A DNA stretch of 64,000 bases, from positions 124,001-188,000 of the forward strand of contig NZ_CP010537.1 in assembly GCF_000832305.1 (NCBI RefSeq). Direction: 5' to 3'. Origin of the DNA: Cupriavidus basilensis (GTDB lineage Bacteria; Pseudomonadota; Gammaproteobacteria; Burkholderiales; Burkholderiaceae). The position numbers and the translations under genes were made by a program. Below, piece by piece: positions 1-64,000 of this stretch. The stretch's first letter is position 1. Every line of letters starts with the position of its first letter. A model generated the notes under the pieces. The model was not told where the DNA came from. It saw only the letters and a program-made list of their open reading frames with translations, and did not search any database.

Positions 1-1200
1 TGCAACTTCTTCGCCGAGCGTGCCGAGAATTCGGAGATCTGGGATGTGGAAGGCAAGCGCTATATCGACTTCGCCGCCGGCATCGCCGTGCTCAACACCG
101 GCCACCGGCACCCGCGCCTGGTCGAAGCCATGCAACGCCAGCTTGAGCGCTTCACGCACACCGCCTACCAGATCGTGCCGTACGCCAGCTATATCGAGCT
201 GGCCGAGCGAATCAACCAGCGCGCGCCCGGCCGCGGCGCCAAGAAGACGGCGTTCTTCACCACCGGCGCCGAGGCTGTGGAGAACGCCATCAAGATCGCC
301 CGCGCCGCGACCGGCCGCCCGGGCGTGATCGCCTTCTCCGGCGGCTTCCACGGGCGCACCATGATGGGCATGGCGCTGACCGGCAAGGTAGTTCCGTACA
401 AGGTGGGCTTTGGCCCGTTCCCCGGCGAGGTCTTCCACGCGCCGTACCCGTGCGCGCTGCACGGCGTGTCGGTGGAGGACGCGCTCAAGGCAATGGAGCA
501 CCTGTTCAAGGCCGACGTGGATCCCAAGCGCGTGGCCGCCATCATCTTCGAGCCGGTGCAGGGCGAGGGTGGTTTCAACGTGGCGCCGCCGGCCTTCGTC
601 AAGGCGCTGCGCGCGATCTGCGACGAGCACGGCATCCTGCTGGTGGCCGATGAAGTGCAGACCGGCTTCGGCCGTACCGGCAAGCTCTTTGCCATGGAGC
701 ACTACGACGTGGCGCCCGACCTCACCACCATGGCCAAGAGCCTGGCCGGCGGCATGCCGCTGTCGGCGGTGTGTGGCCGCGCGGAGGTGATGGACGCCCC
801 CGCGCCCGGCGGCCTGGGCGGCACCTACGCCGGCAACCCGCTGGCGGTGGCCTCGGCGCTGGCGGTGCTGGACGTGCTGGAAGGCGAGCAGTTGATCCCG
901 CGTGGCGCGGCACTTGGCCAGCGCCTGGTCGCGCGGCTGGAGGCCCTGAAGGCGCGCGTGCCGCAGATCGCCGAGATCCGTGGCCTGGGCGCGATGGTGG
1001 CGGTGGAATTCCGCCGCGCCGACGGCGCGCCGGATGCGGAGTTCACGCGCGAGGTGCAGAACCGCGCGCTGGAGCAAGGCTTGCTGCTGCTGTCCTGCGG
1101 CGTGTACGGCAATGTGATCCGCTTCCTGTTCCCGCTGACGATTTCCGACGCGGTGATGAACGAAGGGCTGGATATCCTGGCCGATGTGCTGACGCGCTGA
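1..1200 (+). CDS. gabT: 4-aminobutyrate aminotransferase (5' end outside window)
   Basis: Class III PLP aminotransferase that moves the amino group of GABA to 2-oxoglutarate, giving succinate semialdehyde in the cytoplasm. The frame is open from base 1, so the N-terminus lies outside the window; the first in-window Met at 46 is internal. The PLP-lysine context MAKSLAGGMPLS (codons near 730-765) and the upstream VADEVQTGFGRTGK block are typical of GabT and related omega-aminotransferases. The gabD homologue lies 116 bp downstream, which supports the GABA assignment over ornithine or acetylornithine substrates. The stop is followed at once by a 12-bp tandem repeat. Confidence 0.9.
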   Translation, partial: CNFFAERAENSEIWDVEGKRYIDFAAGIAVLNTGHRHPRLVEAMQRQLERFTHTAYQIVPYASYIELAERINQRAPGRGAKKTAFFTTGAEAVENAIKIARAATGRPGVIAFSGGFHGRTMMGMALTGKVVPYKVGFGPFPGEVFHAPYPCALHGVSVEDALKAMEHLFKADVDPKRVAAIIFEPVQGEGGFNVAPPAFVKALRAICDEHGILLVADEVQTGFGRTGKLFAMEHYDVAPDLTTMAKSLAGGMPLSAVCGRAEVMDAPAPGGLGGTYAGNPLAVASALAVLDVLEGEQLIPRGAALGQRLVARLEALKARVPQIAEIRGLGAMVAVEFRRADGAPDAEFTREVQNRALEQGLLLLSCGVYGNVIRFLFPLTISDAVMNEGLDILADVLTR

Positions 1201-1205
1201 GCCGC

Positions 1206-1289
1206 GAAGCCACCCACGAAGCCACCCACGAAGCCACCCACGAAGCCACCCACGAAGCCATCCACGAAGCCATCCACGAAGCTATCCAC
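1206..1289. repeat. 12-bp tandem repeat, 7 units
   Basis: Seven consecutive 12-bp units begin 6 bp after the gabT stop: four GAAGCCACCCAC, two GAAGCCATCCAC and one GAAGCTATCCAC. The period is exact and the drift is graded toward gabD. It fills most of the gabT-gabD spacer. No stem-loop or promoter is evident. Confidence 0.95.
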
Positions 1290-1316
1290 GAACAGACAGA
1301 GAGAGTCAGAACGATC

Positions 1317-2783
1317 ATGCAACTCAAAGACCCCACCCTGCTGCGCTCGCAAGCCTTTATCGGCGGCCAGTGGCAGAGCGCCGACAGCGGCGCCACCTTC
1401 CCCGTGACCAACCCCGCCGACGGTTCGCTGATCGGCACCGTGCCGCTGATGGGCGCGGCGGAAACCACCCGCGCCATCGAGGCGGCCCGCGTGGCGCAGG
1501 CCGCATGGCGCCGCAAGACCGCCCGCGAGCGTGCCCAGGTGCTGCGTGCCTGGTACGACCTGATGCTGGCCAATGCCGACGACCTGGCCGTGCTGATGAC
1601 CACCGAGCAAGGCAAGCCGCTGGCCGAGGCGCGCGGGGAAGCCGTCTACGCCGCATCGTTCCTGGAATGGTTCGCCGAGCAAGCCAAGCGCGTCCACGGC
1701 GACGTGCTGGCCACGCCCGCGTCCGACAAGCGCCTGCTGGTGGTCAAGGAACCGGTTGGCGTGTGCGCGGCCATCACGCCGTGGAACTTCCCGCTGGCCA
1801 TGATCACCCGCAAGGCCGGCCCGGCGCTGGCGGCGGGTTGCGCCATGGTGCTCAAGCCGGCAGAAGACACACCGCTGTCGGCGCTCGCGCTGGCGCTGCT
1901 GGCCGAGCGCGCTGGACTGCCCGCCGGCCTGCTGAGCGTGGTGACGGGCGACGCCGCCAGCTCGATCGAGATCGGCGCAGAGCTGACCGGCAGCCCGGTG
2001 GTGCGCAAGCTCAGCTTTACCGGCTCCACGGAAGTCGGCCGCATCCTGATGCGCCAGTCGGCGCCCACCATCAAGAAGCTGTCGCTGGAACTCGGCGGCA
2101 ATGCGCCCTTCATCGTGTTCGACGACGCGGACCTGGACGCCGCCGTGGAAGGCGCCATGGCTTCCAAGTACCGCAACGCCGGCCAGACCTGCGTCTGCGC
2201 TAACCGCCTCTACGTGCATGACAAGGTGTACGACGCCTTTGCCCAGAAGCTGGTTGCCGCGGTAAAGACGCTCAAGGTCGGCCACGGCCTGGAGCCCGGC
2301 GTGCAGCAAGGCCCGCTGATCAATGAAGATGCGGTCGCCAAGGTGGAGCAGCACATTGCCGATGCCCTGGGCAAAGGCGCGCGCCTGCTCACGGGCGGCA
2401 AGCGCCACGACCTGGGCGGCACCTTCTTCGAGCCCACCGTGCTGGCCAACGTCACGCCGGACATGGTGGTGGCGAAACAGGAAACCTTCGGCCCGCTCGC
2501 ACCGCTGTTCCGCTTCACCAGCGACGAGGAAGTGGTCAACATGGCCAACGATACCGAGTTCGGCCTGGCCTCCTACTTCTTCAGCCGCGACATCGGGCGC
2601 ATCTGGCGCGTGGCCGAGGCGCTGGAGTACGGCATGGTGGGCATCAACACCGGCCTGATCTCCAACGAGGTGGCGCCTTTCGGTGGCGTCAAGCAATCCG
2701 GCCTGGGCCGCGAAGGCGCCTCGTACGGCATCGAGGAATACCTGGAGGTCAAGTACCTCTGCATGGGCGGCGTGGACCGCTAA
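1317..2783 (+). CDS. gabD: NAD(P)-dependent succinate-semialdehyde dehydrogenase
   Basis: Oxidises succinate semialdehyde, the GabT product, to succinate. The 488-residue length is normal for GabD. The catalytic cysteine is in GQTCVCANR, the general-base glutamate in LELGGNAPF, and the cofactor-domain signatures ITPWNFPL and FTGSTEVG are intact. The ATG at 1317 was chosen because the alignment with the family (MQLKDPTLLRSQAFIGGQW) begins there; the longer open frame would read back through the tandem repeat. Forms an operon with gabT. Confidence 0.95.
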   Translation: MQLKDPTLLRSQAFIGGQWQSADSGATFPVTNPADGSLIGTVPLMGAAETTRAIEAARVAQAAWRRKTARERAQVLRAWYDLMLANADDLAVLMTTEQGKPLAEARGEAVYAASFLEWFAEQAKRVHGDVLATPASDKRLLVVKEPVGVCAAITPWNFPLAMITRKAGPALAAGCAMVLKPAEDTPLSALALALLAERAGLPAGLLSVVTGDAASSIEIGAELTGSPVVRKLSFTGSTEVGRILMRQSAPTIKKLSLELGGNAPFIVFDDADLDAAVEGAMASKYRNAGQTCVCANRLYVHDKVYDAFAQKLVAAVKTLKVGHGLEPGVQQGPLINEDAVAKVEQHIADALGKGARLLTGGKRHDLGGTFFEPTVLANVTPDMVVAKQETFGPLAPLFRFTSDEEVVNMANDTEFGLASYFFSRDIGRIWRVAEALEYGMVGINTGLISNEVAPFGGVKQSGLGREGASYGIEEYLEVKYLCMGGVDR

Positions 2784-2823
2784 GCCCTCGGCACAACGTA
2801 ACGCGTCTTCAGGAGAAACCACC

Positions 2824-3141
2824 ATGAGCAGACCCCAGGCCGTACCCACCGTGCAGGTGGACAATGATCGCGTGGTCGTGACCGAGTGGCGCTTTGCGCC
2901 GGGCGCGCAGACCGGGCATCACCGCCACGGCTACGACTACGTGGTGGTGCCGATGACTACCGGCGCGCTGCGGCTGGAGACGCCGGCCGGCGAAGTCGTC
3001 AGCCAGCTCGTCGCGGGCCAAGCCTATTACCGTGGCGCGGGCGTCGAGCACAACGTGATCAACGCGCACGAAGGCGAATGCGTGTTCGTGGAAATCGAGA
3101 TCAAGCCCGTTGCGCCGCCTCCCGCAGCCGGGAAACCGTGA
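2824..3141 (+). CDS. small cupin-domain protein
   Basis: A 105-residue single-domain cupin. The first cupin motif is visible as GHHRHGYDYVVVP and the second as YRGAGVEHNVINAHE, giving the His/Glu ligands of a metal-binding beta barrel. The start follows AGGAGA at about 8 bp spacing, 40 bp after gabD. Similar small cupins often sit in catabolic operons as sugar or amino-acid derivative enzymes or sensors; the substrate cannot be read from sequence. Confidence 0.8.
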   Translation: MSRPQAVPTVQVDNDRVVVTEWRFAPGAQTGHHRHGYDYVVVPMTTGALRLETPAGEVVSQLVAGQAYYRGAGVEHNVINAHEGECVFVEIEIKPVAPPPAAGKP

Positions 3142-3159
3142 GTCTCACCTGAAAAAAAC

Positions 3160-4233
3160 ATGCGTGCCTTCTTCTCGGATGACCAACTGCTGCACCAGCC
3201 TCGCCAGTTCATGCGTGCGGGCCGCCTGTGCGAACCCACCGACGTGCCCGCCCGGGCCCACGCGCTGCAACGCGCGCTGGCCGGGCGCGGCATCACGCTG
3301 GCTGAGCCGGCCGACTTCGGCCGCGCGCCGCTGGAGGCCGTGCACAGCCCGGCGTACCTGGATTTTCTAGGCTATGCGTACGAGCGCTGGATGGCGCTGG
3401 CGCGGCCCGGGTTCGAGCCGGGCATCGAAGTGCTGCCCAATCTTTCGCCCTACTACAACGGCCGCGTGGACCAGCCGCGCCGCGTGCCGTGCCCGACGGA
3501 TTCCATCATTGCCCAGGCCGGCTATTACCTCGGCGACCTGAGCGCGCCGCTCGGGCCGCAGAGCTGGCGCTCCATCCTGCGCTCCGCGCACAGCGCCGTG
3601 GCTGCCGCCGAGTCCGTGTGCGAGCAACAGGACCGGCAAGGCATCGCCTATTCGCTGTCGCGCCCGTCCGGCCACCATGCGCACAGCGATCGCGCGGTGG
3701 GCTTTTGCTACGTCAACAACTCAGCCATCGCCGCCGAGACCTTGCTCAAGCGCTTCAGCAAGGTGGCGGTGCTCGACGTGGACGCGCACCACGGCGATGG
3801 CACGCAGCAAATCTTTTACCAGCGCTCCGACGTCATGACGATCTCCCTGCACGCCGATCCGAGCGCCTACTACCCGTTCTATACCGGCTACGCTAATGAG
3901 CGTGGCTACGGCGCGGGCTATGGCTACAACCTGAACTTTCCCCTGCCGCACGGCACCGAGGACGCCGGCTTTCTCGGCGCGCTCGACAACGCGCTCGATG
4001 CCCTGCGCGACTACCGTCCGCAGGCACTGGTGCTGGCACTGGGCTTCGACACCTACATCCACGATCCCATCAGCGTGCTGCGCGTGGGGCTGGATGCCTA
4101 TCGCGGCATTGGCGAGCGCATCAATGCGCTGGGCGTGCCCACGGTGGTGGTGCAGGAAGGCGGCTACGAGGTCGAGGCCATTGGTCCGGCGCTCGATGCC
4201 TTCTTGTCGGGCCTCGTGCCCGCCACGGCCTGA
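3160..4233 (+). CDS. histone deacetylase-family (acetylpolyamine amidohydrolase-like) enzyme
   Basis: A 357-residue zinc amidohydrolase of the HDAC/AcuC/APAH superfamily. The active-site pair is RPSGHHAHSD (His172-His173), the zinc ligands are in VLDVDAHHGDG (Asp208, His210) and ALGFDTYIHDP, and the closing QEGGY motif is present. Bacterial members remove acetyl groups from polyamines or other small amides. Placement after gabT/gabD suggests release of an amine that is then turned into GABA and succinate; that is inference. The start is 18 bp after the cupin stop. Confidence 0.85.
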   Translation: MRAFFSDDQLLHQPRQFMRAGRLCEPTDVPARAHALQRALAGRGITLAEPADFGRAPLEAVHSPAYLDFLGYAYERWMALARPGFEPGIEVLPNLSPYYNGRVDQPRRVPCPTDSIIAQAGYYLGDLSAPLGPQSWRSILRSAHSAVAAAESVCEQQDRQGIAYSLSRPSGHHAHSDRAVGFCYVNNSAIAAETLLKRFSKVAVLDVDAHHGDGTQQIFYQRSDVMTISLHADPSAYYPFYTGYANERGYGAGYGYNLNFPLPHGTEDAGFLGALDNALDALRDYRPQALVLALGFDTYIHDPISVLRVGLDAYRGIGERINALGVPTVVVQEGGYEVEAIGPALDAFLSGLVPATA

Positions 4234-4288
4234 GCCACATGCCGCAACCCTCGCGCTACCCGATTCCACTTGCACAAAGAGAGCCGAC

Positions 4289-5542
4289 ATGACGACACTG
4301 AAGATCGATGGCGACCGCCTCTGGCAGTCCTTGATGGCATTGGCGCGCATCGGTGCCACGCCGCGCGGCGGCAATGCGCGCCTGGCGCTTACCGCGCTTG
4401 ACGGCCAGGGGCGCGACCTGGTCACGGGCTGGATGCGCGATGCCGGCCTTGCCGTCACGGTTGACAAGGTCGGCAATATCTTCGGCCGCCGTGCCGGGCG
4501 CAACGACAGCCTGCCACCGGTGATGACCGGCAGCCATATCGATACGCAGCCCACGGGCGGCAAGTTCGACGGCTGCTTTGGTGTGCTGGCCGGGCTGGAA
4601 GTCATGCGTACCCTGAATGAGCAGGGCGTGCGGACCGAGGCGCCGCTGGAGCTGGCGATCTGGACCAACGAGGAAGGCACGCGCTTCGTGCCGGTGATGA
4701 TGGGCTCGGGCGTGTTCGCCGGCATCTTCCCGCTGCAGACCGCGCTGGACGCGACAGACAACAACGGCAAGCGCGTGGACGATGAACTGCGTGCCATCGG
4801 CTACGCCGGCAGCGCCGAAGTGGGCGGCCGCCAGATCGGCGCGTATTTTGAGGCGCATATCGAGCAGGGCCCGGTGCTGGAGGACGCCGATAACGTGATC
4901 GGCGTGGTGACCGGCTCGCTGGGCCTGCGCTGGTACGACGTGACCGTGGCCGGCATGGAAGCCCACGCCGGCCCCACGCCGATGCCGCTGCGCCGGGATG
5001 CGCTGTATGGCGCGTCATTCATCCTGCAAGAGGTAGTGCGCATCGCGCACGATTTCGCGCCGCACGGGCGCGGCACGGTGGGCGTGCTCGATGTCCACCC
5101 GGCCTCGCGCAATGTGATTCCCGGCACGGTGAAGTTCACGGTGGACCTGCGCCACCAGGACGCCGGCGAGCTGGCCGAGATGGACGCCCGCCTGCGCGCG
5201 GCCTGCGACGCGCTCGGGCAAGGCAAGACCACGGGCAACCCGCTCGGCGTGCAGATCGAAGACGTGCAGTATTTCCCGCCCACGCCGTTCGCGCCGGAAC
5301 TGGTGGGGCACGTGCGCCAGCAGGCGGCGGCGCTGGGCTACACGCACCAGGACATCGTCACCGGCGCTGGACATGACGCGGTGTACATCGCCACGGTGGC
5401 CCCCACCGCCATGATCTTTGTCCCGTGCAAGGACGGCATCAGCCACAACGAAGTGGAAGACGCCAAGCCCGAGCACCTGGAAGCCGGTGCCAACGTGCTG
5501 CTGGGCGCGATGGTGGCACAGGCTGGTGGCGTGAGCGCCTGA
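4289..5542 (+). CDS. Zn-dependent hydrolase of the N-carbamoyl amino acid / ureidopropionase family (M20)
   Basis: A 417-residue M20-type enzyme of the hydantoinase/carbamoylase family. Metal ligands are visible in TGSHIDTQPTGGKFDG (His83, Asp94) and TNEEGTRF (Glu128/129); the GMEAHAGPTPM block belongs to the lid/dimer domain and GAGHDA to the C-terminal metal site. It would hydrolyse an N-carbamoyl or ureido amino acid, giving amine, CO2 and ammonia. Exact substrate (beta-ureidopropionate, carbamoyl-L-amino acid or allantoate) is not decidable here. Same strand and tight spacing as the gab run. Confidence 0.85.
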   Translation: MTTLKIDGDRLWQSLMALARIGATPRGGNARLALTALDGQGRDLVTGWMRDAGLAVTVDKVGNIFGRRAGRNDSLPPVMTGSHIDTQPTGGKFDGCFGVLAGLEVMRTLNEQGVRTEAPLELAIWTNEEGTRFVPVMMGSGVFAGIFPLQTALDATDNNGKRVDDELRAIGYAGSAEVGGRQIGAYFEAHIEQGPVLEDADNVIGVVTGSLGLRWYDVTVAGMEAHAGPTPMPLRRDALYGASFILQEVVRIAHDFAPHGRGTVGVLDVHPASRNVIPGTVKFTVDLRHQDAGELAEMDARLRAACDALGQGKTTGNPLGVQIEDVQYFPPTPFAPELVGHVRQQAAALGYTHQDIVTGAGHDAVYIATVAPTAMIFVPCKDGISHNEVEDAKPEHLEAGANVLLGAMVAQAGGVSA

Positions 5543-5574
5543 GCTGCCTGAGCTGCCTGAGTTGCCTGAGCGGC
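5540..5574. repeat. 9-bp tandem repeat spanning a stop codon
   Basis: Units TGAGCTGCC, TGAGCTGCC, TGAGTTGCC and a partial fourth. The first TGA is the stop codon of the carbamoylase gene, so any gain or loss of a unit leaves the protein end unchanged. Confidence 0.8.
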
Positions 5575-5833
5575 GACGTTCCCCGGAGCCGTCACGGATC
5601 GGTCCAAACCAGTGCGCCGGCCAAGCAGGATGCACCGCGGCGCGAAGCCCCGCTGACCATCGCGGTGCGTTAGCCAACCCAACACCACGGTAACGGCGGG
5701 GGCGGCCCCGCCGCGTCCGCGCAGACCGGCTTTCCGGCCCAAACCGGATGGCACAGCACTTGCAATTCAAGCGCATCGCCCGTCGCTGCCACCACGACGG
5801 TTCACGTCTTCACTTCCAGAAGCAAGGAATCCC

Positions 5834-6835
5834 ATGTCCTTCCGTTTTCTCCAACACCGCACTGGCGCCATCGCGCTGTCGGCCATGCTGGCCACCGGCC
5901 TGGTTGCCACGTCCCCCGCATCGGCGCAAGCCACACACGACTGGCCCACCCAACCCGTGCGCATCGTCGTGCCGTTCCAGGCGGGCTCCGCTACCGATCT
6001 CATCACGCGCCAGCTCGGCATCGGCCTGGGCCGCGAGTACGGCCAGACCTTCGTCGTCGAAAACCGGCCAGGCGCCGCGGCCATGATCGGCAGCGAGGCA
6101 GCCGCGCGCGCGCCTGGAGACGGCTACACCTTGCTGATGTCGGGGCCCGCTTCCATGGTGACCAACCGCTTCCTCTACAAGAAGCTCAGCTACGATCCAG
6201 ACGCCTTCGAGAAGGTCGCGGTGGTGGCCATCACGCCAAACATCCTGCTGGCCAGCCCTGGCCTGCCCTTCAAGACGCTGCCGGAAATGATCGCTTATGC
6301 CAAGGCCAACCCGGGCAAGCTGACCTATGCGTCGTTTGGCGCGGGCACCACGTCGCACATGGCAGGCGAGATGCTCAAGGCGCTGGCTGGCATCGATATC
6401 GTCCATGTGCCGTACAAAGGCGCGGGCGAGGCGATTCCCGCTTTGCTGTCCGGACAGGTGTCGATGTACTTCGACACCATCATGACGGGGTTGCCGTATG
6501 TGAAGGCGGGCAAGCTGCGCGCGCTGGGTGTATCCAATGCCAGGCGCTCGCCGATGGCGCCGGATATTCCCACCATTGCCGAGCAGGGCTATCCGGGCTT
6601 CGATATCGCGCCCTGGTATGGGATTGTCGCGCCGAAAGGCACGCCAGCCGAGGTGGTTGCCAAGTTGAATGTCTCGATCAACAAGCTGCTCAAGGACCAG
6701 GGTTTTCGCGAGAAGCTCGCCGCAACCGGCGCGGAGCCGCGCGGTGGTTCAGTGGCCGATTTCAACGCCATGGTAGGCGCGGAAATCCCGCGCACGGAGA
6801 AGCTGGTCAAGCAGTCGGGGATCAGCCTGCAGTAG
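5834..6835 (+). CDS. Bug-family (TctC) extracytoplasmic solute-binding protein
   Basis: A 333-residue periplasmic binding protein of the tripartite tricarboxylate family. An N-terminal signal peptide (about residues 1-33, ending SPASAQA) precedes WPTQPVRIVVPFQAGSATD, the usual Bug start. Later family blocks include VENRPGAA and DGYTLLM. Bug proteins are hugely expanded in Burkholderiales and bind carboxylates, amino acids and nicotinate-like ligands. No membrane partners are adjacent, so it probably works with TctAB encoded elsewhere. Last gene of the rightward run. Confidence 0.9.
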   Translation: MSFRFLQHRTGAIALSAMLATGLVATSPASAQATHDWPTQPVRIVVPFQAGSATDLITRQLGIGLGREYGQTFVVENRPGAAAMIGSEAAARAPGDGYTLLMSGPASMVTNRFLYKKLSYDPDAFEKVAVVAITPNILLASPGLPFKTLPEMIAYAKANPGKLTYASFGAGTTSHMAGEMLKALAGIDIVHVPYKGAGEAIPALLSGQVSMYFDTIMTGLPYVKAGKLRALGVSNARRSPMAPDIPTIAEQGYPGFDIAPWYGIVAPKGTPAEVVAKLNVSINKLLKDQGFREKLAATGAEPRGGSVADFNAMVGAEIPRTEKLVKQSGISLQ

Positions 6836-6852
6836 CGTGTCTGGCGCGAGGC

Positions 6853-6887
6853 AAAAAAAAGCACCCGGCGAACCGGGTGCTTTTTCC
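6853..6887. terminator. bidirectional intrinsic terminator
   Basis: Stem GCACCCGG (6861-6868), loop CGAA, stem CCGGGTGC (6873-6880), with eight A before and five T after. It works in both directions, which suits the convergent Bug gene and the minus-strand YbaK-like gene. Confidence 0.93.
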
Positions 6888-6959
6888 GCTCTTGCCTGAT
6901 ACCGGAAGCCTATCAAAAATCATTCAAGAATCATTCAAGACTTACCCAAGAATCACCCA

Positions 6960-7433
6960 TTACATCATGTGGCGTGAGAAGCGCCCGTGCTCGGCGCCGA
7001 CCATCAGGTCGGCGAACTGTTCGCTGCTCATGTGCACGAGTTGCTGGTGATCGCCGGCTTCGAAGAACACTTCGGGCTGGGCCAGCAGCGCATCGTCGAG
7101 GTAGGTATGCATGCCGTAGGCCATGGCTACCGGCGGGATGGCGCCCAGGTCGCAATCCTTGAAGACTTCGCGGATCTCCTCTTCGTGGGCCAGTACCAGC
7201 GTGCGGCCGGATTGCGCGCAGATGGCTGCCAGGTTCAGGTGATGGCTGGACGGGATGACCGCGGCTACGTAGCCGATGTCATCCTCCAGCAACAGGGTCT
7301 TGGCCAGGCGATCTCCGGGAACGTGCGCTGCCTCCGCAGTGGCCATGCTGCTGAGGGTGTAGGGATGGCGGATGGTGTCGAAACGGCTGTTCCTGCTGTT
7401 GAGGCAATTTGCCAGGGTGGTAGCCAAGGCCAT
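6960..7433 (-). CDS. YbaK/ProX-type aminoacyl-tRNA deacylase-like protein
   Basis: A 157-residue protein of the YbaK/aminoacyl-tRNA editing domain family, which removes wrongly attached amino acids from tRNA in trans. Seen are the lysine in the core (LAKTLLLEDD) and the GAIPPVAMAYGM block, which resembles the GxxPP motif of prolyl-tRNA editing domains. The C-terminus EHGRFSRHMM extends past the core. The tRNA specificity is not evident. Single gene, divergent from nothing obvious and convergent with the Bug gene. Confidence 0.75.
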   Translation of the reverse strand: MALATTLANCLNSRNSRFDTIRHPYTLSSMATAEAAHVPGDRLAKTLLLEDDIGYVAAVIPSSHHLNLAAICAQSGRTLVLAHEEEIREVFKDCDLGAIPPVAMAYGMHTYLDDALLAQPEVFFEAGDHQQLVHMSSEQFADLMVGAEHGRFSRHMM

Positions 7434-7535
7434 GATGCGTCTCCTTCGCTGTACGTTGCGCTCAGGGCCGCGACGGACCCTAGCGCTTCCTACTATAGAC
7501 GGTGCCTTTGGTGCCGGGGTGCCATGCGTGGCGCG

Positions 7536-8486
7536 TCATGCTTCGTCGTGCGCATCCATGGGCGGCAGGCGGCGCGGTTGTGGCCACAGGGCCTGCAGTT
7601 CGGTCTTGAGGAAGTTCAGCAGGTAGCGCGTGGCCATGGTCTGGTAGCGGTTGGGCATGGTCAGCATATAGAGGCGGCTGCCGAACACGCTGATGTGGTA
7701 ATCCGCCAGCACGGGCAGCAGGATGCCCGCGTCGAGTTCCGCGCCGATGGCATAGAGCGGGAAGATGCCCAGGCCCAGGTCGCCCAGCACGCCGTCCTTG
7801 AGGAAGGCGAAATTCTCCGAGCTCAGCGTGGGCTCCAACGCCACTTGCTCGCGCACGGCGTCGCTGCCGGTGCCGCGCGTGCCGAAGGCCTTGAGCTTCT
7901 GGCCGATGGGCGAGGCGCAGACGATGGCGTGGTCCTTGAGATCGGCCAGGTCGCGCAGGGGCGGCTGCGTGGCCAGGTAGCCGGGAGACCCGCACACCAC
8001 CCACTCGACCACGCCGATCTCGGTTGCCACCACCGAGTCTGGCGGCGTGGAGATGATGCGCAGCGCCACCTCCACGTCCTCAGACACCAGGTTGTGGATG
8101 CGGTTGTCGAACACCACATCAAGGGTGATGTCGGGGTAACGGTGCTTGAACTTCACCAGCAGCGGCGAAAGCATCGCGTGCCCCAGCCCGGTAGGCACCG
8201 ACAAGCGCACATGGCCATGCAGGCTCTTGCCCATGCTGTTGATCAGCGCGTTGGCCGCCGCCACTTCACCGAGGATGTTGCGCCCGTGCTCGTACAGGCC
8301 GGCGCCCACGGGCGTGGGCTCGACGTGCCGGGTGGTCCGGCGCAGCAGCTGCACGCCCAGCGCTTCTTCCAGCGCCTTCAGGTGGTAGCTCACGTTGGCG
8401 CGGGTCATCTTGAGCTTGCGCGCGGCAGCCGAGAGATTGCCGGCGTCGACGATGTCCACGAAAAGGCGTAAGGCGTTCAGGTCCAT
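7536..8486 (-). CDS. LysR-family transcriptional regulator
   Basis: A 316-residue regulator with a winged HTH at residues 1-60 (MDLNALRLFVDIVDAGNLSA) and a substrate-binding effector domain. The start at 8486 was chosen because LysR proteins begin just before the HTH; the longer open frame adds 39 residues with no family similarity. Its target is unclear. The 1.3 kb upstream is non-coding, so the usual divergent partner is missing. Confidence 0.9.
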   Translation of the reverse strand: MDLNALRLFVDIVDAGNLSAAARKLKMTRANVSYHLKALEEALGVQLLRRTTRHVEPTPVGAGLYEHGRNILGEVAAANALINSMGKSLHGHVRLSVPTGLGHAMLSPLLVKFKHRYPDITLDVVFDNRIHNLVSEDVEVALRIISTPPDSVVATEIGVVEWVVCGSPGYLATQPPLRDLADLKDHAIVCASPIGQKLKAFGTRGTGSDAVREQVALEPTLSSENFAFLKDGVLGDLGLGIFPLYAIGAELDAGILLPVLADYHISVFGSRLYMLTMPNRYQTMATRYLLNFLKTELQALWPQPRRLPPMDAHDEA

Positions 8487-9774
8487 TTGTTCATTTGGTG
8501 GCTTGCTCTTGCTCGGGTAAAAGCGTGCTGGCGTTGACGGGCATGGCAAACAGTTTATCAAGTGTGCCGCGCGTCCAATGCGCAAAGGATCGCGCCGAGG
8601 CATTCCCTTTATGTTCCCTGATGCCGAAGCGATGATTTTCGTCAGAAACGATTTCTTCCAGTGCGGGGGAGCGGACTGCCACTACATCGCATCGAGCGGC
8701 GGCAATAGCCGCAGCAGGCTTTGGCCGGCATGCTGGACAGCTTCGCCTGCGCGCAAGACTGGCCAGGCTCCAGCATGAGCTTGCAGGCAATGCCCGCCAG
8801 CGCGCCGAAGCGGCGGAACTCGCGCGGTGCTATCGGCGTCTCAGGGGTTGGCTCCGGACTATGTGGCATAGCGTTTTCCCCAATATTGGCGTCGCCGGCT
8901 TTCTTTGGAATGGCGCGATTTGCACGGTATCACCGGGCCCGGTCGGTAAGGAGAGGAGAGGAGAAATTCGCAAGGTCTTTGCGTTGGATGTGGTCCGGCG
9001 CCGATTGAAAAGATAGGGAAAGACAGGGAAAGACAGTGAGCACTGGATTCTGCATGCGCGAATACAGCGTATCAAACGCTGTGCCGGAGCCGGTCCGCCG
9101 TGGGCTTGCATCGCACTAGCGGCTCGCCATTTTCGGTTTGTGGATGATTGACAGGACTTGAATGCCAGGCATCAAAGCCAGGATCGAGTCCAGGCGTGGA
9201 TGCATGCGAGCTTGCGCTGAAAAGTGGATATTGCTTAGCTTCAGGCCCATGCGTTTATCCGGTTTGGGGGCAATTACGGCAAAACCGGGCGCGCTCCGAC
9301 AGGCTTTTCTATCACATTGTCCGTACATTTTTCGTGGCGGGACGGGTATTGCGGCTTCCATGCCTGCGGGGCAATGGCCTTTCAGAAACCTTTCGGGATG
9401 TTGTCATATTGTGTCATCGCGCTGTCGGGTGAATGCACCGTCAGCACGCATGCCAAACACGGGATCCAATGGGGGGATCCGATGGGGGGATCCAATGACG
9501 GGATCCAATGGCGCCGGTCGCATGGCAGAGAAATCCGGCATATAGGGTATTACCTGAACCCGCATTGCGATCCGGAATGCGCAGGCTTAGCGCATGCGAT
9601 CCGGCGTCCAATCGCACCCGCATTCGGCGTGTCCATGGCGTTTTCTATTCTTGTGCAAAGCGGGTCGGTTGTATCAACTTCTTACGCGATTGGATTTTCT
9701 TTAATCAAACGTGGTAGTCTATGCCAGCAAATTTTCCCCTATCATTGAATTAACACCGCTCCAGGAGAATCAAA
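8487..9774. other. 1.3-kb gene-poor stretch
   Basis: I see no gene here that I can defend. A minus-strand frame at 8642-8869 (75 codons, beginning MPHSPEPTPETP) has a plausible start but no recognisable family. The stretch holds a GGGAAAGACA direct repeat (9007-9030), the 13-bp array at 9462-9513, and lower-GC sequence from 9650 on, which is probably the hns promoter region. Confidence 0.5.
9462..9513. repeat. 13-bp tandem repeat, 4 units
   Basis: GGATCCAATGGGG, GGATCCGATGGGG, GGATCCAATGACG and GGATCCAATGGCG in direct tandem at 9462, 9475, 9488 and 9501. It lies about 260 bp upstream of the H-NS-like gene. The 13-bp period is not a multiple of three, so it is unlikely to be coding. Confidence 0.9.
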
Positions 9775-10095
9775 ATGGCAACTTACAAGCAGCTGATTGC
9801 AGAGAAGGAAGCGCTCGAAGCAAAGCTGGCCGAGATGCGTGCCAGCGAAGTGGCGGGCATTATTGCGCAGATCCAGGGCCTGATGGCGGAGTATGAGCTG
9901 ACGGCAGAAGACATCGCCCCGAAGCGCCGCCGGGGCCGTCCGGCTTCCAGCGCGAATGGCGCCGTGGCCAAGCCCAAGTCCAACCTGCCCGCGAAGTATC
10001 GCGATCCCAAGACCGGCGCCACCTGGACCGGCCGTGGCCGCGCACCGGGATGGCTGGGTAAGAACCGTGCCCGCTTCCTGATCGCCGAAGCCTGA
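9775..10095 (+). CDS. H-NS family nucleoid-associated protein
   Basis: A 106-residue xenogeneic-silencing type protein. Residues 1-50 form a coiled-coil oligomerisation region, a basic RRRGRP stretch near 51-56 resembles an AT-hook, and the C-terminal DNA-binding motif is YRDPKTGATWTGRGRAPGWL. The ATG follows CAGGAGAATCAAA, a good ribosome site. The upstream 120 bp are clearly richer in A+T than the surroundings, as expected for an autoregulated hns gene. Confidence 0.93.
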   Translation: MATYKQLIAEKEALEAKLAEMRASEVAGIIAQIQGLMAEYELTAEDIAPKRRRGRPASSANGAVAKPKSNLPAKYRDPKTGATWTGRGRAPGWLGKNRARFLIAEA

Positions 10096-10120
10096 TCGCA
10101 TTGCTGTCTCAGTGACACAG

Positions 10121-10155
10121 TGGCGCCGGCCCCGCCGGCGCCAGCTTCTCCTTTT
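10121..10155 (+). terminator. probable intrinsic terminator after the hns-like gene
   Basis: Perfect 9-bp stem TGGCGCCGG (10121-10129) and CCGGCGCCA (10135-10143), followed by GCTTCTCCTTTT. The T-run is interrupted, so strength is uncertain. Confidence 0.7.
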
Positions 10156-10219
10156 GCGGGCGCTGCGGCAAGCCATTGGCCGCGCCGTGCGCAGGGCCAA
10201 TGGCGCCCCTCATCAAATT

Positions 10220-10230
10220 CCCCCCCCCCC
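10220..10230. repeat. poly-C tract of 11
   Basis: Eleven consecutive C on the plus strand, ending 9 bp before the ATG of the LprI-like gene, where a Shine-Dalgarno sequence would normally sit. No purine-rich ribosome site is visible between the tract and the start. Confidence 0.9.
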
Positions 10231-10239
10231 AGACCCAAT

Positions 10240-10638
10240 ATGAAAAAAGCGCTGCTTTGCGCGTTGATGCTCTGCGCGTCTTTTGCCGCGCAAGCCGACG
10301 AAAAATTGTTGTCAAAGCAATACGGGGCCTGCATGGATCGTCCGGATGTCACGACTGCTGGCATGCATGACTGCATCGGGGCGGAGACGGCGCGGCAGGA
10401 TAAATCGCTGAATGCCGCTTATAAAGGCCTTCAACAGGCATTGCCTCCCGCCAGGAAAGCAACATTGCTCGACGCCCAGCGCGCCTGGCTGAAGTTCCGG
10501 GACGCCAATTGCAGCTTCCAGGCCGATCCCGATGGCGGCACGATCGCCGGTGTCAACGCATCTGCCTGCCTGATGCAGATGACGGCGGACCGGGCGCGGG
10601 AGCTTAGCGATTTCGCCGCCGAAGCGGCAGGGCGCTAG
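10240..10638 (+). CDS. secreted LprI-like (DUF1311) protein
   Basis: A 132-residue protein with a clear signal peptide (MKKALLCALMLCASFAAQA). The mature part has the DUF1311 pattern: paired cysteines and the core LLDAQRAWLKFRDANCSF, shared with lysozyme inhibitor LprI and related periplasmic proteins. It probably acts in the periplasm; lysozyme inhibition itself is not shown. Lacks a normal ribosome binding site and instead has the 11-C tract directly upstream. Confidence 0.8.
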   Translation: MKKALLCALMLCASFAAQADEKLLSKQYGACMDRPDVTTAGMHDCIGAETARQDKSLNAAYKGLQQALPPARKATLLDAQRAWLKFRDANCSFQADPDGGTIAGVNASACLMQMTADRARELSDFAAEAAGR

Positions 10639-10689
10639 CCAGCAGGAGGCCAGCGGCACCAAGAAGATGCCTCTTTGTGCCCTTCTCCC

Positions 10690-10741
10690 GATTGTCAAAA
10701 GGGATTATCCATTCTGTTCAAGACATGTGGGATTGTCAAAA
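10690..10741. promoter_or_regulatory. paired direct repeat upstream of acyl-CoA dehydrogenase
   Basis: The 11-mer GATTGTCAAAA occurs at 10690-10700 and again at 10731-10741, 41 bp apart (about four helical turns), 58 bp before the start codon. It looks like a two-site operator; no regulator is adjacent. Confidence 0.45.
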
Positions 10742-10798
10742 TCGGGTGACGGCGTACCATGTCGGGCACATCGTTGCTTGCTTTGACCGGAGATCCCC

Positions 10799-11956
10799 AT
10801 GAGCCTGGATGCAGAATCCTTTTCGCTGCTGCGCGCGTCGGTGCAGCGTTTCATCGACGAACGCCTGAAGCCGGCGGAAGACACGCTCGAGGAAACCGAC
10901 GATGTGCCGGCGGACATCGTTGCCGACATGAAGGAGATGGGCCTGTTCGGAATCTCCATCCCTGAGAACTACGGTGGCATCGGCCTGTCGATGTCGCAGG
11001 AATGCGACGTGGTGTATGACCTTGGCCACACAGCCTTCGCCTTCCGCTCGGTCTTTGGCACCAATGTCGGCATCGGCTCGCAGGGCATCCTGATGGACGG
11101 CACCGAGGCGCAAAAGCAGGAATACCTGCCCAAGATCGCCAGCGGCGAACTGGTGATCTCGTTCGCGCTGACCGAGCCCAATGCCGGCTCCGACGCGGCC
11201 TCGCTGCAGACCAAGGCCGAGCTCGACGGCGACCACTACATCATCAACGGCACCAAGCGCTTCATCACCAACGCACCGCGCGCGGGCGCTTTTACCCTGA
11301 TGGCGCGCACCGGCGGCACCGGCGCTTCGGGCATCTCCTCGTTCATCGTGCCGGCCAACACCCCGGGCATTTCGCTTGGCAAGCCGGACAAGAAGATGGG
11401 CCAGCGCGGCACCAAGACCTGCGACGTGGTGCTGGAAAACGTGCGCGTGCCGGCGGCCAACATCATCGGCGGCGTGCCCGGCGTTGGCTTCAAGACGGCC
11501 ATGAAGGTGCTCGACCGCGGCCGCCTGCATATCTCGGCGCTGGCCTGCGGCATGGCGCACCGTCTGATTACCGATGCCGTGGCCTATGCCAAGGAGCGCA
11601 AGCAGTTCGGCCAGCCGATCGGTGATTTCCAGCTGATCCAGGCCATGCTGGCCGATAGCCAGGCCGAGCTGTACGCCGGCTTGTCGATGGTGCGCGATTG
11701 CGCCCAGCGCTACGACGCCAAGACCCCGGGCAAGAGCGATCCGGAAGTCAGCATGCTGGCCTCCTGCACCAAGATGTTCTGCACCGAGATGGTGGGCCGC
11801 GTGGCCGACCGCGCCGTGCAGATCCATGGCGGCGCCGGTTATATCGCCGAGTACAAGGCAGAGCGTTTCTATCGCGACGTACGCCTGCTGCGCCTGTACG
11901 AAGGCACCACGCAGATCCAGCAACTGATCATCGCCAAGCAGCTGCTGCGCGACTGA
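10799..11956 (+). CDS. acyl-CoA dehydrogenase
   Basis: A 385-residue FAD enzyme that introduces a trans-2 double bond in acyl-CoA. The family blocks are FALTEPNAGSD and ITNAPRAGAF for FAD and substrate binding, CQIHGG-like VQIHGGAGYIAEY, and YEGTTQIQQLIIAKQLL at the C-terminus, whose glutamate is the usual catalytic base. Length and motif order are normal. Monocistronic; chain-length preference cannot be told. Confidence 0.92.
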   Translation: MSLDAESFSLLRASVQRFIDERLKPAEDTLEETDDVPADIVADMKEMGLFGISIPENYGGIGLSMSQECDVVYDLGHTAFAFRSVFGTNVGIGSQGILMDGTEAQKQEYLPKIASGELVISFALTEPNAGSDAASLQTKAELDGDHYIINGTKRFITNAPRAGAFTLMARTGGTGASGISSFIVPANTPGISLGKPDKKMGQRGTKTCDVVLENVRVPAANIIGGVPGVGFKTAMKVLDRGRLHISALACGMAHRLITDAVAYAKERKQFGQPIGDFQLIQAMLADSQAELYAGLSMVRDCAQRYDAKTPGKSDPEVSMLASCTKMFCTEMVGRVADRAVQIHGGAGYIAEYKAERFYRDVRLLRLYEGTTQIQQLIIAKQLLRD

Positions 11957-12105
11957 TCGGTGGGCGCGGATGCCCGCCGGCACGACCGGCGGGCATCCGC
12001 GAGAGGGCCCGTGCCGCACTAATGCCACTCGTGGGCAGCGTGCATCGGCCTGGCCAATGGACGCGCGCAACGCAATGTCTTGTTGTCTCAACGGAGGCTG
12101 CCTCA

Positions 12106-12963
12106 ATGGCTATTGCCGCTCTCAAGGTTCCCGCTGGCTACGCCGGATTTCCGTCCATGCGCGCCCCTTGCCGCCTCGATGCGCCGCCCTCGCAGGCGGT
12201 GCCCGGCAATGACCGCGCGGGCCCGGACAGCACCGCGCCTTGCTACCCGATCATCGAAGCGCTGATGGCCTGCGCCGCGCGGCCCGCCTACACGCCGCTG
12301 GACTGCATCCGCCTGGCGCTCGATGCGGCCGGCGCGCTGGGCCGCGACGATCCGGTTTCCTCGGTCCAGCCAACCCGCCTGCAAAGCTTCGATGGCGCGC
12401 TGTATCGCACGGGCACGGGCGCCTGGACCATCCTCTACAGCGATAGCCTGGCAGCGACGGATGTGCGCTTCATGATTGCGTACCTGCTGGGCCGGCAGCT
12501 TCTGGGTGGCAGCGAGCTGGATTACGTGGAGTGCACCAACGCCGAGCTGATGGCCATGCCAGACGATGACTCGGCCGGCGGGCTCGCCTATGCCTTTGCC
12601 AGCCGGCTGCTGATGCCGCTCAATGCCTGCCGCCTGGCCTTGCCCGGCGCGGTGGACCTCGATGTGCTGGACGCGCTGGCCGAGCGCCTCTGCCTGCCGG
12701 TGCATCACGTGGCGCGGCGCTGGCTGTCCTATACCTCGCACAAGGCCGTGCTGACGCTCAAGCGCGATGGCGCTGTGCTGGGCATGTGGGCGAGCGAGAC
12801 GGCGTTCGGGCTGCGGGCCGATGACCTCGGTGGCGGCATGGGCGTGCGCACGGCGTCGCAGGCATTGTTGCTTGGCGACGGCGTGGGCATCGAGCTGGCA
12901 GTGGGCCCCAGGCACGTGGCAAGCCGGGCAGGCGCGCGCCAGCGCGCCGCCTTTCCCATCTGA
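12106..12963 (+). CDS. ImmA/IrrE-like protein lacking the zinc motif
   Basis: A 285-residue protein I do not recognise by name. Its layout recalls ImmA/IrrE metallopeptidases: the helix RFMIAYLLGRQLLGG (residues 121-135) sits where these enzymes have RFTIAHELGHxLLH, and YAFASRLLMPLNACRL (near 165-180) matches their AxxFAxxLLMP helix. The HExxH residues are replaced by YLLGR, so zinc protease activity is unlikely. ATG chosen on the GGAGG site 8 bp upstream (12093-12097). Could be a ligand-sensing or scaffold relic; no XRE partner gene is adjacent. Confidence 0.6.
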   Translation: MAIAALKVPAGYAGFPSMRAPCRLDAPPSQAVPGNDRAGPDSTAPCYPIIEALMACAARPAYTPLDCIRLALDAAGALGRDDPVSSVQPTRLQSFDGALYRTGTGAWTILYSDSLAATDVRFMIAYLLGRQLLGGSELDYVECTNAELMAMPDDDSAGGLAYAFASRLLMPLNACRLALPGAVDLDVLDALAERLCLPVHHVARRWLSYTSHKAVLTLKRDGAVLGMWASETAFGLRADDLGGGMGVRTASQALLLGDGVGIELAVGPRHVASRAGARQRAAFPI

Positions 12964-12975
12964 CGCGTTGGCGCG

Positions 12976-14286
12976 TCAGTGCTCGTGGTGCAGGTACCTG
13001 GCCTGCCGCGGCAGCCGGAAGCTGACCAGGAACACGATCACCATCATCGCTGTCACGTACCAGTAGAAGCTGGATTCGTGGCCCAGCGATTTCAGGTCCA
13101 GCGCGACATACTCGGCCGAGCCGCCGAAGATCGCGTTGGCCACGGCATAGGCCAGCCCCACCCCCAGCGCCCGGATCTCGGTCGGGAACATCTCGGCCTT
13201 CACGATGCCGCTGATGGAGGTGTAGAGGCTCACGATGGCCAGCGCCAGGGAGATCAGCGCGAAGGCGACAAAGGGGCTTTTCACGCTCCCGAGCGCCGTC
13301 AGGATCGGAACCGTGGCCAGCGTGCCGAGCGCGCCGAACAGCAGCATATTGGTGCGCCGCCCGATGCGGTCCGACAGCGCGCCGAAGAACGGCTGCATGC
13401 ACATGTAGAAGAACAGGCAGCCGGTCATCACGTAGCTGGCTGTCTTGATCGACATGCCGGCCGAGTTGACCAGGTACTTCTGCATATACGTGGTGAAGGT
13501 ATAAAAGATCAGCGAGCCGCCCGCCGTATAGCCAAGCACGGTGAAAAAGGCCGCCTTATGGTTGCGGAACAGCTCCGTCAGCGTGCCAGCCTCCTTGCTC
13601 GCCCGGGTGGCGGCGGACGTCGTTTCATGCAGGGTGCGGCGCAGGAACAGCGCCACCACCGCCGTGATGGCGCCGATCACGAACGGGATGCGCCAGCCCC
13701 ATGCCTTGAGCTCGGCCTCGTCCAGGAACTGCTGCAGCACCACCACCACGAGCACCGCCAGCAACTGGCCGCCGATCAGCGTGACGTACTGGAACGACGA
13801 AAAAAACCCCCGCTGGCCCTTGAGCGCCACCTCGCTCATATAGGTGGCGGTGGTGCCGTACTCGCCGCCGACGGACAGTCCCTGCAGCAACCGCGCGACC
13901 AGCAGCAGCGCCGGCGCCCAGGCACCGATGCTGTTGTAGGTGGGCAGGCTGGCGATCAGCAGCGAGCCGCAGCACATCATCGTCACCGAGATCAGCAGCG
14001 AGTTCTTGCGGCCATGCCGGTCGGCAATCCGCCCGAACAGCCACCCGCCAATCGGCCGCATCAGGAAGCCCGCGGCAAACACGCCGGCGGTATTCAGCAA
14101 TTGCGCCGTGGGATCGGATTTGGGGAAGAAGGACCCCGCGAAGTAAATGGCGCAGAACGCGTAGACGTAAAAGTCGAACCACTCGACCAGATTGCCGGAA
14201 GACGCGGCCACGATCGCGTAGACGCGCTTGCGCTTTTCCTCGGCGCTCGGCGGCGCATCGAGCAGGGGGGCGGACAGGTCTGTCAT
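12976..14286 (-). CDS. MFS transporter, metabolite:H+ symporter (MHS) family
   Basis: A 436-residue, 12-helix permease. The N-terminal [16 protein letters not shown] motif and the loop [18 protein letters not shown] are diagnostic for the MHS family (KgtP, ShiA, ProP, citrate permeases). The [20 protein letters not shown] block is closest in style to 2-oxoglutarate permease KgtP. Substrate is probably a small carboxylate. It stands alone, convergent with the ImmA/IrrE-like gene (12 bp apart). Confidence 0.87.
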
Positions 14287-14631
14287 GGTTTGTCTCTTCC
14301 GTTCGGCATGTCGCCCACGCTAACAAGCCGTGGTGCGAGATCGGCACGCAGAATTCCAGTGTAGTGCGATTGCGCCGTGATGGCGGCGCAGGGTGACCTG
14401 ACTTGCACTACTTGGGGGGGGCGGAAGGGAATGGCTGGCGAGGTGGCTCGCTGCCCGTAGCGGCGGGGCGCCGGCCGAAAAACGCGTCTGGCCGCATCAC
14501 GCGGCAGGGCTGGCGCCATGAGTCGCGGCAGCGGGGCGAGGCAACTGGCCAGGTCCGCTGCGTTTGACGTGAATGACGCCTGTTGGTGGGTCTTACTGAG
14601 TCTTGCTGTGTCTTGCTGCGTTTTGTCTGCG
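14287..14631. other. 345-bp intergenic stretch
   Basis: Contains the presumed promoter of the MHS transporter and the downstream end of the next minus-strand gene. I see a G8 run at 14414-14421 but no gene and no convincing terminator. Confidence 0.5.
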
Positions 14632-15015
14632 TTACTGCGCTTCTTGCGGCCAGACTCCGTCTACATCCCTTAGCAGATGGCCTGCCAGGATGTAGTCGCC
14701 CAGCCGGGTCGCCTTGGCTTCGAGATCGAGCAGTTCATGGTCGGCAAGCGTGCCGAGATCGAACTGGCAATACAGATTGCGCTGCCTGAAGGTGGTCTTG
14801 GTCTTGGCCAGCCCTTCGATCAGGGCTTCGCGCGAATGGACGGCAATGCTCTCCTGTCCGCGGTATTGCACTTTGATGCCGCGTTTCTCTCCGAGCCGGC
14901 CGAGTTCGACGGCGTCCTGCCATCCGGTTTCATAGTCCAGCTCAAGCGCCAGCACATCTTTCGATGCGAGAAGCCGAAGCGCTTCTGCTTTGCTGCTAGC
15001 TCGCACTATTGACAT
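14632..15015 (-). CDS. uncharacterised protein behind a LexA box
   Basis: A 127-residue soluble acidic protein I do not recognise; no signal peptide or membrane helix. The internal segment RGIKVQYRGQESIAVHSREALIEG is basic and could bind nucleic acid, but that is a guess. ATG at 15015 was chosen over an in-frame GTG six bases upstream because AAGAGG lies at a good distance from it. A near-consensus LexA box lies 23 bp upstream (15038-15057), so DNA-damage induction is likely. It follows the M16 protease gene on the same strand after 147 bp. Confidence 0.75.
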   Translation of the reverse strand: MSIVRASSKAEALRLLASKDVLALELDYETGWQDAVELGRLGEKRGIKVQYRGQESIAVHSREALIEGLAKTKTTFRQRNLYCQFDLGTLADHELLDLEAKATRLGDYILAGHLLRDVDGVWPQEAQ

Positions 15016-15037
15016 CCACACCTCTTATATCGTCTTA

Positions 15038-15057
15038 TACTGTACGAATATACAGTC
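15038..15057 (-). promoter_or_regulatory. LexA (SOS) box
   Basis: TACTGTACGAATATACAGTC contains the invariant CTGT-N8-ACAG frame (15040-15055) with an AT-rich centre. On the minus strand it overlaps a candidate promoter: TTGACT and TATAAG flank it. The only gene it can control at this distance is the one starting at 15015. Confidence 0.85.
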
Positions 15058-15162
15058 AACGCGTCATTGCGGCAAGGGGTTGCCCCCAGGCCGTTGGGAC
15101 TACTGCGCCAGCGGTGTCTTGCGCCGCCCTGCGTTGCCACCATTTTCCTCCAGTATTGCCCT

Positions 15163-18051
15163 TTAGGGGGCGGCCACGGCTTCGTTTGCCGGCCCGTCCG
15201 CCTTTATCGTCCTTATCGCCTTCATTGTCTTTATCGTCGCCCCGGCATCTTGCACTGCCGTGACAGAAAAATCTCCCGCATACACATGTACCACCCGCGC
15301 CGGGTCCAGGTGCTTGCGGATGGCCGCGTTGACCTGTTCGACGCTCGCCGTGGCGATACCTTGCTCGTATTGCGTGACAAAGCGCATCGTGCGCCCCAGA
15401 AATAGCTGGCTGGCGAGCGTGCCGGCCAACGTGGAATCGCTGGTGCGGGCCAGCATGCCTTGCTGCAGCAGGCCACTCTTGGCTTGTGCCAGCTCCTGCG
15501 GCGTGATGCCGGCGGCTGCCAGCCGCGACAGTTCCTCCTCCACGCCACGCTTGAGCTTGTCCAGGTTCTGCGGCGCATAAAGCGCTTGCATGCCGAAGCG
15601 CCCGTTGGTATCGAGCGCGCCCACCTGAACGAAACTGCCGACACTGTAACTGATGCCGTCGCGTTGGCGCAGGCGATCCGCCAGCCGGCTCTTGAGCGCG
15701 CTTGCGCCGAACACACGATTGGCGATCACCAGGGCCGGATATTCCGGCGCATCGCTGGTCAGCGCCACCGGCAGCGCGGCCAGGTAGATGGCATTGGCCT
15801 TGTCCGGCGTCTCGCGGATCAGGTGGGCTGGTGCCAGCGGCACGAAGGGGCGCTCGATCCGGGCGTAGGGCGCCTGGGCCTGCCAGTCGCCGAACAGCGT
15901 GGCCAGTTGCGCCTGCGCCGCCTCGCGGTCGAAGTCACCGACCAGCGCCGCCTGGCCATGGCTTGCGCCGTAGAAGCGCGTGTGGAAGGCGCGCAGGTCG
16001 GACAGTTGCACTTGCCGCAGCGCCGCGATGTCCTCCTGCGGGGTGCCGACGTAGCGCGGATCCCCCAATGGGTAGGGATTACCGTGACGGCCAAGCACGT
16101 TCGACGCGATTGCCTCGGGCTGGCCCAGGCCGCTCTCGATGCCGGCGATGGCGTTGGCGCGCAGGGTCTCGAACTCCGCGGCGGGCAGGCTCGGCTCGCG
16201 CAGGATGTCGCGCAGCAGCGCGAGCGTGTCGGCCAGCGTGTCGCGGCGCGCTTCAAAGCGCACAGTGACCGCCTCGGCATCGCCCTGGACCGACACCACC
16301 GCCTTGAGCGCGGACAGGCGGTCGGCGATCTGCTGGCGCTCCAGGCGGGCGGTGCCGCGCATCAGCATGGCGGCCGTGAGGCTGCCGACCGCGTCCTGGC
16401 CTTGCAGGCTGTTGACGTCGCCCATGCGCAGGATCAGCGTGCCGTTGACAGTCTGGCCGCGGCTGGGCTTGGGCAGCAGCGCGAACTGCATGCCGTTGGC
16501 CAGCTTGCCGCGCAGCGTGTGCGCCTCGATATTGTCCGGGCTGGGATCAAAGGCGGCCACCGCGGCCTTGGACGGCTTGCCCTGGTAGGCCGCCACCAGC
16601 GCGGCGACGTCCGGCGCGGCGGGCATGGTGGCCCGGGCCAGCGTCTCGGCCGGCGCATCGCCGGGCATGTCGATGGGGATGAAGCGGCCGAGCGTGCAGT
16701 TGCTGGCGCGCAGATAGTTTTGCGCGACCCGTTGCAGGTCCGCCAGCGTGACGCGCTCGGCTTGCTGGTGTGCCACCAACAGCAGGCGCCAGTCACCCTT
16801 GGCGATGGCCTCGGACAAGGCGATGGCGTAGCCCGAAGGATTCTCCAGCAGGCGCTCGTAGCTGTTGAGCAGGCGGGTGCGGGCACGGTCCAGCTCCACC
16901 TGCGTCACCGGCCGGGCGGCAAAGCCCTCCACCTGCGCCACCAGCACCTGCCGCGCGGCTTCGAGGTCCTGCGTCTTGCTTAGCCCGGCGGCGAACAGCA
17001 CCGAGCCGGGATCCTTCATGCCCGATACCGAGCCAGACTGCCAGCTGGCCTTGCCGCTCTCGACCAGCGCCTTGTACAGGCGGCCGCCCGAGCCATCGGT
17101 CAGGATATCGGCGAGCAACTGCAGGGCCACCGTATCCGGATGCGCGCCCGGCGCGATGTGATATTGCACCGCGACCAGCTGCGAGTCGCCCACGCGGCGC
17201 AGCGTCACCTCGCGCGCGCCCTCCTGCGGCGGCTCCACGGTGTACTGGACCGGCAGCGCGCGCGTAGGCCGGGGAATCGCGCCGAAGTACTGACCGATGC
17301 GCGCGAGCGTGGCGGCCACGTCGAACTTGCCCGCCACCACCAGCACCGCGTTGTCAGGCTGGTAATAGCGGCGGTAGAACTCCTGCAGGTTGCCGATGGC
17401 GACGTGTTCCACGTCGCTGCGCGCGCCGATCGGCGCCTTGCCGTAGTTGTGCCAGCGGTAGGCGGCCGAGCGCATCTGCTGCATCAGCATGCCAGCGGGA
17501 TTGTTCTCGGCGCGCTCCATCTCGTTGCGCACCACCGTCATCTCGCTGTCGAGCGCCTCGCGGGCGATAAAGCTGTTGACCATGCGGTCCGCTTCCATCT
17601 TCAGCGCCCAGTCGAGGTTTTCCTCGCTCGCGGTGAAGCTCTCGTAGTAGTTGGTGCGGTCGAACGCGGTGGTGCCGTTGAACTGCATGCCGCGGCGCGT
17701 GAGCTCCTGCGCAATGGTGTTGCCCGGCAGCGCCGGCGTGCCCTTGAACAGCAGGTGCTCGAGCAAGTGCGCCATGCCGGTCTCGCCATAGTTCTCATGG
17801 CGGCTGCCGACCAGGTAGGTCATGTTGACCGTGGCGACGGGCTGCGCAGCATCGGGCGCAAGCAGCACGCGCAGGCCGTTGGGCAGCCGGTACTCGGTAA
17901 TGCCTTCCACGCTGACGACTTCCGCCGGCGCCGCGCCGGGCAGCTTCGCGGCAGCAGGCGCCGGCGCGTGGGCCACGCCCGGCGCGGCGTTTGCGGATAC
18001 GCTGAAAGCCAGGGCTAGCAGCAGGGAAAGGCGCTTGATGACGAGACGCAT
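15163..18051 (-). CDS. secreted M16-family zinc metalloprotease (two-domain)
   Basis: A 962-residue pitrilysin-type protease. A signal peptide (residues 1-22, MRLVIKRLSLLLALAFSVSANA) is followed by an active M16 domain with the inverted zinc motif HLLEH at 95-99 and the distal glutamate in EMTVVRNEME; the second M16 domain lacks HxxEH, as expected for the inactive half. It should degrade peptides in the periplasm. The start at 18051 places the signal peptide first; the longer open frame adds 61 residues without similarity. No clear ribosome site. Confidence 0.9.
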   Translation of the reverse strand: MRLVIKRLSLLLALAFSVSANAAPGVAHAPAPAAAKLPGAAPAEVVSVEGITEYRLPNGLRVLLAPDAAQPVATVNMTYLVGSRHENYGETGMAHLLEHLLFKGTPALPGNTIAQELTRRGMQFNGTTAFDRTNYYESFTASEENLDWALKMEADRMVNSFIAREALDSEMTVVRNEMERAENNPAGMLMQQMRSAAYRWHNYGKAPIGARSDVEHVAIGNLQEFYRRYYQPDNAVLVVAGKFDVAATLARIGQYFGAIPRPTRALPVQYTVEPPQEGAREVTLRRVGDSQLVAVQYHIAPGAHPDTVALQLLADILTDGSGGRLYKALVESGKASWQSGSVSGMKDPGSVLFAAGLSKTQDLEAARQVLVAQVEGFAARPVTQVELDRARTRLLNSYERLLENPSGYAIALSEAIAKGDWRLLLVAHQQAERVTLADLQRVAQNYLRASNCTLGRFIPIDMPGDAPAETLARATMPAAPDVAALVAAYQGKPSKAAVAAFDPSPDNIEAHTLRGKLANGMQFALLPKPSRGQTVNGTLILRMGDVNSLQGQDAVGSLTAAMLMRGTARLERQQIADRLSALKAVVSVQGDAEAVTVRFEARRDTLADTLALLRDILREPSLPAAEFETLRANAIAGIESGLGQPEAIASNVLGRHGNPYPLGDPRYVGTPQEDIAALRQVQLSDLRAFHTRFYGASHGQAALVGDFDREAAQAQLATLFGDWQAQAPYARIERPFVPLAPAHLIRETPDKANAIYLAALPVALTSDAPEYPALVIANRVFGASALKSRLADRLRQRDGISYSVGSFVQVGALDTNGRFGMQALYAPQNLDKLKRGVEEELSRLAAAGITPQELAQAKSGLLQQGMLARTSDSTLAGTLASQLFLGRTMRFVTQYEQGIATASVEQVNAAIRKHLDPARVVHVYAGDFSVTAVQDAGATIKTMKAIRTIKADGPANEAVAAP

Positions 18052-18256
18052 GCGGAATTCGAAGTCTGGATTGGCTCCCTTGTCGCGGAGATCGGTACGA
18101 TCCTGCGGGGCGCGGCAAGGCAGCGGCAAGGCTGGCCCGGTGGCCGATTCTAGCTGTTGCCGCGCCCGCAGGGCCATGCAGCCGCGTTTTCCAACCAGTG
18201 CGCAGTGAATTTGGGAATTTTCTGCACCCTTCAATATCTATGGCAGCGCACTGGCA

Positions 18257-18553
18257 TCATCCATCGCCACTCTCGTCCTCCGGCACATCCATCGCGGCGG
18301 CCAGCTCACTCAACACCAGCGTCTCGTGCGCCAGCACGGCCACCAGCGAAAGCAGATGGGCCTGGGTCTCTTCACCAAGGTTGCAGAAGGTGCCACCCGC
18401 CGCGTTCTCGACGGCAACCGACAACAACGCATTGAGCTGCGCGGTTTTTTCGGCGGCGAGGCTTAGCGGGCTTTCGGATGGCGCATGCGCGGTCAGGAAG
18501 GTATCGCGGCCCGTGCGTTGGGCGGTGATGTTGTAGCGCGGGTAGTTATACAT
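18257..18553 (-). CDS. 98-residue protein of unknown function, copy 1
   Basis: Begins MYNYPRYNITAQRTGRDTF. I do not recognise the family. The central half (residues 35-90) is an Ala/Leu-rich helical segment, AAEKTAQLNALLSVAVENA, then HLLSLVAVLAHETLVLSELAAAMD, resembling small helical proteins common in Pseudomonas and Burkholderia accessory regions. Its ATG is inside the stop region of the upstream 34-codon ORF (8-bp overlap), so translation should be coupled. Nearly identical to the product at 26823-27119 except for the last 8 residues. Confidence 0.75.
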   Translation of the reverse strand: MYNYPRYNITAQRTGRDTFLTAHAPSESPLSLAAEKTAQLNALLSVAVENAAGGTFCNLGEETQAHLLSLVAVLAHETLVLSELAAAMDVPEDESGDG

Positions 18554-18650
18554 CGAGCGCCCTCCGTTGGGAGGCGCGCAGGCGCTGGTGGATGACGGGG
18601 AGCTTGAGGGATGCGATTTGCCCGGAATGGGCGAGCGAAGACTGGGGCAT
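18546..18650 (-). CDS. 34-codon upstream ORF coupled to the 98-residue ORF, copy 1
   Basis: Begins MPQSSLAHSGQIASLKL and ends RRALDV. The start has a strong ribosome site AAGGAGG, 7 bp upstream. The downstream ORF starts within its last codons in another frame (GATGTATAA). Length, start, ribosome site and overlap are all kept in copy 2, where only one residue differs (Leu to Pro). Likely a regulatory leader peptide. Confidence 0.7.
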   Translation of the reverse strand: MPQSSLAHSGQIASLKLPVIHQRLRASQRRALDV

Positions 18651-18705
18651 GGGAGTGCCTCCTTCTTAAGCGATTTCGACTCCGCTCCCCGCTGCTAATC
18701 GGGGT

Positions 18706-18783
18706 GGGCGGGCGCATGGCGAGGTTAGCAGACCGGTAAGAAGGAACCAGCGAGCCCGAAGGCTCCCCCGCCAAGGCCCGCCC
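18706..18783 (-). ncRNA. C4-like antisense RNA candidate, copy 1
   Basis: On the minus strand, closing stem GGGCGGGC (18776-18783 side) with GCCCGCCC (18706-18713 side), an inner GGCGGGG/CCTCGCC stem, a GAGCC-TTCG-GGCTC hairpin, and an unpaired CTGCTAA (plus-strand 18725-18731). CTGCTAA is complementary to TTAGCAG in hairpin loops on both sides (18851-18857 and 18692-18698, plus-strand coordinates). This resembles C4 of P1/P7 and CI RNA of P4. Confidence 0.6.
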
Positions 18784-18944
18784 ATAGGAACGTGCGAAGG
18801 CGCGACGGACAAAAACCGCCTGGCGGCGGTTGTCCGCCTTCCTAAACGGGCTGCTAAACCCGGCCGCTGTGGTTGCAGCGACGAGCGGAGTATAGCGTCG
18901 CGAAATGCAGCCTAACCCAGCCGCAACAAAAAGTCACACCCGCT

Positions 18945-19193
18945 GCACCATTCAAGAAATATTCATCGCAGATCCAGATTTGTCTCATTGATTCCGATGA
19001 GGAATTACGCGCAAATAGAGGGGCGAGTTTGCGCACAAGGCCCATCCTGAAAGAGAGCGTATGCAGGAAGACAAACAGTCCATCGACATTCGGGAGGCCC
19101 AACTCAACCATGAGGCGAAGAATTGCCTGCGTTGGCGACGAACTGGAGCGCGTTGTAGCGGAGGGCCTTGAATGCCCCAGGCACCTGCGCAAG
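18945..19193. other. short stretch without a defendable gene
   Basis: About 250 bp between the duplicated module and the IS200/IS605 element. Open frames exist on both strands but neither resembles a family or has a ribosome site. Confidence 0.4.
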
Positions 19194-19213
19194 CCCCGGA
19201 GTTCAGTCCGGGG
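19194..19213. repeat. IS left-end hairpin
   Basis: CCCCGGA (19194-19200), loop GTTCAG, TCCGGGG (19207-19213). A subterminal hairpin of this kind is what Y1 transposases recognise in single-stranded IS200/IS605 ends. Confidence 0.6.
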
Positions 19214-19232
19214 TAAGCAGGGAATCTGGGGA

Positions 19233-19604
19233 TTAGTGCGGTGCCTGCTGCTGCTCGATGTACTGCCGCAGGATATCCAATGGAGCCCCGCCACACGACG
19301 CCGCGAAGTACGACGGAGACCACAGCACGCCGCGACGTTTCAACCACGGATGGAAGTCCCCGAACTCCTGCCGCAGCAAACGGCTGGAAACGCCCTTGAG
19401 CGACGCGACGAGCGTGGATAGAGCCACCTTCGGTGGGTAGCTCACCAGAAGATGCACGTGGTCATGCTCGCCGTTGAACTCCACCAACTCCGCGTCGAAG
19501 TCCCGGCAGACACTTTCGAGAATTCGCCGCATCGCTTCAAGGTGCTCTTTCTTGAACATGTTGCGGCGATATCTTGCGTTAGTTTCGAATACAAAAATAC
19601 ACTT
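19233..19604 (-). CDS. tnpA: IS200/IS605 Y1 transposase TnpA (N-terminus unclear)
   Basis: HUH/Y1 single-strand transposase. The HUH motif is in NGEHDHVHLLVSYPP and the catalytic tyrosine in LDILRQYIEQQ; the WSPSYFAASCGGA block is typical. The N-terminus is odd: the usual opening (HxxxVFVTKYRRxVF) appears as CIFVFETNARYRRNMF, with no in-frame ATG close upstream before the frame runs into the tnpB antisense. The listed 5' limit is the point where similarity stops. It may use a non-ATG start or be slightly damaged. Confidence 0.7.
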   Translation of the reverse strand, partial: KCIFVFETNARYRRNMFKKEHLEAMRRILESVCRDFDAELVEFNGEHDHVHLLVSYPPKVALSTLVASLKGVSSRLLRQEFGDFHPWLKRRGVLWSPSYFAASCGGAPLDILRQYIEQQQAPH

Positions 19605-19610
19605 CGCGTC

Positions 19611-20705
19611 ATGGGAACCGTAAAGACACTGAAGCTGCGCATCAAGGACAAGCACGCGAAAGCGATGCTTGCGATGGCACGCGACGTCAATACGGTCTGG
19701 AACTTCTGCAACGAAACCCAATACAGAAGCCTCAAGCGGTACTGCAACAAGCCGAAAGTCTGGTTGTCCGGTTTCGATCTCCAGAAGCTCACCGCTGGAT
19801 TCAGCAAGTGCGAAGGCGTACACGTCGATTCGAGAACGATTCAGGAAACGTGCAAGGAATTCGCGACCCGGCTCAAGCAGTTCAAGAGACAGAGGCTGAA
19901 CTGGCGCGTAAGCGACCGGAAGTCGCCGAAATACTCGCTCGGCTGGGTTCCGTTCAAAGGCGAAGGCATTAAGTACAGGAACGGGCAATTACACTTCAAC
20001 GGGCTCAAGATCGGCCTGTGGGACTCCTACGGCCTGTCGAAGTACGAGCTTGGAGCGGGCAGATTCAATGAGGACTCGCGCGGGCGCTGGTACGTCAACA
20101 TCGCGGTCAAGGTTGAGGTCGAAGAAAAGCGCGTGCCGGATGGAACAACCGCGCTCGGGATCGACCTTGGCCTGAAGACGGCGGCGACGTACAGCGACGG
20201 CTCCGAGTTCGCCATGCCGAAGTGGTATCGGCTGTCTGAGGCGGATCTGGGAATCGCCCAGCGGGCGAACAAGAAGCGGCGCGTGAAGGCTATCCACGCG
20301 CGCATCGCAAATCAGCGCAAGGACGCCATCCACAAGGAAACGACGGCGCTGGTCAAGAAACATGCAGCAATCTTCGTAGGCAACGTGAACGCGAAAGCGA
20401 TGGCAAAGACGAGCATGGCTAAGTCCGTGCACGATGCCGCGTGGACGACGTTCAGGACACAACTCAAGTACAAGGCCATCAGGCAGTGTGTGGTGTTCGA
20501 AGAGGTCAACGAGGCGTTCTCAACCCAGACTTGCTCGTGCTGTGGCGTTATCCCGCCCAGCAGTCCGAAAGGTAGGGCTGGTCTTGGAATAAGGCAGTGG
20601 ACTTGCTGTGCGTGTGGCGCGGAACACAACCGCGATACGAACGCCGCAAGGAACATCGCCCGCTTGGGACTTCAAGCGCTTGAAGAAGGAATCTCCGGGG
20701 TTTAG
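19611..20705 (+). CDS. tnpB: TnpB RNA-guided nuclease homologue
   Basis: A 364-residue TnpB, the transposon-encoded relative of Cas12 that cuts DNA using omegaRNA from the element's right end. RuvC-I Asp185 is in GIDLGLKTAAT, a zinc finger uses Cys308/Cys311 and Cys332/Cys335, and the last acidic residue is Asp342 in HNRDTNAARN. The usual RuvC-II glutamate position reads IFVGNVNAKAM (Gly257); Glu298/299 or Glu301 in FEEVNEAFSTQT probably replaces it. ATG at 19611 was chosen because similarity begins MGTVKTLKLRI. Confidence 0.85.
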   Translation: MGTVKTLKLRIKDKHAKAMLAMARDVNTVWNFCNETQYRSLKRYCNKPKVWLSGFDLQKLTAGFSKCEGVHVDSRTIQETCKEFATRLKQFKRQRLNWRVSDRKSPKYSLGWVPFKGEGIKYRNGQLHFNGLKIGLWDSYGLSKYELGAGRFNEDSRGRWYVNIAVKVEVEEKRVPDGTTALGIDLGLKTAATYSDGSEFAMPKWYRLSEADLGIAQRANKKRRVKAIHARIANQRKDAIHKETTALVKKHAAIFVGNVNAKAMAKTSMAKSVHDAAWTTFRTQLKYKAIRQCVVFEEVNEAFSTQTCSCCGVIPPSSPKGRAGLGIRQWTCCACGAEHNRDTNAARNIARLGLQALEEGISGV

Positions 20706-20741
20706 CCCGCAGAGGAAGTCAAGCCGATAACCCGGCAGCAG

Positions 20742-20957
20742 GTGACCATCGGCGCCATTGTCGTTTATGCCGCGGTGGCGTTCCTTCTGGCTGCCGTGCT
20801 GCTGCTGCTGGTGGGGTTGGTGTTTGTACTGGCGGCTCTAGCCCGGTGGTCCCCTGTCCGTTGGCGCATGCTCAGTGCCTACTGCATCGGGTTCGCACTG
20901 TTCGGCGGGGCGGTGGTCTTCGTGTCGCAGTGGATCGCCGCGCGTCTCCCATCGTGA
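20742..20957 (+). CDS. small two-helix membrane protein
   Basis: 71 residues from a GTG start, with two hydrophobic segments (about 4-34 and 45-64). Not recognised. It lies 20 bp past the IS right end. The tail AVVFVSQWIAARL is echoed at 27151-27180 (VVFVSQWLANARR in frame), so a second, broken copy lies beyond duplication copy 2. Confidence 0.5.
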   Translation: MTIGAIVVYAAVAFLLAAVLLLLVGLVFVLAALARWSPVRWRMLSAYCIGFALFGGAVVFVSQWIAARLPS

Positions 20958-21399
20958 ACACAGCCGTCCATCGGCGATGGCTGGCTCGCGTGCCGCTGCC
21001 AACTCGACGGTAACAATTTTAACGCTGGCTCCAGTTGAAATTCGTACTTGTCCGATTTCAATCGTCGCCCTCCGTTGCTAGGCTGCGCAAGTTGTTGCAT
21101 ATATTCGGCGGCGCGAGCTGACGCTTACGCGTAACGGTCAGGGCTGCAGGTCGGTCAGTCTTCAACGGGGAAACGCTAATGCAAAACTACCTAAAGACTG
21201 ATCTATCGCTTCATCACAGGACCATGAATCATGGCCGCGCTTATGACATCGCGCTCATCCAATGCATCGATGACTCGCACACCGATTGAATCAGTGATTC
21301 TCTGGATCGTTCGAGGCGATCAACTAAAATCCATAAACTAATAGATTCATTGATCAAGAACGACGTAATTTATTTTCTCTAAAACAAAGGTGAGCGAAA
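20958..21399. other. 442-bp intergenic stretch grading into AT-rich DNA
   Basis: No gene seen. G+C drops steadily toward 21,350, marking the start of a foreign AT-rich patch. Confidence 0.5.
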
Positions 21400-21660
21400 T
21401 TGAATAAGAAAGAAAAAATTATATTCGTAACGAAGATCGTGTCGGTAACTGGATTTTTGTTTTTTTCGACGTTAATAATATTCTTTTTTATGCAGCCTCC
21501 TGAGACCGGGGTCGGGCTATTTGTTCTGGCAATCGCGCTCATTGCCTCATCTATTGCAACTATTTTATTTATAAATACAAATAAAAATTGTATATATGAT
21601 TTTGTGATTGGTAGGGATTTCAGGCGTTTGGTTGACATTATCATCGGGTCAAGAAAGTAG
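21400..21660 (+). CDS. small AT-rich two-helix membrane protein
   Basis: 86 residues from a TTG start; AAAGGTGAG lies 7 bp before it. Two hydrophobic helices (about 8-32 and 38-60) and a basic tail (GRDFRRLVDIIIGSRK). Codon use is strongly A/T-ending, unlike anything else in the window, so it is recently acquired. No family recognised; small membrane proteins beside IS elements can be immunity or toxin parts, but nothing here shows that. Confidence 0.5.
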   Translation: MNKKEKIIFVTKIVSVTGFLFFSTLIIFFFMQPPETGVGLFVLAIALIASSIATILFINTNKNCIYDFVIGRDFRRLVDIIIGSRK

Positions 21661-21740
21661 TAACCGATAACTGACCAGCGGGGCGTAGGTTGAGAGAGCT
21701 AAGCGCTTCATGAGAAGCATCTCTATACTGCCGGGCCGAA

Positions 21741-22538
21741 CATGAAGCGCAACATAGACGATAGCCGCATTGACGCCGCCGGAACTGACGAAGGAACAAC
21801 GTGCCGAGTTCGAGGCTCTGGCGAGAAGCCGCCGTGATTGGAGAGCAAGAGACAGGTCCCGGACGATTCTGATGTTTAGCCTCGGCGTGCCAGCCAAGGA
21901 GGTAGCCAGGCAGCAGGAGTTGACGTTGGAGGCGGTGTACGAGAGGCGCTATCGTTGGTTGGAAAAAGGCATGGCGGCGCTGTCGGACGCGCCGCGTAGC
22001 GGTGCGCCGTCCTCGGGGAGTTGGTCGAGCAAGCCCAGCGTGGCGAAATCGAACTCGCCTACCTAGACGAAGCTGCCTTCACGCAAGCGCAGCCCAATCG
22101 AAGTGCCCGGACCCCAGTCGGGTCAAACACATGATTGAAGCCCGGCGCGGTAAGCGTCTGAACGTGGTCGGGGCACTGCTCTCCTCGGGAGGGCTGTTTG
22201 CAGTGAAATTGTGGGAGACGATGACTTCGGTGCTGTTCGTTGCATTTCTCGGCCTGCTGGTCGAACACGTCGGCAAGCCGCTGACCGTCATTCTCGACAA
22301 TGCCTCGGTCCACACGGCCCGCGCACTACGGCCTTATCTCCGGCTGCTACAAAGGAAAGGCTTGACGTTGTACTTCCTGCCGCCGTACAGCCCGGAGTTC
22401 AATCGCATTGAGAAGCTCTGGCACAAGATGAAATACGAGTGGCGGGTCTTCAAGGCCCGCGACGCCAAAACCCTTGAAGCTGATGTCGATGTAATCATTC
22501 ATGGATTTGGGACAGCCTACAGATTCACTTTTTGTTGA
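21741..22538 (+). pseudogene. IS630-family transposase remnant
   Basis: The N-terminal HTH (LTKEQRAEFEALARSRR, then RWLEKGMAALSDAPRSG) is in one frame (21770-22066). The first DDE aspartate (AYLDEAAF near 22055-22075) and the C-terminal part are in others; the C-terminal frame has ILDNASVHTA (second Asp) and YSPEFNRIEKLWHKMK (Glu). Several frame breaks and a shortened middle make it non-functional. An ATG at 21741 (MKRNIDDSRID) looks like the original start, already out of frame with the HTH. Confidence 0.8.
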
Positions 22539-22560
22539 AAGATTAACCATCCCTACCTTC

Positions 22561-23706
22561 TTAAAAGAAATGGCGAACTCCAACACGGAACAATAGCTGA
22601 TTCCGATTGGAAGAGACATTTGCGGCGCCGGCTACGTAGGCGACATCGAGAACGGAGCCGGTCGCATCACCACCAACATGCTGATACACCCCTTGCAGGT
22701 AGACATCGGTCCGCTTCGAGAGGAGGTAATCCGCCATCAGCCCGATCGAATGGTAGGTTGGATGCTGCTTTCCTGAGGTTGTGTTGAAGTCGGCGCGCGT
22801 ATAGCTGTACATCGCGCCCAGCCAATACGACGCGCCAAACTGGTATTTGGCATTGACCTCGATATTCTGGAAGCGCAGCGAAGACGGCTTGCCCACCGCC
22901 GGAGCGATCGGACCAACATAGCCTGAGCTTTGAGGATCGTTGACGTCAGTATTGGAATAGGCGAGTCCCAAGGCTGCCTTGCCGATGGTGTACGCCGCGC
23001 CGGCGCCAAAGATCCTCAGCCGGCTACCGAGCAGGTTCTGGTCTCCGCCATTGTTGATCGCGCCGTAAGACGTGGCAGAAGGATTGTCAGCTTGAAGGTA
23101 GGCGGCGGACAGCAACAATCCGCCAGCCGTGTATTGGCCCCCAACGCTAACCAGCCGATTGTTTGAGATCCTCACATCGTCACTGAAACCGTACATTGCC
23201 CCGAACTTCAAGCCACCTAGCGGCGGGCTGGCGTACTTGACAGTGTTGTTTGTCCGGAACGTGTTGATCAGGTTGTCGTTGTCGTACGGGTGGGCGAACA
23301 TGTATCCGCCCCAGGTGCCACCGGCAGAGTTCTGTGCAAGGAAGTCCACCACGGAATCGTACTGACCGCCAACTGTGAGTGCGCCCAGCGTGTCACTGGA
23401 CAATCCCATGTATGCCTGACGTCCGAACAGAAGCCCGCCCTGGAACGCCCGCCCGGTATCCACGTCGAACCCGTTCTCAAGCTGGAATATGGTCTTGACC
23501 CCGCCGCCGAGATCTTTGGCCCCCTTGAGCCCCCACCGACTACCGTGCGGAAATCCGCTGGCGAGCGCGACCTGGCTGTGGCCGCCAACGTTATTCGTAT
23601 AGTTAAGCCCCTAGTCGAGCACGCCATACAAAGTCACCGTGCTCTGTGAGACTGCTGGCGCAGCCATGGTGCACAAAACTACTGCGACGAACAATCGCAT
23701 CTTCAT
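22561..23706 (-). pseudogene. outer-membrane porin with an internal amber codon
   Basis: A Burkholderia-type trimeric porin of 381 codons. The minus-strand ATG at 23706 opens a signal peptide (MKMRLFVAVVLCTMAAPAVSQ) and STVTLYGVLD, then TAG at codon 32 (plus-strand 23611-23613) replaces the alanine-like residue seen in intact porins. After it the frame runs undisturbed to the terminal GVRHFF. Everything but this one codon looks functional, so the mutation is recent. A restart at 23463 would lack the export signal. Confidence 0.85.
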
Positions 23707-23871
23707 TTTCGTCTCCCGGAACATATTCTTGTCCTGATCGTTTGAGGATGTTTCGATTGCGACGTTGCTCACGCTGATCGTTCGGCGAAGCCAACGGAAT
23801 CGGGTGACAAGCGGGCGATCTCAGCCGATGGCTGACCGCTTGCGTGGAGTCGAGCGTCAGTCCAGATGAAC

Positions 23872-24822
23872 TCACTGTCCGTGAGCGCGCTCCTGCTCGT
23901 GCGAATCGGCACGGTCCGACGGGGAAGAGGCACCTGAACGTCGCCCCCGTGTTGCCAACCAGCACAGGATCGACCCCGCGCACACCATGGATGCGCCTTT
24001 CCAGAAGCCGAGCGAAAGTGGGGTGCGCAAAAGCGTGGCCGCCAGGGCCGCAGAAAGCACCGGGATAAAGTACGAAGCGCCGGCGAGGACAGTCACGTTG
24101 CCATGCAGGATGCCTACATTCCAGGCCGCATAGCCGAAGCCCATCGCGCAAGCGGCCATCGCAAGGTAGATGATTGCTCCATAACTGAAATCCATCGCAC
24201 CGCCGCCTGCGGCGAAATATTTGATCCACAGGGCCAATGCCGTCAGCATGAAGAACAGCGTGATGCCGTTCCTGCCTTCAGCAATCCTGCTGGTGACCGT
24301 GCAATAAGCGGCCCAGATCAACGCACCGCAGAACGCCAGCCCATAGCTCAGAGGATTGTCCTTGATGTTCGCCGCCATTCCGGCGAAGTCCAGACCTTGG
24401 TCGCCGCCAAGCACCATGCAGATCCCGAGGACGGAAACCAGGAAGCCGGGAACGATCAAAAGGTTCGACTTTTGATTGTTGAATGCAATGGCCGACAGCA
24501 TCGTAAAGGTCGGCCACAAGTAATTGACCATCCCCACCTCGATGGCCTGCCTGCTGCTGTTGGCATAGCCAATGGACAGAGAAAGGCACAGCTCGTAGGA
24601 AACGAACAGGATGCTTCCCCAAACGAGATAGCGCCGGGGAAACGTACTCATTCTGACAAAACCAACCGAGAAGAAGAGCAAAACGGACGCGGCCGTGTAA
24701 ATCATGGCGGCGCCACCGACGACCCCGAGGCTTTGACTGACACCGCGAATCAGACCGACGATCGAACTCCACAATAGAATGGCGATGAGCCCGATGAGTG
24801 TTGCCTTTTTTTTGCTTTGCAT
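23872..24822 (-). CDS. yddG: YddG-like aromatic amino acid exporter (DMT/EamA)
   Basis: About 316 residues with ten transmembrane helices and two EamA halves. The opening KKKATLIGLIAILLWSS and the blocks QAIEVGMVNYLWP and FAYAAWNVGILHGN-like GYAAWNVGILHGN are very close to E. coli YddG, which exports aromatic amino acids and other metabolites. Start at 24822 chosen to match that family start and a CAGGTG site; an in-frame ATG 21 bp upstream is possible. It neighbours the broken porin and the truncated dehydrogenase on the same strand. Confidence 0.87.
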   Translation of the reverse strand: MQSKKKATLIGLIAILLWSSIVGLIRGVSQSLGVVGGAAMIYTAASVLLFFSVGFVRMSTFPRRYLVWGSILFVSYELCLSLSIGYANSSRQAIEVGMVNYLWPTFTMLSAIAFNNQKSNLLIVPGFLVSVLGICMVLGGDQGLDFAGMAANIKDNPLSYGLAFCGALIWAAYCTVTSRIAEGRNGITLFFMLTALALWIKYFAAGGGAMDFSYGAIIYLAMAACAMGFGYAAWNVGILHGNVTVLAGASYFIPVLSAALAATLLRTPLSLGFWKGASMVCAGSILCWLATRGRRSGASSPSDRADSHEQERAHGQ

Positions 24823-24942
24823 AACACCTGCTTGCACTGACATGTCGATCTGAAAGGGAATCCGATTCGTTTTTGGCACACATGCTCAGCCGCAGTCAAC
24901 CTAATCTTGTCATGGCCGGGCCGAGCATGGTTTGTCTTTCAC

Positions 24943-26274
24943 CTATTTGACCGCTGCGCGATCCGGCACGTCTATCCAGATGGTCTTGATTTCGGTGTAC
25001 TGGTCGTGTGCCCAGATCGACTTGTCGCGCCCACCGAAGCCCGACTCCTTGTAGCCACCGAAGGGGGTGGTAACGTCACCCTCCCCAAAGCAATTGACCG
25101 TAACGACACCTGCGCGGATTTCTCGCGATAGCCGGATGGCGTTGTTCAGATTGCTCGTATAGACGGACGCCGCCAACCCGTAGACGGAATCGTTCGCCAA
25201 CGCGATGGCCTCTTCCGTGCTGGTGAACGTCGTGACCGACAGGATCGGACCAAATATCTCCTCCTTGAACAACCGGCTGTGCTGGCCCACGCCATCGACC
25301 ACAGTCGGCTCGACAAAGGTCTCTCCTTCAGTACCCCCACCAAAGGCCACACGCAGATTTTCGGCATTGGCCAGTTCGATATAGGACTGACCCTTCCGGA
25401 AATGCGATTCGCTGACTAGCGAGCCGATGCGGTGTTCCGGGTCAAGCGGGTCGCCCATCTTCCATTCACGCAGGTGAACGCCGATATGTGCCAGCAGATT
25501 ATCCTTGACCTCGGCATGGACGATCAGGCGCGACGATGCCGAGCAATTCTCCCCCATGTTCCAGAAGGCACCATTGACGACGTGCTGCGCCACGACATCG
25601 ATATCTTCGACGTCGTTCATCACAACCGCAGGGTTTTTCCCGCCGCATTCCAGCACGATGCGTTTCAGGTTTGAGTCCGCAGCGTACCTGAGAAACAGCC
25701 GGCCAGTGTCCGTCGAACCGGTGAAGCTCACCATGGACACATCCATATGCTTGCCCAGCGGTTCGCCAACATCCTTGCCGCCTCCGGGTAGCACGTTGAA
25801 TACGCCGGCAGGCACCCCCGCTTCGTGGGCCAGTTCGGCCACGCGCAATGCGGTCAGCGTGGTCTCCTTGGCGGGTTTGACGATGATCGAACAGCCGGCT
25901 GCCAGCGAGGGGCCGATCTTCCACGCAAGCATCAGCAACGGGAAGTTCCACGGCAGGACGAGCCCGACCACCCCAATGGGCTCGCGGACCACCAGAGACA
26001 GGGCATTCGATCCTACTGGTGCCGTGCTGTCGTAGATCTTGTCGATCAGTTCGGCATGCCAGCGAATCGTATGGATCGTCTCCGGCACGTCAGTGGCCTG
26101 ACATTCCCGGATTGGCTTGCCACTGTCGAGGCTTTCCATGACCGCCAGCTCATGCGCGTGCTGCTCGAGCAGATCGGCGAAGCGCAGCAACGTAGCCTTG
26201 CACTGCGCCGGCGAGCGGCGATGCCAGCGTCCATCCTCGAAAGCGGCCTTGGCCTTCGCCACCGCGATGTCCAC
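24943..26274 (-). CDS. aldehyde dehydrogenase, N-terminally truncated (PuuC/betaine-aldehyde type)
   Basis: 443 residues against the usual 490 or so. Catalytic Cys in MGENCSASSR, general base in LECGGKNP, cofactor motifs LPWNFPL and FTGSTDTG are intact. The frame runs upstream through LPEITACDALDV to a TAG near 26310, where similarity stops; about 45 residues of the N-terminus are missing. GTG at 26274 is the only nearby start. Loss of the N-terminal strand probably harms oligomerisation, so it may be inactive. The break lies 120-150 bp from duplication copy 2. Confidence 0.75.
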   Translation of the reverse strand: MDIAVAKAKAAFEDGRWHRRSPAQCKATLLRFADLLEQHAHELAVMESLDSGKPIRECQATDVPETIHTIRWHAELIDKIYDSTAPVGSNALSLVVREPIGVVGLVLPWNFPLLMLAWKIGPSLAAGCSIIVKPAKETTLTALRVAELAHEAGVPAGVFNVLPGGGKDVGEPLGKHMDVSMVSFTGSTDTGRLFLRYAADSNLKRIVLECGGKNPAVVMNDVEDIDVVAQHVVNGAFWNMGENCSASSRLIVHAEVKDNLLAHIGVHLREWKMGDPLDPEHRIGSLVSESHFRKGQSYIELANAENLRVAFGGGTEGETFVEPTVVDGVGQHSRLFKEEIFGPILSVTTFTSTEEAIALANDSVYGLAASVYTSNLNNAIRLSREIRAGVVTVNCFGEGDVTTPFGGYKESGFGGRDKSIWAHDQYTEIKTIWIDVPDRAAVK

Positions 26275-26541
26275 ATCAAGAGCATCGCAAGCGGTGATCT
26301 CGGGCAGCTACAGCGGTGGCAGCAGCGTGAAGGCGAGCGATCCAAACCTCGGGCCGGTGCAGCCCACGCACGTTACGGCTGACGGCGGGCAGGATCGATC
26401 TGGTACTTGTAGCCGTTGGCTAGCGTAGCGGGTGTGACTTTTTGTTGCGGCTGGGTTAGGCTGCATGGCGCAACGCTATACTTCACTCGTCGCTGCAACC
26501 ACAGCGGCCGGGTTTAGCAGCCCGGATGACAGAGGCGGACA

Positions 26542-26562
26542 GCCGCCACCAGGCGGCGTTTT
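26542..26562 (+). terminator. terminator-like hairpin inside the leader
   Basis: GCCGCC-ACCA-GGCGGC followed by GTTTTTG. In copy 1 the same place reads ACCGCC-GCCA-GGCGGT, so a G-C pair is exchanged for an A-T pair and the stem is kept. It lies between the first TTAGCAG hairpin and the C4-like RNA, as an attenuator would. Confidence 0.55.
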
Positions 26563-26592
26563 TGCATCCGTCGTGCCTCTGCACGTCCTTAT

Positions 26593-26669
26593 GGGCGGGC
26601 CTAGGCGGGGGAGCCTTCGGGCTCGCCGGTTCTCTGTCCCGGTCTGCTAACCCCGCCTTGCGCCCGCCC
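26593..26669 (+). ncRNA. C4-like antisense RNA candidate, copy 2
   Basis: 77 nt closed by GGGCGGGC (26593-26600) and GCCCGCCC (26662-26669), with an inner GGCGGGG (26604-26610)/CCCCGCC (26651-26657) stem and a GAGCC-TTCG-GGCTC hairpin (26611-26624). CTGCTAA (26644-26650) is left single-stranded. It can pair with TTAGCAG in the loop of the upstream hairpin (26508-26525) or of the downstream hairpin (26671-26688). Size and plan fit C4 RNA of P1/P7 and CI RNA of P4. Confidence 0.6.
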
Positions 26670-26725
26670 ACCCCGATTAGCAGCGGGGAGCGGTGTCAAA
26701 GTACGCTGACAGAGGAGGCACTCCC

Positions 26726-26830
26726 ATGCCCCAGTCTTCGCTCGCCCATTCCGGGCAAATCGCATCCCCCAAGCTCCCCGTCATCCACCAGCGCCTGCGC
26801 GCCTCCCAACGGAGGGCGCTCGATGTATAA
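26726..26830 (+). CDS. 34-codon upstream ORF coupled to the 98-residue ORF, copy 2
   Basis: Same length, start and overlap as copy 1; GAGGAGG lies 8 bp before the ATG. The second TTAGCAG hairpin (26671-26688) ends 38 bp before this start, so pairing there could affect its translation. Confidence 0.7.
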   Translation: MPQSSLAHSGQIASPKLPVIHQRLRASQRRALDV

Positions 26831-27119
26831 CTACCCGCGCTACAACATCACTGCCCAACGCACGGGCCGCGATACCTTCCTGACCGCGCATGCGCCATCG
26901 GAAAGTCCGCTAAGCCTCGCCGCCGAAAAAACCGCGCAGCTCAATGCGTTGTTGTCAGTCGCAGTCGAGAACGCGGCGGGCGGCACCTTCTGCAACCTTG
27001 GTGAAGAGACCCAGGCCCATCTGCTTTCGCTGGTGGCCGTGCTTGCGCACGAGACGCTGGTGTTGAGCGAGCTGGCCGCCGCGATGGATGCGCCGCAGGG
27101 CGAGGGCGGCGATGGATGA
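26823..27119 (+). CDS. 98-residue protein of unknown function, copy 2
   Basis: Identical to the copy-1 product over the first 89 residues by inspection, with a different acidic/glycine tail (APQGEGGDG in place of VPEDESGDG). Start overlaps the upstream ORF stop by 8 bp. Conservation of the protein while the leader has drifted suggests selection on the protein. Function unknown. Confidence 0.75.
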   Translation: MYNYPRYNITAQRTGRDTFLTAHAPSESPLSLAAEKTAQLNALLSVAVENAAGGTFCNLGEETQAHLLSLVAVLAHETLVLSELAAAMDAPQGEGGDG

Positions 27120-27148
27120 TGCGAGCGCGCTGCCGTGCTGCCGCTGTG

Positions 27149-27238
27149 CAGGTGGTCTTCGTGTCGCAGTGGCTGGCCAATGCACGCCGCAGAGCCAAAT
27201 GTCCGAATCCAGCTAGTCCTGCTCTCGCAACGGAGTAG
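27149..27238 (+). pseudogene. fragment of the small membrane protein gene
   Basis: The frame reads VQVVFVSQWLANARR and continues to a TAG at 27236. VVFVSQW matches the C-terminus of the protein at 20742-20957, and the DNA GGTGGTCTTCGTGTCGCAGT is shared exactly. No start or helices remain. Confidence 0.55.
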
Positions 27239-27239
27239 C

Positions 27240-28808
27240 ATGCTGGCTATGAAACTCGATCCGGATACCTGCTACAAGGCCGTGGCTTCGCACGACCGCC
27301 GCTTCGACGGGCGCTTCTTCGTGGGCGTGTCGTCCACTGGCGTCTACTGCCGGCCGATCTGCGCGGTGCGCACGCCCAAGCGCGAGAACTGCACGTTCTA
27401 CGACAGTGCTGCCGCGGCCGAGAAGCAGGGTTTCCGGCCCTGCCTGCGCTGCCGGCCCGAGCTGGCGCCGGGACACGGGCTGGCCGACCTGTCGGGGCGC
27501 CTGGCCCAGGCCGCGGCCACGCTGATCGACGAGGGCTTCATGGTGGATGCCGGCGTGGCCGGGCTGGCGGCGCGCATCGGCATTACCGAGCGCCACCTGC
27601 GCCGGCTGTTCGATGCGCAGTTCGGCGTCTCGGTGCTGGAGTATGCGCAGACGCAGAGGTTGCTGCTGGCCAAGCGTTTGCTGACCGATACGGGGCTGAC
27701 CGTGACCGACGTGGCGCATGCCGCTGGCTTTGGCAGCGTGCGGCGCTTTAACGATGTGCTCAAGACGCGCTACGGGCTGACGCCCATGGCCATGCGCAAG
27801 CGCGCCGCCGACAATGTGGCCGACGAGCTGGTGTTCGAGCTGGGCTACCGCCCGCCGATGGCGTGGGCCGCGTTCCTGCAGTTCCTGGGCGTGCGCGCGG
27901 TGGATGGCATCGAGCAGCTTGGCGATGGCACCTACGCGCGCACGCTGGCGATCGACAGCGGCGGCCGCACGCATGTGGGCTGGCTGCGGTTGGAGCACGT
28001 CGCGCGCCGTCATGTGATCAGGGTGACGTTGTCCGGTTCGCTGGCGCACGTGATTCCGCAGGCGCTGGGCCGCGTGCGGCGGTTGTGCGACCTGGGCTGC
28101 CGGCCCGATGTGGTCGATCAGCATCTGGGCCCGCTGGCTGCCGAAGCGCCCGGCATGCGCTTGCCGGGCGCGGTGGATGGCTTCGAGATCGCCGTGCGCG
28201 CGGTGGTGGGCCAGGTGATCTCGGTGAAGCACGCGCGCACGCTGCTGGCGCGGCTGGCCGAGCGCCACGGTTTGCCGCTGGCGCAGCCCATGCCGGCGCT
28301 GCGCGTGACGTTTCCCGGCGCGGCTACGCTGGCTGGCGTGCCGCCCGAGGCCTTGCGTGAGATCGGCATCCCGCTGGGCAAGGGCCGGGCCATTCATGCC
28401 ATCGCGGCCCGCGTGGCGGCGGGCGCGCTCAAGCTGGAGCCTGACGCTGCGCCGGAAGACACCATGGCGCGCCTGCGCGAGGTGGAAGGCGTGGGCGACT
28501 GGACCGCGCAATACGTGGCCATGCGCGCGCTCGGCTGGCCGGATGCCTTTCCTGGCACCGACTATGTCTTGCGCAAGGTGCTCGGCATCGCTACCGTGCG
28601 AGGCATGAACCAGCATGTCGCGCAGTGGGCGCCGTGGCGCGCCTACGCCGCCGTCCACCTGTGGCGGCGCTACGAGGAACACAAGCCGGATAAGCCGGAT
28701 AAGCCGGACAAGTCGGACAAGTCGGACAAGTCGGACAAGTCGGACAAGTCGGTACGAGGCGACAAGACAAGGGACACAACCAGCGACACAACAAGGAACA
28801 CACCATGA
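27240..28808 (+). CDS. alkA: Ada-type regulatory domain fused to AlkA DNA-3-methyladenine glycosylase
   Basis: A 522-residue fusion. An Ada zinc domain with Cys37, Cys41, Cys68 and Cys71 senses methylphosphotriesters; an AraC-type HTH follows (about 85-185); the AlkA N-terminal domain and HhH glycosylase follow, with EVEGVGDWTAQYVAMRALG and Asp441 in FPGTDYVLRK as catalytic base. It removes alkylated bases and may regulate its own operon. The extreme C-terminus is a KPDKPDKSDK tail made by a 9-bp DNA repeat. The next gene (ogt) overlaps its stop by 4 bp. Confidence 0.93.
   Translation: MLAMKLDPDTCYKAVASHDRRFDGRFFVGVSSTGVYCRPICAVRTPKRENCTFYDSAAAAEKQGFRPCLRCRPELAPGHGLADLSGRLAQAAATLIDEGFMVDAGVAGLAARIGITERHLRRLFDAQFGVSVLEYAQTQRLLLAKRLLTDTGLTVTDVAHAAGFGSVRRFNDVLKTRYGLTPMAMRKRAADNVADELVFELGYRPPMAWAAFLQFLGVRAVDGIEQLGDGTYARTLAIDSGGRTHVGWLRLEHVARRHVIRVTLSGSLAHVIPQALGRVRRLCDLGCRPDVVDQHLGPLAAEAPGMRLPGAVDGFEIAVRAVVGQVISVKHARTLLARLAERHGLPLAQPMPALRVTFPGAATLAGVPPEALREIGIPLGKGRAIHAIAARVAAGALKLEPDAAPEDTMARLREVEGVGDWTAQYVAMRALGWPDAFPGTDYVLRKVLGIATVRGMNQHVAQWAPWRAYAAVHLWRRYEEHKPDKPDKPDKSDKSDKSDKSDKSVRGDKTRDTTSDTTRNTP
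28683..28754. repeat. 9-bp tandem repeat, 8 units, inside the alkA 3' end
   Basis: AAGCCGGAT twice, AAGCCGGAC once, AAGTCGGAC four times and a last AAGTCGGTA. It encodes the lysine/aspartate tail of the glycosylase in frame. Confidence 0.95.
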
Positions 28809-29338
28809 TTGCCTACCGCATCGTCGCCAGCCCGTTGGGCGAAGTGCTGCTGCGCGTCGACGGCGCGCGCTTGAGCGGGCTGTTCTTCTCCGGGCAGAAG
28901 TACTACCCGGCGGCGGCCACGCCTGACACCAACTTGCCCGCCGCCGCGAAGCCCGTCTTCGAGCAGGCCGCCGATGAACTGGCCGACTATTTCGCCGAGC
29001 GCCTGCAGGTCTTCACGGTCCCCATGGTGCTGGGCGGCAGCCCGTTCCAGCACGCGGTCTGGCAGGCACTGTGCGAGATCCCGTTCGGCGAGACCACGTC
29101 ATATGGCGAACTGGGCGCCGGGCTGGGCCTTGCCCCCACCCATGCGCGCGCGATCGGCGGGGCGGTGGGGCGCAACCCTTTGTCGGTGATCGTGCCTTGC
29201 CATCGCGTGCTGGGCGCCAGCGGCGACCTCACTGGCTATGCCGGTGGCACCGAGCGCAAGCGCGCGCTGCTCCGGCTCGAAGGCACGGCCGCGGCCATGG
29301 CACTGCCCATCCTGCGTCAGTCGGCGTTGGCATGTTGA
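28805..29338 (+). CDS. ogt: methylated-DNA-protein-cysteine methyltransferase
   Basis: A 177-residue suicide enzyme that transfers the methyl group from O6-methylguanine to its own cysteine. The active site VPCHRV (Cys132) and the helix-turn-helix FQHAVWQALCEIPFGETTSYGELG are intact. Start overlaps the alkA stop as ATGA, so the two are co-translated as an alkylation-repair operon. Confidence 0.95.
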   Translation: MIAYRIVASPLGEVLLRVDGARLSGLFFSGQKYYPAAATPDTNLPAAAKPVFEQAADELADYFAERLQVFTVPMVLGGSPFQHAVWQALCEIPFGETTSYGELGAGLGLAPTHARAIGGAVGRNPLSVIVPCHRVLGASGDLTGYAGGTERKRALLRLEGTAAAMALPILRQSALAC

Positions 29339-29401
29339 GCCAGCGGCATCGCGCCGCTGCGCTTGACCACCCGCGCCAGGCCGTCACGGGAGGTGGGACC
29401 G

Positions 29402-29971
29402 ATGGCACGTTTGTTCGTGGCGATTGAGGTACCGCCAGCGCTGGCGGTGGCGTTGCTGGCTCGCGTGCCGCGCGTGGCTGGCATCCGGGCGGCGGCACCG
29501 CATCAGGTCCATCTCACGCTGCACTTCCTTGGCGAGCAGGACGACGCCACGGCGGCGTGCATCGAGCGGGCGCTTGGGGCCGTGCGCGGCGCGGCCTTTG
29601 CGCTCACGGTGAAAGAGGCTGGCTATTTTCGCGGGCGGCGGGCGAGTGTGCTGTGGGCGGGCGTGGCGCCCCATGCGGCGCTGGACAGCCTGCATGCGCA
29701 GATGGCGCAGGCGCTTGCCGGATGCGAGGGCGCGACGTTACCGGATGCTGGCGCGCAGCAGCATGCGCGCTTCCATCCTCACATCACGCTGGCGCGCTGC
29801 GGGCCTGCCGTGGCGGATACCGCGCTGCAGGCATGGCGCGACGCGCAGGCCGGGCTGGTGTGCGAGCCGTTCCCCGTGGAGCGCTTCATCCTGTATCAAA
29901 GCCACCTGCGCGCGGGCGGCGCGCAGCATGTATGCCGGCGTGCGTATGTGCTGGACCCGGCGGCAGGCTGA
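29402..29971 (+). CDS. thpR: RNA 2',3'-cyclic phosphodiesterase (2H family)
   Basis: A 189-residue 2H phosphoesterase. Both catalytic HxT motifs are present: His37-Leu-Thr39 in VHLTLHFLG and His127-Ile-Thr129 in FHPHITLARC. It opens 2',3'-cyclic phosphates on RNA ends. Start follows GGGAGGTGGG. It trails ogt by 63 bp and may be in the same transcript. Confidence 0.9.
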   Translation: MARLFVAIEVPPALAVALLARVPRVAGIRAAAPHQVHLTLHFLGEQDDATAACIERALGAVRGAAFALTVKEAGYFRGRRASVLWAGVAPHAALDSLHAQMAQALAGCEGATLPDAGAQQHARFHPHITLARCGPAVADTALQAWRDAQAGLVCEPFPVERFILYQSHLRAGGAQHVCRRAYVLDPAAG

Positions 29972-29976
29972 TGCCG

Positions 29977-30006
29977 CCGGCAAGGGCCGGCAAGGGCCGG
30001 CAAGGG
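29977..30006. repeat. 10-bp tandem repeat, 3 units, after thpR
   Basis: CCGGCAAGGG three times, starting 6 bp past the thpR stop. Confidence 0.85.
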
Positions 30007-30012
30007 CCCGCG

Positions 30013-30651
30013 TTATGCCAGGTTGCCCAGGCCAAGCGCCACCCCAAGCGCCAGCAATACCGAGCCAATCACCCGATCCAGCCAGCGCTGGCGCCGCAGC
30101 ATGGCGGCGCGCAACGCGGGCGTGGAAAAGCAGCACGCAATCAGGCCAAACCAGGCCAGGTGCGCCAGCGACATGAACAGGCCATAGCCGAACTGCACGG
30201 CCAGCGGCGTTTGCGCATTCACCACCTGCGTATAGGTGCTGACCACGAACAAGGTGGTCTTGGGATTGAGCGCATTGGTGAGAAAGCCCATCTTGAGCGC
30301 GCCGGGCGCTGTCAGCGCAGGGGTGCCCGCATCCGCGCCGAGCGGCGGCGCATTCGGGTCCGGCGCGCGCTTGCGCAAGGTCTGGATGCCGATCCAGATC
30401 AGGTAGGCGGCGCCGAGCAGTTTCACCACCGTCAACAGGTTGTGCGCGTGCTCCATCAACAACGCCACGCCAAACATCGTGTAGAAAACGTGCACCTGTA
30501 CGCCAAGGGCGATGCCGAGCGCGCACAGCAGCCCGGCCTTGCGGCCATGCACGAAGCTGTTGCGCATCACCATGGCGAAGTCGGGGCCCGGGCTGATCAC
30601 GGCCAGCACGGTGATGGTGGCGACGGCCAGCAGTTCGGTGAGAGGGTGCAT
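30013..30651 (-). CDS. LysE-family amino acid exporter
   Basis: A 212-residue, six-helix exporter. The N-terminal VISPGPDFAMVMRNSFVHGRKAGL block is the LysE/RhtB signature. Exports an amino acid or derivative across the inner membrane. It is divergent from the LysR regulator at 30775, 123 bp away, which is the usual regulatory pairing. Confidence 0.9.
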   Translation of the reverse strand: MHPLTELLAVATITVLAVISPGPDFAMVMRNSFVHGRKAGLLCALGIALGVQVHVFYTMFGVALLMEHAHNLLTVVKLLGAAYLIWIGIQTLRKRAPDPNAPPLGADAGTPALTAPGALKMGFLTNALNPKTTLFVVSTYTQVVNAQTPLAVQFGYGLFMSLAHLAWFGLIACCFSTPALRAAMLRRQRWLDRVIGSVLLALGVALGLGNLA

Positions 30652-30774
30652 TTGTATGAAGATCCTTGACCGGAAAGAAATCGGGTTTCAGGCATTCTCT
30701 GCGCTGATATGTGGCGCCACAACCGATTTATACTTGTGCAAATCCGTGAGAAAAACTGACACATCAAGGCAAGC

Positions 30775-31713
30775 ATGCACTGGCTGGGCGGAATCCGTTT
30801 CTTCGAAGCCGCGGCGCGGCACCAGAGTTTCATGCGGGCTGCGGACGAACTGCACCTGACCCACGGCGCGGTCAGCCGCCAGATTCGCCAACTGGAGGAG
30901 GCGCTCGGCGTGACGCTGTTCGAGCGCCGCAACCGGGCCGTGTTCCTGACCGAGGCGGGGCATATCCTGCATGCTGCCGCCACGCAGTCGCTCGACGTGC
31001 TGGGCGCGGCCGCGCAGCGCATCCGCGCGCATGGGCAGCCCAGGGCGCTGGTCTTGTCGTGCGAGCCCACCATCGCCATGCGCTGGCTGATTCCCCGCCT
31101 GCCGCGCTTTACAGAGTCGCATCCGGAGGTGACGCTGCACCTGATGGCCGCTGGCGGTCCGGTGGACTTTGCGCGCAGCGGCGTGGACCTGGCGCTGCGC
31201 CGCAACGATTTTCATGTGGGGCCGGAACTGCATGCCCATGAAGTTGCCGAGGAATGGGTGGGCGTGGTCTGCCGCGCCGGGGCCAGCGCCGGGGCATCGT
31301 CGCACCGGCTGCATACGCGCTCGCGCCCGGATGCCTGGCAGCGCTGGGCCAAGGCCGCTGGCGGCGCGCAGCGCTTTGGCGCGGACGCCTGGTACGAGCA
31401 TTTCTACCTGACCATCCAGGCCGCCGCGGCCGGGCTTGGCTGCGCGATCGCGTCGCGCCTGATGGTGGCCGACGAACTTGCCGATGGCCGCATCGCCGCG
31501 CCGCGGGGCTTCGTGCGCGACGGATCTTGCTATCAGTTGCTTTCGCCAGTGGCGTTCGAGCACGATGCGCGGCGTCGCGCGGTCAGGGACTGGCTGTGCC
31601 AGGAGGCGCAAGCATCGCTCGGCGCGGATCCGGCGCAGGTGGCCGCATCGCCACATCCTGTGCGCGGGGCCAAGGGCGCGGCAAAACGCGGTGGGCGCAA
31701 AGACGGCAAATGA
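30775..31713 (+). CDS. LysR-family regulator (GcvA-like), probably of the divergent LysE gene
   Basis: A 312-residue regulator: winged HTH at 1-60 (GIRFFEAAARHQSFMRAADELHLTHGAVS) and an effector domain. The HTH wording is close to GcvA-type members. Divergent from the LysE exporter, so it likely senses the exported amino acid. The C-terminus has a basic tail (KGAAKRGGRKDGK). Confidence 0.9.
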   Translation: MHWLGGIRFFEAAARHQSFMRAADELHLTHGAVSRQIRQLEEALGVTLFERRNRAVFLTEAGHILHAAATQSLDVLGAAAQRIRAHGQPRALVLSCEPTIAMRWLIPRLPRFTESHPEVTLHLMAAGGPVDFARSGVDLALRRNDFHVGPELHAHEVAEEWVGVVCRAGASAGASSHRLHTRSRPDAWQRWAKAAGGAQRFGADAWYEHFYLTIQAAAAGLGCAIASRLMVADELADGRIAAPRGFVRDGSCYQLLSPVAFEHDARRRAVRDWLCQEAQASLGADPAQVAASPHPVRGAKGAAKRGGRKDGK

Positions 31714-31939
31714 GGCGCGAACCCGCCCCGGCGGGCTACCCCACGGAAGTCTGGCTCAAGTTTTGCCACACTTCGCCGTTGTTCAAACAAGAGCTTGCGC
31801 AGCAGCAGGCGTCGCGCTTAACATGCGGCGCTAGCCGCTCGCCCCCGCTTGCATCCGGGTGCGTGCGGCAGCCCGAATTCCCCCGTCGCAAGCCAGTCTG
31901 GCGCGACGCAGGCCTCTCTCAGACGTTTGCGTGATTTTC

Positions 31940-32689
31940 ATGAGTCTCCAAGATTCCCCGGAGCAATCCGAGCTTGACGCCGGCGCGTTGCCAGACGACC
32001 GCTATCGCCTTACCCATTCCTCGCAGATTGGCACCGTGCTGCGCGACCTCGCCTGGCAGAAGTGCATCCTGAACGTGCGCGCGCGTACTGCCCACGAGAT
32101 GGTCACGTCCGTGCTGCATGTGGATCCGGCCAGCCGCACCTTTGTCTTCGACTGGTGCTCCACCGAGCCCGAGCGGCAGGCGCTGCTGGCCTCCAACGAG
32201 AATGCCTTCTCGGCGTCGCTGCGCGGGGTGCCCGTGAACTTCATGATCGGCACGCCCGAGATCACCCAGTACAAGGGTGGCCCGGCATTTTCCGCGCCGT
32301 TCCCGGAGAAGCTCTATCACTTCCAGCGCCGCCGTCATTTCCGCGCGCGCACGCTGGTTACCAAGGGCTATGTCTGCACCATCAAGATGAGCGACGGCAC
32401 CGCGCTCAAGCTCGATATTGCAGATCTCTCGCTCTCGGGCGTCGGGTTGCGCTCCAAGACCGTGGACGCCACGCAGTTGCCGGTGGGCACCACCATCTCC
32501 GGCGTGCATCTGGATTTTGGTGCGCTGGGCAAGCTGGACCTGAGCGTGCAAGTGGTGGGCCACTGGCTGGCCGGGCGCGATGACAGCGCCATTCACCATT
32601 TCGGCTGTGCGTTCTCCAACCTTGACGGCCGCATGGAGAATTTCCTGCAGCGGCTGGTGTTTGCGCTGGAGCTTGCCAGCCGCGGCTAA
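31940..32689 (+). CDS. YcgR-like PilZ domain protein (c-di-GMP effector)
   Basis: A 249-residue protein with a YcgR N-terminal domain (about 20-125) and a PilZ domain. The c-di-GMP switch is visible as RRHFR (Arg131, Arg135) and DLSLSGVG (Asp162, Ser164, Gly167). Such proteins act as a flagellar brake or change surface behaviour when c-di-GMP rises. Start at 31940 chosen to match the YcgR length. Convergent with a diguanylate cyclase gene 23 bp away. Confidence 0.87.
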   Translation: MSLQDSPEQSELDAGALPDDRYRLTHSSQIGTVLRDLAWQKCILNVRARTAHEMVTSVLHVDPASRTFVFDWCSTEPERQALLASNENAFSASLRGVPVNFMIGTPEITQYKGGPAFSAPFPEKLYHFQRRRHFRARTLVTKGYVCTIKMSDGTALKLDIADLSLSGVGLRSKTVDATQLPVGTTISGVHLDFGALGKLDLSVQVVGHWLAGRDDSAIHHFGCAFSNLDGRMENFLQRLVFALELASRG

Positions 32690-32712
32690 GCGCATCTGGC
32701 CGCCGTTTTCGC

Positions 32713-33810
32713 TCAACCCGCGCTGATGCGAATCCGGTTGCGGCCGGCGCGCTTGGCTTCATAGAGCGCGCGGTCCGTGTGCGCCAGCCATTCGTGGTGG
32801 CCCGCCATGCCGGCGTCGAAGGCGGCCACGCCAAGGCTGGCGGTGTGGCCACGCAGCGCGGCAATGCCCGCGCCGGCAGCTGTGCCCGGCTGCAGCGAGC
32901 GCGACAGACGCTCGGCCATTTCCACCGCCTGCGTCAGGCTCGCGCCACTGAGCAGCACGCCAAACTCCTCGCCGCCGTATCGCCCCACCAGGCATTGCCG
33001 CGTTTCACCGCGGGCCGCCGTGCCGTGCTGCGCGGCGTGCTGCATTACCAGCGCGGCAAAGGCCTTGAGCGCTTCGTCGCCAGCCAGGTGGCCATGGGTG
33101 TCGTTGAGCTGCTTGAAATGGTCGATGTCGAGCAGCACCAGGCTGGCGGTGCTGCGCCTCCCGGTCTTGCAGGCCTGGAATTCCGCGGCCAGCATGGCTT
33201 CCCAATAGCCCCGGTTGAGCACGCCGGTGAGGCCGTCCAGGCGGCTGTTGGCCTCGATCTGCTTGCCGTGCGCGGCCAGGCGGCGGGAGATGCTGTAGGT
33301 GGTGCGCCCCAGCGCCAGCGGGTAGAGCACCAGCATCGGCAGGCTGGCGACGATGGTGGTGAGGTTGGCCTGCGGATGCCAGGCCGCGCCGAAGGCCACG
33401 ATACCTGCCAGCGCCCCCGCCAGGTGCCACCCCAGGCCATGCAGCAGCAGGCGCGTGCCGCCCGCCGCTACATTGTTCATGCTCATCATCGCCAGGATCA
33501 GCACGCTTGGCAGCAGGTTGAATTTCATGGCCGCGGCCCAGACGCCGCCGAGCACGGCATCGATCATCATGTTCTGGATTTCCGCACGGAACGGCACCTC
33601 GCTGCGCCTTGAGCGCCAGGCAGCGACGTGCGGCCAGGCAAAGCCGTGCAGGAAGACCAGCGCCAGCAGCCAGCGCGGCACGCCCGCTTCCAGCATGGCC
33701 GCCGCCACCGCAAAGAACCCGATCGCCAGCCCGATGGCGCGCATGGCGTAGACCCGCCGGACAAAACGCATGCCCTTGCCTGCCAGCGGGTTAAGGGTGC
33801 TTTGCGCCAT
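32713..33810 (-). CDS. MASE2-GGDEF diguanylate cyclase (AdrA/DgcC-like)
   Basis: A 365-residue membrane enzyme that makes c-di-GMP from GTP. An N-terminal MASE2 sensor with several helices (about 22-170) precedes a GGDEF domain: LDGLTGVLNR (191-200), metal ligand in LLDIDHFKQLND and active site GGEEF (279-283). No RxxD inhibitory site precedes GGEEF, so product feedback may be weak. Domain order matches AdrA/DgcC. Confidence 0.92.
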   Translation of the reverse strand: MAQSTLNPLAGKGMRFVRRVYAMRAIGLAIGFFAVAAAMLEAGVPRWLLALVFLHGFAWPHVAAWRSRRSEVPFRAEIQNMMIDAVLGGVWAAAMKFNLLPSVLILAMMSMNNVAAGGTRLLLHGLGWHLAGALAGIVAFGAAWHPQANLTTIVASLPMLVLYPLALGRTTYSISRRLAAHGKQIEANSRLDGLTGVLNRGYWEAMLAAEFQACKTGRRSTASLVLLDIDHFKQLNDTHGHLAGDEALKAFAALVMQHAAQHGTAARGETRQCLVGRYGGEEFGVLLSGASLTQAVEMAERLSRSLQPGTAAGAGIAALRGHTASLGVAAFDAGMAGHHEWLAHTDRALYEAKRAGRNRIRISAG

Positions 33811-33857
33811 GCGTGTGCGGTTCCTTGTCGGTTTTGGTTTCAGGCGGCTCAGGCAGT

Positions 33858-34706
33858 TCAGGCGGCGATCAGCTTGCCGATCGCCACTGCCGCTTCGCGC
33901 ATCGGCGGCAGCAGGCGCGAGATCATCTCTGCTTCCGATACCTGCGCCGCGCGCACGCTGACACTGATGCCCGCCATGACGCTGCCCGAGATGCCGCGCA
34001 CCGGCACCGCGATGGCGCGCAGGCCGGGTTCCAGCTCTTCGTCGATCAGCACATAGTCCAGTTCGCGCGCATGCGCAAAGCTGGCCTCCAGCTCGGCCCT
34101 CGAGATCTTGGTCTGCAGCGTGCGCGGGCGCAGGTCGACGTGATCGAAGAAGTCTTCCAGCGCCGGCTCGGCCAGGTGGGCCAGCAGCATGCGGCCGATC
34201 GATGTGCAGTACGCCGGCAGCCGGCTGCCCATGCCGAGCGAATAAGTGAGCACCCGCTGCACCTCCGAGCGCACCAGGTAAAGGATGTCGGTATCGTCCA
34301 GGATGGCCAGTGCCGAGGTCTGCTGGATGCGCGTGCTCAGCGCGTCGAGGATCGGCTGGGCCAGCGACACCAGCGACGTCGACGAGAAATAGGCATGGCC
34401 CAAGTGCAGCACGCGCGGGCGCAGCGCGAACTGGCCGCCTTGCTGGCTGACGTAGCCAAGCTGCTCCAGCGTGTACAGGCAGCGCCGCACCGAGGCACGC
34501 GAGAGCTGGGTGCGCTGCGCCACCTGGGAAATGGTGAGCGGGCGCTTACGCTCGGAGAAGGCTTCGAGCACGCTCAGGCCACGCGCTAGCGACAGCATGA
34601 AATTCGGGTCGCCGGCAAAACTGTTGAGAAGGTCGGCCTGGGGGCGGGCGACGCGGACAGTGGCGGCCGTTGCCTGGCCAGGGCTGCTGGGAATGGGGGC
34701 GTCCAT
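33858..34706 (-). CDS. IclR-family regulator (PcaR/PobR type)
   Basis: A 282-residue regulator with an HTH at about 38-95 (FMLSLARGLSVLEAF, RASVRRCLYTLEQLGYV) and an effector domain. The wording resembles regulators of protocatechuate or 4-hydroxybenzoate use. No such genes are in the window. The first 35 residues are low-complexity, so the true start could be later. Confidence 0.87.
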   Translation of the reverse strand: MDAPIPSSPGQATAATVRVARPQADLLNSFAGDPNFMLSLARGLSVLEAFSERKRPLTISQVAQRTQLSRASVRRCLYTLEQLGYVSQQGGQFALRPRVLHLGHAYFSSTSLVSLAQPILDALSTRIQQTSALAILDDTDILYLVRSEVQRVLTYSLGMGSRLPAYCTSIGRMLLAHLAEPALEDFFDHVDLRPRTLQTKISRAELEASFAHARELDYVLIDEELEPGLRAIAVPVRGISGSVMAGISVSVRAAQVSEAEMISRLLPPMREAAVAIGKLIAA

Positions 34707-34825
34707 GTGGGCGAGTGCGCGCGGGTTGTTCGATAATCGCGCATCTTAAACCGGCTGGGCTCCTCGGGCCAGCGCTTTTGTTGCGACCGATCCCCATTTT
34801 GGTGCGGGGATCGGGTTGGCCGGCT

Positions 34826-34925
34826 AAAAAAACGTCGCCGTCTCAAGGGAACGGCGACTGGAAGGGTGTGTCATCAAGACGGGGGTCCCGGCGACACGTC
34901 CAGCATAGGACGTGACCGTTAGACA
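34826..34925 (-). ncRNA. candidate small RNA on the minus strand
   Basis: On the minus strand, a hairpin CACGTCC-TATGCT-GGACGTG (34895-34914) is followed by a C-rich linker and a strong terminator: GTCGCCGT-loop-ACGGCGAC (34835-34859) ending in seven T (34826-34832). No minus-strand gene lies upstream to be terminated. A TTTAAT at about 34929-34924 is placed as a -10. The whole would be about 90 nt. Confidence 0.5.
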
Positions 34926-35024
34926 TTAAATACAACTTCCGAGGGGATTCATGTCTCGCCATGTCTCAGCCGCCGGGCGCGCGTGGCGCCTGGCGCCCCC
35001 CGCCGCCCCCTGCCGTGACGGGGC

Positions 35025-35040
35025 GGGTAAAATCGCGCCC
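35025..35040 (+). promoter_or_regulatory. possible -10 region
   Basis: GGGTAAAATCGCG about 105 bp before the next start; TAAAAT in this setting is a common -10 in Burkholderiales. It argues against starting the gene at the upstream ATG at 34951. Confidence 0.4.
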
Positions 35041-35136
35041 TTGATGCCGCCGTCCCGGTCCGTCCCCGCCAAGCATTGCGTGGCGGGCCCGGCCAGCGCC
35101 CGCAGCCCACCGCGCAGCCCCGAATTGAAGCCAGCC

Positions 35137-35658
35137 ATGACCCATCAGCCCGAACTCTCCCCCGAAGCCGACGACCCGGACGCCGCCGGGGACAACGCAG
35201 AAAAGATCCAGGAGCCGCGCCTGTGGCGCGCCGACGGCTGGACCGCCCGCGTGATCAAGAACGAGGACGATGACGGCTGGGCCGTTGCCATGATCAAGGA
35301 CGGCGAGCCCGAGCCCGCCCTGGTTGGCCCATGGACCATGGGCCGCGACAAGAAGAACCCCAAACCGCTGGACACCAACGCCTTCTCGACGCTGGTCAAG
35401 ACCGCCTCCGAAGTGCTGCGCCGGCACGAGCAGCAACTGCATGCCATGCTGCACAAGAGCGTGATCGTCGACACGGATACGGCGCGCATCAGCGTGACGC
35501 TCGACATCGTGCCCGACGAAGACAATCCCTTCGCGGTGCTGCGCGCCACCGACGAGCTCGGCGACGAACTGGCCCAGGTGCGCGTGTCGCCGGGCTTCAA
35601 GCTGAGCAAGGCCAGCGCCGCGGACTGGATCGAGAACGCGTACCGCAAGCCGCGCTGA
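35137..35658 (+). CDS. conserved hypothetical acidic protein
   Basis: A 173-residue soluble protein with no recognised domain. The first 25 residues are acidic and disordered-looking; the rest (RLWRADGWTARVIKNEDDDGWAVAMI, then VLRRHEQQLHAMLHKSV) looks folded. Start at 35137 keeps the conserved-looking part. An upstream in-frame ATG at 34951 has a GAGGGG site but adds a low-complexity arginine/proline stretch. Confidence 0.7.
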   Translation: MTHQPELSPEADDPDAAGDNAEKIQEPRLWRADGWTARVIKNEDDDGWAVAMIKDGEPEPALVGPWTMGRDKKNPKPLDTNAFSTLVKTASEVLRRHEQQLHAMLHKSVIVDTDTARISVTLDIVPDEDNPFAVLRATDELGDELAQVRVSPGFKLSKASAADWIENAYRKPR

Positions 35659-35717
35659 GCGGCCAGGAGAACGCTCGCACAGCGCGGTTGAACAGCGCCG
35701 AGGCCGAGCTTGCCGCC

Positions 35718-36068
35718 TCAGGCCAGCAGCACCAGTGCGATGGCGATCGCCGCCGGCAGGCCCTGCACCCACAGGATCTTGCGGCTGGCCGTGCAGGCGC
35801 CGAAGATGCCGGCCACCAGCACGCAGCACAGGAAGAACAACTGCACCGGCACCGCGGCGGTGGCCAGGCCCCACAGCAGGCCGGCCGCGAGAAAGCCGTT
35901 GTACAGCCCCTGGTTGGCCGCCAGCGCCTTGGTGGCGACGGCGAATTCCTGCGTTAGCCCGAAGGCCCGCATGCCCTTGGGCTTATCCCACAGGAACATC
36001 TCCAGCACCATGATGTAGACGTGTTCCAGCGCTACCAGCGCGACAGCTGCAAGGGACAACCATGTCAT
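35718..36068 (-). CDS. DUF1304 family membrane protein
   Basis: 116 residues, four helices. The opening VALVALEHVYIMVLEMFLW and later GLYNGFLAAGLLWG are the DUF1304 pattern. Function unknown. Confidence 0.85.
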   Translation of the reverse strand: MTWLSLAAVALVALEHVYIMVLEMFLWDKPKGMRAFGLTQEFAVATKALAANQGLYNGFLAAGLLWGLATAAVPVQLFFLCCVLVAGIFGACTASRKILWVQGLPAAIAIALVLLA

Positions 36069-36116
36069 GACGGAATTCTCGGCAAGGGAAAGTAGGGGAG
36101 GGGGCGTTTTGCTGCG

Positions 36117-36659
36117 CTAGCGTTTCGGCGCAGGGGCAAGCCGCGCGATCAGCGCGGCATGGCGCGGGTGCGATGCCAGCAGGCTGCCGGCATCGGCCAA
36201 CTCGAACTCGCTGAACTCAAAGCCCGGCGCCACGGTGCAGCCCACCAGCGAGAAGCCATCCGGATCGCTGCGCTCGGCGGCGAACCAGCAGCCAGCCCTG
36301 ACCACGGCCTGGAACACCGCGTCGTCATCGGCGAGCGCGTTGCCCAGCCGGTGCGTGGTGAGGCTCCCGTCTTGGTCCAGCACATGCACGTTGAGCGGGC
36401 AGCCCGCGTAGAAGTGCCACACCTCGTCGGAGCGGATGCGGTGCCAGGCGGAGTAGGCGTTGTCGCACAGCAGGTAGTAGATCGCCGTGGAGGCGGCATG
36501 TGTGGCGGGATTGCCGGCCCCCTCACTCGACTGACGCAACACACGCGCGGCGTCGCGATGGGTCTCGCGGTAGTAGCCGCCTTCCGGATGCGGCTGCAGG
36601 CCGAAGCGCTGGATCAGTTGGTCTTTGTCTTTGTGTTGCGAGTCAGGTCGGGCAGGCAT
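36117..36659 (-). CDS. cupin_5 (DUF985) protein
   Basis: About 180 residues of a cupin-like fold: HPEGGYYRETHR near the start, WHRIRSDEVWHFYAG in the middle and LVGCTVAPGFEFSEFELA near the end are the DUF985 blocks. Start at 36659 follows GGAG; an earlier ATG (36689) is possible. Function unknown, possibly a sugar-binding or isomerase-like enzyme. 48 bp after the DUF1304 gene's upstream end, same strand. Confidence 0.82.
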   Translation of the reverse strand: MPARPDSQHKDKDQLIQRFGLQPHPEGGYYRETHRDAARVLRQSSEGAGNPATHAASTAIYYLLCDNAYSAWHRIRSDEVWHFYAGCPLNVHVLDQDGSLTTHRLGNALADDDAVFQAVVRAGCWFAAERSDPDGFSLVGCTVAPGFEFSEFELADAGSLLASHPRHAALIARLAPAPKR

Positions 36660-36856
36660 GCGTGGCGCTCCGGGATCGGTAGCCGCCATCATGCCCGCTT
36701 GCCGGCGCCGTAAGCAACCAGCGTCCTTGTGCATCCACGCCGCGCTGCGCAGCGTATCTGGTTTAACCGCGCGATTCACGTGTGGCCGGACCAGCGCAAG
36801 GCGCTGCTCCCCTGCAAGCCAGCCGCGATCCGCCGATCGCCCTGAAGGAGATTGCC

Positions 36857-37270
36857 ATGACCCGCCATTTCTTCAAGTCCTTGATGACTTCGGCCGCACT
36901 TGCCAGCATTGCCGCCACGGCGGTTCCGGCGCAAGCCGCTGGCCCCAGGGATAGTGCCGTGTCCGGGGATCGCTACGGCTACGTCTTCCATGCGTCGCGT
37001 TTCGATGTCTATAGCGATGGCGCGCGCCTGGACCCGGCTGCCGCTGCGGCGACGGGCGCGGATGCCAGCCGCCGGAGCAAGCCGGATCCGTTCTCGGACG
37101 GCGCGCGCAAGCTGGCTGGCATGGACCGCGGCGGCGTTTCCGCGGATCCGTCGCGCACGGTTGATCCGTTCTCGGACGGCGCGCAAAAGCTGGCCGGCAT
37201 GGACCGCAGCGGCCCTTCCGCAGATCCCGCGCGCAAGTTCGACACCTATCAGGACGGCGCGCATGCCTGA
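36857..37270 (+). CDS. secreted protein with DPFSDGA repeats
   Basis: 137 residues: signal peptide (ends VPAQA, about residue 27) and a mature part with a 24-residue repeat, DPFSDGARKLAGMDRGGVSADP and DPFSDGAQKLAGMDRSGPSADP, flanked by partial units DVYSDGA and DTYQDGA. Start has a GAAGGAG site. No known family; the aspartate-rich repeat could bind metal. A 12-bp DNA repeat follows its stop. Confidence 0.7.
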   Translation: MTRHFFKSLMTSAALASIAATAVPAQAAGPRDSAVSGDRYGYVFHASRFDVYSDGARLDPAAAAATGADASRRSKPDPFSDGARKLAGMDRGGVSADPSRTVDPFSDGAQKLAGMDRSGPSADPARKFDTYQDGAHA

Positions 37271-37283
37271 CCATCGGTGCAAT

Positions 37284-37349
37284 AACCGGGGCAACAACCG
37301 GGGCAACAACCGGGGCAACAACCGGGGCAACAACCGGGGCAACAACCGG
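37284..37349. repeat. 12-bp tandem repeat, 5 full units
   Basis: AACCGGGGCAAC five times from 37284, then a diverged sixth. Starts 13 bp after the stop of the repeat protein gene. Confidence 0.93.
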
Positions 37350-37451
37350 AGCGCTGGCCCGCGGCCTCGCAGGCGCCTCGTTCAGGGTTTTTGAAGTTTG
37401 CATGCAAGTCAACGCACTGCACCGCGCCACCTTGGTGGCACACTACTGCCT

Positions 37452-38519
37452 ATGCCCGTTGGCGCGAGCATCCTCGCTTGCGCCGATTACCTTGCGGGGG
37501 CGAAAACGGCCATAGTGCGGGAGATCGGTGTGGGTGAATTGCAGTCCTTGCTGGAGAGCCACGGCGTGATGCTCGTGTTTCTCAATGTGCTGGCCGAGCA
37601 GGCCGGGCTGCCGGTGCCGGCCGTTCCGATGCTGTTCGTTGCCGGCGCGCTCGGCATGCGCGAGGGCGGCCCGGCGCTGGGTGCCGTGCTGGCGGCCGTT
37701 ATCCTGGCCTGCCTGATTGCCGATACGGCCTGGTACTTCGCCGGCAAGCGGCTCGGGCAACCCATGCTGCGCACCATCTGCCGCGTTTCCATCTCTCCTG
37801 ACAGCTGCATCCGCCAGACCCAGTCGCTGTATTTGCGCGTGGGTCCGCGCTCGCTGGTGTTCGCCAAGCTGCTGCCGGGCGCCGGCGCACTGTCCACCGC
37901 CATGGCTGGCATGACCGCCACGCCGTTCGCGGTGTTCCTGTTCTACGACGCCATCGGGGCGCTGGTGTGGGCCGGCGGCGCGTTGCTGGTTGGCGTGGTG
38001 TTCACCGATTTTGTCGAAGTCATCCTGAACGCCTTCAGCATCTATGGCCCGGTGGCCGTCATGGTGGTGCTGGGCGCCTTCGCCGCCTTCGTCGCGTGGA
38101 AGTTCTGGCGGCGCGTGCGCCTGTTGCGCCGCACCCGGCGTGTGCCCCGCATGTCGGTGGAGGAGCTCGAAGCGCGCCGGCTAGGCGATCGCTTCCCGCT
38201 GGTGCTCGACGTGCGCAGCGACGCGGTGGAGCGGATCCCCGGCGCGACGATCATCGACCTGAATGCGCCGCTGGAATTACTCTCCGAGCATCCGACCAGC
38301 ATCGACATCGTGGTCTACTGCGCCTGCCCGCATGAGGTATCGGCAGCGGTGCTGGCGGAACGCCTGAAGGCGGCCGGCTACGCCAATACCTGGGCGCTGG
38401 CCGGCGGCTTCGACGAATGGAAGCGCCTGCATGGCGAGGCATCGCAGGCCACTGCCACCGAGGGCGATGCCGCGGTGGCGCTTGCGTCACACGCGGGCGG
38501 TCCCGGCGCGCTGCGCTAG
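37452..38519 (+). CDS. DedA-family membrane protein fused to a rhodanese domain
   Basis: About 355 residues. A DedA/SNARE-associated domain (LLVFLNVLAEQAGLPVPAVPML-type opening, FAKLLPGAGALSTAMAG) occupies residues 25-200; a rhodanese-like domain follows (LVLDVRSDAVERIPGA) with active-loop cysteine in VVYCACPHEVSA. DedA proteins move phospholipid head groups or C55-P across the membrane; the rhodanese part could carry sulfur or sense redox state. The real start may be a GTG near 37530, which would match the family start better. Confidence 0.85.
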   Translation: MPVGASILACADYLAGAKTAIVREIGVGELQSLLESHGVMLVFLNVLAEQAGLPVPAVPMLFVAGALGMREGGPALGAVLAAVILACLIADTAWYFAGKRLGQPMLRTICRVSISPDSCIRQTQSLYLRVGPRSLVFAKLLPGAGALSTAMAGMTATPFAVFLFYDAIGALVWAGGALLVGVVFTDFVEVILNAFSIYGPVAVMVVLGAFAAFVAWKFWRRVRLLRRTRRVPRMSVEELEARRLGDRFPLVLDVRSDAVERIPGATIIDLNAPLELLSEHPTSIDIVVYCACPHEVSAAVLAERLKAAGYANTWALAGGFDEWKRLHGEASQATATEGDAAVALASHAGGPGALR

Positions 38520-38530
38520 CGCGGCGCGGG

Positions 38531-39229
38531 TCAGCAGCCGACCCAGTAGGCGTAGCCCACCAGCCGGTCGCCGAGGAAGTACAGGCGGTACTGGTCGCCG
38601 TCGCCGTCCAGCGTGTAGAGCGTGGTGTAGGCGAGCTGCTCGAGCGGGTCGCCCTCGTCGCGGTCGGACGGGCTGCGTACCTTGCCCGGTGCCTCAGCCA
38701 GTTTCCAGCGCGGGTTCTTGCGCAGGGCCGTGTTGAGCTGCGTCAGCGTGGAGGCAGCGGTAACCTCCTGGTTTTCCAGCTTGAGCGTCAGCCCGGCCGG
38801 GATGCCGTGCAGCGCGCGGATTACGGCGTCGCCGCTGCGGCCCACTTCGATCAGCGCATCGGGGTAGTGGTAGTCCATCAGGTGCTCTTCGTCGAGCGCC
38901 GTGCCGCATTCATCCTGGTTGGGCGTGATGTCCGGCGGCTTGCCCCACGCCGCCTGCACGTCCGCCATGCTGGTCAGCCCGCGCAGGGCGACCAGCGGGC
39001 GCGCCAGCGGCGCGGGCGCATAACCGGGCTCGTCGTCCGGCTGGGCAGCGTCGTCGGCGCGCGCTGCCTGCGCATCCGATGAGGCGGCGGCGGATGGGGA
39101 TGTGGCGGAGGTGGCCGGAGCCGGTTCATTGCGTTCGCATCCAGGCAGCGCGGCTAACGCGGCGCAGGCGGCGAGGGCGGACAGGCAGCGGGACAGCGCG
39201 GGGCCGTCGGTGTCGTTCAGGCGGAGCAT
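38531..39229 (-). CDS. predicted lipoprotein, unknown function
   Basis: 232 residues with a lipobox LAALPGC near residue 31, an Ala/Ser/Asp-rich linker (35-70) and a folded domain with two more cysteine contexts (DECGTALDEEHLMDYHY and the terminal YAYWVGC). Probably anchored in the outer membrane facing the periplasm. Converges on the DedA-rhodanese gene. Confidence 0.75.
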   Translation of the reverse strand: MLRLNDTDGPALSRCLSALAACAALAALPGCERNEPAPATSATSPSAAASSDAQAARADDAAQPDDEPGYAPAPLARPLVALRGLTSMADVQAAWGKPPDITPNQDECGTALDEEHLMDYHYPDALIEVGRSGDAVIRALHGIPAGLTLKLENQEVTAASTLTQLNTALRKNPRWKLAEAPGKVRSPSDRDEGDPLEQLAYTTLYTLDGDGDQYRLYFLGDRLVGYAYWVGC

Positions 39230-39349
39230 GTTGCAAGAATAGCCGCTAAGGCGGCGACTGCGTCAGGAGCGCAACCATACACCGAAGCGCGCCCGCTGAG
39301 AATGCCCGCGTGTGGCTTGCCGCACGTCCGGGCGCCGCCGCGCCTGGTT

Positions 39350-40309
39350 TCAGTGCGCAGCGCCGGCGCGCTGGAAACCTGTCATGTCGGGATAGATCGC
39401 GCGGATCTTGCCCCATTCCACCACGTTGAAGAACTGGCACTTGCCAGCGCCGAAGCGCTTGGCTACTTCCACGCAGAAGCGCACTGCTTCGGCAATGTCG
39501 ATCTCGTGGTTGGCGCTGGTGGCGCTGCCCGAGACCACCGACTGCGCCGTCAGCGCCACGCCTACCACCGGGGCGGCGGTGGCCACATGCGGCTGCATGA
39601 TGCTGTTGAAGTGGTACAGGCCGTTGTGATAGGGCGTGATGTCCTGCTGCGAGATCGGGAAGGTCACTGCCGGGCAACCGGTGGTGGACTCCATCGTTGC
39701 GACCAGGTCCGGGCTCACGCGCAGGATGTAGCCCTGCATGGCGGTGGGGGAGATCGCAAAGCCGCGCTGCTTGATGATGCTGTTGCCCTTGGAGGCATCG
39801 AGCGACAGGATCGCATCCATTTCCGGCAGCACCTGGTACGCGTTCATGGTGTCGGACGACACCGGCATGCCCATGAAGGGCACCGGATCGTGCGGCTGCA
39901 TCGACACGTTGGTGGACAAGTGCGTGGTCACGATGACGTCGCCGGCCAGGTGGTCGCCCTTGTGCTTCATCTGCGCCAGCTTGAGCGCCACGGCCAGGCT
40001 GCCGATCGGGCCGTCCGCGTCGGACACCAGGCCTACCAGTTCCGGGCGCGCGCCGATGGCGCCATTGCGGCCGATCACGCCTAGCGTGGGGGCTTTGCCG
40101 CCGCCGCGCTTGCCTTGGGTGCCGGGGATGACGATGGTGAGGAAGTCGGTGGTGTTTGTGGTGGGTTCCGGCGGGGCGTTGTTGATGGTGACGACGTCTA
40201 CCGTTACGCCGGCGGCGGTGTAGGCACCGAACAGGTCGCGGACGACTGCGCCGTTGGCGTTGGGGCTGTCCAGGGCTTCGTGGATGACTAGGGTTTGTTG
40301 CAGGGTCAT
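39350..40309 (-). CDS. DUF1177 family protein
   Basis: 319 residues. The wording MTLQQTLVIHEALDSPNANG and GDVIVTTHLSTNVSMQPHDPVPFMG is that of DUF1177, a family commonly seen next to OPT transporters and peptidases. It fits that context here, downstream of the porin-pepE-OPT run. Hydrolase activity is suspected for the family, not shown. Confidence 0.85.
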   Translation of the reverse strand: MTLQQTLVIHEALDSPNANGAVVRDLFGAYTAAGVTVDVVTINNAPPEPTTNTTDFLTIVIPGTQGKRGGGKAPTLGVIGRNGAIGARPELVGLVSDADGPIGSLAVALKLAQMKHKGDHLAGDVIVTTHLSTNVSMQPHDPVPFMGMPVSSDTMNAYQVLPEMDAILSLDASKGNSIIKQRGFAISPTAMQGYILRVSPDLVATMESTTGCPAVTFPISQQDITPYHNGLYHFNSIMQPHVATAAPVVGVALTAQSVVSGSATSANHEIDIAEAVRFCVEVAKRFGAGKCQFFNVVEWGKIRAIYPDMTGFQRAGAAH

Positions 40310-40358
40310 GGGGGGCTTCTTGAATGGGTTGGGTTTAAGTCAACTTCAAAGGCCTGAG

Positions 40359-40414
40359 GTCAAAGGCTTTGAGTCAAAGGCTTAAAGTCAAAGGCTTAAA
40401 GTCAAAGGCGGTTT
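40359..40414. repeat. 14-bp tandem repeat, 4 units
   Basis: GTCAAAGGCTTTGA, GTCAAAGGCTTAAA twice and GTCAAAGGCGGTTT, 50 bp upstream of the DUF1177 start. Confidence 0.88.
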
Positions 40415-40439
40415 CACCACCCCTGCGGGGCGGCGACCT

Positions 40440-40684
40440 ACTTTCTTGTCTTGCCAAGAAAGTAGGCAAAGAAGGCGCGCCGGATGGGGCGACTACCTCC
40501 TCGGGCTTCGACGAAAAGAGCGGCCGGGACCCAAACTCGCATCGCCTTGAGGCGATACTCAGACATGGGTCCCTCTTTTCCGCTCTTTTCGCCGAATCCC
40601 GAGGCGCCCCATACGGCCTGGTACACCTTGACGGCTCGCTTCGCATCGCGCTGGGGTGATTCCCGCCCTTCGGGCGGGAATCAC
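40440..40684. repeat. palindrome-rich intergenic element
   Basis: A 9-bp hairpin ACTTTCTTG/CAAGAAAGT (40440-40463), then a long nested imperfect palindrome from ATGGGGCG (40484) to CGCCCCAT (40612) centred on ATCGCCTTGAGGCGAT, then a perfect 13-bp stem GTGATTCCCGCCC/GGGCGGGAATCAC (40656-40684). No coding frame here is credible. Confidence 0.85.
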
Positions 40685-40719
40685 GGCTACACCAGTTGGT
40701 TGATTGCCGATGGTTAGCT

Positions 40720-40890
40720 CCCCTCTCCCACTTGTGGGAGAGGGGCCGGGGGAGAGGGCGGGCGCTCGTTGCGGCTGCGTGCTGGAACAAACCACGGGCT
40801 TCGCTTCAAGTGGCTCCTAGCTAAGCCACCCCTCTCCCCGGCCCTCTCCCCCTGAGGGGAGAGGGAGAGACAGCCGTCGTCATAACGCGC
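40720..40890. repeat. dispersed intergenic repeat, copy A
   Basis: Matches 51607-51785. Begins with a 12-bp stem CCCCTCTCCCAC/GTGGGAGAGGGG; shares CGGGCTTCGCTTCAAGTGGC, CTCCTAGCTAAGCCACCCCT and the palindrome CCCTCTCCCCCTGAGGGGAG. Confidence 0.88.
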
Positions 40891-40955
40891 GGCTTTGGCC
40901 CCTTCGGCGGCTTCGGCAAACGCCCCAACCCGGCGCGACGCTTCTCCCCGTACCT

Positions 40956-42104
40956 TCAAAACAAATGGCGCATGCCCAGCATCACGGTGGTCTGGTTGTT
41001 GCGGCCGTCCAGTTTCTTGCCGCTGTCGCCGGTCCAGTTGGTCGTTGCGTTGCCGAACAGGCCGGACCAGTCGCCATGTACCCAGTCATACGCCAGCGCC
41101 AGGTAGAGGTCGGTGCGCTTGCTCAAGGCGTAGTCCGCCACGCCGTAGGCTGTGGTGCGGTTGCCGCTGAAGGCGTCGGCGCGGGTGCGGTCGTGCATCA
41201 CGCTGGCGGTCAGCGTGACGGCGGGGGTGACCGTGTAGTTGGCCCCCACGGTGAAGAAGTCGTCGCGCCGGCTGCCGCCGAACACCGAGTTGAACGCGGC
41301 GCGGTTGGTGGCGGTGGCGGCGGTCGACATGCTGGTGATGGTGGCGGTATCGGTGCCGCCCTTGGACGAGTCAAAGCCGGCGTCGCGGTCGCTGTGGATA
41401 TAGTTGGCGAACAGGCTCGCGCGGCCCACCGAGGCCTTCAGCCCGGCCAGGTAGATGCGCGCGGCGCGGCTCATGCTGTCGCGGGTTTGCTGGAAGTCGC
41501 CCACGGCCACGAGCGGGCCTGAGGCGTACTTCATGCCCAGCGAGACCGACGACATCGCGGAGCCCTTGCCGGCGGTCTCGCCCAGCGCGTACTCGGCAAT
41601 CAGCGCCAACGGGCCGTAGTTGCCGGTGTAGCTGATCGCGTTGTCGTAGCGCTGGCCGGTCAGGAAGACCATCCACGCATTGGACGGCGCGGCGCCCACG
41701 CCGAGCGGGTCCACGTAGTACAGCATGGTGTTGGCCGTGGTGTACTGCCGGCCCAGCGCCACTTCGCCGTAGCGCTTGCTGCCGATCTTCACATAGGCCT
41801 GGCGCCCGAACAGCTGGCCCTGCTGGTCGAGCTTGCCGGTGTCCGCCAGCAGGCCGTTTTCCAGCACGAAGCCCGCTGACAGATCGCCGCCCAGGTCTTC
41901 GCTGCCCCTCAGGCCGAAGCGGCTGCCGGACAGAAAGCCCTCGCCACCCTGTTGCAGGCTAGCCAGCGCGCTGCCGTTGGGGTCCGAATGGGTCTGGTAG
42001 GTGAGCGCGGTGTCGATCACGCCGTACAGCGTGACGCCGCTTTGCGCCATTGCGGCGGCGGGCAGGCTCAATGCGAGCGCGCCAAGCCAGTGCTTGTTGG
42101 TCAT
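40956..42104 (-). CDS. outer-membrane porin, Burkholderia type
   Basis: 382 residues: signal peptide ending AAAMAQ, then SGVTLYGVIDTALTY, an intact 16-strand pattern and the terminal GMRHLF with the C-terminal aromatic needed for assembly. Last gene of the peptide-use run; it would let peptides or similar solutes cross the outer membrane. Compare the amber-broken porin at 22561. Confidence 0.92.
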   Translation of the reverse strand: MTNKHWLGALALSLPAAAMAQSGVTLYGVIDTALTYQTHSDPNGSALASLQQGGEGFLSGSRFGLRGSEDLGGDLSAGFVLENGLLADTGKLDQQGQLFGRQAYVKIGSKRYGEVALGRQYTTANTMLYYVDPLGVGAAPSNAWMVFLTGQRYDNAISYTGNYGPLALIAEYALGETAGKGSAMSSVSLGMKYASGPLVAVGDFQQTRDSMSRAARIYLAGLKASVGRASLFANYIHSDRDAGFDSSKGGTDTATITSMSTAATATNRAAFNSVFGGSRRDDFFTVGANYTVTPAVTLTASVMHDRTRADAFSGNRTTAYGVADYALSKRTDLYLALAYDWVHGDWSGLFGNATTNWTGDSGKKLDGRNNQTTVMLGMRHLF

Positions 42105-42229
42105 GGTTTTTCTCCTCCAAGGGCAATAGGGGGCCCGCGCAGGGGTCTTTCGCCCTGCGTCGGGGTGTGGCGTGGGTGGTGCGGCGCCGCGCGGCGCCGG
42201 GATTCAGGTCCCGGATTCGAGCCCGGAAA

Positions 42230-42985
42230 TCAGGCCCGGAAGTCTTGCCAGCCGTCCATGCCGGCCGGCCCGGTGATACGCGACAAGGGGAAGGTCTCGC
42301 CCTCGCGCAGTGTCTCTACCTGTCCCTCGGCCGTGAAGTGCAGCGCGTGGCGCTCGCCCAGCACCGTGCCGTTGCTGCCGTCGGAGAACAGCGCGGAGCC
42401 CTCCGGCAGCGCGAAGACCTGCTCCGGCGCGTTGATGTGCAGGAACTCCGCCAGGCGCTCTTCGCGGCTTTCGCCGTTGTGGCCGGCGGGCTTGCCGCCG
42501 ATGAAGTGCGGGTTGATCTGGAACGGCACCAGGCGCAGCGCGCGCAGCGAGGGCGGCTGCACGATGGGCATGTCGTTGGTGGTGCGGATGGTCGGGCAGG
42601 CCACGTTGCTGCCAGCGCTCCAGCCCACGTACGGCGTGCCGGCCTGCACCTTGGCGCGGATCGCGTCGACGAGATCGGCGTCGTACAGGCGCTTGAGCAG
42701 CGCGAACGTGTTGCCGCCGCCCACCGCGATGGCTTCGGCCTCGTCCACCGCGCGGCGCGGGTCGGCGCTGTGGTGGATGGACGCCAGCGCGTAGCCCAGG
42801 CGCTCGAACACCGGCTTGACCATGCCTTCGTAGGTATCGAAGCTGAAGGTCACGCCGGCGAAGGGGATGAACAGGACTTTGCGTGGCTCGTGCCTGAGCA
42901 GGGCATGGATCTGCGCGTCAGCGTGTTCGAGGTAGCCGAGGTTGTCCTTGCGGGAGCTGCTCATCAGCAAGATGCGTTGGTTCAT
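42230..42985 (-). CDS. pepE: dipeptidase E (Asp-specific), peptidase S51
   Basis: A 251-residue serine peptidase that splits N-terminal Asp from dipeptides in the cytoplasm. The nucleophile is Ser123 in GWSAGSN, with AVGGGNTFALL before it and NPHFIGG (His160) after. Length and order match PepE. Lies between the class V enzyme and the porin, same strand. Confidence 0.92.
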   Translation of the reverse strand: MNQRILLMSSSRKDNLGYLEHADAQIHALLRHEPRKVLFIPFAGVTFSFDTYEGMVKPVFERLGYALASIHHSADPRRAVDEAEAIAVGGGNTFALLKRLYDADLVDAIRAKVQAGTPYVGWSAGSNVACPTIRTTNDMPIVQPPSLRALRLVPFQINPHFIGGKPAGHNGESREERLAEFLHINAPEQVFALPEGSALFSDGSNGTVLGERHALHFTAEGQVETLREGETFPLSRITGPAGMDGWQDFRA

Positions 42986-43019
42986 GTCGGGTTCCGGTAG
43001 TTCAGTCGTGATGTCAGGC

Positions 43020-44204
43020 TCAGGCCACGGCGGCGGCGATCAGTTCGGCCACGCGGTCGATTTCCTCATGGGTATTGAAGTAATGCAGCGAGACGCGTGC
43101 CATGGTGGACACGCCGTAGCGCGCCAGGATGGCATCGGCCATGAAGTTGCCGGCTTCGATGATGCACTGCTGCTGCTCCAGCGCGGCTACGATCTTGGCC
43201 GGGTCCACGCCGCGCACATTGAAGGGCACGATGCCGATGCGCTCGGCGGCATTGGATGGGCCGTAGAGTTCGAAGCCAGCGACGGCGCAGAGTTTTTCCA
43301 CGGCGTAGGCGGTGAGATTGCGCACGCGCGCTTCGATGGCGTCGATGCCGATGCGTTCGGCATAGCCGATGGCGGTGCCCAGGCCGAGGATGGCCGGCAC
43401 GATCGGGCAGCCGGCTTCAAACCGGCGCGCGCCCGGCACCAGCGACAGCGCGCCGGTGGCGCGGTCATAGCTGCCGTTCCACCAGCCCACCAGCGCGGGC
43501 TCGATGGTCTCGATCAACGCGCGGCGCACGTAGAGAAACCCCGATCCTTCGGTGGCGCGCAGCGCCTTGCGCCCGCAACCGGCCAGGAAATCGCAATCCA
43601 GCGCCTGCACGTCGGAGCGCAGCATGCCCACGCTTTGCGCGGCATTGACCAGCGACAGCACGCCGTGCGCGCGCGCCACCGCGCAAATGGCGGCGGCCGG
43701 CTGCACCGCGCCGGTGGAATTGGGCAGGTGCGAGAACGTCAGCAGGCGCGTGCGCGGGGTGACGGCGGCGGTGAAGCTGTCGGGGCTCAGCAGGCCTTGT
43801 GCATCGGCCGCCACCATCTTCACCACGATGCCGTGGGTTTGCTCCAGGCGCTTCCACGGCAGCAGGTTGCTGAGCATTTCCGTGTCGGCCACCAGCACTT
43901 CGTCGCCCGCTTGCCAGGCGACGCCGCGCGCCACGATGGAGATACTCTCGGTGGCATTCTTGGTGAAGGCGATCTCGTCGGCGGCCGCGCCCAGCAGGCC
44001 GGCGAGTTGTGCGCGCGCGGCTTCCACGCGGGCATAGGTGGCCTTGCGGAAGGCCGGCAGGTAGATGCCAACGTGGCCGGTATCGAGCAGGTACGCGCGT
44101 ACGGCGTCGAGCACGGCGTCCGGCGGCAGCGAGGCCGCCGCGGTATCGAGATAGATGGTGGAGGCCGTCAGCGGGGTGTCGGCGCGGATTGCTTGGATAT
44201 CCAT
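43020..44204 (-). CDS. class V PLP-dependent enzyme (aminotransferase/cysteine desulfurase-like)
   Basis: 394 residues. N-terminal IYLDTAAASLPPDAV and FTKNATESIS are class V hallmarks; the PLP lysine is Lys213 in GCGRKALRATEGSGFLYV. Two positions are unusual: the residue that normally contacts the pyridine nitrogen (VDxAQ) is Asn187 (LVNAAQSVG), and the His before Lys is Arg. It may act on the amino acid released by PepE, perhaps as a lyase or racemase; that is inference. Start at 44204 chosen by family alignment. Confidence 0.8.
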   Translation of the reverse strand: MDIQAIRADTPLTASTIYLDTAAASLPPDAVLDAVRAYLLDTGHVGIYLPAFRKATYARVEAARAQLAGLLGAAADEIAFTKNATESISIVARGVAWQAGDEVLVADTEMLSNLLPWKRLEQTHGIVVKMVAADAQGLLSPDSFTAAVTPRTRLLTFSHLPNSTGAVQPAAAICAVARAHGVLSLVNAAQSVGMLRSDVQALDCDFLAGCGRKALRATEGSGFLYVRRALIETIEPALVGWWNGSYDRATGALSLVPGARRFEAGCPIVPAILGLGTAIGYAERIGIDAIEARVRNLTAYAVEKLCAVAGFELYGPSNAAERIGIVPFNVRGVDPAKIVAALEQQQCIIEAGNFMADAILARYGVSTMARVSLHYFNTHEEIDRVAELIAAAVA

Positions 44205-44249
44205 GGAACGTCTCGGGGTGATGCGGGAAAGAAGGGGCTTCGGCAAGGC

Positions 44250-45857
44250 TTACTTGCGCAGCTTGGTGACCGAGCCGAAGAAGCTGAACAGCGCGTCGCC
44301 CGCGATCACGCCACCGGCGAAAGCGCTCATCTCCGCGATATCGCGCTCGCCACGCAGGCGCAGCAGCACGAAGCGGATCAGCAGCCCTGCGAGTACGGCC
44401 CAGCCGGCCAGCGGCGAGGCGATCAGCATGCCGGTGGACAGCAGGATGCCAAGCTGGCGCCTGGAGCCGCCCAGCAACTGCAACAGCGCGCCCGGAATGG
44501 CCCAGATCACCAGGTTGCGCGCAATCTCGGCGGACGAGCCGGCCTTGATCGACGCGGCATAGACGCGGTCCACCGGCGGCAGCAGGCCCTGCGAGAAGAA
44601 GGTGCCGTGGAACACCAGCACCACCACGGCCGCCACGGCAAAGCCGATCATCGCGGCGAAGAACTGTTGCTTGCGCCCGGCCAGCTCCGCCTCCATGTCG
44701 CGGCCTTCGCCGCGCAGCAGGTAGCCGGTCTTGAGGTCGTAGCCCATGTCGGCAAAGGCCGGGCCGGTGGCGGCGGAGAAGCCCACCAGCACCGCCAGCG
44801 CCGTCGGCGGGAAACCGATCAGGATGCCGATGGTCAGCGTGATCAGCGCCACCGCGAAGGCCGGGAACCAGCCCGAATGCATGGCCGCGATGCCCACGAT
44901 CAGCTCGTGCACATAGGCGGCAAACGCGGCGTAGAGCACGAATGCCACCAGCATGCCCAGCGACATATCCGAGACATGGCCGGCCAGCACCGAGATCAGC
45001 AGTGCGATGGCCAGGTAGACCAGGAAGCCGCCCGAGAGAATGCGGCTGGCGCGCGCGGCCGGGACTTCGATGGTGCGCGCGTCGGCGGCCGGGGCGTTGC
45101 GCGACTTGTGGATCTCGCGTGCCACCTGGAACAGCGCCACCAGCCCGGCGCCGATCATCAGGCCGTGCGGGATATAGGCCTTGGCAATGTCGATGCCGAG
45201 CAGCGGCACCGAATAGCCGCGCGTCAGCAGCCCCAGGCCAAACATGGTCAGCGCGGCCAGGTTGCCGAGGAACGCGGCACCAAAGGCCGACATCGGGATG
45301 CCCAGCCAGGCCCCGCCCACGCCCACCGCGATGCCCAGGCCGAGAAAGGCTGCCTTGCGCCCGCCGCGGTCGCCAGCCCAGATCGCCTCGGCGGTGGCGA
45401 TGCCGGCCGGCCAGGTGCCGGTCGCCGGGAAGATCTTGCTGCCGAACAGGAAGTACAGCATGGCGCCGTCGACAAACATGGCGATCACCGCGCCGATCAG
45501 CATCGGCGTGGCCAGCTCCGGCATGCCCATGGCGTAGGGCACGCCGAGCGGGATCATCAGGGAATTGGCCGCGCCGAAGGTGGCCGAGGAAATCGCCGTC
45601 TGCACCAGGTTCTGGCGCTCCAGCACGCGAAATCGCCGCGTGATCTCCAGCGGAATGCGCGAGAACACGATGGCGATCAGCGCGCCGATGATCGACGTGT
45701 TGGCCGAGATGCCGAGCGAGACGATCAGCTGCATGCCGATCATCGCGCCGAAGACCGACAGCCCCACCGATACCAGCAGCAGGAAGGGCTCGGTGATGCG
45801 CGCGCGCGTGGCGGGCTTGGCCGCCAGGGGTGGGTTCATTGCTGCCGGGGTTTCCAT
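44250..45857 (-). CDS. OPT superfamily oligopeptide transporter
   Basis: 535 residues with many helices. The order and blocks (FLLLVSVGLSVFGAMIGMQL, PFGVP-like IPLGVPYAMGMPELATPML, GYDLKTGYLLRG) match bacterial OPT proteins, which import peptides or modified amino acids with protons. AAAGGTAG precedes the ATG. First gene of the run OPT, class V enzyme, pepE, porin. Confidence 0.88.
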   Translation of the reverse strand: METPAAMNPPLAAKPATRARITEPFLLLVSVGLSVFGAMIGMQLIVSLGISANTSIIGALIAIVFSRIPLEITRRFRVLERQNLVQTAISSATFGAANSLMIPLGVPYAMGMPELATPMLIGAVIAMFVDGAMLYFLFGSKIFPATGTWPAGIATAEAIWAGDRGGRKAAFLGLGIAVGVGGAWLGIPMSAFGAAFLGNLAALTMFGLGLLTRGYSVPLLGIDIAKAYIPHGLMIGAGLVALFQVAREIHKSRNAPAADARTIEVPAARASRILSGGFLVYLAIALLISVLAGHVSDMSLGMLVAFVLYAAFAAYVHELIVGIAAMHSGWFPAFAVALITLTIGILIGFPPTALAVLVGFSAATGPAFADMGYDLKTGYLLRGEGRDMEAELAGRKQQFFAAMIGFAVAAVVVLVFHGTFFSQGLLPPVDRVYAASIKAGSSAEIARNLVIWAIPGALLQLLGGSRRQLGILLSTGMLIASPLAGWAVLAGLLIRFVLLRLRGERDIAEMSAFAGGVIAGDALFSFFGSVTKLRK

Positions 45858-45905
45858 GGGTCTACCTTTCATCATCTGTCCTGCCAGTGTTCTCCGCATG
45901 TTTTT

Positions 45906-46083
45906 TTAGCGGATGAAGCCGGCGACCTCCTCGATTGGCCCCTTGGCCCGGCGCATCGCGTCCAGCAGGCGGGGAACGGCCTGTATGTCCAGTCTTTGCA
46001 GTGGCCCGACGATGCCCAGCGATCCCACTACCGTGCGCCTGTCGCGCGACCAAAGCCGCAGCGCCAGCCCGGCATGCGATCTT
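45906..46083 (-). pseudogene. C-terminal fragment of an IclR regulator
   Basis: The minus-strand frame reads AGLALRLWSRDRRTVVGSLG, then QRLDIQAVPRLLDAMRRAKG, ending AGFIR-stop at 45906. It matches the last 57 residues of the intact IclR at 49062-49826. Only the tail is left; a short ATG frame at 46107 (METKQQNAK) is out of frame with it. Confidence 0.8.
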
Positions 46084-46110
46084 TGCGTTTTGCTGTTTTG
46101 TCTCCATTTG

Positions 46111-46125
46111 AGAGACAGTGTCTCT
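46111..46125. promoter_or_regulatory. palindromic operator candidate
   Basis: AGAGACA-G-TGTCTCT, a perfect 15-bp palindrome in the region between the IclR remnant and the patatin gene, about 250 bp upstream of the OPT gene. IclR proteins bind palindromes of about this size. Confidence 0.45.
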
Positions 46126-46281
46126 GTTATTGTGGAATGCTAGGCCGCGCTGTGGGCCCGAACAATCCGGGTAAACACCGAACGCCGCTGCGCAACGGCG
46201 CACGCGTGCGCGCTTTGCCACGCCATGACGCCGCCTATACTTGGGCGGGAATGTGCGAATGTGCAAAGGAAAGGGCCCCGC

Positions 46282-49065
46282 ATGCCGGTTCAAGAGCAGC
46301 CTTCGGATGACGAACTGGCCCGCATCGCGCGCCGGCGCCGGCAGCTCGGGATTGCCCGGCGCGCGCGCGATGGCGACAGCAACTGGGCGCTGGCGCTCTC
46401 GGGCGGCGGGATCCGCAGCGCGACGTTCTGCCTGGGCGTGATGCAGGCACTGGCCAAGGCGCCTACGCCACCGGTGGCCGGTCCGGCCGCTGCGGACGCC
46501 ATCCAGGAAGGCGACGGACCGGACGCCATCGTCCCCGCCCCCGAGCCAGCCACCACCGCCTTGCTCGGCCAGTTCGATTACCTGTCCACCGTCAGCGGCG
46601 GCGGCTACATCGGCGCTTTCTTCTGCAGCCTGTTTGTGCCGGGCCGGTTGAAGCCGGACACCACGCCGCCGGAGGCTGCGGCACTTGCTTACCGCACGTT
46701 GCAGCATGAGCCGCCGGGGCGCATCCGCTCGTCGGCGTCCTACGCCCCAGACCCGGGGCGCGCCGCAGTGGCGTGGCTGCGCGAGAACGGGCGTTACCTG
46801 ACGCCGACCGGGGCCGGCGATTCGCTCTACGCGGCCTCGCTGGTGGTGCGCAACTGGTTCGCCATGCAGTACGTGATCGGCAGCGCGCTGCTGTTGCTGC
46901 TGGCGGTGCTGGCGCTGCTGCGCCATCTCGCCATCGGCACCTGGCTCGACCTGGGCCGGCACGAGATGGACCTGCTGCACGACGCTCGCCAGGTGTTCAA
47001 CGAGGGCGGCCTGGCGATCTGGTGGAGCGAGCTGCTGTGGCTGCCGCTGGCGGCGCTCCTGCTGTTTGCCGTGCCGCCGGGCGTGGCGTACTGGCTGGTC
47101 TATCCGCGCGGCGGCGATGGCAATGCGGCCTTGCGCTTTGACAGTCTCGCCACGCGCCTGGCCGCACTGGCCGGCGTGGCGATGCTGGTGATGGCTGCGG
47201 CACTGCACCACCTCGGCCCAGGGCTGGTGCTGTCGTGCCTGCTGCTGGCGATGGCGGTGCTGGCGCTGTCAGGCGTGGCTTGCTGCTTCGTGTTGTGCCG
47301 GGTGCCGCCGGCGACAGTGCAGGACTACCGGGTGCGGGCCACGCGCCTGCTGAGCCAGGCCATCGGCGTTGCGCTGTGGCTCGCGGCGCTGGGCGTGGCG
47401 GACACCGTGGCGCGCACCTTCTATCTCTACACGCAGGCCTCCCATCAGCCCTGGCGCACGCTCGGGCTGGCGGGGATGCTGGGTGCGCTGGTCTGGCTGA
47501 TCCGCTATGGCGCGGCGCTGGTCGATGGCAAGGCCGGCACGCGGCGCGCGCGTCTGCCTGTGTCGCTGCTGGCCGGCGCTGCCGCCGCCGTGGTGGCGCT
47601 GCTGGTCTTCGTGCTGTGGTCGTGGCTGGTGCTGTGGGTGCGGTGGAACGGCGGCGAGCCGCTCGACTGGTTCACCTTCGGCAATGCCTACACCACGCCA
47701 GTGCTGTGCACGCTGAGCGTGCTGGCGCTCGGGCTGACCATGATTGCCGGGCGTTTCGCCGGTTTCCTGAACCTGTCGACGCTGCAGCCGTTTTACTCGG
47801 CCCGCCTGACCCGCGCCTACCTCGGCGGCTCCAACGGCAAGCGCTTCATGCCCGGCAGCGGCGCGGCGCCCGCTCAGCAGCATGCCAGCAGGCGCGCCAG
47901 GTTCAGCGTGGCCGAGCCCGCGCACGGCGACGCGCTCAGCCTGAACACCTACTACGATCCCGCCATGCTGGCGCCGCTGCACCTGATCAACGTCACGCTC
48001 AACCTTACCGTGGATCCCGCCGAGCAACTGGTGCAGCGCGATCGCAAGGGCAAGCCGCTATGCGTGGCGCCAGGCCCCTTCGTGCTGCCGGCGACGGGCT
48101 CTCGCGCCGTGCCCGAGGATTCCTTCGTACGCTTCACCGTGGACGGGCAGCGCTATTTTCCGCAGACGCACAAGGCGGGCGGCAGCGAGCTCTCGCAGTC
48201 GCGCACGCTGGGTGACTGGATCGCGACCTCGGGCGCGGTGGTCTCCACCGGGCTGGGCCGCTCCACCACGCTGGGCACATCGCTGCTGCTAGGGTTGGCC
48301 AACCTGCGCCTGGGCACCTGGTGGCCGTCGTACCCGCTGGATGCCGGCAGCGCGCCGCGCGCCGGCGGCGCCGAGCGCAACCGCGTGCAGGCGGAGCGCG
48401 CCGGGACGCCCTGGCTGGGCGGATTGATCACGCTGTTTCGCACGCAGTATTACCTTGCCTGCGAGCTGAGCGCGCGCTTTCACGGTACGCGGCGCGGCTG
48501 GCAATACCTGTCGGACGGCGGGCATTTCGAGAACACTGCCGTGTATGAGCTGCTGCGGCCCGAGCGCGGGGTGGGGCTGGTCGTGCTGTGCGATTGCGGG
48601 GCGGATCCGGACTACCAGTTCGGCGACCTGGCCAACCTGATCCGGCTCGCTCGCATCGACATGGGGCTGGAGATCGTGGTCGATGCCGCGGCCGCCGGCG
48701 ATGCCGTGCTGGGCGGCGTGTTCGGCACGCAGGAAGATTTTCTGCCGGCGGCCCGGCAAGGCCAGGCGGCGGCCAACAAGTGCGCGCTGCTGCTGAACGT
48801 GTTTCGGGCGGATGAGCCCGCCGCCACGCGCCGTCCCGTATCGCGCATCGTGCTGCTCAAGCCCTGCCCGATTGCCTCGGCGCCGGTTGATGTGCAGCAG
48901 TACGGCGCCGGCCATCCGGCCTTTCCGCAGGAACCCACGATCGAGCAGTTCTTCAATGAAGCGCAGTGGGAGAGCTACCGCGAGCTGGGGTTCTCCATCG
49001 GCCAGCTTGTGTTCGGTGGTGGCGCCGGCGGCGATGCGGTGGCGCGCGCCTTGTGGGCGCGTTAG
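46282..49065 (+). CDS. large membrane patatin-like phospholipase
   Basis: 927 residues. The oxyanion hole GGGIRSA (41-47), nucleophile Ser105 in STVSGGGYIG and dyad Asp745 in LSDGGHFENTAVYELL make a complete patatin site, but split: about 600 residues with roughly ten helices (from about 190 to 500) lie between. Such split, membrane-embedded patatins exist in proteobacteria; the substrate would be membrane lipid. Start has AAGGAAAGGG upstream. Its stop overlaps the IclR stop by 4 bp. Confidence 0.85.
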   Translation: MPVQEQPSDDELARIARRRRQLGIARRARDGDSNWALALSGGGIRSATFCLGVMQALAKAPTPPVAGPAAADAIQEGDGPDAIVPAPEPATTALLGQFDYLSTVSGGGYIGAFFCSLFVPGRLKPDTTPPEAAALAYRTLQHEPPGRIRSSASYAPDPGRAAVAWLRENGRYLTPTGAGDSLYAASLVVRNWFAMQYVIGSALLLLLAVLALLRHLAIGTWLDLGRHEMDLLHDARQVFNEGGLAIWWSELLWLPLAALLLFAVPPGVAYWLVYPRGGDGNAALRFDSLATRLAALAGVAMLVMAAALHHLGPGLVLSCLLLAMAVLALSGVACCFVLCRVPPATVQDYRVRATRLLSQAIGVALWLAALGVADTVARTFYLYTQASHQPWRTLGLAGMLGALVWLIRYGAALVDGKAGTRRARLPVSLLAGAAAAVVALLVFVLWSWLVLWVRWNGGEPLDWFTFGNAYTTPVLCTLSVLALGLTMIAGRFAGFLNLSTLQPFYSARLTRAYLGGSNGKRFMPGSGAAPAQQHASRRARFSVAEPAHGDALSLNTYYDPAMLAPLHLINVTLNLTVDPAEQLVQRDRKGKPLCVAPGPFVLPATGSRAVPEDSFVRFTVDGQRYFPQTHKAGGSELSQSRTLGDWIATSGAVVSTGLGRSTTLGTSLLLGLANLRLGTWWPSYPLDAGSAPRAGGAERNRVQAERAGTPWLGGLITLFRTQYYLACELSARFHGTRRGWQYLSDGGHFENTAVYELLRPERGVGLVVLCDCGADPDYQFGDLANLIRLARIDMGLEIVVDAAAAGDAVLGGVFGTQEDFLPAARQGQAAANKCALLLNVFRADEPAATRRPVSRIVLLKPCPIASAPVDVQQYGAGHPAFPQEPTIEQFFNEAQWESYRELGFSIGQLVFGGGAGGDAVARALWAR

Positions 49066-49826
49066 CGCCCGAAACCCACCACCTCTTCCAGCCGGCGGCT
49101 GGCTTCGCGCAGGGCTTCCAGCAGGCGCGGGACCGACTCCTCATTCAGGCGTTGCTGCGGGCCCGCAATGGCCAGTGAGCCAACCACCTCGGTCTGGTCG
49201 CGCGACCACAGCGGCAGGGCCAGCCCCGCCACGCTGGCGGCGGCCTCGCCGCGCGTGTGGGCCCAGCCCTGTTCGCGGATCTCGGCAAGCTGCGGCTCGA
49301 TGACGGCGGGATCGGGCGCGGCCAGCGCAGGCTGGTCCTGGGCGCGCTGCCTGGCGTTTTCCAGCACACGGGCCCGGAAAGCGTCGTCCTGGAAGGCCAG
49401 GATGGCCTTGGCGTGCGCGCCCGCGTGCAGCGCAAAGCGCTGTCCAAGTTCAATCGAGAAGCGCAGCTGATGCTGGCTCTGGACCATGCCGACGCAAAGC
49501 CCTTCATGGCCGTCCAGCCACGACAGGAAGACAGTCTCGCCGCTTTGCGCGGCCAGCTTTTCCAGCACGGGCTGCACCACCTCTGCGGGCGAGAACGTCT
49601 TGCGCACCACCTGGCCCAGCTCGAACAGCCGCAGCCCCAGCGAATACTTGCCGCTGGCCGCGTCCTGCACCAGGAAACCGTTGGCGGCAAAGGTGGCCAG
49701 CACGCGGTGCACCACCGCGTGATGCACGCCGCTGTGCTTGGCCAGCTCGCGCACGCCCCAGGTGGGCTGGCGCACCGTGAAGTAGGTCAGCAAGGCCAGC
49801 GCGCCGTCCAGAGTCTTGAGAGTCAT
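49062..49826 (-). CDS. IclR-family regulator
   Basis: 254 residues: HTH at 1-60 (LKTLDGALALLTYFTVRQPTWGVRELAKHSGV) and an effector domain ending RRLEEVVGFGR. Its C-terminus matches the remnant at 45906, so it probably controls the OPT-pepE run or did so before rearrangement. Confidence 0.9.
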   Translation of the reverse strand: MTLKTLDGALALLTYFTVRQPTWGVRELAKHSGVHHAVVHRVLATFAANGFLVQDAASGKYSLGLRLFELGQVVRKTFSPAEVVQPVLEKLAAQSGETVFLSWLDGHEGLCVGMVQSQHQLRFSIELGQRFALHAGAHAKAILAFQDDAFRARVLENARQRAQDQPALAAPDPAVIEPQLAEIREQGWAHTRGEAAASVAGLALPLWSRDQTEVVGSLAIAGPQQRLNEESVPRLLEALREASRRLEEVVGFGR

Positions 49827-49889
49827 ACCGTTATCCTGCCTTGATCCTGCTTTGCATGGGCAGCATGGTACGGATAAGCGGCGCGCGGC

Positions 49890-50999
49890 TCAATCTTTGT
49901 TGTCGGGAAGGCACGGTGGCGGGGGGTGCCAGCCGGACTTCGTCACACTTGCCGTTGTCAGGAAGTGCTCTGCGATCGCGGCGAAAGACGCAAAGCAGGT
50001 CTCGAAAACTGGCTTCTCTTTTGCGAACAGGAGAGGGAGCAGGCGCTGCGAGAAATCTCGGCGCAGGCCTTCGTCGCTACGGGCGCGATCCAGCGCGTTG
50101 CTCAGGACTGCGTAGGGTTTGGTATCGAACCCAGGATGTTGGCCCTTGAACTCTTCAACGTCTTTTACCACGAGCGCGGCAAAGACAGCGCGAGCCGGCT
50201 CGATTGCCTCTGGCCGTGCCGTGTGGATACGCCAGACGTCATAGACGTGGCGAACCAGCGCCGGGTCGGAGTCGCCGCGCTGGTGCCCATCCCACTTCCA
50301 GGCGCAGCGTCGCAAGAGCGAGAGCACCTTCTCCGCAAGGGTCTCCGCGACCGAGATCGCAAGCATCTGGAAACGAACCGGCGTGTCGCGGGGAATGAAA
50401 CGATCCAGCAGGTAGCCCATGTCGAGCGCTTCGACCGGGAGCTTGGGCGGACGATGGATGAGCTCGACTTTCAACTCTGGACGCAAGACGCCGGAGACAT
50501 CCTTGAATTGCGGACCATACTCAACCGCGAGCCTGTAGTAGCGACGGTTGTCATTGGAGAACGGGTTGTTCTTGTCTTCGATTTTCGTAAAGACGAAGCC
50601 AACCCGGGTCAGGCGCTCCTCCAGTTCGGTCTGGATGTCGCCCAGGCGCTTGCGCGTCGAATGACCTTTCGGCAGCGCATAGCCATCCGGAGCGTTTTCC
50701 AGCAGAACCTTGATGTCGATGTCTTCCGACATCCGTTCGATGAGGCCGTGGGCTTTCGACAGGCAGGTGCCGCCGGCAAAGACAAGCTGGCTCTTCAATG
50801 CTACCCGAGCCGGGCGGGTATCTCCCTTCCTGCGCTCTTGCCGATGTGCAATGTGCGCGATCCGGATTTTGGAGAGTGCAATCAGCGCATCGGTGATGTG
50901 GATGTCTTTTTCCGCTACGGCGGGCGGCAAGCTGCTCAGCAGGCCAGCTGCGGCAGCGTCTTCAATGTCGGACTTGAGCTCAGCGGTGATGGCTTTCAT
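49890..50999 (-). CDS. abiEii: AbiEii-type nucleotidyltransferase toxin
   Basis: 369 residues. The nucleotidyltransferase motif is GGTCLSKAHGL (76-86) with metal aspartates in SEDIDIKV (Asp93, Asp95). AbiEii-like toxins modify tRNA acceptor ends with nucleotides and block growth, which stops phage spread. Its start overlaps the antitoxin gene by 20 bp. The last residues (WHPPPPCLPDNKD) are unusual low-complexity. Confidence 0.87.
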   Translation of the reverse strand: MKAITAELKSDIEDAAAAGLLSSLPPAVAEKDIHITDALIALSKIRIAHIAHRQERRKGDTRPARVALKSQLVFAGGTCLSKAHGLIERMSEDIDIKVLLENAPDGYALPKGHSTRKRLGDIQTELEERLTRVGFVFTKIEDKNNPFSNDNRRYYRLAVEYGPQFKDVSGVLRPELKVELIHRPPKLPVEALDMGYLLDRFIPRDTPVRFQMLAISVAETLAEKVLSLLRRCAWKWDGHQRGDSDPALVRHVYDVWRIHTARPEAIEPARAVFAALVVKDVEEFKGQHPGFDTKPYAVLSNALDRARSDEGLRRDFSQRLLPLLFAKEKPVFETCFASFAAIAEHFLTTASVTKSGWHPPPPCLPDNKD

Positions 51000-51387
51000 A
51001 TTGGATGGTCCGATCGCCTACCGTGATTTGCCGGCTGATGCGCCGGCGCCCAGTGTTGACAACGCTTCCCATCGGGATCTGGGTGCTCCTGCCGCTGTTG
51101 TATTCCTCCGCGAGCTGGCTTGGGGAGATCGCGATGCCAAGCTTCTGGAACAGCTCGGCAGCAATGTCTTCGAGCGTGCCGGCGGGCGTTGGCTTTCCGG
51201 TGAACTTGTTGACGCGCGTCTTGGCGAACGCTCCCTTGCTAACGCGGACCAGCTTGCCCTCGTCCACAAGACGGGCTAGCACGCGGCCCACCTGTGCGGA
51301 GCTTCCCAGCTTGGCAAGCTCCGAGCGCAGGATGACAGTCGCGGCGCGCTGCGTCAGCGAGCGATTGATTCGGTCTTCCAGTTTCAT
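50980..51387 (-). CDS. AbiEi-type (DUF6088-like) antitoxin
   Basis: 135 residues with an N-terminal winged helix (LTQRAATVILRSELAKLGSSAQVGRVLARLVDEGKLVRVSKGAF). Such AbiEi-family proteins repress the operon and counter the toxin in type IV systems. It precedes and overlaps the toxin gene, the usual order. Confidence 0.83.
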   Translation of the reverse strand: MKLEDRINRSLTQRAATVILRSELAKLGSSAQVGRVLARLVDEGKLVRVSKGAFAKTRVNKFTGKPTPAGTLEDIAAELFQKLGIAISPSQLAEEYNSGRSTQIPMGSVVNTGRRRISRQITVGDRTIQYESHHR

Positions 51388-51541
51388 GGCTTGCCTGCCG
51401 GGTTGGATTTACGTTCGTAGTGACTCTATCACATGAAATGCCAGAAACCGGCTGTGGCATTGGGAAATACGTTTTCAGAATCTGCTCATTTACGATCAGT
51501 TGTTGTGAGCGAAGTCAGCGGAAAAGCGCATAAAAATCCAC

Positions 51542-51570
51542 AAAAAAAGCTCCCGATTCCTCGGGAGCTC
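51542..51570 (-). terminator. intrinsic terminator on the minus strand
   Basis: AGCTCCCGA-TTCC-TCGGGAGCT (51548-51569) with seven A before it on the plus strand, so on the minus strand the stem is followed by T7. It would end transcripts coming from the MFS gene at 51831. Confidence 0.85.
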
Positions 51571-51606
51571 AGATTGCTGACAAATCCGGATCTACGTTGT
51601 CCTGCT

Positions 51607-51785
51607 CCTCTCTCCCGCGCGCGGGAGAGAGGTTGGGAGAGAGGGCGGGCGCTCGTCATGCCAGCGTGCTGGATAACCCCACGGGCTTCGCTTCAAGTGG
51701 CTCCTAGCTAAGCCACCCCTACCCAGGAACCTCCCCGGCCCTCTCCCCCTGAGGGGAGAGGGAGAGACAGCCGTCGTCAGGGCGC
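51607..51785. repeat. dispersed intergenic repeat, copy B
   Basis: Matches 40720-40890 in the same orientation. Opens with a perfect 26-bp palindrome CCTCTCTCCCGCG/CGCGGGAGAGAGG where copy A has a different perfect stem, so the stem is kept while bases differ. Contains a 12-bp insertion (ACCCAGGAACCT) relative to copy A. Confidence 0.88.
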
Positions 51786-51830
51786 GCGGATTTTGCCCGT
51801 TCGGCGGCTCCGGCACGGGCTTGATCCAGG

Positions 51831-53141
51831 CTAGCGGTTGACCACCTTGGCCGGCATCGCCAGCACCAGGAAGCAACTCGCCACCAGGCAGCCTGCGAAC
51901 AGGATCAGGCCGGCGCTGGGGCTGTGGAATGTGTCCTTCAGCCAGCCCAGCAGGTAGGTGGCCGCGAACCCGCCCAGGTTGGCGATGGAGCAGGCCAGCG
52001 CGATGCCGGCGGCGGCCGCGGTGCCGCTCAGGAAGGTGGATGGCAGGCACCAGAACACCGGGAACGTCGCCACGATGCCTACGTTGGCCACCGTCAGCAT
52101 CACCAAGGTGGCGGAGGTGGAGCCGGTGACGAAGGTGCTGCCGACCAGGCCGGCGGCGCCTGCCAGGGTGGGCAGCACAATGTGCCAGCGGCGCTCGCGC
52201 GTCTTGTCGGAGTGGGCGCCGTTGAGCAGCATCCCGATCACCGCCGCGGCGTGCGGGATGGCGGTGAGCAGGCCGATGTGCAACGGGCTGGCCACGCCGG
52301 AGTCGCGGATGATGGTGGGCATCCAGAAGCCGATGGAGTACGTGCCCATCAGCAGGCACATGTCGATCAGGCCCAGCATCCACACGCGGCGATCGGTGAA
52401 GGCGGCCATGAGCGAGTGGTTGCTCTCCACCAGCACGTCCGTGTCCAGGTTGCGCTGCAACGTGCGCTTTTCGTCGGCCTGCAGCCACTTGGCGTCCTTG
52501 ATGCCGTTGGGCAGGTAGATGAACACCATCACGCCCAGCAGCACCGAGGGAATGGCCTCGAGGAAGAACAGCCACTGCCAGCCGGCCCAGCCGTGCATGC
52601 CGGCGAAAGCGGTCATGATCCAGCCGGACAGCGGGCTGCCGATCATGCTGGCAAGCGGCAGGCCCATCATGAACAGCGCGATGATCTTGCTGCGCTTGTG
52701 GGTGGGGAACCAGTAGGTCAGGTACAGCAGCACGCCGGGCAGGAAGCCGGCCTCGGCCGCGCCCAGCAAGAAGCGCAGCACGTAGAACTGCGTTGGCGTG
52801 GTGACGAACATGGTCGCCCCTGACAGCAAGCCCCACGTCACCATGATGCGGGCGATCCACAGGCGCGCCCCCACCTTTTGCAGCACCAGGTTGCTGGGTA
52901 CCTCGAACAGGATGTACCCCACGAAGAACAGGCCCGCGCCTAGCCCGTAGATCGTCTCGCTGAAGTGCAGGTCGTCCAGCATCTGCAGCTTGGCCAGCCC
53001 GACGTTGATGCGGTCGAGATAGGCGGCGAGATAGCAGGCGCAGAAAAACGGGATCAGGCGCCAGGTCACCTTGCGGTAGATGTCTGGCTCGGCCGCCGCG
53101 GGTAGTACGCCCGCCGCGCCGTCTGGATACTGATACGACAT
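51831..53141 (-). CDS. MFS permease, anion:cation symporter type (nicotinate uptake candidate)
   Basis: 436 residues, 12 helices. ACS-family blocks are YLAAYLDRINVGLAKLQM, GYILFEVPSNLVLQKVGARLW and LRFLLGAAEAGFLPG. Members import phthalate, tartrate, 4-hydroxyphenylacetate or nicotinate. Being downstream of nicC-nicA-nicB-like genes on the same strand makes 6-hydroxynicotinate or nicotinate the likely substrate. Start ATG has GGAG 5 bp upstream; an in-frame GTG lies two codons earlier. Confidence 0.85.
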   Translation of the reverse strand: MSYQYPDGAAGVLPAAAEPDIYRKVTWRLIPFFCACYLAAYLDRINVGLAKLQMLDDLHFSETIYGLGAGLFFVGYILFEVPSNLVLQKVGARLWIARIMVTWGLLSGATMFVTTPTQFYVLRFLLGAAEAGFLPGVLLYLTYWFPTHKRSKIIALFMMGLPLASMIGSPLSGWIMTAFAGMHGWAGWQWLFFLEAIPSVLLGVMVFIYLPNGIKDAKWLQADEKRTLQRNLDTDVLVESNHSLMAAFTDRRVWMLGLIDMCLLMGTYSIGFWMPTIIRDSGVASPLHIGLLTAIPHAAAVIGMLLNGAHSDKTRERRWHIVLPTLAGAAGLVGSTFVTGSTSATLVMLTVANVGIVATFPVFWCLPSTFLSGTAAAAGIALACSIANLGGFAATYLLGWLKDTFHSPSAGLILFAGCLVASCFLVLAMPAKVVNR

Positions 53142-53555
53142 GTTCACTCCTTTACTGTTTGCCGTTGTCTACCGTGTGTGTGTCTTTGCCACCGCCGCGG
53201 GCGGCTGGCTTGTGCTGTTTGCCATGCAAGCAGCGGGCCAGGCCTGTTCAGTGATGGATGGCTGTCTTCTTATGGTTTCCGGCGGGCTGGCCGGGGTGTT
53301 ACGCGCCGTCCTTGTGCAGGGGCGGCACCGCTTTCCTTCATCCGGCACTCATGTAGTGCCCGCTACATTATGGTTCAGCGTAAGCTACATAAAAAAAGCT
53401 GGCAAGAGCGTGGTGGTGGTTTTCTCCTCGGGGTTTTCCCCCTGCCGTGCGGCGTACTCAGCGGGTACGCGCGGCAGGCGGCTGCGGCAAGGTGGCTTGC
53501 CGGAAAAATGGCGGACTGGTGGCTTCAGGCAGGACCGGTATTGATCGGGGCCTGC
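53142..53555. other. intergenic stretch upstream of the MFS gene
   Basis: No gene seen. Holds the ATGTAGC repeats described separately and a minus-strand T-run near 53390. Confidence 0.5.
53351..53390 (-). promoter_or_regulatory. ATGTAGC repeats upstream of the MFS gene
   Basis: On the minus strand TATGTAGC and TAATGTAGC occur 22 bp apart (two helical turns), and ATGTAG-TGCCCG-CTACAT (53351-53368) is an inverted repeat. They lie 210-250 bp before the MFS start and look like an operator. Confidence 0.45.
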
Positions 53556-56500
53556 TTAATGATTGGGTTGGTGATTGGGCCGGTGAGCGGGAGCCGCGCG
53601 CAGCCGCGCGAGCGTATCGTCCACGTTGTCCCAGGCGGGTTTGTCGGGGGCGAAGCGCTTGCGCAGGTAGTGCACCAGTTGCGTCAGCTGACGGTCGTCC
53701 AGGCTCTCGCCAAAGGCTGGCATATAGCCCAGATCGCTGGTCCCCGGCGTGGGAATGCCATCCAGCAGCACGCGGATCAGGTTGTCCGGCTTGTCGCCGT
53801 GCAGATTGGTATTGAGCGCGAGCGACGGCTTGATGCCGAATTGCCTGATGCCCTGGTCGCTCTGGTGGCAGACCGCGCAGGCATTCTGGTACAGGCGCGC
53901 GGCGGGTCCCCCGAGCGTGCGCGCGGCGTCAGCGCTGCGTTGCTCAAGCTGGCGCGCCTGTGCGCTGGCTAACGCCGCATCGGGCTGCGCGTCGCCGAAC
54001 GATGCCACATAGTGCGCGATGGCGCGCACATCCTCCTCGGGCAGCAGCGCCAGCTCTTCGATTACCGGCGCCATCGGCCCGGCCGCCGCACCGTGATGCG
54101 GGGCGTAGCCGGTGCGCAGGTAGGAGAACAGCGCTTGCTCCGTCCACGGCACCGGCGCGTGCGACAGCTTGCCCAGCGCGGGCGCTTCCCAGCCTTCGGC
54201 CTCGCCGCCGCCAAGATAGCGCCGCCCGCCTTGCTCGGCGCCCAGCGCGTTGCGCGGCGAATGGCAGGCGCTGCAGTGGCCCAGCCCTTCGGCCAGGTAC
54301 GCGCCACGGTTCCACTGCGCCGAGCGGGCCGGATCGGCCTCGAATGGCTTTGGGCTGTGGAACAGCAGGTTCCATCCCGCCATCAGCGGGCGCAGGTTGT
54401 AGGGGAAGGCCAGCGCGGTCTCGGGCGCCTTGGCGCGCACCGGCTCGGCGGCCATCAGGTAAGCGTAGAGCGCTTGCAGATCGCCATCGCTGGTCTTGGC
54501 AAAGGCGGTGTAGGGGAACGCCGGGTAAAGATGCCGGCCATCGCGATGAATGCCCTGGCGCATGGCGCGCTCGAACGCCGCGTAGGACCAGTTGCCGATG
54601 CCGGTCTCGACATCGGGCGTGATGTTGGTGCTGTAAATGGTGCCGAATGGGGTGTCCAGCGCCAGCCCGCCCGCGTTGCGCGCGCCGTTGGGCGCCGTAT
54701 GGCAGACCGCGCAATCCCCGGCCGCCGCTACCAGCCGGCCGCGCTCGATGGTCGCGGCCGAGTAGAAGCCGGCCCCCGGCGGGGCCACCGGGGCGATGGG
54801 CGCGCGCCATGGCATGGCCGTGACAAACAAGCCGGCCGCGGCGGTGGCGCCGGCCAGCAGCCAGTTGCGCTTGCGGGCGGCACCGCGCTTGGGTGTGCTC
54901 TCGGGATTGGCCTGCGCGGCGAGCGCAAGCCGGATGCGTTCGCCGCTGAAGGGCGGCTCGCGCAGGCGCACGCCGGTGGCGTCGAAGATGGCATTGGCCA
55001 CGGCCGGCGCGGCGGGCAGGGTGACAGCCGCGCTCGTGCCGAGCGTGGCGCTGGCGGGGCGCAGCGCGCCGCCAACGCGCACTTCCGGCAATTGCGCGGT
55101 GGCAAGCGCCGGCAGGCTGGCATCGTGTACCGCGGGCAGGTTGGCGGCGGGCCAGCTATCGGAGCGGCTGCCGTCGACGGTGAGTTGCTGCGCGGCGCGC
55201 GCGGCCTCCTGCTGCAAGGCCACGGCATCGACCCCGCCTTGTTCGCCCGCATCGCTGTCGTGTCCTAGCGTGACACCGGTGACGCTGACCTCGCCGGTGG
55301 TGGCATCCACTTCGACTTCCGCCACCCAGGCCGACCAGCTGTGCACGGGCTGGCCGCCATCGGCCAGCCCGGCTTCAATGGTGCTGGCGTACGCAAAGCC
55401 GCGTCCGCGCCGTACGTTCTGTTGCGCTTGCGGGCGTTCGCCGCGTGGCTGCCAGTTGGCCTGCGCCGCGACCCGGCGCACGAGGCCAGCGCCGCGCGTG
55501 TCGTCGAGATGGCGCAGCCGCAAGGCCACGGGATCCTGCGCGCTAGCTGCCGCCACTTCGTCCAGGTGCGACTCATGCGCGAACACGTGGGCGCGCGCTG
55601 CCTGCGCCGGCGTGCTCTCCACGCGCGGCTGTCCCGGCAGGTCGGCCTGCGTCACGCTCAGGCTGTCAAAGCGGTAGGGGGGCAGGATGGCGTCGTCGCG
55701 CGTGTCGCCTCCAGCGGATGCTTGCGGCTCTATTTCGGTGACCGGCGCCGTCGTGCGGGTCAGCCACAAGGCCAGCGGCGGCGCATGCATGACCGCAGCG
55801 CTGCCGCGCGCATCCACGGCCGTATTGACGGCATAGGCGGCGATTTCGCCATCGCGTGTCCAGGCGCTTTCGATGTGGGTGTTGACCACCGCCTGCGTGG
55901 CGCCAAGTTCATGCGCCTCCACGCGCACGCGCACCACTCGCCCGGCCGAATGCGCCAGCAGGGCGGCATCGGCGGCGGCGTGGTGGGCGTACAGGGGATC
56001 TTCGTCGTGGCCCGGAGCCTGCCAGCAGATCAAGGTAATGCGGTCCTCGCCGATGCCGAGCAGGGCGGCGAGTTCGGCCCGCAACGCGCCGGGGCGGCGG
56101 CTGGGCAGCCACACGCGCAGCGCGCCGTCGCGCCATTCCGCCATCGCGGAGCAGCCGGCGGCTTGCAGGCCGGCGAGTGGCCATGGATAGTCCTGCGCGC
56201 TGCGGCCGGCGGCATCCGCCATGGCCTGCGCGGCGTCGCCGTGTTCGGCAACGATGCGGCGGGCGAGCGGCAAGCCCGAGGCTGCCGCTTTCGGCGGGGC
56301 TTGCCAGCGGGCACGCAGCGCGTGGGCGGCTTGCAGCGCCTGTGGCGCGGTATCGGCAGCGATGCCGAGAAAGTCGCCCCGGCGCAATACCGTGGCAACG
56401 CCAGGCAGAGCGCGCGCGGCCGTCTCATCGCAGCCGATCAGGCGGGCGCTAAGCAGCGTGCCGGTTTGCCATGCCAGCACGGGCGGGCGGATGACGTGCC

Positions 56501-56582
56501 CGGCCAGCCACTCCCGCTCGGGCGGCGGCTGCCATGCGCCGGGGCTGGCCGGCGCCATGACGAGGTCGTCGCGCCCGCTCAT
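53556..56582 (-). CDS. NicB-like triheme cytochrome c subunit with degenerate molybdenum domain
   Basis: 1008 residues. Residues 1-550 resemble the middle and end of the xanthine-dehydrogenase-type domain of P. putida NicB, but lack its N-terminal block and, at the usual catalytic glutamate (GSGES), read TLGTS with Thr516. The GCYGRN-like cofactor loop is also replaced (APGHDEDPLY near 220). A membrane-type helix (about 575-590) then precedes three cytochrome c domains with heme motifs at Cys624, Cys770 and Cys902. It likely passes electrons from NicA to the respiratory chain. Start overlaps the nicA stop by 4 bp. Confidence 0.82.
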   Translation of the reverse strand: MSGRDDLVMAPASPGAWQPPPEREWLAGHVIRPPVLAWQTGTLLSARLIGCDETAARALPGVATVLRRGDFLGIAADTAPQALQAAHALRARWQAPPKAAASGLPLARRIVAEHGDAAQAMADAAGRSAQDYPWPLAGLQAAGCSAMAEWRDGALRVWLPSRRPGALRAELAALLGIGEDRITLICWQAPGHDEDPLYAHHAAADAALLAHSAGRVVRVRVEAHELGATQAVVNTHIESAWTRDGEIAAYAVNTAVDARGSAAVMHAPPLALWLTRTTAPVTEIEPQASAGGDTRDDAILPPYRFDSLSVTQADLPGQPRVESTPAQAARAHVFAHESHLDEVAAASAQDPVALRLRHLDDTRGAGLVRRVAAQANWQPRGERPQAQQNVRRGRGFAYASTIEAGLADGGQPVHSWSAWVAEVEVDATTGEVSVTGVTLGHDSDAGEQGGVDAVALQQEAARAAQQLTVDGSRSDSWPAANLPAVHDASLPALATAQLPEVRVGGALRPASATLGTSAAVTLPAAPAVANAIFDATGVRLREPPFSGERIRLALAAQANPESTPKRGAARKRNWLLAGATAAAGLFVTAMPWRAPIAPVAPPGAGFYSAATIERGRLVAAAGDCAVCHTAPNGARNAGGLALDTPFGTIYSTNITPDVETGIGNWSYAAFERAMRQGIHRDGRHLYPAFPYTAFAKTSDGDLQALYAYLMAAEPVRAKAPETALAFPYNLRPLMAGWNLLFHSPKPFEADPARSAQWNRGAYLAEGLGHCSACHSPRNALGAEQGGRRYLGGGEAEGWEAPALGKLSHAPVPWTEQALFSYLRTGYAPHHGAAAGPMAPVIEELALLPEEDVRAIAHYVASFGDAQPDAALASAQARQLEQRSADAARTLGGPAARLYQNACAVCHQSDQGIRQFGIKPSLALNTNLHGDKPDNLIRVLLDGIPTPGTSDLGYMPAFGESLDDRQLTQLVHYLRKRFAPDKPAWDNVDDTLARLRAAPAHRPNHQPNH

Positions 56583-57085
56583 GCCGCGCCATCCTGGCCG
56601 GCGGCCTGGCGCAGCAGCACGGCGGCGCGTTGCACCGCGCGCAGGATCTCCACGTGCGTGCCGCAGCGGCAAAGGTTGAAGCGCAGCGCCTCGCGGATCT
56701 GCGCCTCGCTGGGGTCGGGGTTTTCCGCCAAGAGTGCCTTGGCGGTCATGATCATGCCGTTCAGGCAATAGCCGCACTGCGCGGCCTGCTCATCGATAAA
56801 GGCTTGCTGCACCGGGTCGGGCTGCCCGCCGGTGGCCAGCCCGTCGAGCGTGGTGATGGCGCGCTGCGCCACCGCTTTCACGGGAATCACGCAGGAGCGC
56901 GCCGCCACCCCGTCCACCAGCACCGTGCATGCGCCGCACTGGCCCAGCCCGCAGCCGTACTTTGGCCCGTTGCAGGCGAGGTCATTGCGCAGGACGTAGA
57001 GCAGCGGCGTGTCGGGATCGACCTCGGCATCGAGCTGGTACGTGGTCCGGTTGACCCGGAGGCACAGGGGGCGGGGCGTGTTCAT
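56579..57085 (-). CDS. nicA: nicotinate dehydrogenase 2Fe-2S subunit
   Basis: 168 residues with two iron-sulfur clusters: the plant-type one in CNGPKYGCGLGQCGACTVLVDG and the second in QCGYCLNGMI with NLCRCGTH. It carries electrons from the molybdenum site to cytochrome c during hydroxylation of nicotinate at C6. Co-translated with the cytochrome subunit. Confidence 0.93.
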   Translation of the reverse strand: MNTPRPLCLRVNRTTYQLDAEVDPDTPLLYVLRNDLACNGPKYGCGLGQCGACTVLVDGVAARSCVIPVKAVAQRAITTLDGLATGGQPDPVQQAFIDEQAAQCGYCLNGMIMTAKALLAENPDPSEAQIREALRFNLCRCGTHVEILRAVQRAAVLLRQAAGQDGAA

Positions 57086-57168
57086 CGGGGGGCAGGGGGC
57101 GTTTTAGAACATCACTCGCTCGGGGCCGGGGCCCCGGAAGGCACCCGGCGGTCTGGCCGGGGCGTGGC

Positions 57169-58443
<1,275 letters not shown>

Positions 58444-58578
58444 TTATGCCAAAGTGATTGCTCCGTGTTGATGCCCATAAACCGTGAAATGGAGCACCAT
58501 ATGAGGGGTTTATTCATGAAGTGGGCACTGAAATCGTGCGTCGCGCCTGGTCGAGCGTCTTGTTGTGAAAATAACGTG

Positions 58579-58589
58579 TGTACACTACA
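58579..58589 (-). promoter_or_regulatory. nic operator candidate 2
   Basis: The same 11-mer on the minus strand, core 58581-58588, 101 bp before the nicE start. The two sites are 195 bp apart and mirror each other in the nicC-nicE spacer, so one regulator could control both divergent operons. Confidence 0.7.
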
Positions 58590-58689
58590 ATCATTCGCAG
58601 GACACGGAGACCGGTGAAGGCTCCGGTCCGGCCGTGCAGGGCGCCTCTCCGGTACGACGGGCGCCAGGGCGGGTGGACAGAACAGACAG

Positions 58690-59457
58690 ATGACGGAGTC
58701 GACAGTGCAAAAAATTTTCCGTATCGGCCAGATCGTGCCGAGCTCGAACACCACCATGGAAACCGAGATCCCGGCGATGCTGACGTTGCGCCAGCAGGTG
58801 CGCCCCGAACGCTTCACCTTCCACTCCAGCCGCATGCGCATGAAGAAGGTGGTCAAGGAAGAGCTGGCGGCCATGGACGCCGAGTCCGACCGCTGCGCGC
58901 TGGAACTGAGCGACGCCCGCGTCGACGTGCTGGGCTATGCCTGCCTGGTGGCCATCATGGCGATGGGCCACGGCTACCATCGCGTTTCAGAGAAGCGCCT
59001 GCAGGCCCATACCGCCGCCAACGGCGCTGACGCGCCCGTGATCACCAGCGCCGGCGCGCTGATTGACGCGCTCAAGGTGATCGGCGCCAAGCGCATCGCC
59101 GTGGTCGCGCCTTATATGAAGCCGCTGACCGAGCTGGTGGTGGACTACATCCGCAACGAAGGCTACGAGGTGGTGGACTGGCGCGCGCTGGAAATCCCCG
59201 ACAACCTCGAAGTGGGCCGCCACGACCCCGCCAGGCTGCCCGGCATCGTCGCGCAGATGAACACCAAGGATGTGGACGCCATCGTGCTGTCCGCCTGCGT
59301 GCAGATGCCGTCCCTGCCGGCAGTGGCCAAGGTGGAAGCCATGACCGGCAAGCCCGTGATCACGGCCGCCATTGCCACCACTTACGCCATCCTCAAGCAG
59401 CTCGACCTGGAGCCGGTCGTGCCCGGCGCGGGTGCGCTGCTGTCGGGTGCCTATTGA
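58690..59457 (+). CDS. nicE: maleate cis-trans isomerase
   Basis: 255 residues of the Asp/Glu racemase superfamily; converts maleate to fumarate. The two catalytic cysteines are Cys85 in GYACLVAIM and Cys203 in LSACVQMPS. First gene of the plus-strand operon nicE-nicD-nicX-nicF. Confidence 0.95.
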   Translation: MTESTVQKIFRIGQIVPSSNTTMETEIPAMLTLRQQVRPERFTFHSSRMRMKKVVKEELAAMDAESDRCALELSDARVDVLGYACLVAIMAMGHGYHRVSEKRLQAHTAANGADAPVITSAGALIDALKVIGAKRIAVVAPYMKPLTELVVDYIRNEGYEVVDWRALEIPDNLEVGRHDPARLPGIVAQMNTKDVDAIVLSACVQMPSLPAVAKVEAMTGKPVITAAIATTYAILKQLDLEPVVPGAGALLSGAY

Positions 59458-59485
59458 TCACGTCTTCGGTAAAGGGAGCCCAGCA

Positions 59486-60328
59486 ATGAGCCAGTTTCTC
59501 CACGGCGGCAATGTGTTCGCCAATGGCATTCGCCAGCATTACCTGCGCTACGGCGGCAGCGCCGGCGCGCGCGCGCAGCGCGATGCCGTGGTGATCGTGC
59601 CCGGCATCACCAGCCCGGCGGTCACCTGGGGCTTTGTCGGCGAGCAGTTCGGCAAGCACTTCGATACCTATATCCTGGATGTGCGTGGACGTGGCCTGTC
59701 CGAGGCCAGTGATGCGCTGGACTACGGCCTGGACGCGCAGGCGGCGGATGTGGTCGCCTTTGCGCAGGCGCTCGGCCTGGCGCGCTATGCCATCGTTGGC
59801 CATTCCATGGGCGCGCGCATCGGCATTCGCGCCGCGCGCGGCAATCCGGCCGGGCTGACCCGGCTGGTGATGGTGGACCCGCCCGTCTCCGGGCCGGGAC
59901 GGCGCGCCTATCCCTCGCAGCTGCCGTGGTACGTGGATTCCATCCGCCTGGCGCGCCAGGGCATCGATGCCGAAGGCATGCGCCGCTTCTGCCCGACCTG
60001 GACGGATGCGCAACTGCGCCTGCGCGCCGAGTGGCTGCACACCTGCGACGAGCGCGCCATCGTCACGAGCTTCGAGGACTTCCACCGCGATGACGTGCAT
60101 GCCGACATGCCCTCGGTACGGGTTCCCACGCTGCTGATGGTGGCCGGCCGCGGCGACGTGATCCGCGCCGAAGACATCGAGGAAATTCGCGGTTTGCTGC
60201 CTGCCGTGCAGGTTGCGCGCGTGCCGGATGCCGGCCACATGATCCCGTGGGACGACGAGGCGGGTTTCTACCGCGCCTTCGGCGATTTCCTCGGTGCGCC
60301 GCTGCTGCAGGACCAGGCTGCCGCCTGA
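59486..60328 (+). CDS. nicD: N-formylmaleamate deformylase
   Basis: A 280-residue alpha/beta hydrolase that releases formate from N-formylmaleamate. Nucleophile Ser107 in VGHSMGAR and catalytic His251 in DAGHMIPWDD are seen. Start has GGGAG upstream, 28 bp after nicE. Confidence 0.92.
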   Translation: MSQFLHGGNVFANGIRQHYLRYGGSAGARAQRDAVVIVPGITSPAVTWGFVGEQFGKHFDTYILDVRGRGLSEASDALDYGLDAQAADVVAFAQALGLARYAIVGHSMGARIGIRAARGNPAGLTRLVMVDPPVSGPGRRAYPSQLPWYVDSIRLARQGIDAEGMRRFCPTWTDAQLRLRAEWLHTCDERAIVTSFEDFHRDDVHADMPSVRVPTLLMVAGRGDVIRAEDIEEIRGLLPAVQVARVPDAGHMIPWDDEAGFYRAFGDFLGAPLLQDQAAA

Positions 60329-60357
60329 GCTGCCCGCTTCACCAGAAAGGAGAACAC

Positions 60358-61458
60358 ATGCCAGTAAGCGATCACGACCTGACCCAGGCATGGCGCCAGG
60401 TGCTCACCCTGTCAAAACTGGAGCCGGGCCAGACGGTCACGGTGCTGACCGGCGCCGCCACGCATCCGCAAACGCTGCGCACGGCGCAGATGGCGGCCAC
60501 GGCGATGGGCGCCATCGTCAACCGGCTGGACCTGCCGCCCGTCAACGCAGACAAGGCGCTCAGCCGCGACGCGCTGGCTTATCTCGGCACGACGCCGCTG
60601 ACCGGCAACCCGGCCGCCATCGCCGCGCTCAAGGCCAGCGACCTGGTGCTGGACCTGATGACGCTGCTGTTCTCGCCCGAGCAGCACGAGATCCTCTCCG
60701 GCGGCACCAAGATCCTGCTGGCCGTGGAGCCGCCCGAGGTGCTGGTGCGGCTGGTGCCCACCGAAGGAGACCGCACCCGCGTGAAAGCCGCCACGGCGCG
60801 GCTGGCGCGCGCGCGGGAGATGCACATCACGTCAGATGCCGGCACCGACCTGCGCTGCGCGCTGGGCGAGTTTCCCGCCATCAGCGAGTACGGCTTTGTC
60901 GATGAGCCGGGCCGCTGGGACCACTGGCCAAGCGGCTTCGTGCTGACCTGGCCGGACGAGGGCGGCACCAATGGGCGCATCGTGCTCGATCGCGGCGATA
61001 TCCTGCTACCGATGAAATCCTATGTGCAGGCGCCGATCGACATCACGGTGGGCAAGGGCTATGTCACCCGCATCGAAGGCGGGCTGGATGCCGAGCTGCT
61101 GAGTGACTATATGGCCTCGTTCAACGACCCCGAGGCCTACGCCATGTCGCATATCGGCTGGGGCCTGCAGCCGCGCGCGCGCTGGTCCACGCTCGCCATG
61201 TATGACCGCGAGGCCACCATCGGCATGGATGCGCGCGCGTTCGAAGGCAACTTCCTGTGCTCCTTCGGCCCGAACAACGAAGCCGGCGGCAGCCGCACGA
61301 CGGCCTGCCATATCGATATCCCCGTGCGCCATTGCACGGTTCGGCTGGACGGCGAGGCGGTGGTTGAACAAGGAAAGCTGCTGGATCACGAATACCAGCA
61401 AGAGCGGCAAGAGCAGCAAGAGCAGCAACGAGATGCCAGGGGAGCCATCCATGCATGA
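60358..61458 (+). CDS. nicX: 2,5-dihydroxypyridine 5,6-dioxygenase
   Basis: 366 residues; opens the pyridine ring to N-formylmaleamate using Fe(II). The iron ligands known for P. putida NicX occur at the same numbers: His265 in SHIGWGLQPRARW, His318 and Asp320 in ACHIDIP. The C-terminus is longer than usual and ends with a Gln/Glu-rich tail coded by a 9-bp repeat. AGGAGA precedes the ATG. Overlaps nicF by 8 bp. Confidence 0.95.
   Translation: MPVSDHDLTQAWRQVLTLSKLEPGQTVTVLTGAATHPQTLRTAQMAATAMGAIVNRLDLPPVNADKALSRDALAYLGTTPLTGNPAAIAALKASDLVLDLMTLLFSPEQHEILSGGTKILLAVEPPEVLVRLVPTEGDRTRVKAATARLARAREMHITSDAGTDLRCALGEFPAISEYGFVDEPGRWDHWPSGFVLTWPDEGGTNGRIVLDRGDILLPMKSYVQAPIDITVGKGYVTRIEGGLDAELLSDYMASFNDPEAYAMSHIGWGLQPRARWSTLAMYDREATIGMDARAFEGNFLCSFGPNNEAGGSRTTACHIDIPVRHCTVRLDGEAVVEQGKLLDHEYQQERQEQQEQQRDARGAIHA
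61396..61431. repeat. 9-bp tandem repeat in the nicX 3' end
   Basis: CAGCAAGAG, CGGCAAGAG, CAGCAAGAG and a partial unit; in frame it gives the QQERQEQQEQQ tail, beyond the last conserved residue of the enzyme. Confidence 0.85.
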
Positions 61459-62092
61459 TGAAGTGAAAACCTACCAGCGCCAGGGCTTCGGCGCCGCGCT
61501 GGAACCCAAGGCACCTTACGGCCTGCTGATCATCGACTTCGTCAACGGCTTCGCCGATCCGGCCGTCTTTGGCGGCGGCAATATCCCCCAGGCCATCGCC
61601 AACACCGTGCCGCTGCTGGCCACGGCGCGCGAGCAGGGCTGGCCGGTGGCGCACAGCCGCATCGTGTTTGCCGACGACGACAGCGACCACAACATCTTCA
61701 CGCAGAAGGTGCCCGGCCTGCTGGCCCTGAAGGAAGACAGCCACAACAGCGCCATCGTCGGGCAACTGGCGCCGCGCGCGGGTGAACTGGTGGTGCGCAA
61801 GACCGTGCCATCCGCCTTTTTCGGCACCTCGCTGGCCGCGTGGCTGAACCAGCGCGGCGTGCAGACGCTGCTGGTGGCGGGCTGCGTGACCAGTGGCTGC
61901 GTGCGCGCCAGCGTGGTCGATGCCATGTCGTACGGCTTGCGCCCGCTGGTGCTGTCCGATTGCGTGGGCGACCGCGCCATCGGGCCGCACGATGCCAACC
62001 TGTTCGACATGGCGCAGAAGAACGCCACGGTGATGCCGCGCGACGAAGCGCTGGCGATGCTGGCGCGGGCTACGGCCACAGCCACGGCTTAA
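61451..62092 (+). CDS. nicF: maleamate amidohydrolase
   Basis: 213 residues, isochorismatase-fold amidase that turns maleamate into maleate and ammonia. The catalytic triad is Asp29 (LLIIDFVNGF), Lys117 (VVRKTVPSAFFGT) and Cys150 (GCVTSGCVRAS). Start lies inside nicX, so translation is coupled. Last gene of the operon. Confidence 0.95.
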   Translation: MHDEVKTYQRQGFGAALEPKAPYGLLIIDFVNGFADPAVFGGGNIPQAIANTVPLLATAREQGWPVAHSRIVFADDDSDHNIFTQKVPGLLALKEDSHNSAIVGQLAPRAGELVVRKTVPSAFFGTSLAAWLNQRGVQTLLVAGCVTSGCVRASVVDAMSYGLRPLVLSDCVGDRAIGPHDANLFDMAQKNATVMPRDEALAMLARATATATA

Positions 62093-62099
62093 GGGAAAG

Positions 62100-62130
62100 G
62101 CATTCGGCGATGCTGATGACCGCCGGATGC
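62100..62130. terminator. hairpin between convergent nicF and tetR
   Basis: GCATTCGGCG (62100-62109) pairs with CGCCGGATGC (62121-62130) over 10 bp with one wobble. No T-run follows, so it may act with Rho or only as a stabiliser. Confidence 0.5.
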
Positions 62131-62135
62131 GAGGC

Positions 62136-62873
62136 TCAGGTGCGCTTGGCGCGTGCCGGCTTCTTGCGGGCGGCGGGCGCCGCCGCTTCGGCCTCGGCCG
62201 GGGCGATACCAGTGCCCGGCACGCAAACCGTGCTTAGCACCGTACGCTGGATCACATCGCGCCAGTGCTCCAGCGCCGGCTTGCTCATCATGGGCTCGCC
62301 CAGGAAAGCGCTGAGCGTATGATGATTCGAATTGTAGAAGTAGCCCAGCGACGCGATCACCAGGTAGATATCGCGGGCGAGCACATCGGGCTGGAACAGC
62401 CCGGCAGCCTTGCCGCGCGCCAGGATGCCGTCCAGCACCGACAGGGCGTAGCTGGAGATCTCCCTGAGCCGGCTCGACTTCTTGGCGTGCTTGCCCTGGC
62501 TCATGTTCTCGCTGGACAGGATGGCGACGAACTCGGGATGATCGAGGTAGTAGGCCCAGACGAAGTCGATCAGCTGGGTCAGCGCGCGCACCGGATCCTC
62601 GGGGTCGAGCTTGAGCGCCTGCTCGGCCTCGTTGAGCTGGATGTAGATGGTTTCGAGCACTTCGACGAACAGCTTTTCCTTGCTGCCGAAGTAGTAATAG
62701 ATCATCCGGTCGTAGGTCTTGGCCAGCGAGGAGATCTTCTCCACGCGCCCGCCTTCGTAGCCGCGCAAGGCGAAGACCTTGATGGCGGCCTTGAGGATCT
62801 TGGCGCGGGTGTCCTGAGCTTGCCGGGCCCGGGTTCCGGCTGCCGCGCTTTTCTTAGCGGTCGGGGTGCTCAT
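62136..62873 (-). CDS. TetR-family regulator, probable nic regulator
   Basis: 245 residues: N-terminal HTH (RAKILKAAIKVFALRGYEGGRVEKISSLAKTYDRMIYYYFGSK-type layout, about 20-70), ligand domain, and a basic Ala/Lys tail (AARKKPARAKRT). P. putida uses a TetR-type (NicS) and a MarR-type (NicR) regulator; only this one is in the window. Divergent from the NicB gene. Confidence 0.85.
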   Translation of the reverse strand: MSTPTAKKSAAAGTRARQAQDTRAKILKAAIKVFALRGYEGGRVEKISSLAKTYDRMIYYYFGSKEKLFVEVLETIYIQLNEAEQALKLDPEDPVRALTQLIDFVWAYYLDHPEFVAILSSENMSQGKHAKKSSRLREISSYALSVLDGILARGKAAGLFQPDVLARDIYLVIASLGYFYNSNHHTLSAFLGEPMMSKPALEHWRDVIQRTVLSTVCVPGTGIAPAEAEAAAPAARKKPARAKRT

Positions 62874-62880
62874 ATGTTTG

Positions 62881-62888
62881 ATACGTAT
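62881..62888. promoter_or_regulatory. ATACGTAT palindrome between tetR and nicB
   Basis: An 8-bp palindrome in the 96-bp spacer, 8 bp before the TetR start, placed well for autoregulation. Differs from the GTGTACAC sites of the nicC-nicE spacer. Confidence 0.35.
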
Positions 62889-62969
62889 TGCTTGTTCGAG
62901 GCTGGCAGTATAACGGTCAAGGCGGGCGGCGCCGGAATCCGGCAGTCCGCCAGCGTGCCTACCTGAGAC

Positions 62970-64000
62970 ATGGAACGAATGGAAACGACACCCGGCTGCG
63001 GACCCCGGTCCACCTCTTTTCCCGCATCGGCGCCGATGTCCCCGGGCGCGCAGCGCGACGCCCTGCTGCAGGCGCGCGGCGTGCTGCTGGTGACGCGCGC
63101 GCCGCAAGCCGCGCCGCGGCCCGCGCCCGGCCAGCCCGGCGCGGCCTCCGACTACATCGCCGCGCAGCCCGACATCTTCGTGGCGGTGCGCGACACCGGC
63201 GAGATCCTGGCCTTCAACGGTCACGTTGACCTGGGCACCGGCATCCGCACGTCGCTCGCGCAGATCGTGGCCGAGGAGCTGGAGGTGCCGGCGGCGCGTG
63301 TGGCGATGACGCTGGGCCATACCGAGGCAACGCCCAACCAGGGCCCCACCATTGCCAGCGCCACCATCCAGATCTCGGCGCTGCCGCTGCGCCGCGCGGC
63401 GGCGCAGGCCATGGCCTGGCTGCGCGAGCGCGCGGCGCAGCGTCTTGGCGTGGCGCCCGAAGCGCTGATCGCAGAGGATGGCCGCCTGCGCTTGCGCGGA
63501 ACAGGCAATGAGAACGCCGAAGGCCTGGCCTACGGCGACCTGCTGGCCGGCGAGCATATCGAGCTGCCCCTGGCTGACGCCATTGCCACCAAGCCGGTCA
63601 GCGAATACCGCGTGGTCGGGCGCGCCGCGCCGCGTGTGGATATTCCCCCCAAAGCCACGGCGCAGCTCACCTTCGTGCACGATGTGCGCGTGCCCGGCAT
63701 GCTGCACGGCCGCGTGGTGCGCCCACCCTACGCCGGGCGCGATAGCGGCGGCTTTGTCGGCACCAGCCTGCGCGGCGTCGACCGCGCGTCGATCCGCGAC
63801 GTGCGCGGTGTCGTCGACGTGGTGGTGCAGGGCGATTTCATCGGCGTGGTGGCGCAGCGCGAGGAGCAGGCCATGCAGGCGGCGCGCCGCCTGCGCGTGG
63901 ACTGGAAGCCGGCGCCGCCGTTGCCCCCGCTCAGCGAGCCGGATGACACCGAGGCCGCGCTGCGCGCCAATCCCGCGACACGCCGCACGCTGGTGGAAGA
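62970..64000 (+). CDS. nicB: nicotinate dehydrogenase molybdenum subunit (3' end outside window)
   Basis: 343 codons, open to the window edge. After an odd leader (residues 1-60) the sequence matches the N-terminus of P. putida NicB closely: AFNGHVDLGTGIRTSLAQIV (from residue 82), then PNQGPTIASATIQISALPLR and MLHGRVVRPPYAGRDSGGFVG, the a/b hammerhead domain. This is exactly the part absent from the protein at 53556. Whether it continues into cytochrome domains cannot be seen. ATG at 62970; a second ATG is three codons later. Confidence 0.87.
   Translation, partial: MERMETTPGCGPRSTSFPASAPMSPGAQRDALLQARGVLLVTRAPQAAPRPAPGQPGAASDYIAAQPDIFVAVRDTGEILAFNGHVDLGTGIRTSLAQIVAEELEVPAARVAMTLGHTEATPNQGPTIASATIQISALPLRRAAAQAMAWLRERAAQRLGVAPEALIAEDGRLRLRGTGNENAEGLAYGDLLAGEHIELPLADAIATKPVSEYRVVGRAAPRVDIPPKATAQLTFVHDVRVPGMLHGRVVRPPYAGRDSGGFVGTSLRGVDRASIRDVRGVVDVVVQGDFIGVVAQREEQAMQAARRLRVDWKPAPPLPPLSEPDDTEAALRANPATRRTLVE

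Follow-up and report, generated by a model that had tools for sequence, protein, structure and literature searches.

A C4 antisense RNA module in Cupriavidus basilensis, related to the phage P1/P7 immunity region and followed by two overlapping small reading frames

In a stretch of 64,000 nucleotides from the genome of the soil bacterium Cupriavidus basilensis (two contigs, 8.42 Mb), called the window hereafter, we have confirmed at sequence level the presence of a C4 antisense module at positions 26508–26830. It is very probably a chromosomally domesticated relative of the immI control region of phages P1 and P7, which would act as a C4 switch along the steps proposed below. An earlier note on this DNA, made from the letters alone, had suggested a C4-like antisense switch, and this is borne out by Rfam matches, covariation, DNA homology with P7 immI and two matched target pairs.

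The C4 RNA, its targets and its leader

The Rfam C4 model (RF01695), which the earlier note had named as a check on its claim, matches 26587–26675 (+) with 66.9 bits against a gathering cut-off of 45, a score that places the RNA within the family. Covariation is present among homologues, with at least one compensatory change in 16 of the 23 predicted C4 pairs (39 sequences, the window's included), as befits the three-stem structure that characterises RF01695. The other hallmark of this family was also found: one transcript holds two target pairs, one of them at a ribosome site, and two C4 segments are complementary to these. The predicted processed form (26593–26669, +) is based on the Rfam match, the fold and covariation, and has the 77 nt annotated for c4 of phage P7. 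The 79-nt stretch 26592–26670 folds at −53.7 kcal/mol (z −4.85) with CTGCTAA left unpaired; the 77-nt folded RNA with a free CTGCTAA, described in the earlier note, thus stands.

For the pairing segments, all on the + strand, we use the target names a1, b1, a2 and b2 of P1 (PMC5320573). The a′ segment, CTGCTAA (26644–26650), is identical in phage P7 and complementary to both a1 (TTTAGCAG at 26513–26520, in the hairpin 26508–26525) and a2 (TTAGCAG, 26677–26683, in a second loop hairpin). Two loop hairpins matching CTGCTAA had been noted earlier: both targets are indeed there and the first hairpin is stable (z −3.81), but the second, folded alone, is no better than shuffles (z −0.30). What the earlier note lacks is the second pairing segment, b′, which overlaps the ribosome site via b2: the P3 loop TTCTCTGTC (26630–26638) is complementary to b1 (GACAGAG, 26528–26534) and, with one G-U pair, to b2 (GACAGAGGA, 26708–26716), which runs into the SD sequence GGAGG (26714–26718) of the first downstream reading frame, ORF1. 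In the 77-nt RNA there are exactly two 7-mers for which each flank contains a complement; upon 5000 dinucleotide shuffles of the flanks, at least two such 7-mers occurred in 5 cases and at least one in 20. Throughout the 8.4-Mb genome, the pattern TTAGCAG...GACAGAG (5–35 nt spacing, no mismatch) exists only in a1b1, in a2b2 and on the opposite strand of C4 itself, while the reversed pattern, used as a control, gave one match.

Upstream of C4, the Rfam model c4-a1b1 matches 26476–26528 (52.1 bits, cut-off 46.7) and isrK (RF01394) matches 26489–26563 (51.5 bits, cut-off 50). The first bases of the c4-a1b1 match hold a −10-like box, TATACT (26477–26482, +). We place the presumed leader promoter there because this box is conserved, a consensus scan giving no full sigma-70 site. 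Between leader and C4 there is an intrinsic terminator-like hairpin with a T-run (26542–26563, +; stem 26542–26557, then GTTTTTG; one found versus 0.4 expected from shuffles), and a hairpin with a T-run can be read at the corresponding place in the P7 sequence. With a score above the cut-off and a putative terminated end at this site, the short leader RNA that carries a1 and b1 (26489–26563, +) has the features of the isrK family.

The leader stretch 26477–26691 shows 68.4% DNA identity to the c4 region of P7 (E 5e-7); of an 801-base query, 27% aligns with a Burkholderia multivorans plasmid at 72% identity. The a code (TTTAGCAG/CTGCTAA) recurs in P7, which also has, as read by eye, a matched b code of its own. 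Because of the DNA identity, the same a code, the matched b code and the hairpin with T-run, we consider the control region homologous to that of P7, beyond a similar plan. The order of elements (a1-b1, C4, a2-b2, small ORF, overlapping second ORF) is that of P1/P7 immI (c4, icd, ant; RF01695, RF03163). Unlike the latter, where Icd and Ant are encoded, the window module carries a cargo that matches no known family, has no phage gene among ten neighbours, and belongs to a set of several differently coded copies per genome.

The coupled reading frames and the C4-less relatives

ORF1 (26726–26830, +; 34 codons) is a probable coupling leader ORF, the stop of which overlaps by 8 nt (ATGTATAA) the start of ORF2 (26823–27119, +; 98 aa). 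It is present in all 29 loci examined (a set that leaves out L041, L049 and L067), with 33–37 codons and ending 8 nt inside ORF2 each time. Its dN/dS is 1.03 (6 loci) and 0.68 (15 loci), a weak test of constraint for so short an ORF, and these values overstate neutrality since the low dS in the two groups (0.18 and 0.26, respectively) may reflect constraint on the RNA. The median dN/dS of ORF2 is 0.19 (9 loci, L070 included) and 0.14 (17 loci), and 0.36 in five C4-less loci; by this measure, ORF2 is under purifying selection, also in the copies without C4. Selection acts on ORF2 and there is little on ORF1, which therefore seems selected more for its translation than for its product; with its length and the 8-nt overlap kept, ORF1 is likely a coupling device. 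The earlier note had compared the two ORFs with icd and ant: the layout and the 8-nt overlap agree with that comparison, but ORF1 is unlikely to be an Icd-like effector because its product shows little amino-acid constraint, as far as the test on a short ORF goes.

Neither ORF has a Pfam, PHROG or NCBIfam match beyond noise, so that icd and ant, which lie downstream in a P1-type immI operon, are not recognised here by family model. The named relatives of ORF2 are from Cupriavidus, with C. basilensis among the closest. The structure model of ORF2 (mean pLDDT 86) predicts a beta-hairpin followed by a two-helix hairpin, and fold searches with this model returned generic helical matches only. UniRef and NCBI label some of the ORF2 relatives DUF3077; none of 77 ORF2-family members matches the Pfam model for DUF3077 (PF11275) at E 0.1, and homology of ORF2 with DUF3077 or DUF6124 was undetected by hhalign (probability 0.14–0.15%).

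We scanned ORF2-family loci at 34 of 64 listed places, and 26 of the 34 hold a C4 above the cut-off. Six of the eight C4-less loci keep the a1b1 leader, and the other two are weak family matches. Locus L070 in a sister genome is a probable orthologue of the window locus, because the downstream flank is common to both (the upstream flank differs) and the divergence is low (dN 0.018, dS 0.182). L070 has no C4 match, yet ORF1 and ORF2 are retained. Moreover, three further ORF2-family genes in the window's own genome are without C4, and the resident loops fit their b sites poorly. The toxin suggested in the earlier note is disfavoured by these data: L070 and other copies lost C4 and keep ORF2 under selection, which argues against a strong toxin. 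Most likely, the ORF2 protein is not strongly toxic, and it would be an adaptor or a regulator made only in certain conditions.

Copies, loop codes and genomic surroundings

A second copy of the whole module lies inverted, about 7.5 kb from the first, at 18257–18895 (−). Its c4-a1b1/isrK leader and C4 (18700–18895, −), identified by Rfam, complementarity and the code test described below, have a different b code (loop TTCCTTCTTA); its ORF1 (18546–18650, −; L037 in the ORF1 set) counts 34 codons, and its ORF2 (18257–18553, −; 98 aa) is 96% identical to that of the first copy. Across the ORF-bearing 431 nt, the two copies are 95% identical. The repeated unit extends from about 26416 to 27134 and includes promoter region, leader, C4, ORF1 and ORF2. 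The b loops differ (TTCTCTGTC versus TTCCTTCTTA), and b1 and b2 have changed along with each loop. The whole genome has five C4s, three of which are located outside the window. We also observed an orphan C4 (G000 C1:971141–971230; L005), the loop of which fits neither flank and which is immediately followed by a DUF1653 gene; an intact module of Burkholderiaceae bacterium 16 (L176) has a b loop identical to that of the orphan. Target-only modules, with the a1b1 leader kept and C4 lost, are extant at G000 C1:3991684, C2:2880611 and C1:1642136 (L039–L041), and at L049 and L070.

For the code test, we used 47 distinct modules from 88 C4s in six genomes (5/5, 10/24, 10/22, 11/17, 6/11 and 5/9); they were those that came first in retrieval or listing rather than a random draw, and 42 of them could be parsed. 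The own loop was strictly the best for the own b2 (downstream region) in 33 of the 42, for the own b1 in 27, and for the better of b1 and b2 in 36. Summed scores surpassed all of 5000 within-genome relabellings; for b2 the sum amounted to 349.9, versus 232.0 (sd 9.6, maximum 277.6) after relabelling. In the window's own genome, the own loop was best in four of five cases for b2, two of five for b1 and three of five for the better of the two; the b1 of the window module is fitted better by another resident loop (score 8.6 versus 7.3). Among named relatives, where C4 is above the cut-off in 8 of 16 family loci, the a and b segments match in the eight C4-bearing loci (C. basilensis strains, a Burkholderiaceae bacterium), this being a comparison in cis only. 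C. basilensis OR16 has the window's a code and the b core CTCTGTC in common with it.

All of 25 Cupriavidus modules have six or seven of the seven a positions paired at a1, and 13 have this at a2 as well. The 12 others have an eroded a2, and b1 outscores b2 in 10 of these 12, with up to 12 pairs; masking of the ribosome site is therefore not universal. By analogy, C4 probably acts on the leader only in such modules, for instance by termination as in P4 CI. Modules L050, L052–L056, L059, L060, L062–L064 and L066 belong to a Cupriavidus lineage with an eroded a2 and, for the most part, an eroded b2, an intact a1, and a b1 that mostly fits the loop.

Ten neighbouring ORFs were tested, and they specify an M16 peptidase, IS200-like and IS605-type transposases, a DDE transposase, a porin, EamA, an aldehyde dehydrogenase, Ada/AlkA, a methylguanine methyltransferase and LysE; no phage gene is among them. 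The six copies in the own genome have unrelated flanks. As far as tested, this agrees with the free, portable module without phage genes that the earlier note had envisaged. Thirteen Cupriavidus loci share their upstream flank, suggestive of vertical retention; their downstream flanks did not cluster. Adjoining the second copy, an IS200-like TnpA and a TnpB-type ORF overlap on opposite strands (19233–20705). A low-complexity KPDKPDKSDKSDK tail (28700–28808) closes an AlkA/Ada fusion ORF just ahead of the methyltransferase gene. Elsewhere in the window, a repeated element of some 200 nt, 81–92% identical and with a CTCTCCCC...GGGGAGAG core, occurs at 40717–40918 and 51604–51815.

The proposed switch, its alternatives and C4 cargo in other genomes

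In the switch that we propose for the window locus, a single transcript would start near 26485. Part of the transcripts would stop at the terminator (26542–26563), yielding the IsrK-like leader RNA with a1 and b1, while read-through would produce the C4 RNA, to be excised from the transcript; the C4 of P1/P7 is cut out of its transcript by RNase P. Through a′ (CTGCTAA) and b′ (TTCTCTGTC), C4 could then pair with a1/b1 as well as a2/b2. At b2, such pairing would cover the ribosome site of ORF1 and thereby block ORF1 and, by coupling, also ORF2, the overlapping start of which would require ORF1 translation. The leader RNA, with the same two targets, may be a decoy that soaks up C4 and relieves repression. 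The b loop would serve as a private code for each copy, and each copy in the genome would therefore control mainly its own gene; the product of ORF2 would be a small helical-hairpin protein, selected for and not strongly toxic.

Similar arrangements are known. The isrK-orf45-anrP region of Gifsy-1 with STnc1160 (RF01394) also combines a terminated leader RNA, a stable RNA downstream, a short coupled ORF and a gene, but there is no prophage gene among the ten neighbours in the window, and the cargo is no anti-repressor by family match. Coupling via orf45 and trans activation by the short leader RNA were shown experimentally for isrK in Gifsy-1 (PMC4825925). By analogy, STnc1160, a stable RNA downstream of IsrK with a role left unsettled by its authors, may be the counterpart of C4; in Salmonella, its constitutive expression intensified the growth arrest mediated by IsrK instead of weakening it (PMC4825925). 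A single expression unit comprises isrK and C4 in Burkholderia cenocepacia, where it is located on a genomic island (PMC4603805). The Group 1 C4-like sRNAs of Acinetobacter baumannii also have many copies per genome and variable pairing loops, and RNase P-like processing was deduced for them from RNA-seq; their authors consider that the targets may lie in incoming phages or in other transcripts of the bacteria, whereas the window's codes match in cis and the cargo follows directly (PMC5320573). The CI RNA of P4 likewise lies between its two targets (seqA/seqC) on one and the same transcript and acts there as an antisense RNA, by premature termination (PMC4825925), but the window RNA belongs to the C4 sequence family, and none of its ten neighbours is a P4-type gene.

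The homology to phage immI could also mean that the module is a decaying prophage remnant, a former immunity region still recognisable but without a present role. Degenerate and C4-less copies exist, the C4 at C1:971141 fits neither flank and sits before the DUF1653 gene, and the five C4-less loci have a higher dN/dS (median 0.36) than the other groups. We nevertheless hold this reading to be improbable: the median dN/dS of ORF2 is 0.14–0.19 in the other groups, the codes remained matched despite change, and the upstream flank common to 13 Cupriavidus loci suggests vertical retention, though the downstream flanks are unclustered. In addition, ORF2 was absent from the phage and plasmid collections in a single-query tblastn (50,697 phage records), and a pattern scan of IMG/VR gave no ORF2 relative. 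Resident C4s could, alternatively, confer superinfection immunity in trans, by silencing matching early genes of incoming phages or phage-plasmids. C4 prevents superinfection in P1/P7, a trans role was proposed for the Acinetobacter C4 RNAs (PMC5320573), and the window's a code is that of P7. However, the exact a1-b1 pattern of the window has 0 matches in IMG/VR contigs, where the corresponding P7-code pattern is found in 25 stretches, and exact target pairs occur in the own genome only in cis, so that we deem such immunity quite unlikely.

An antisense RNA that guards a small ORF resembles a type I toxin-antitoxin system, in which C4 would silence a harmful product of ORF2 or ORF1. The Icd of P1 inhibits division (PMC8198154). 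Both ORFs are kept without a C4 match in L070, the probable orthologue, the three own-genome family genes that lack C4 have b sites that the resident loops fit poorly, and ORF1 shows little amino-acid constraint; an RNA-controlled toxin is thus very unlikely. As for chance hairpins that mimic a C4 switch, a single complementary 7-mer does appear in some shuffles (20 of 5000) and the second loop hairpin is weak alone, but the Rfam score well above the gathering cut-off, the covariation and the matching codes already contradict this reading, the probability of which is negligible. We therefore retain the domesticated, cis-acting switch as the preferred reading.

C4 was found in 71 of the 198 genomes in a search of relatives and in 62 of 398 genomes drawn across the phylum (60 above the cut-off), the own genome being included in both surveys, the strict filters of which lose weak matches. 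The occurrence of the C4 family in Proteobacteria (PMC2864571) and of multi-copy C4 in Acinetobacter (PMC5320573) is already in print. Two Pseudomonas-type genomes, so labelled from the names of close DUF3077 relatives and from PrrF neighbours, have 24 and 22 C4s. Forty-two of these 46 are followed within 1 kb (49–506 bp) and on the same strand by a DUF6124/DUF3077 match; conversely, 42 of the 56 DUF6124/DUF3077 matches in the two genomes are preceded by a C4, five DUF6124 matches in that count being below the curated cut-off. A C4 is also present in 11 of 20 DUF3077-match loci, and in front of 7 of 12 DUF1484 matches in five genomes of the own genus. Other C4 cargo includes Bro-N proteins and a Rha protein (classical phage regulators); the anti-repressor or immunity gene also suggested in the earlier note would have its parallels there, behind other C4s, rather than at the window locus. 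DUF6124, DUF3077 and DUF1484 are, like ORF2, small proteins, many of them directly behind C4 in Pseudomonas-type and Cupriavidus-type genomes, but ORF2 is without detectable homology to DUF3077 or DUF6124. Single-query tblastn searches with DUF3077 gave no match in the phage collection, and those with DUF6124 next to none in either the phage or the plasmid collection. While the RNA family is known, we found no report of C4 as a regulator of DUF6124/DUF3077-type cargo families, and no paper on DUF6124, in the open-access literature searched.

Known from textbooks as a phage immunity RNA, C4 appears here in the role of a chromosomal regulator that occurs repeatedly, with loop codes that have diversified in nature and match their targets. 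The dozens of naturally occurring antisense pairs offer material on how loop-target pairing sets specificity. It is conceivable, albeit rather doubtful, that Pseudomonadota chromosomes hold arrays (5 here; 24 and 22 in the two Pseudomonas-type genomes) of insulated switches derived from phage immunity, mostly with their own b code, each guarding one small protein (DUF6124, DUF3077, DUF1484 or the Cupriavidus ORF2 family). Such an array could possibly act as a set of code-specific sensors, because any RNA with the same a-b code would titrate C4; if so, a leader decoy or the transcript of an invader would release one guarded protein. For these four families of unknown function, the modules provide a first handle: a single kind of RNA switch has many of their members as its cargo, so that conditions under which C4 is relieved should show at what point these proteins are produced. 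Weaker DUF3077 matches (L083, L084, L086, L087 and L091), with no C4 match, adjoin PrrF small RNAs in Pseudomonas-type genomes.
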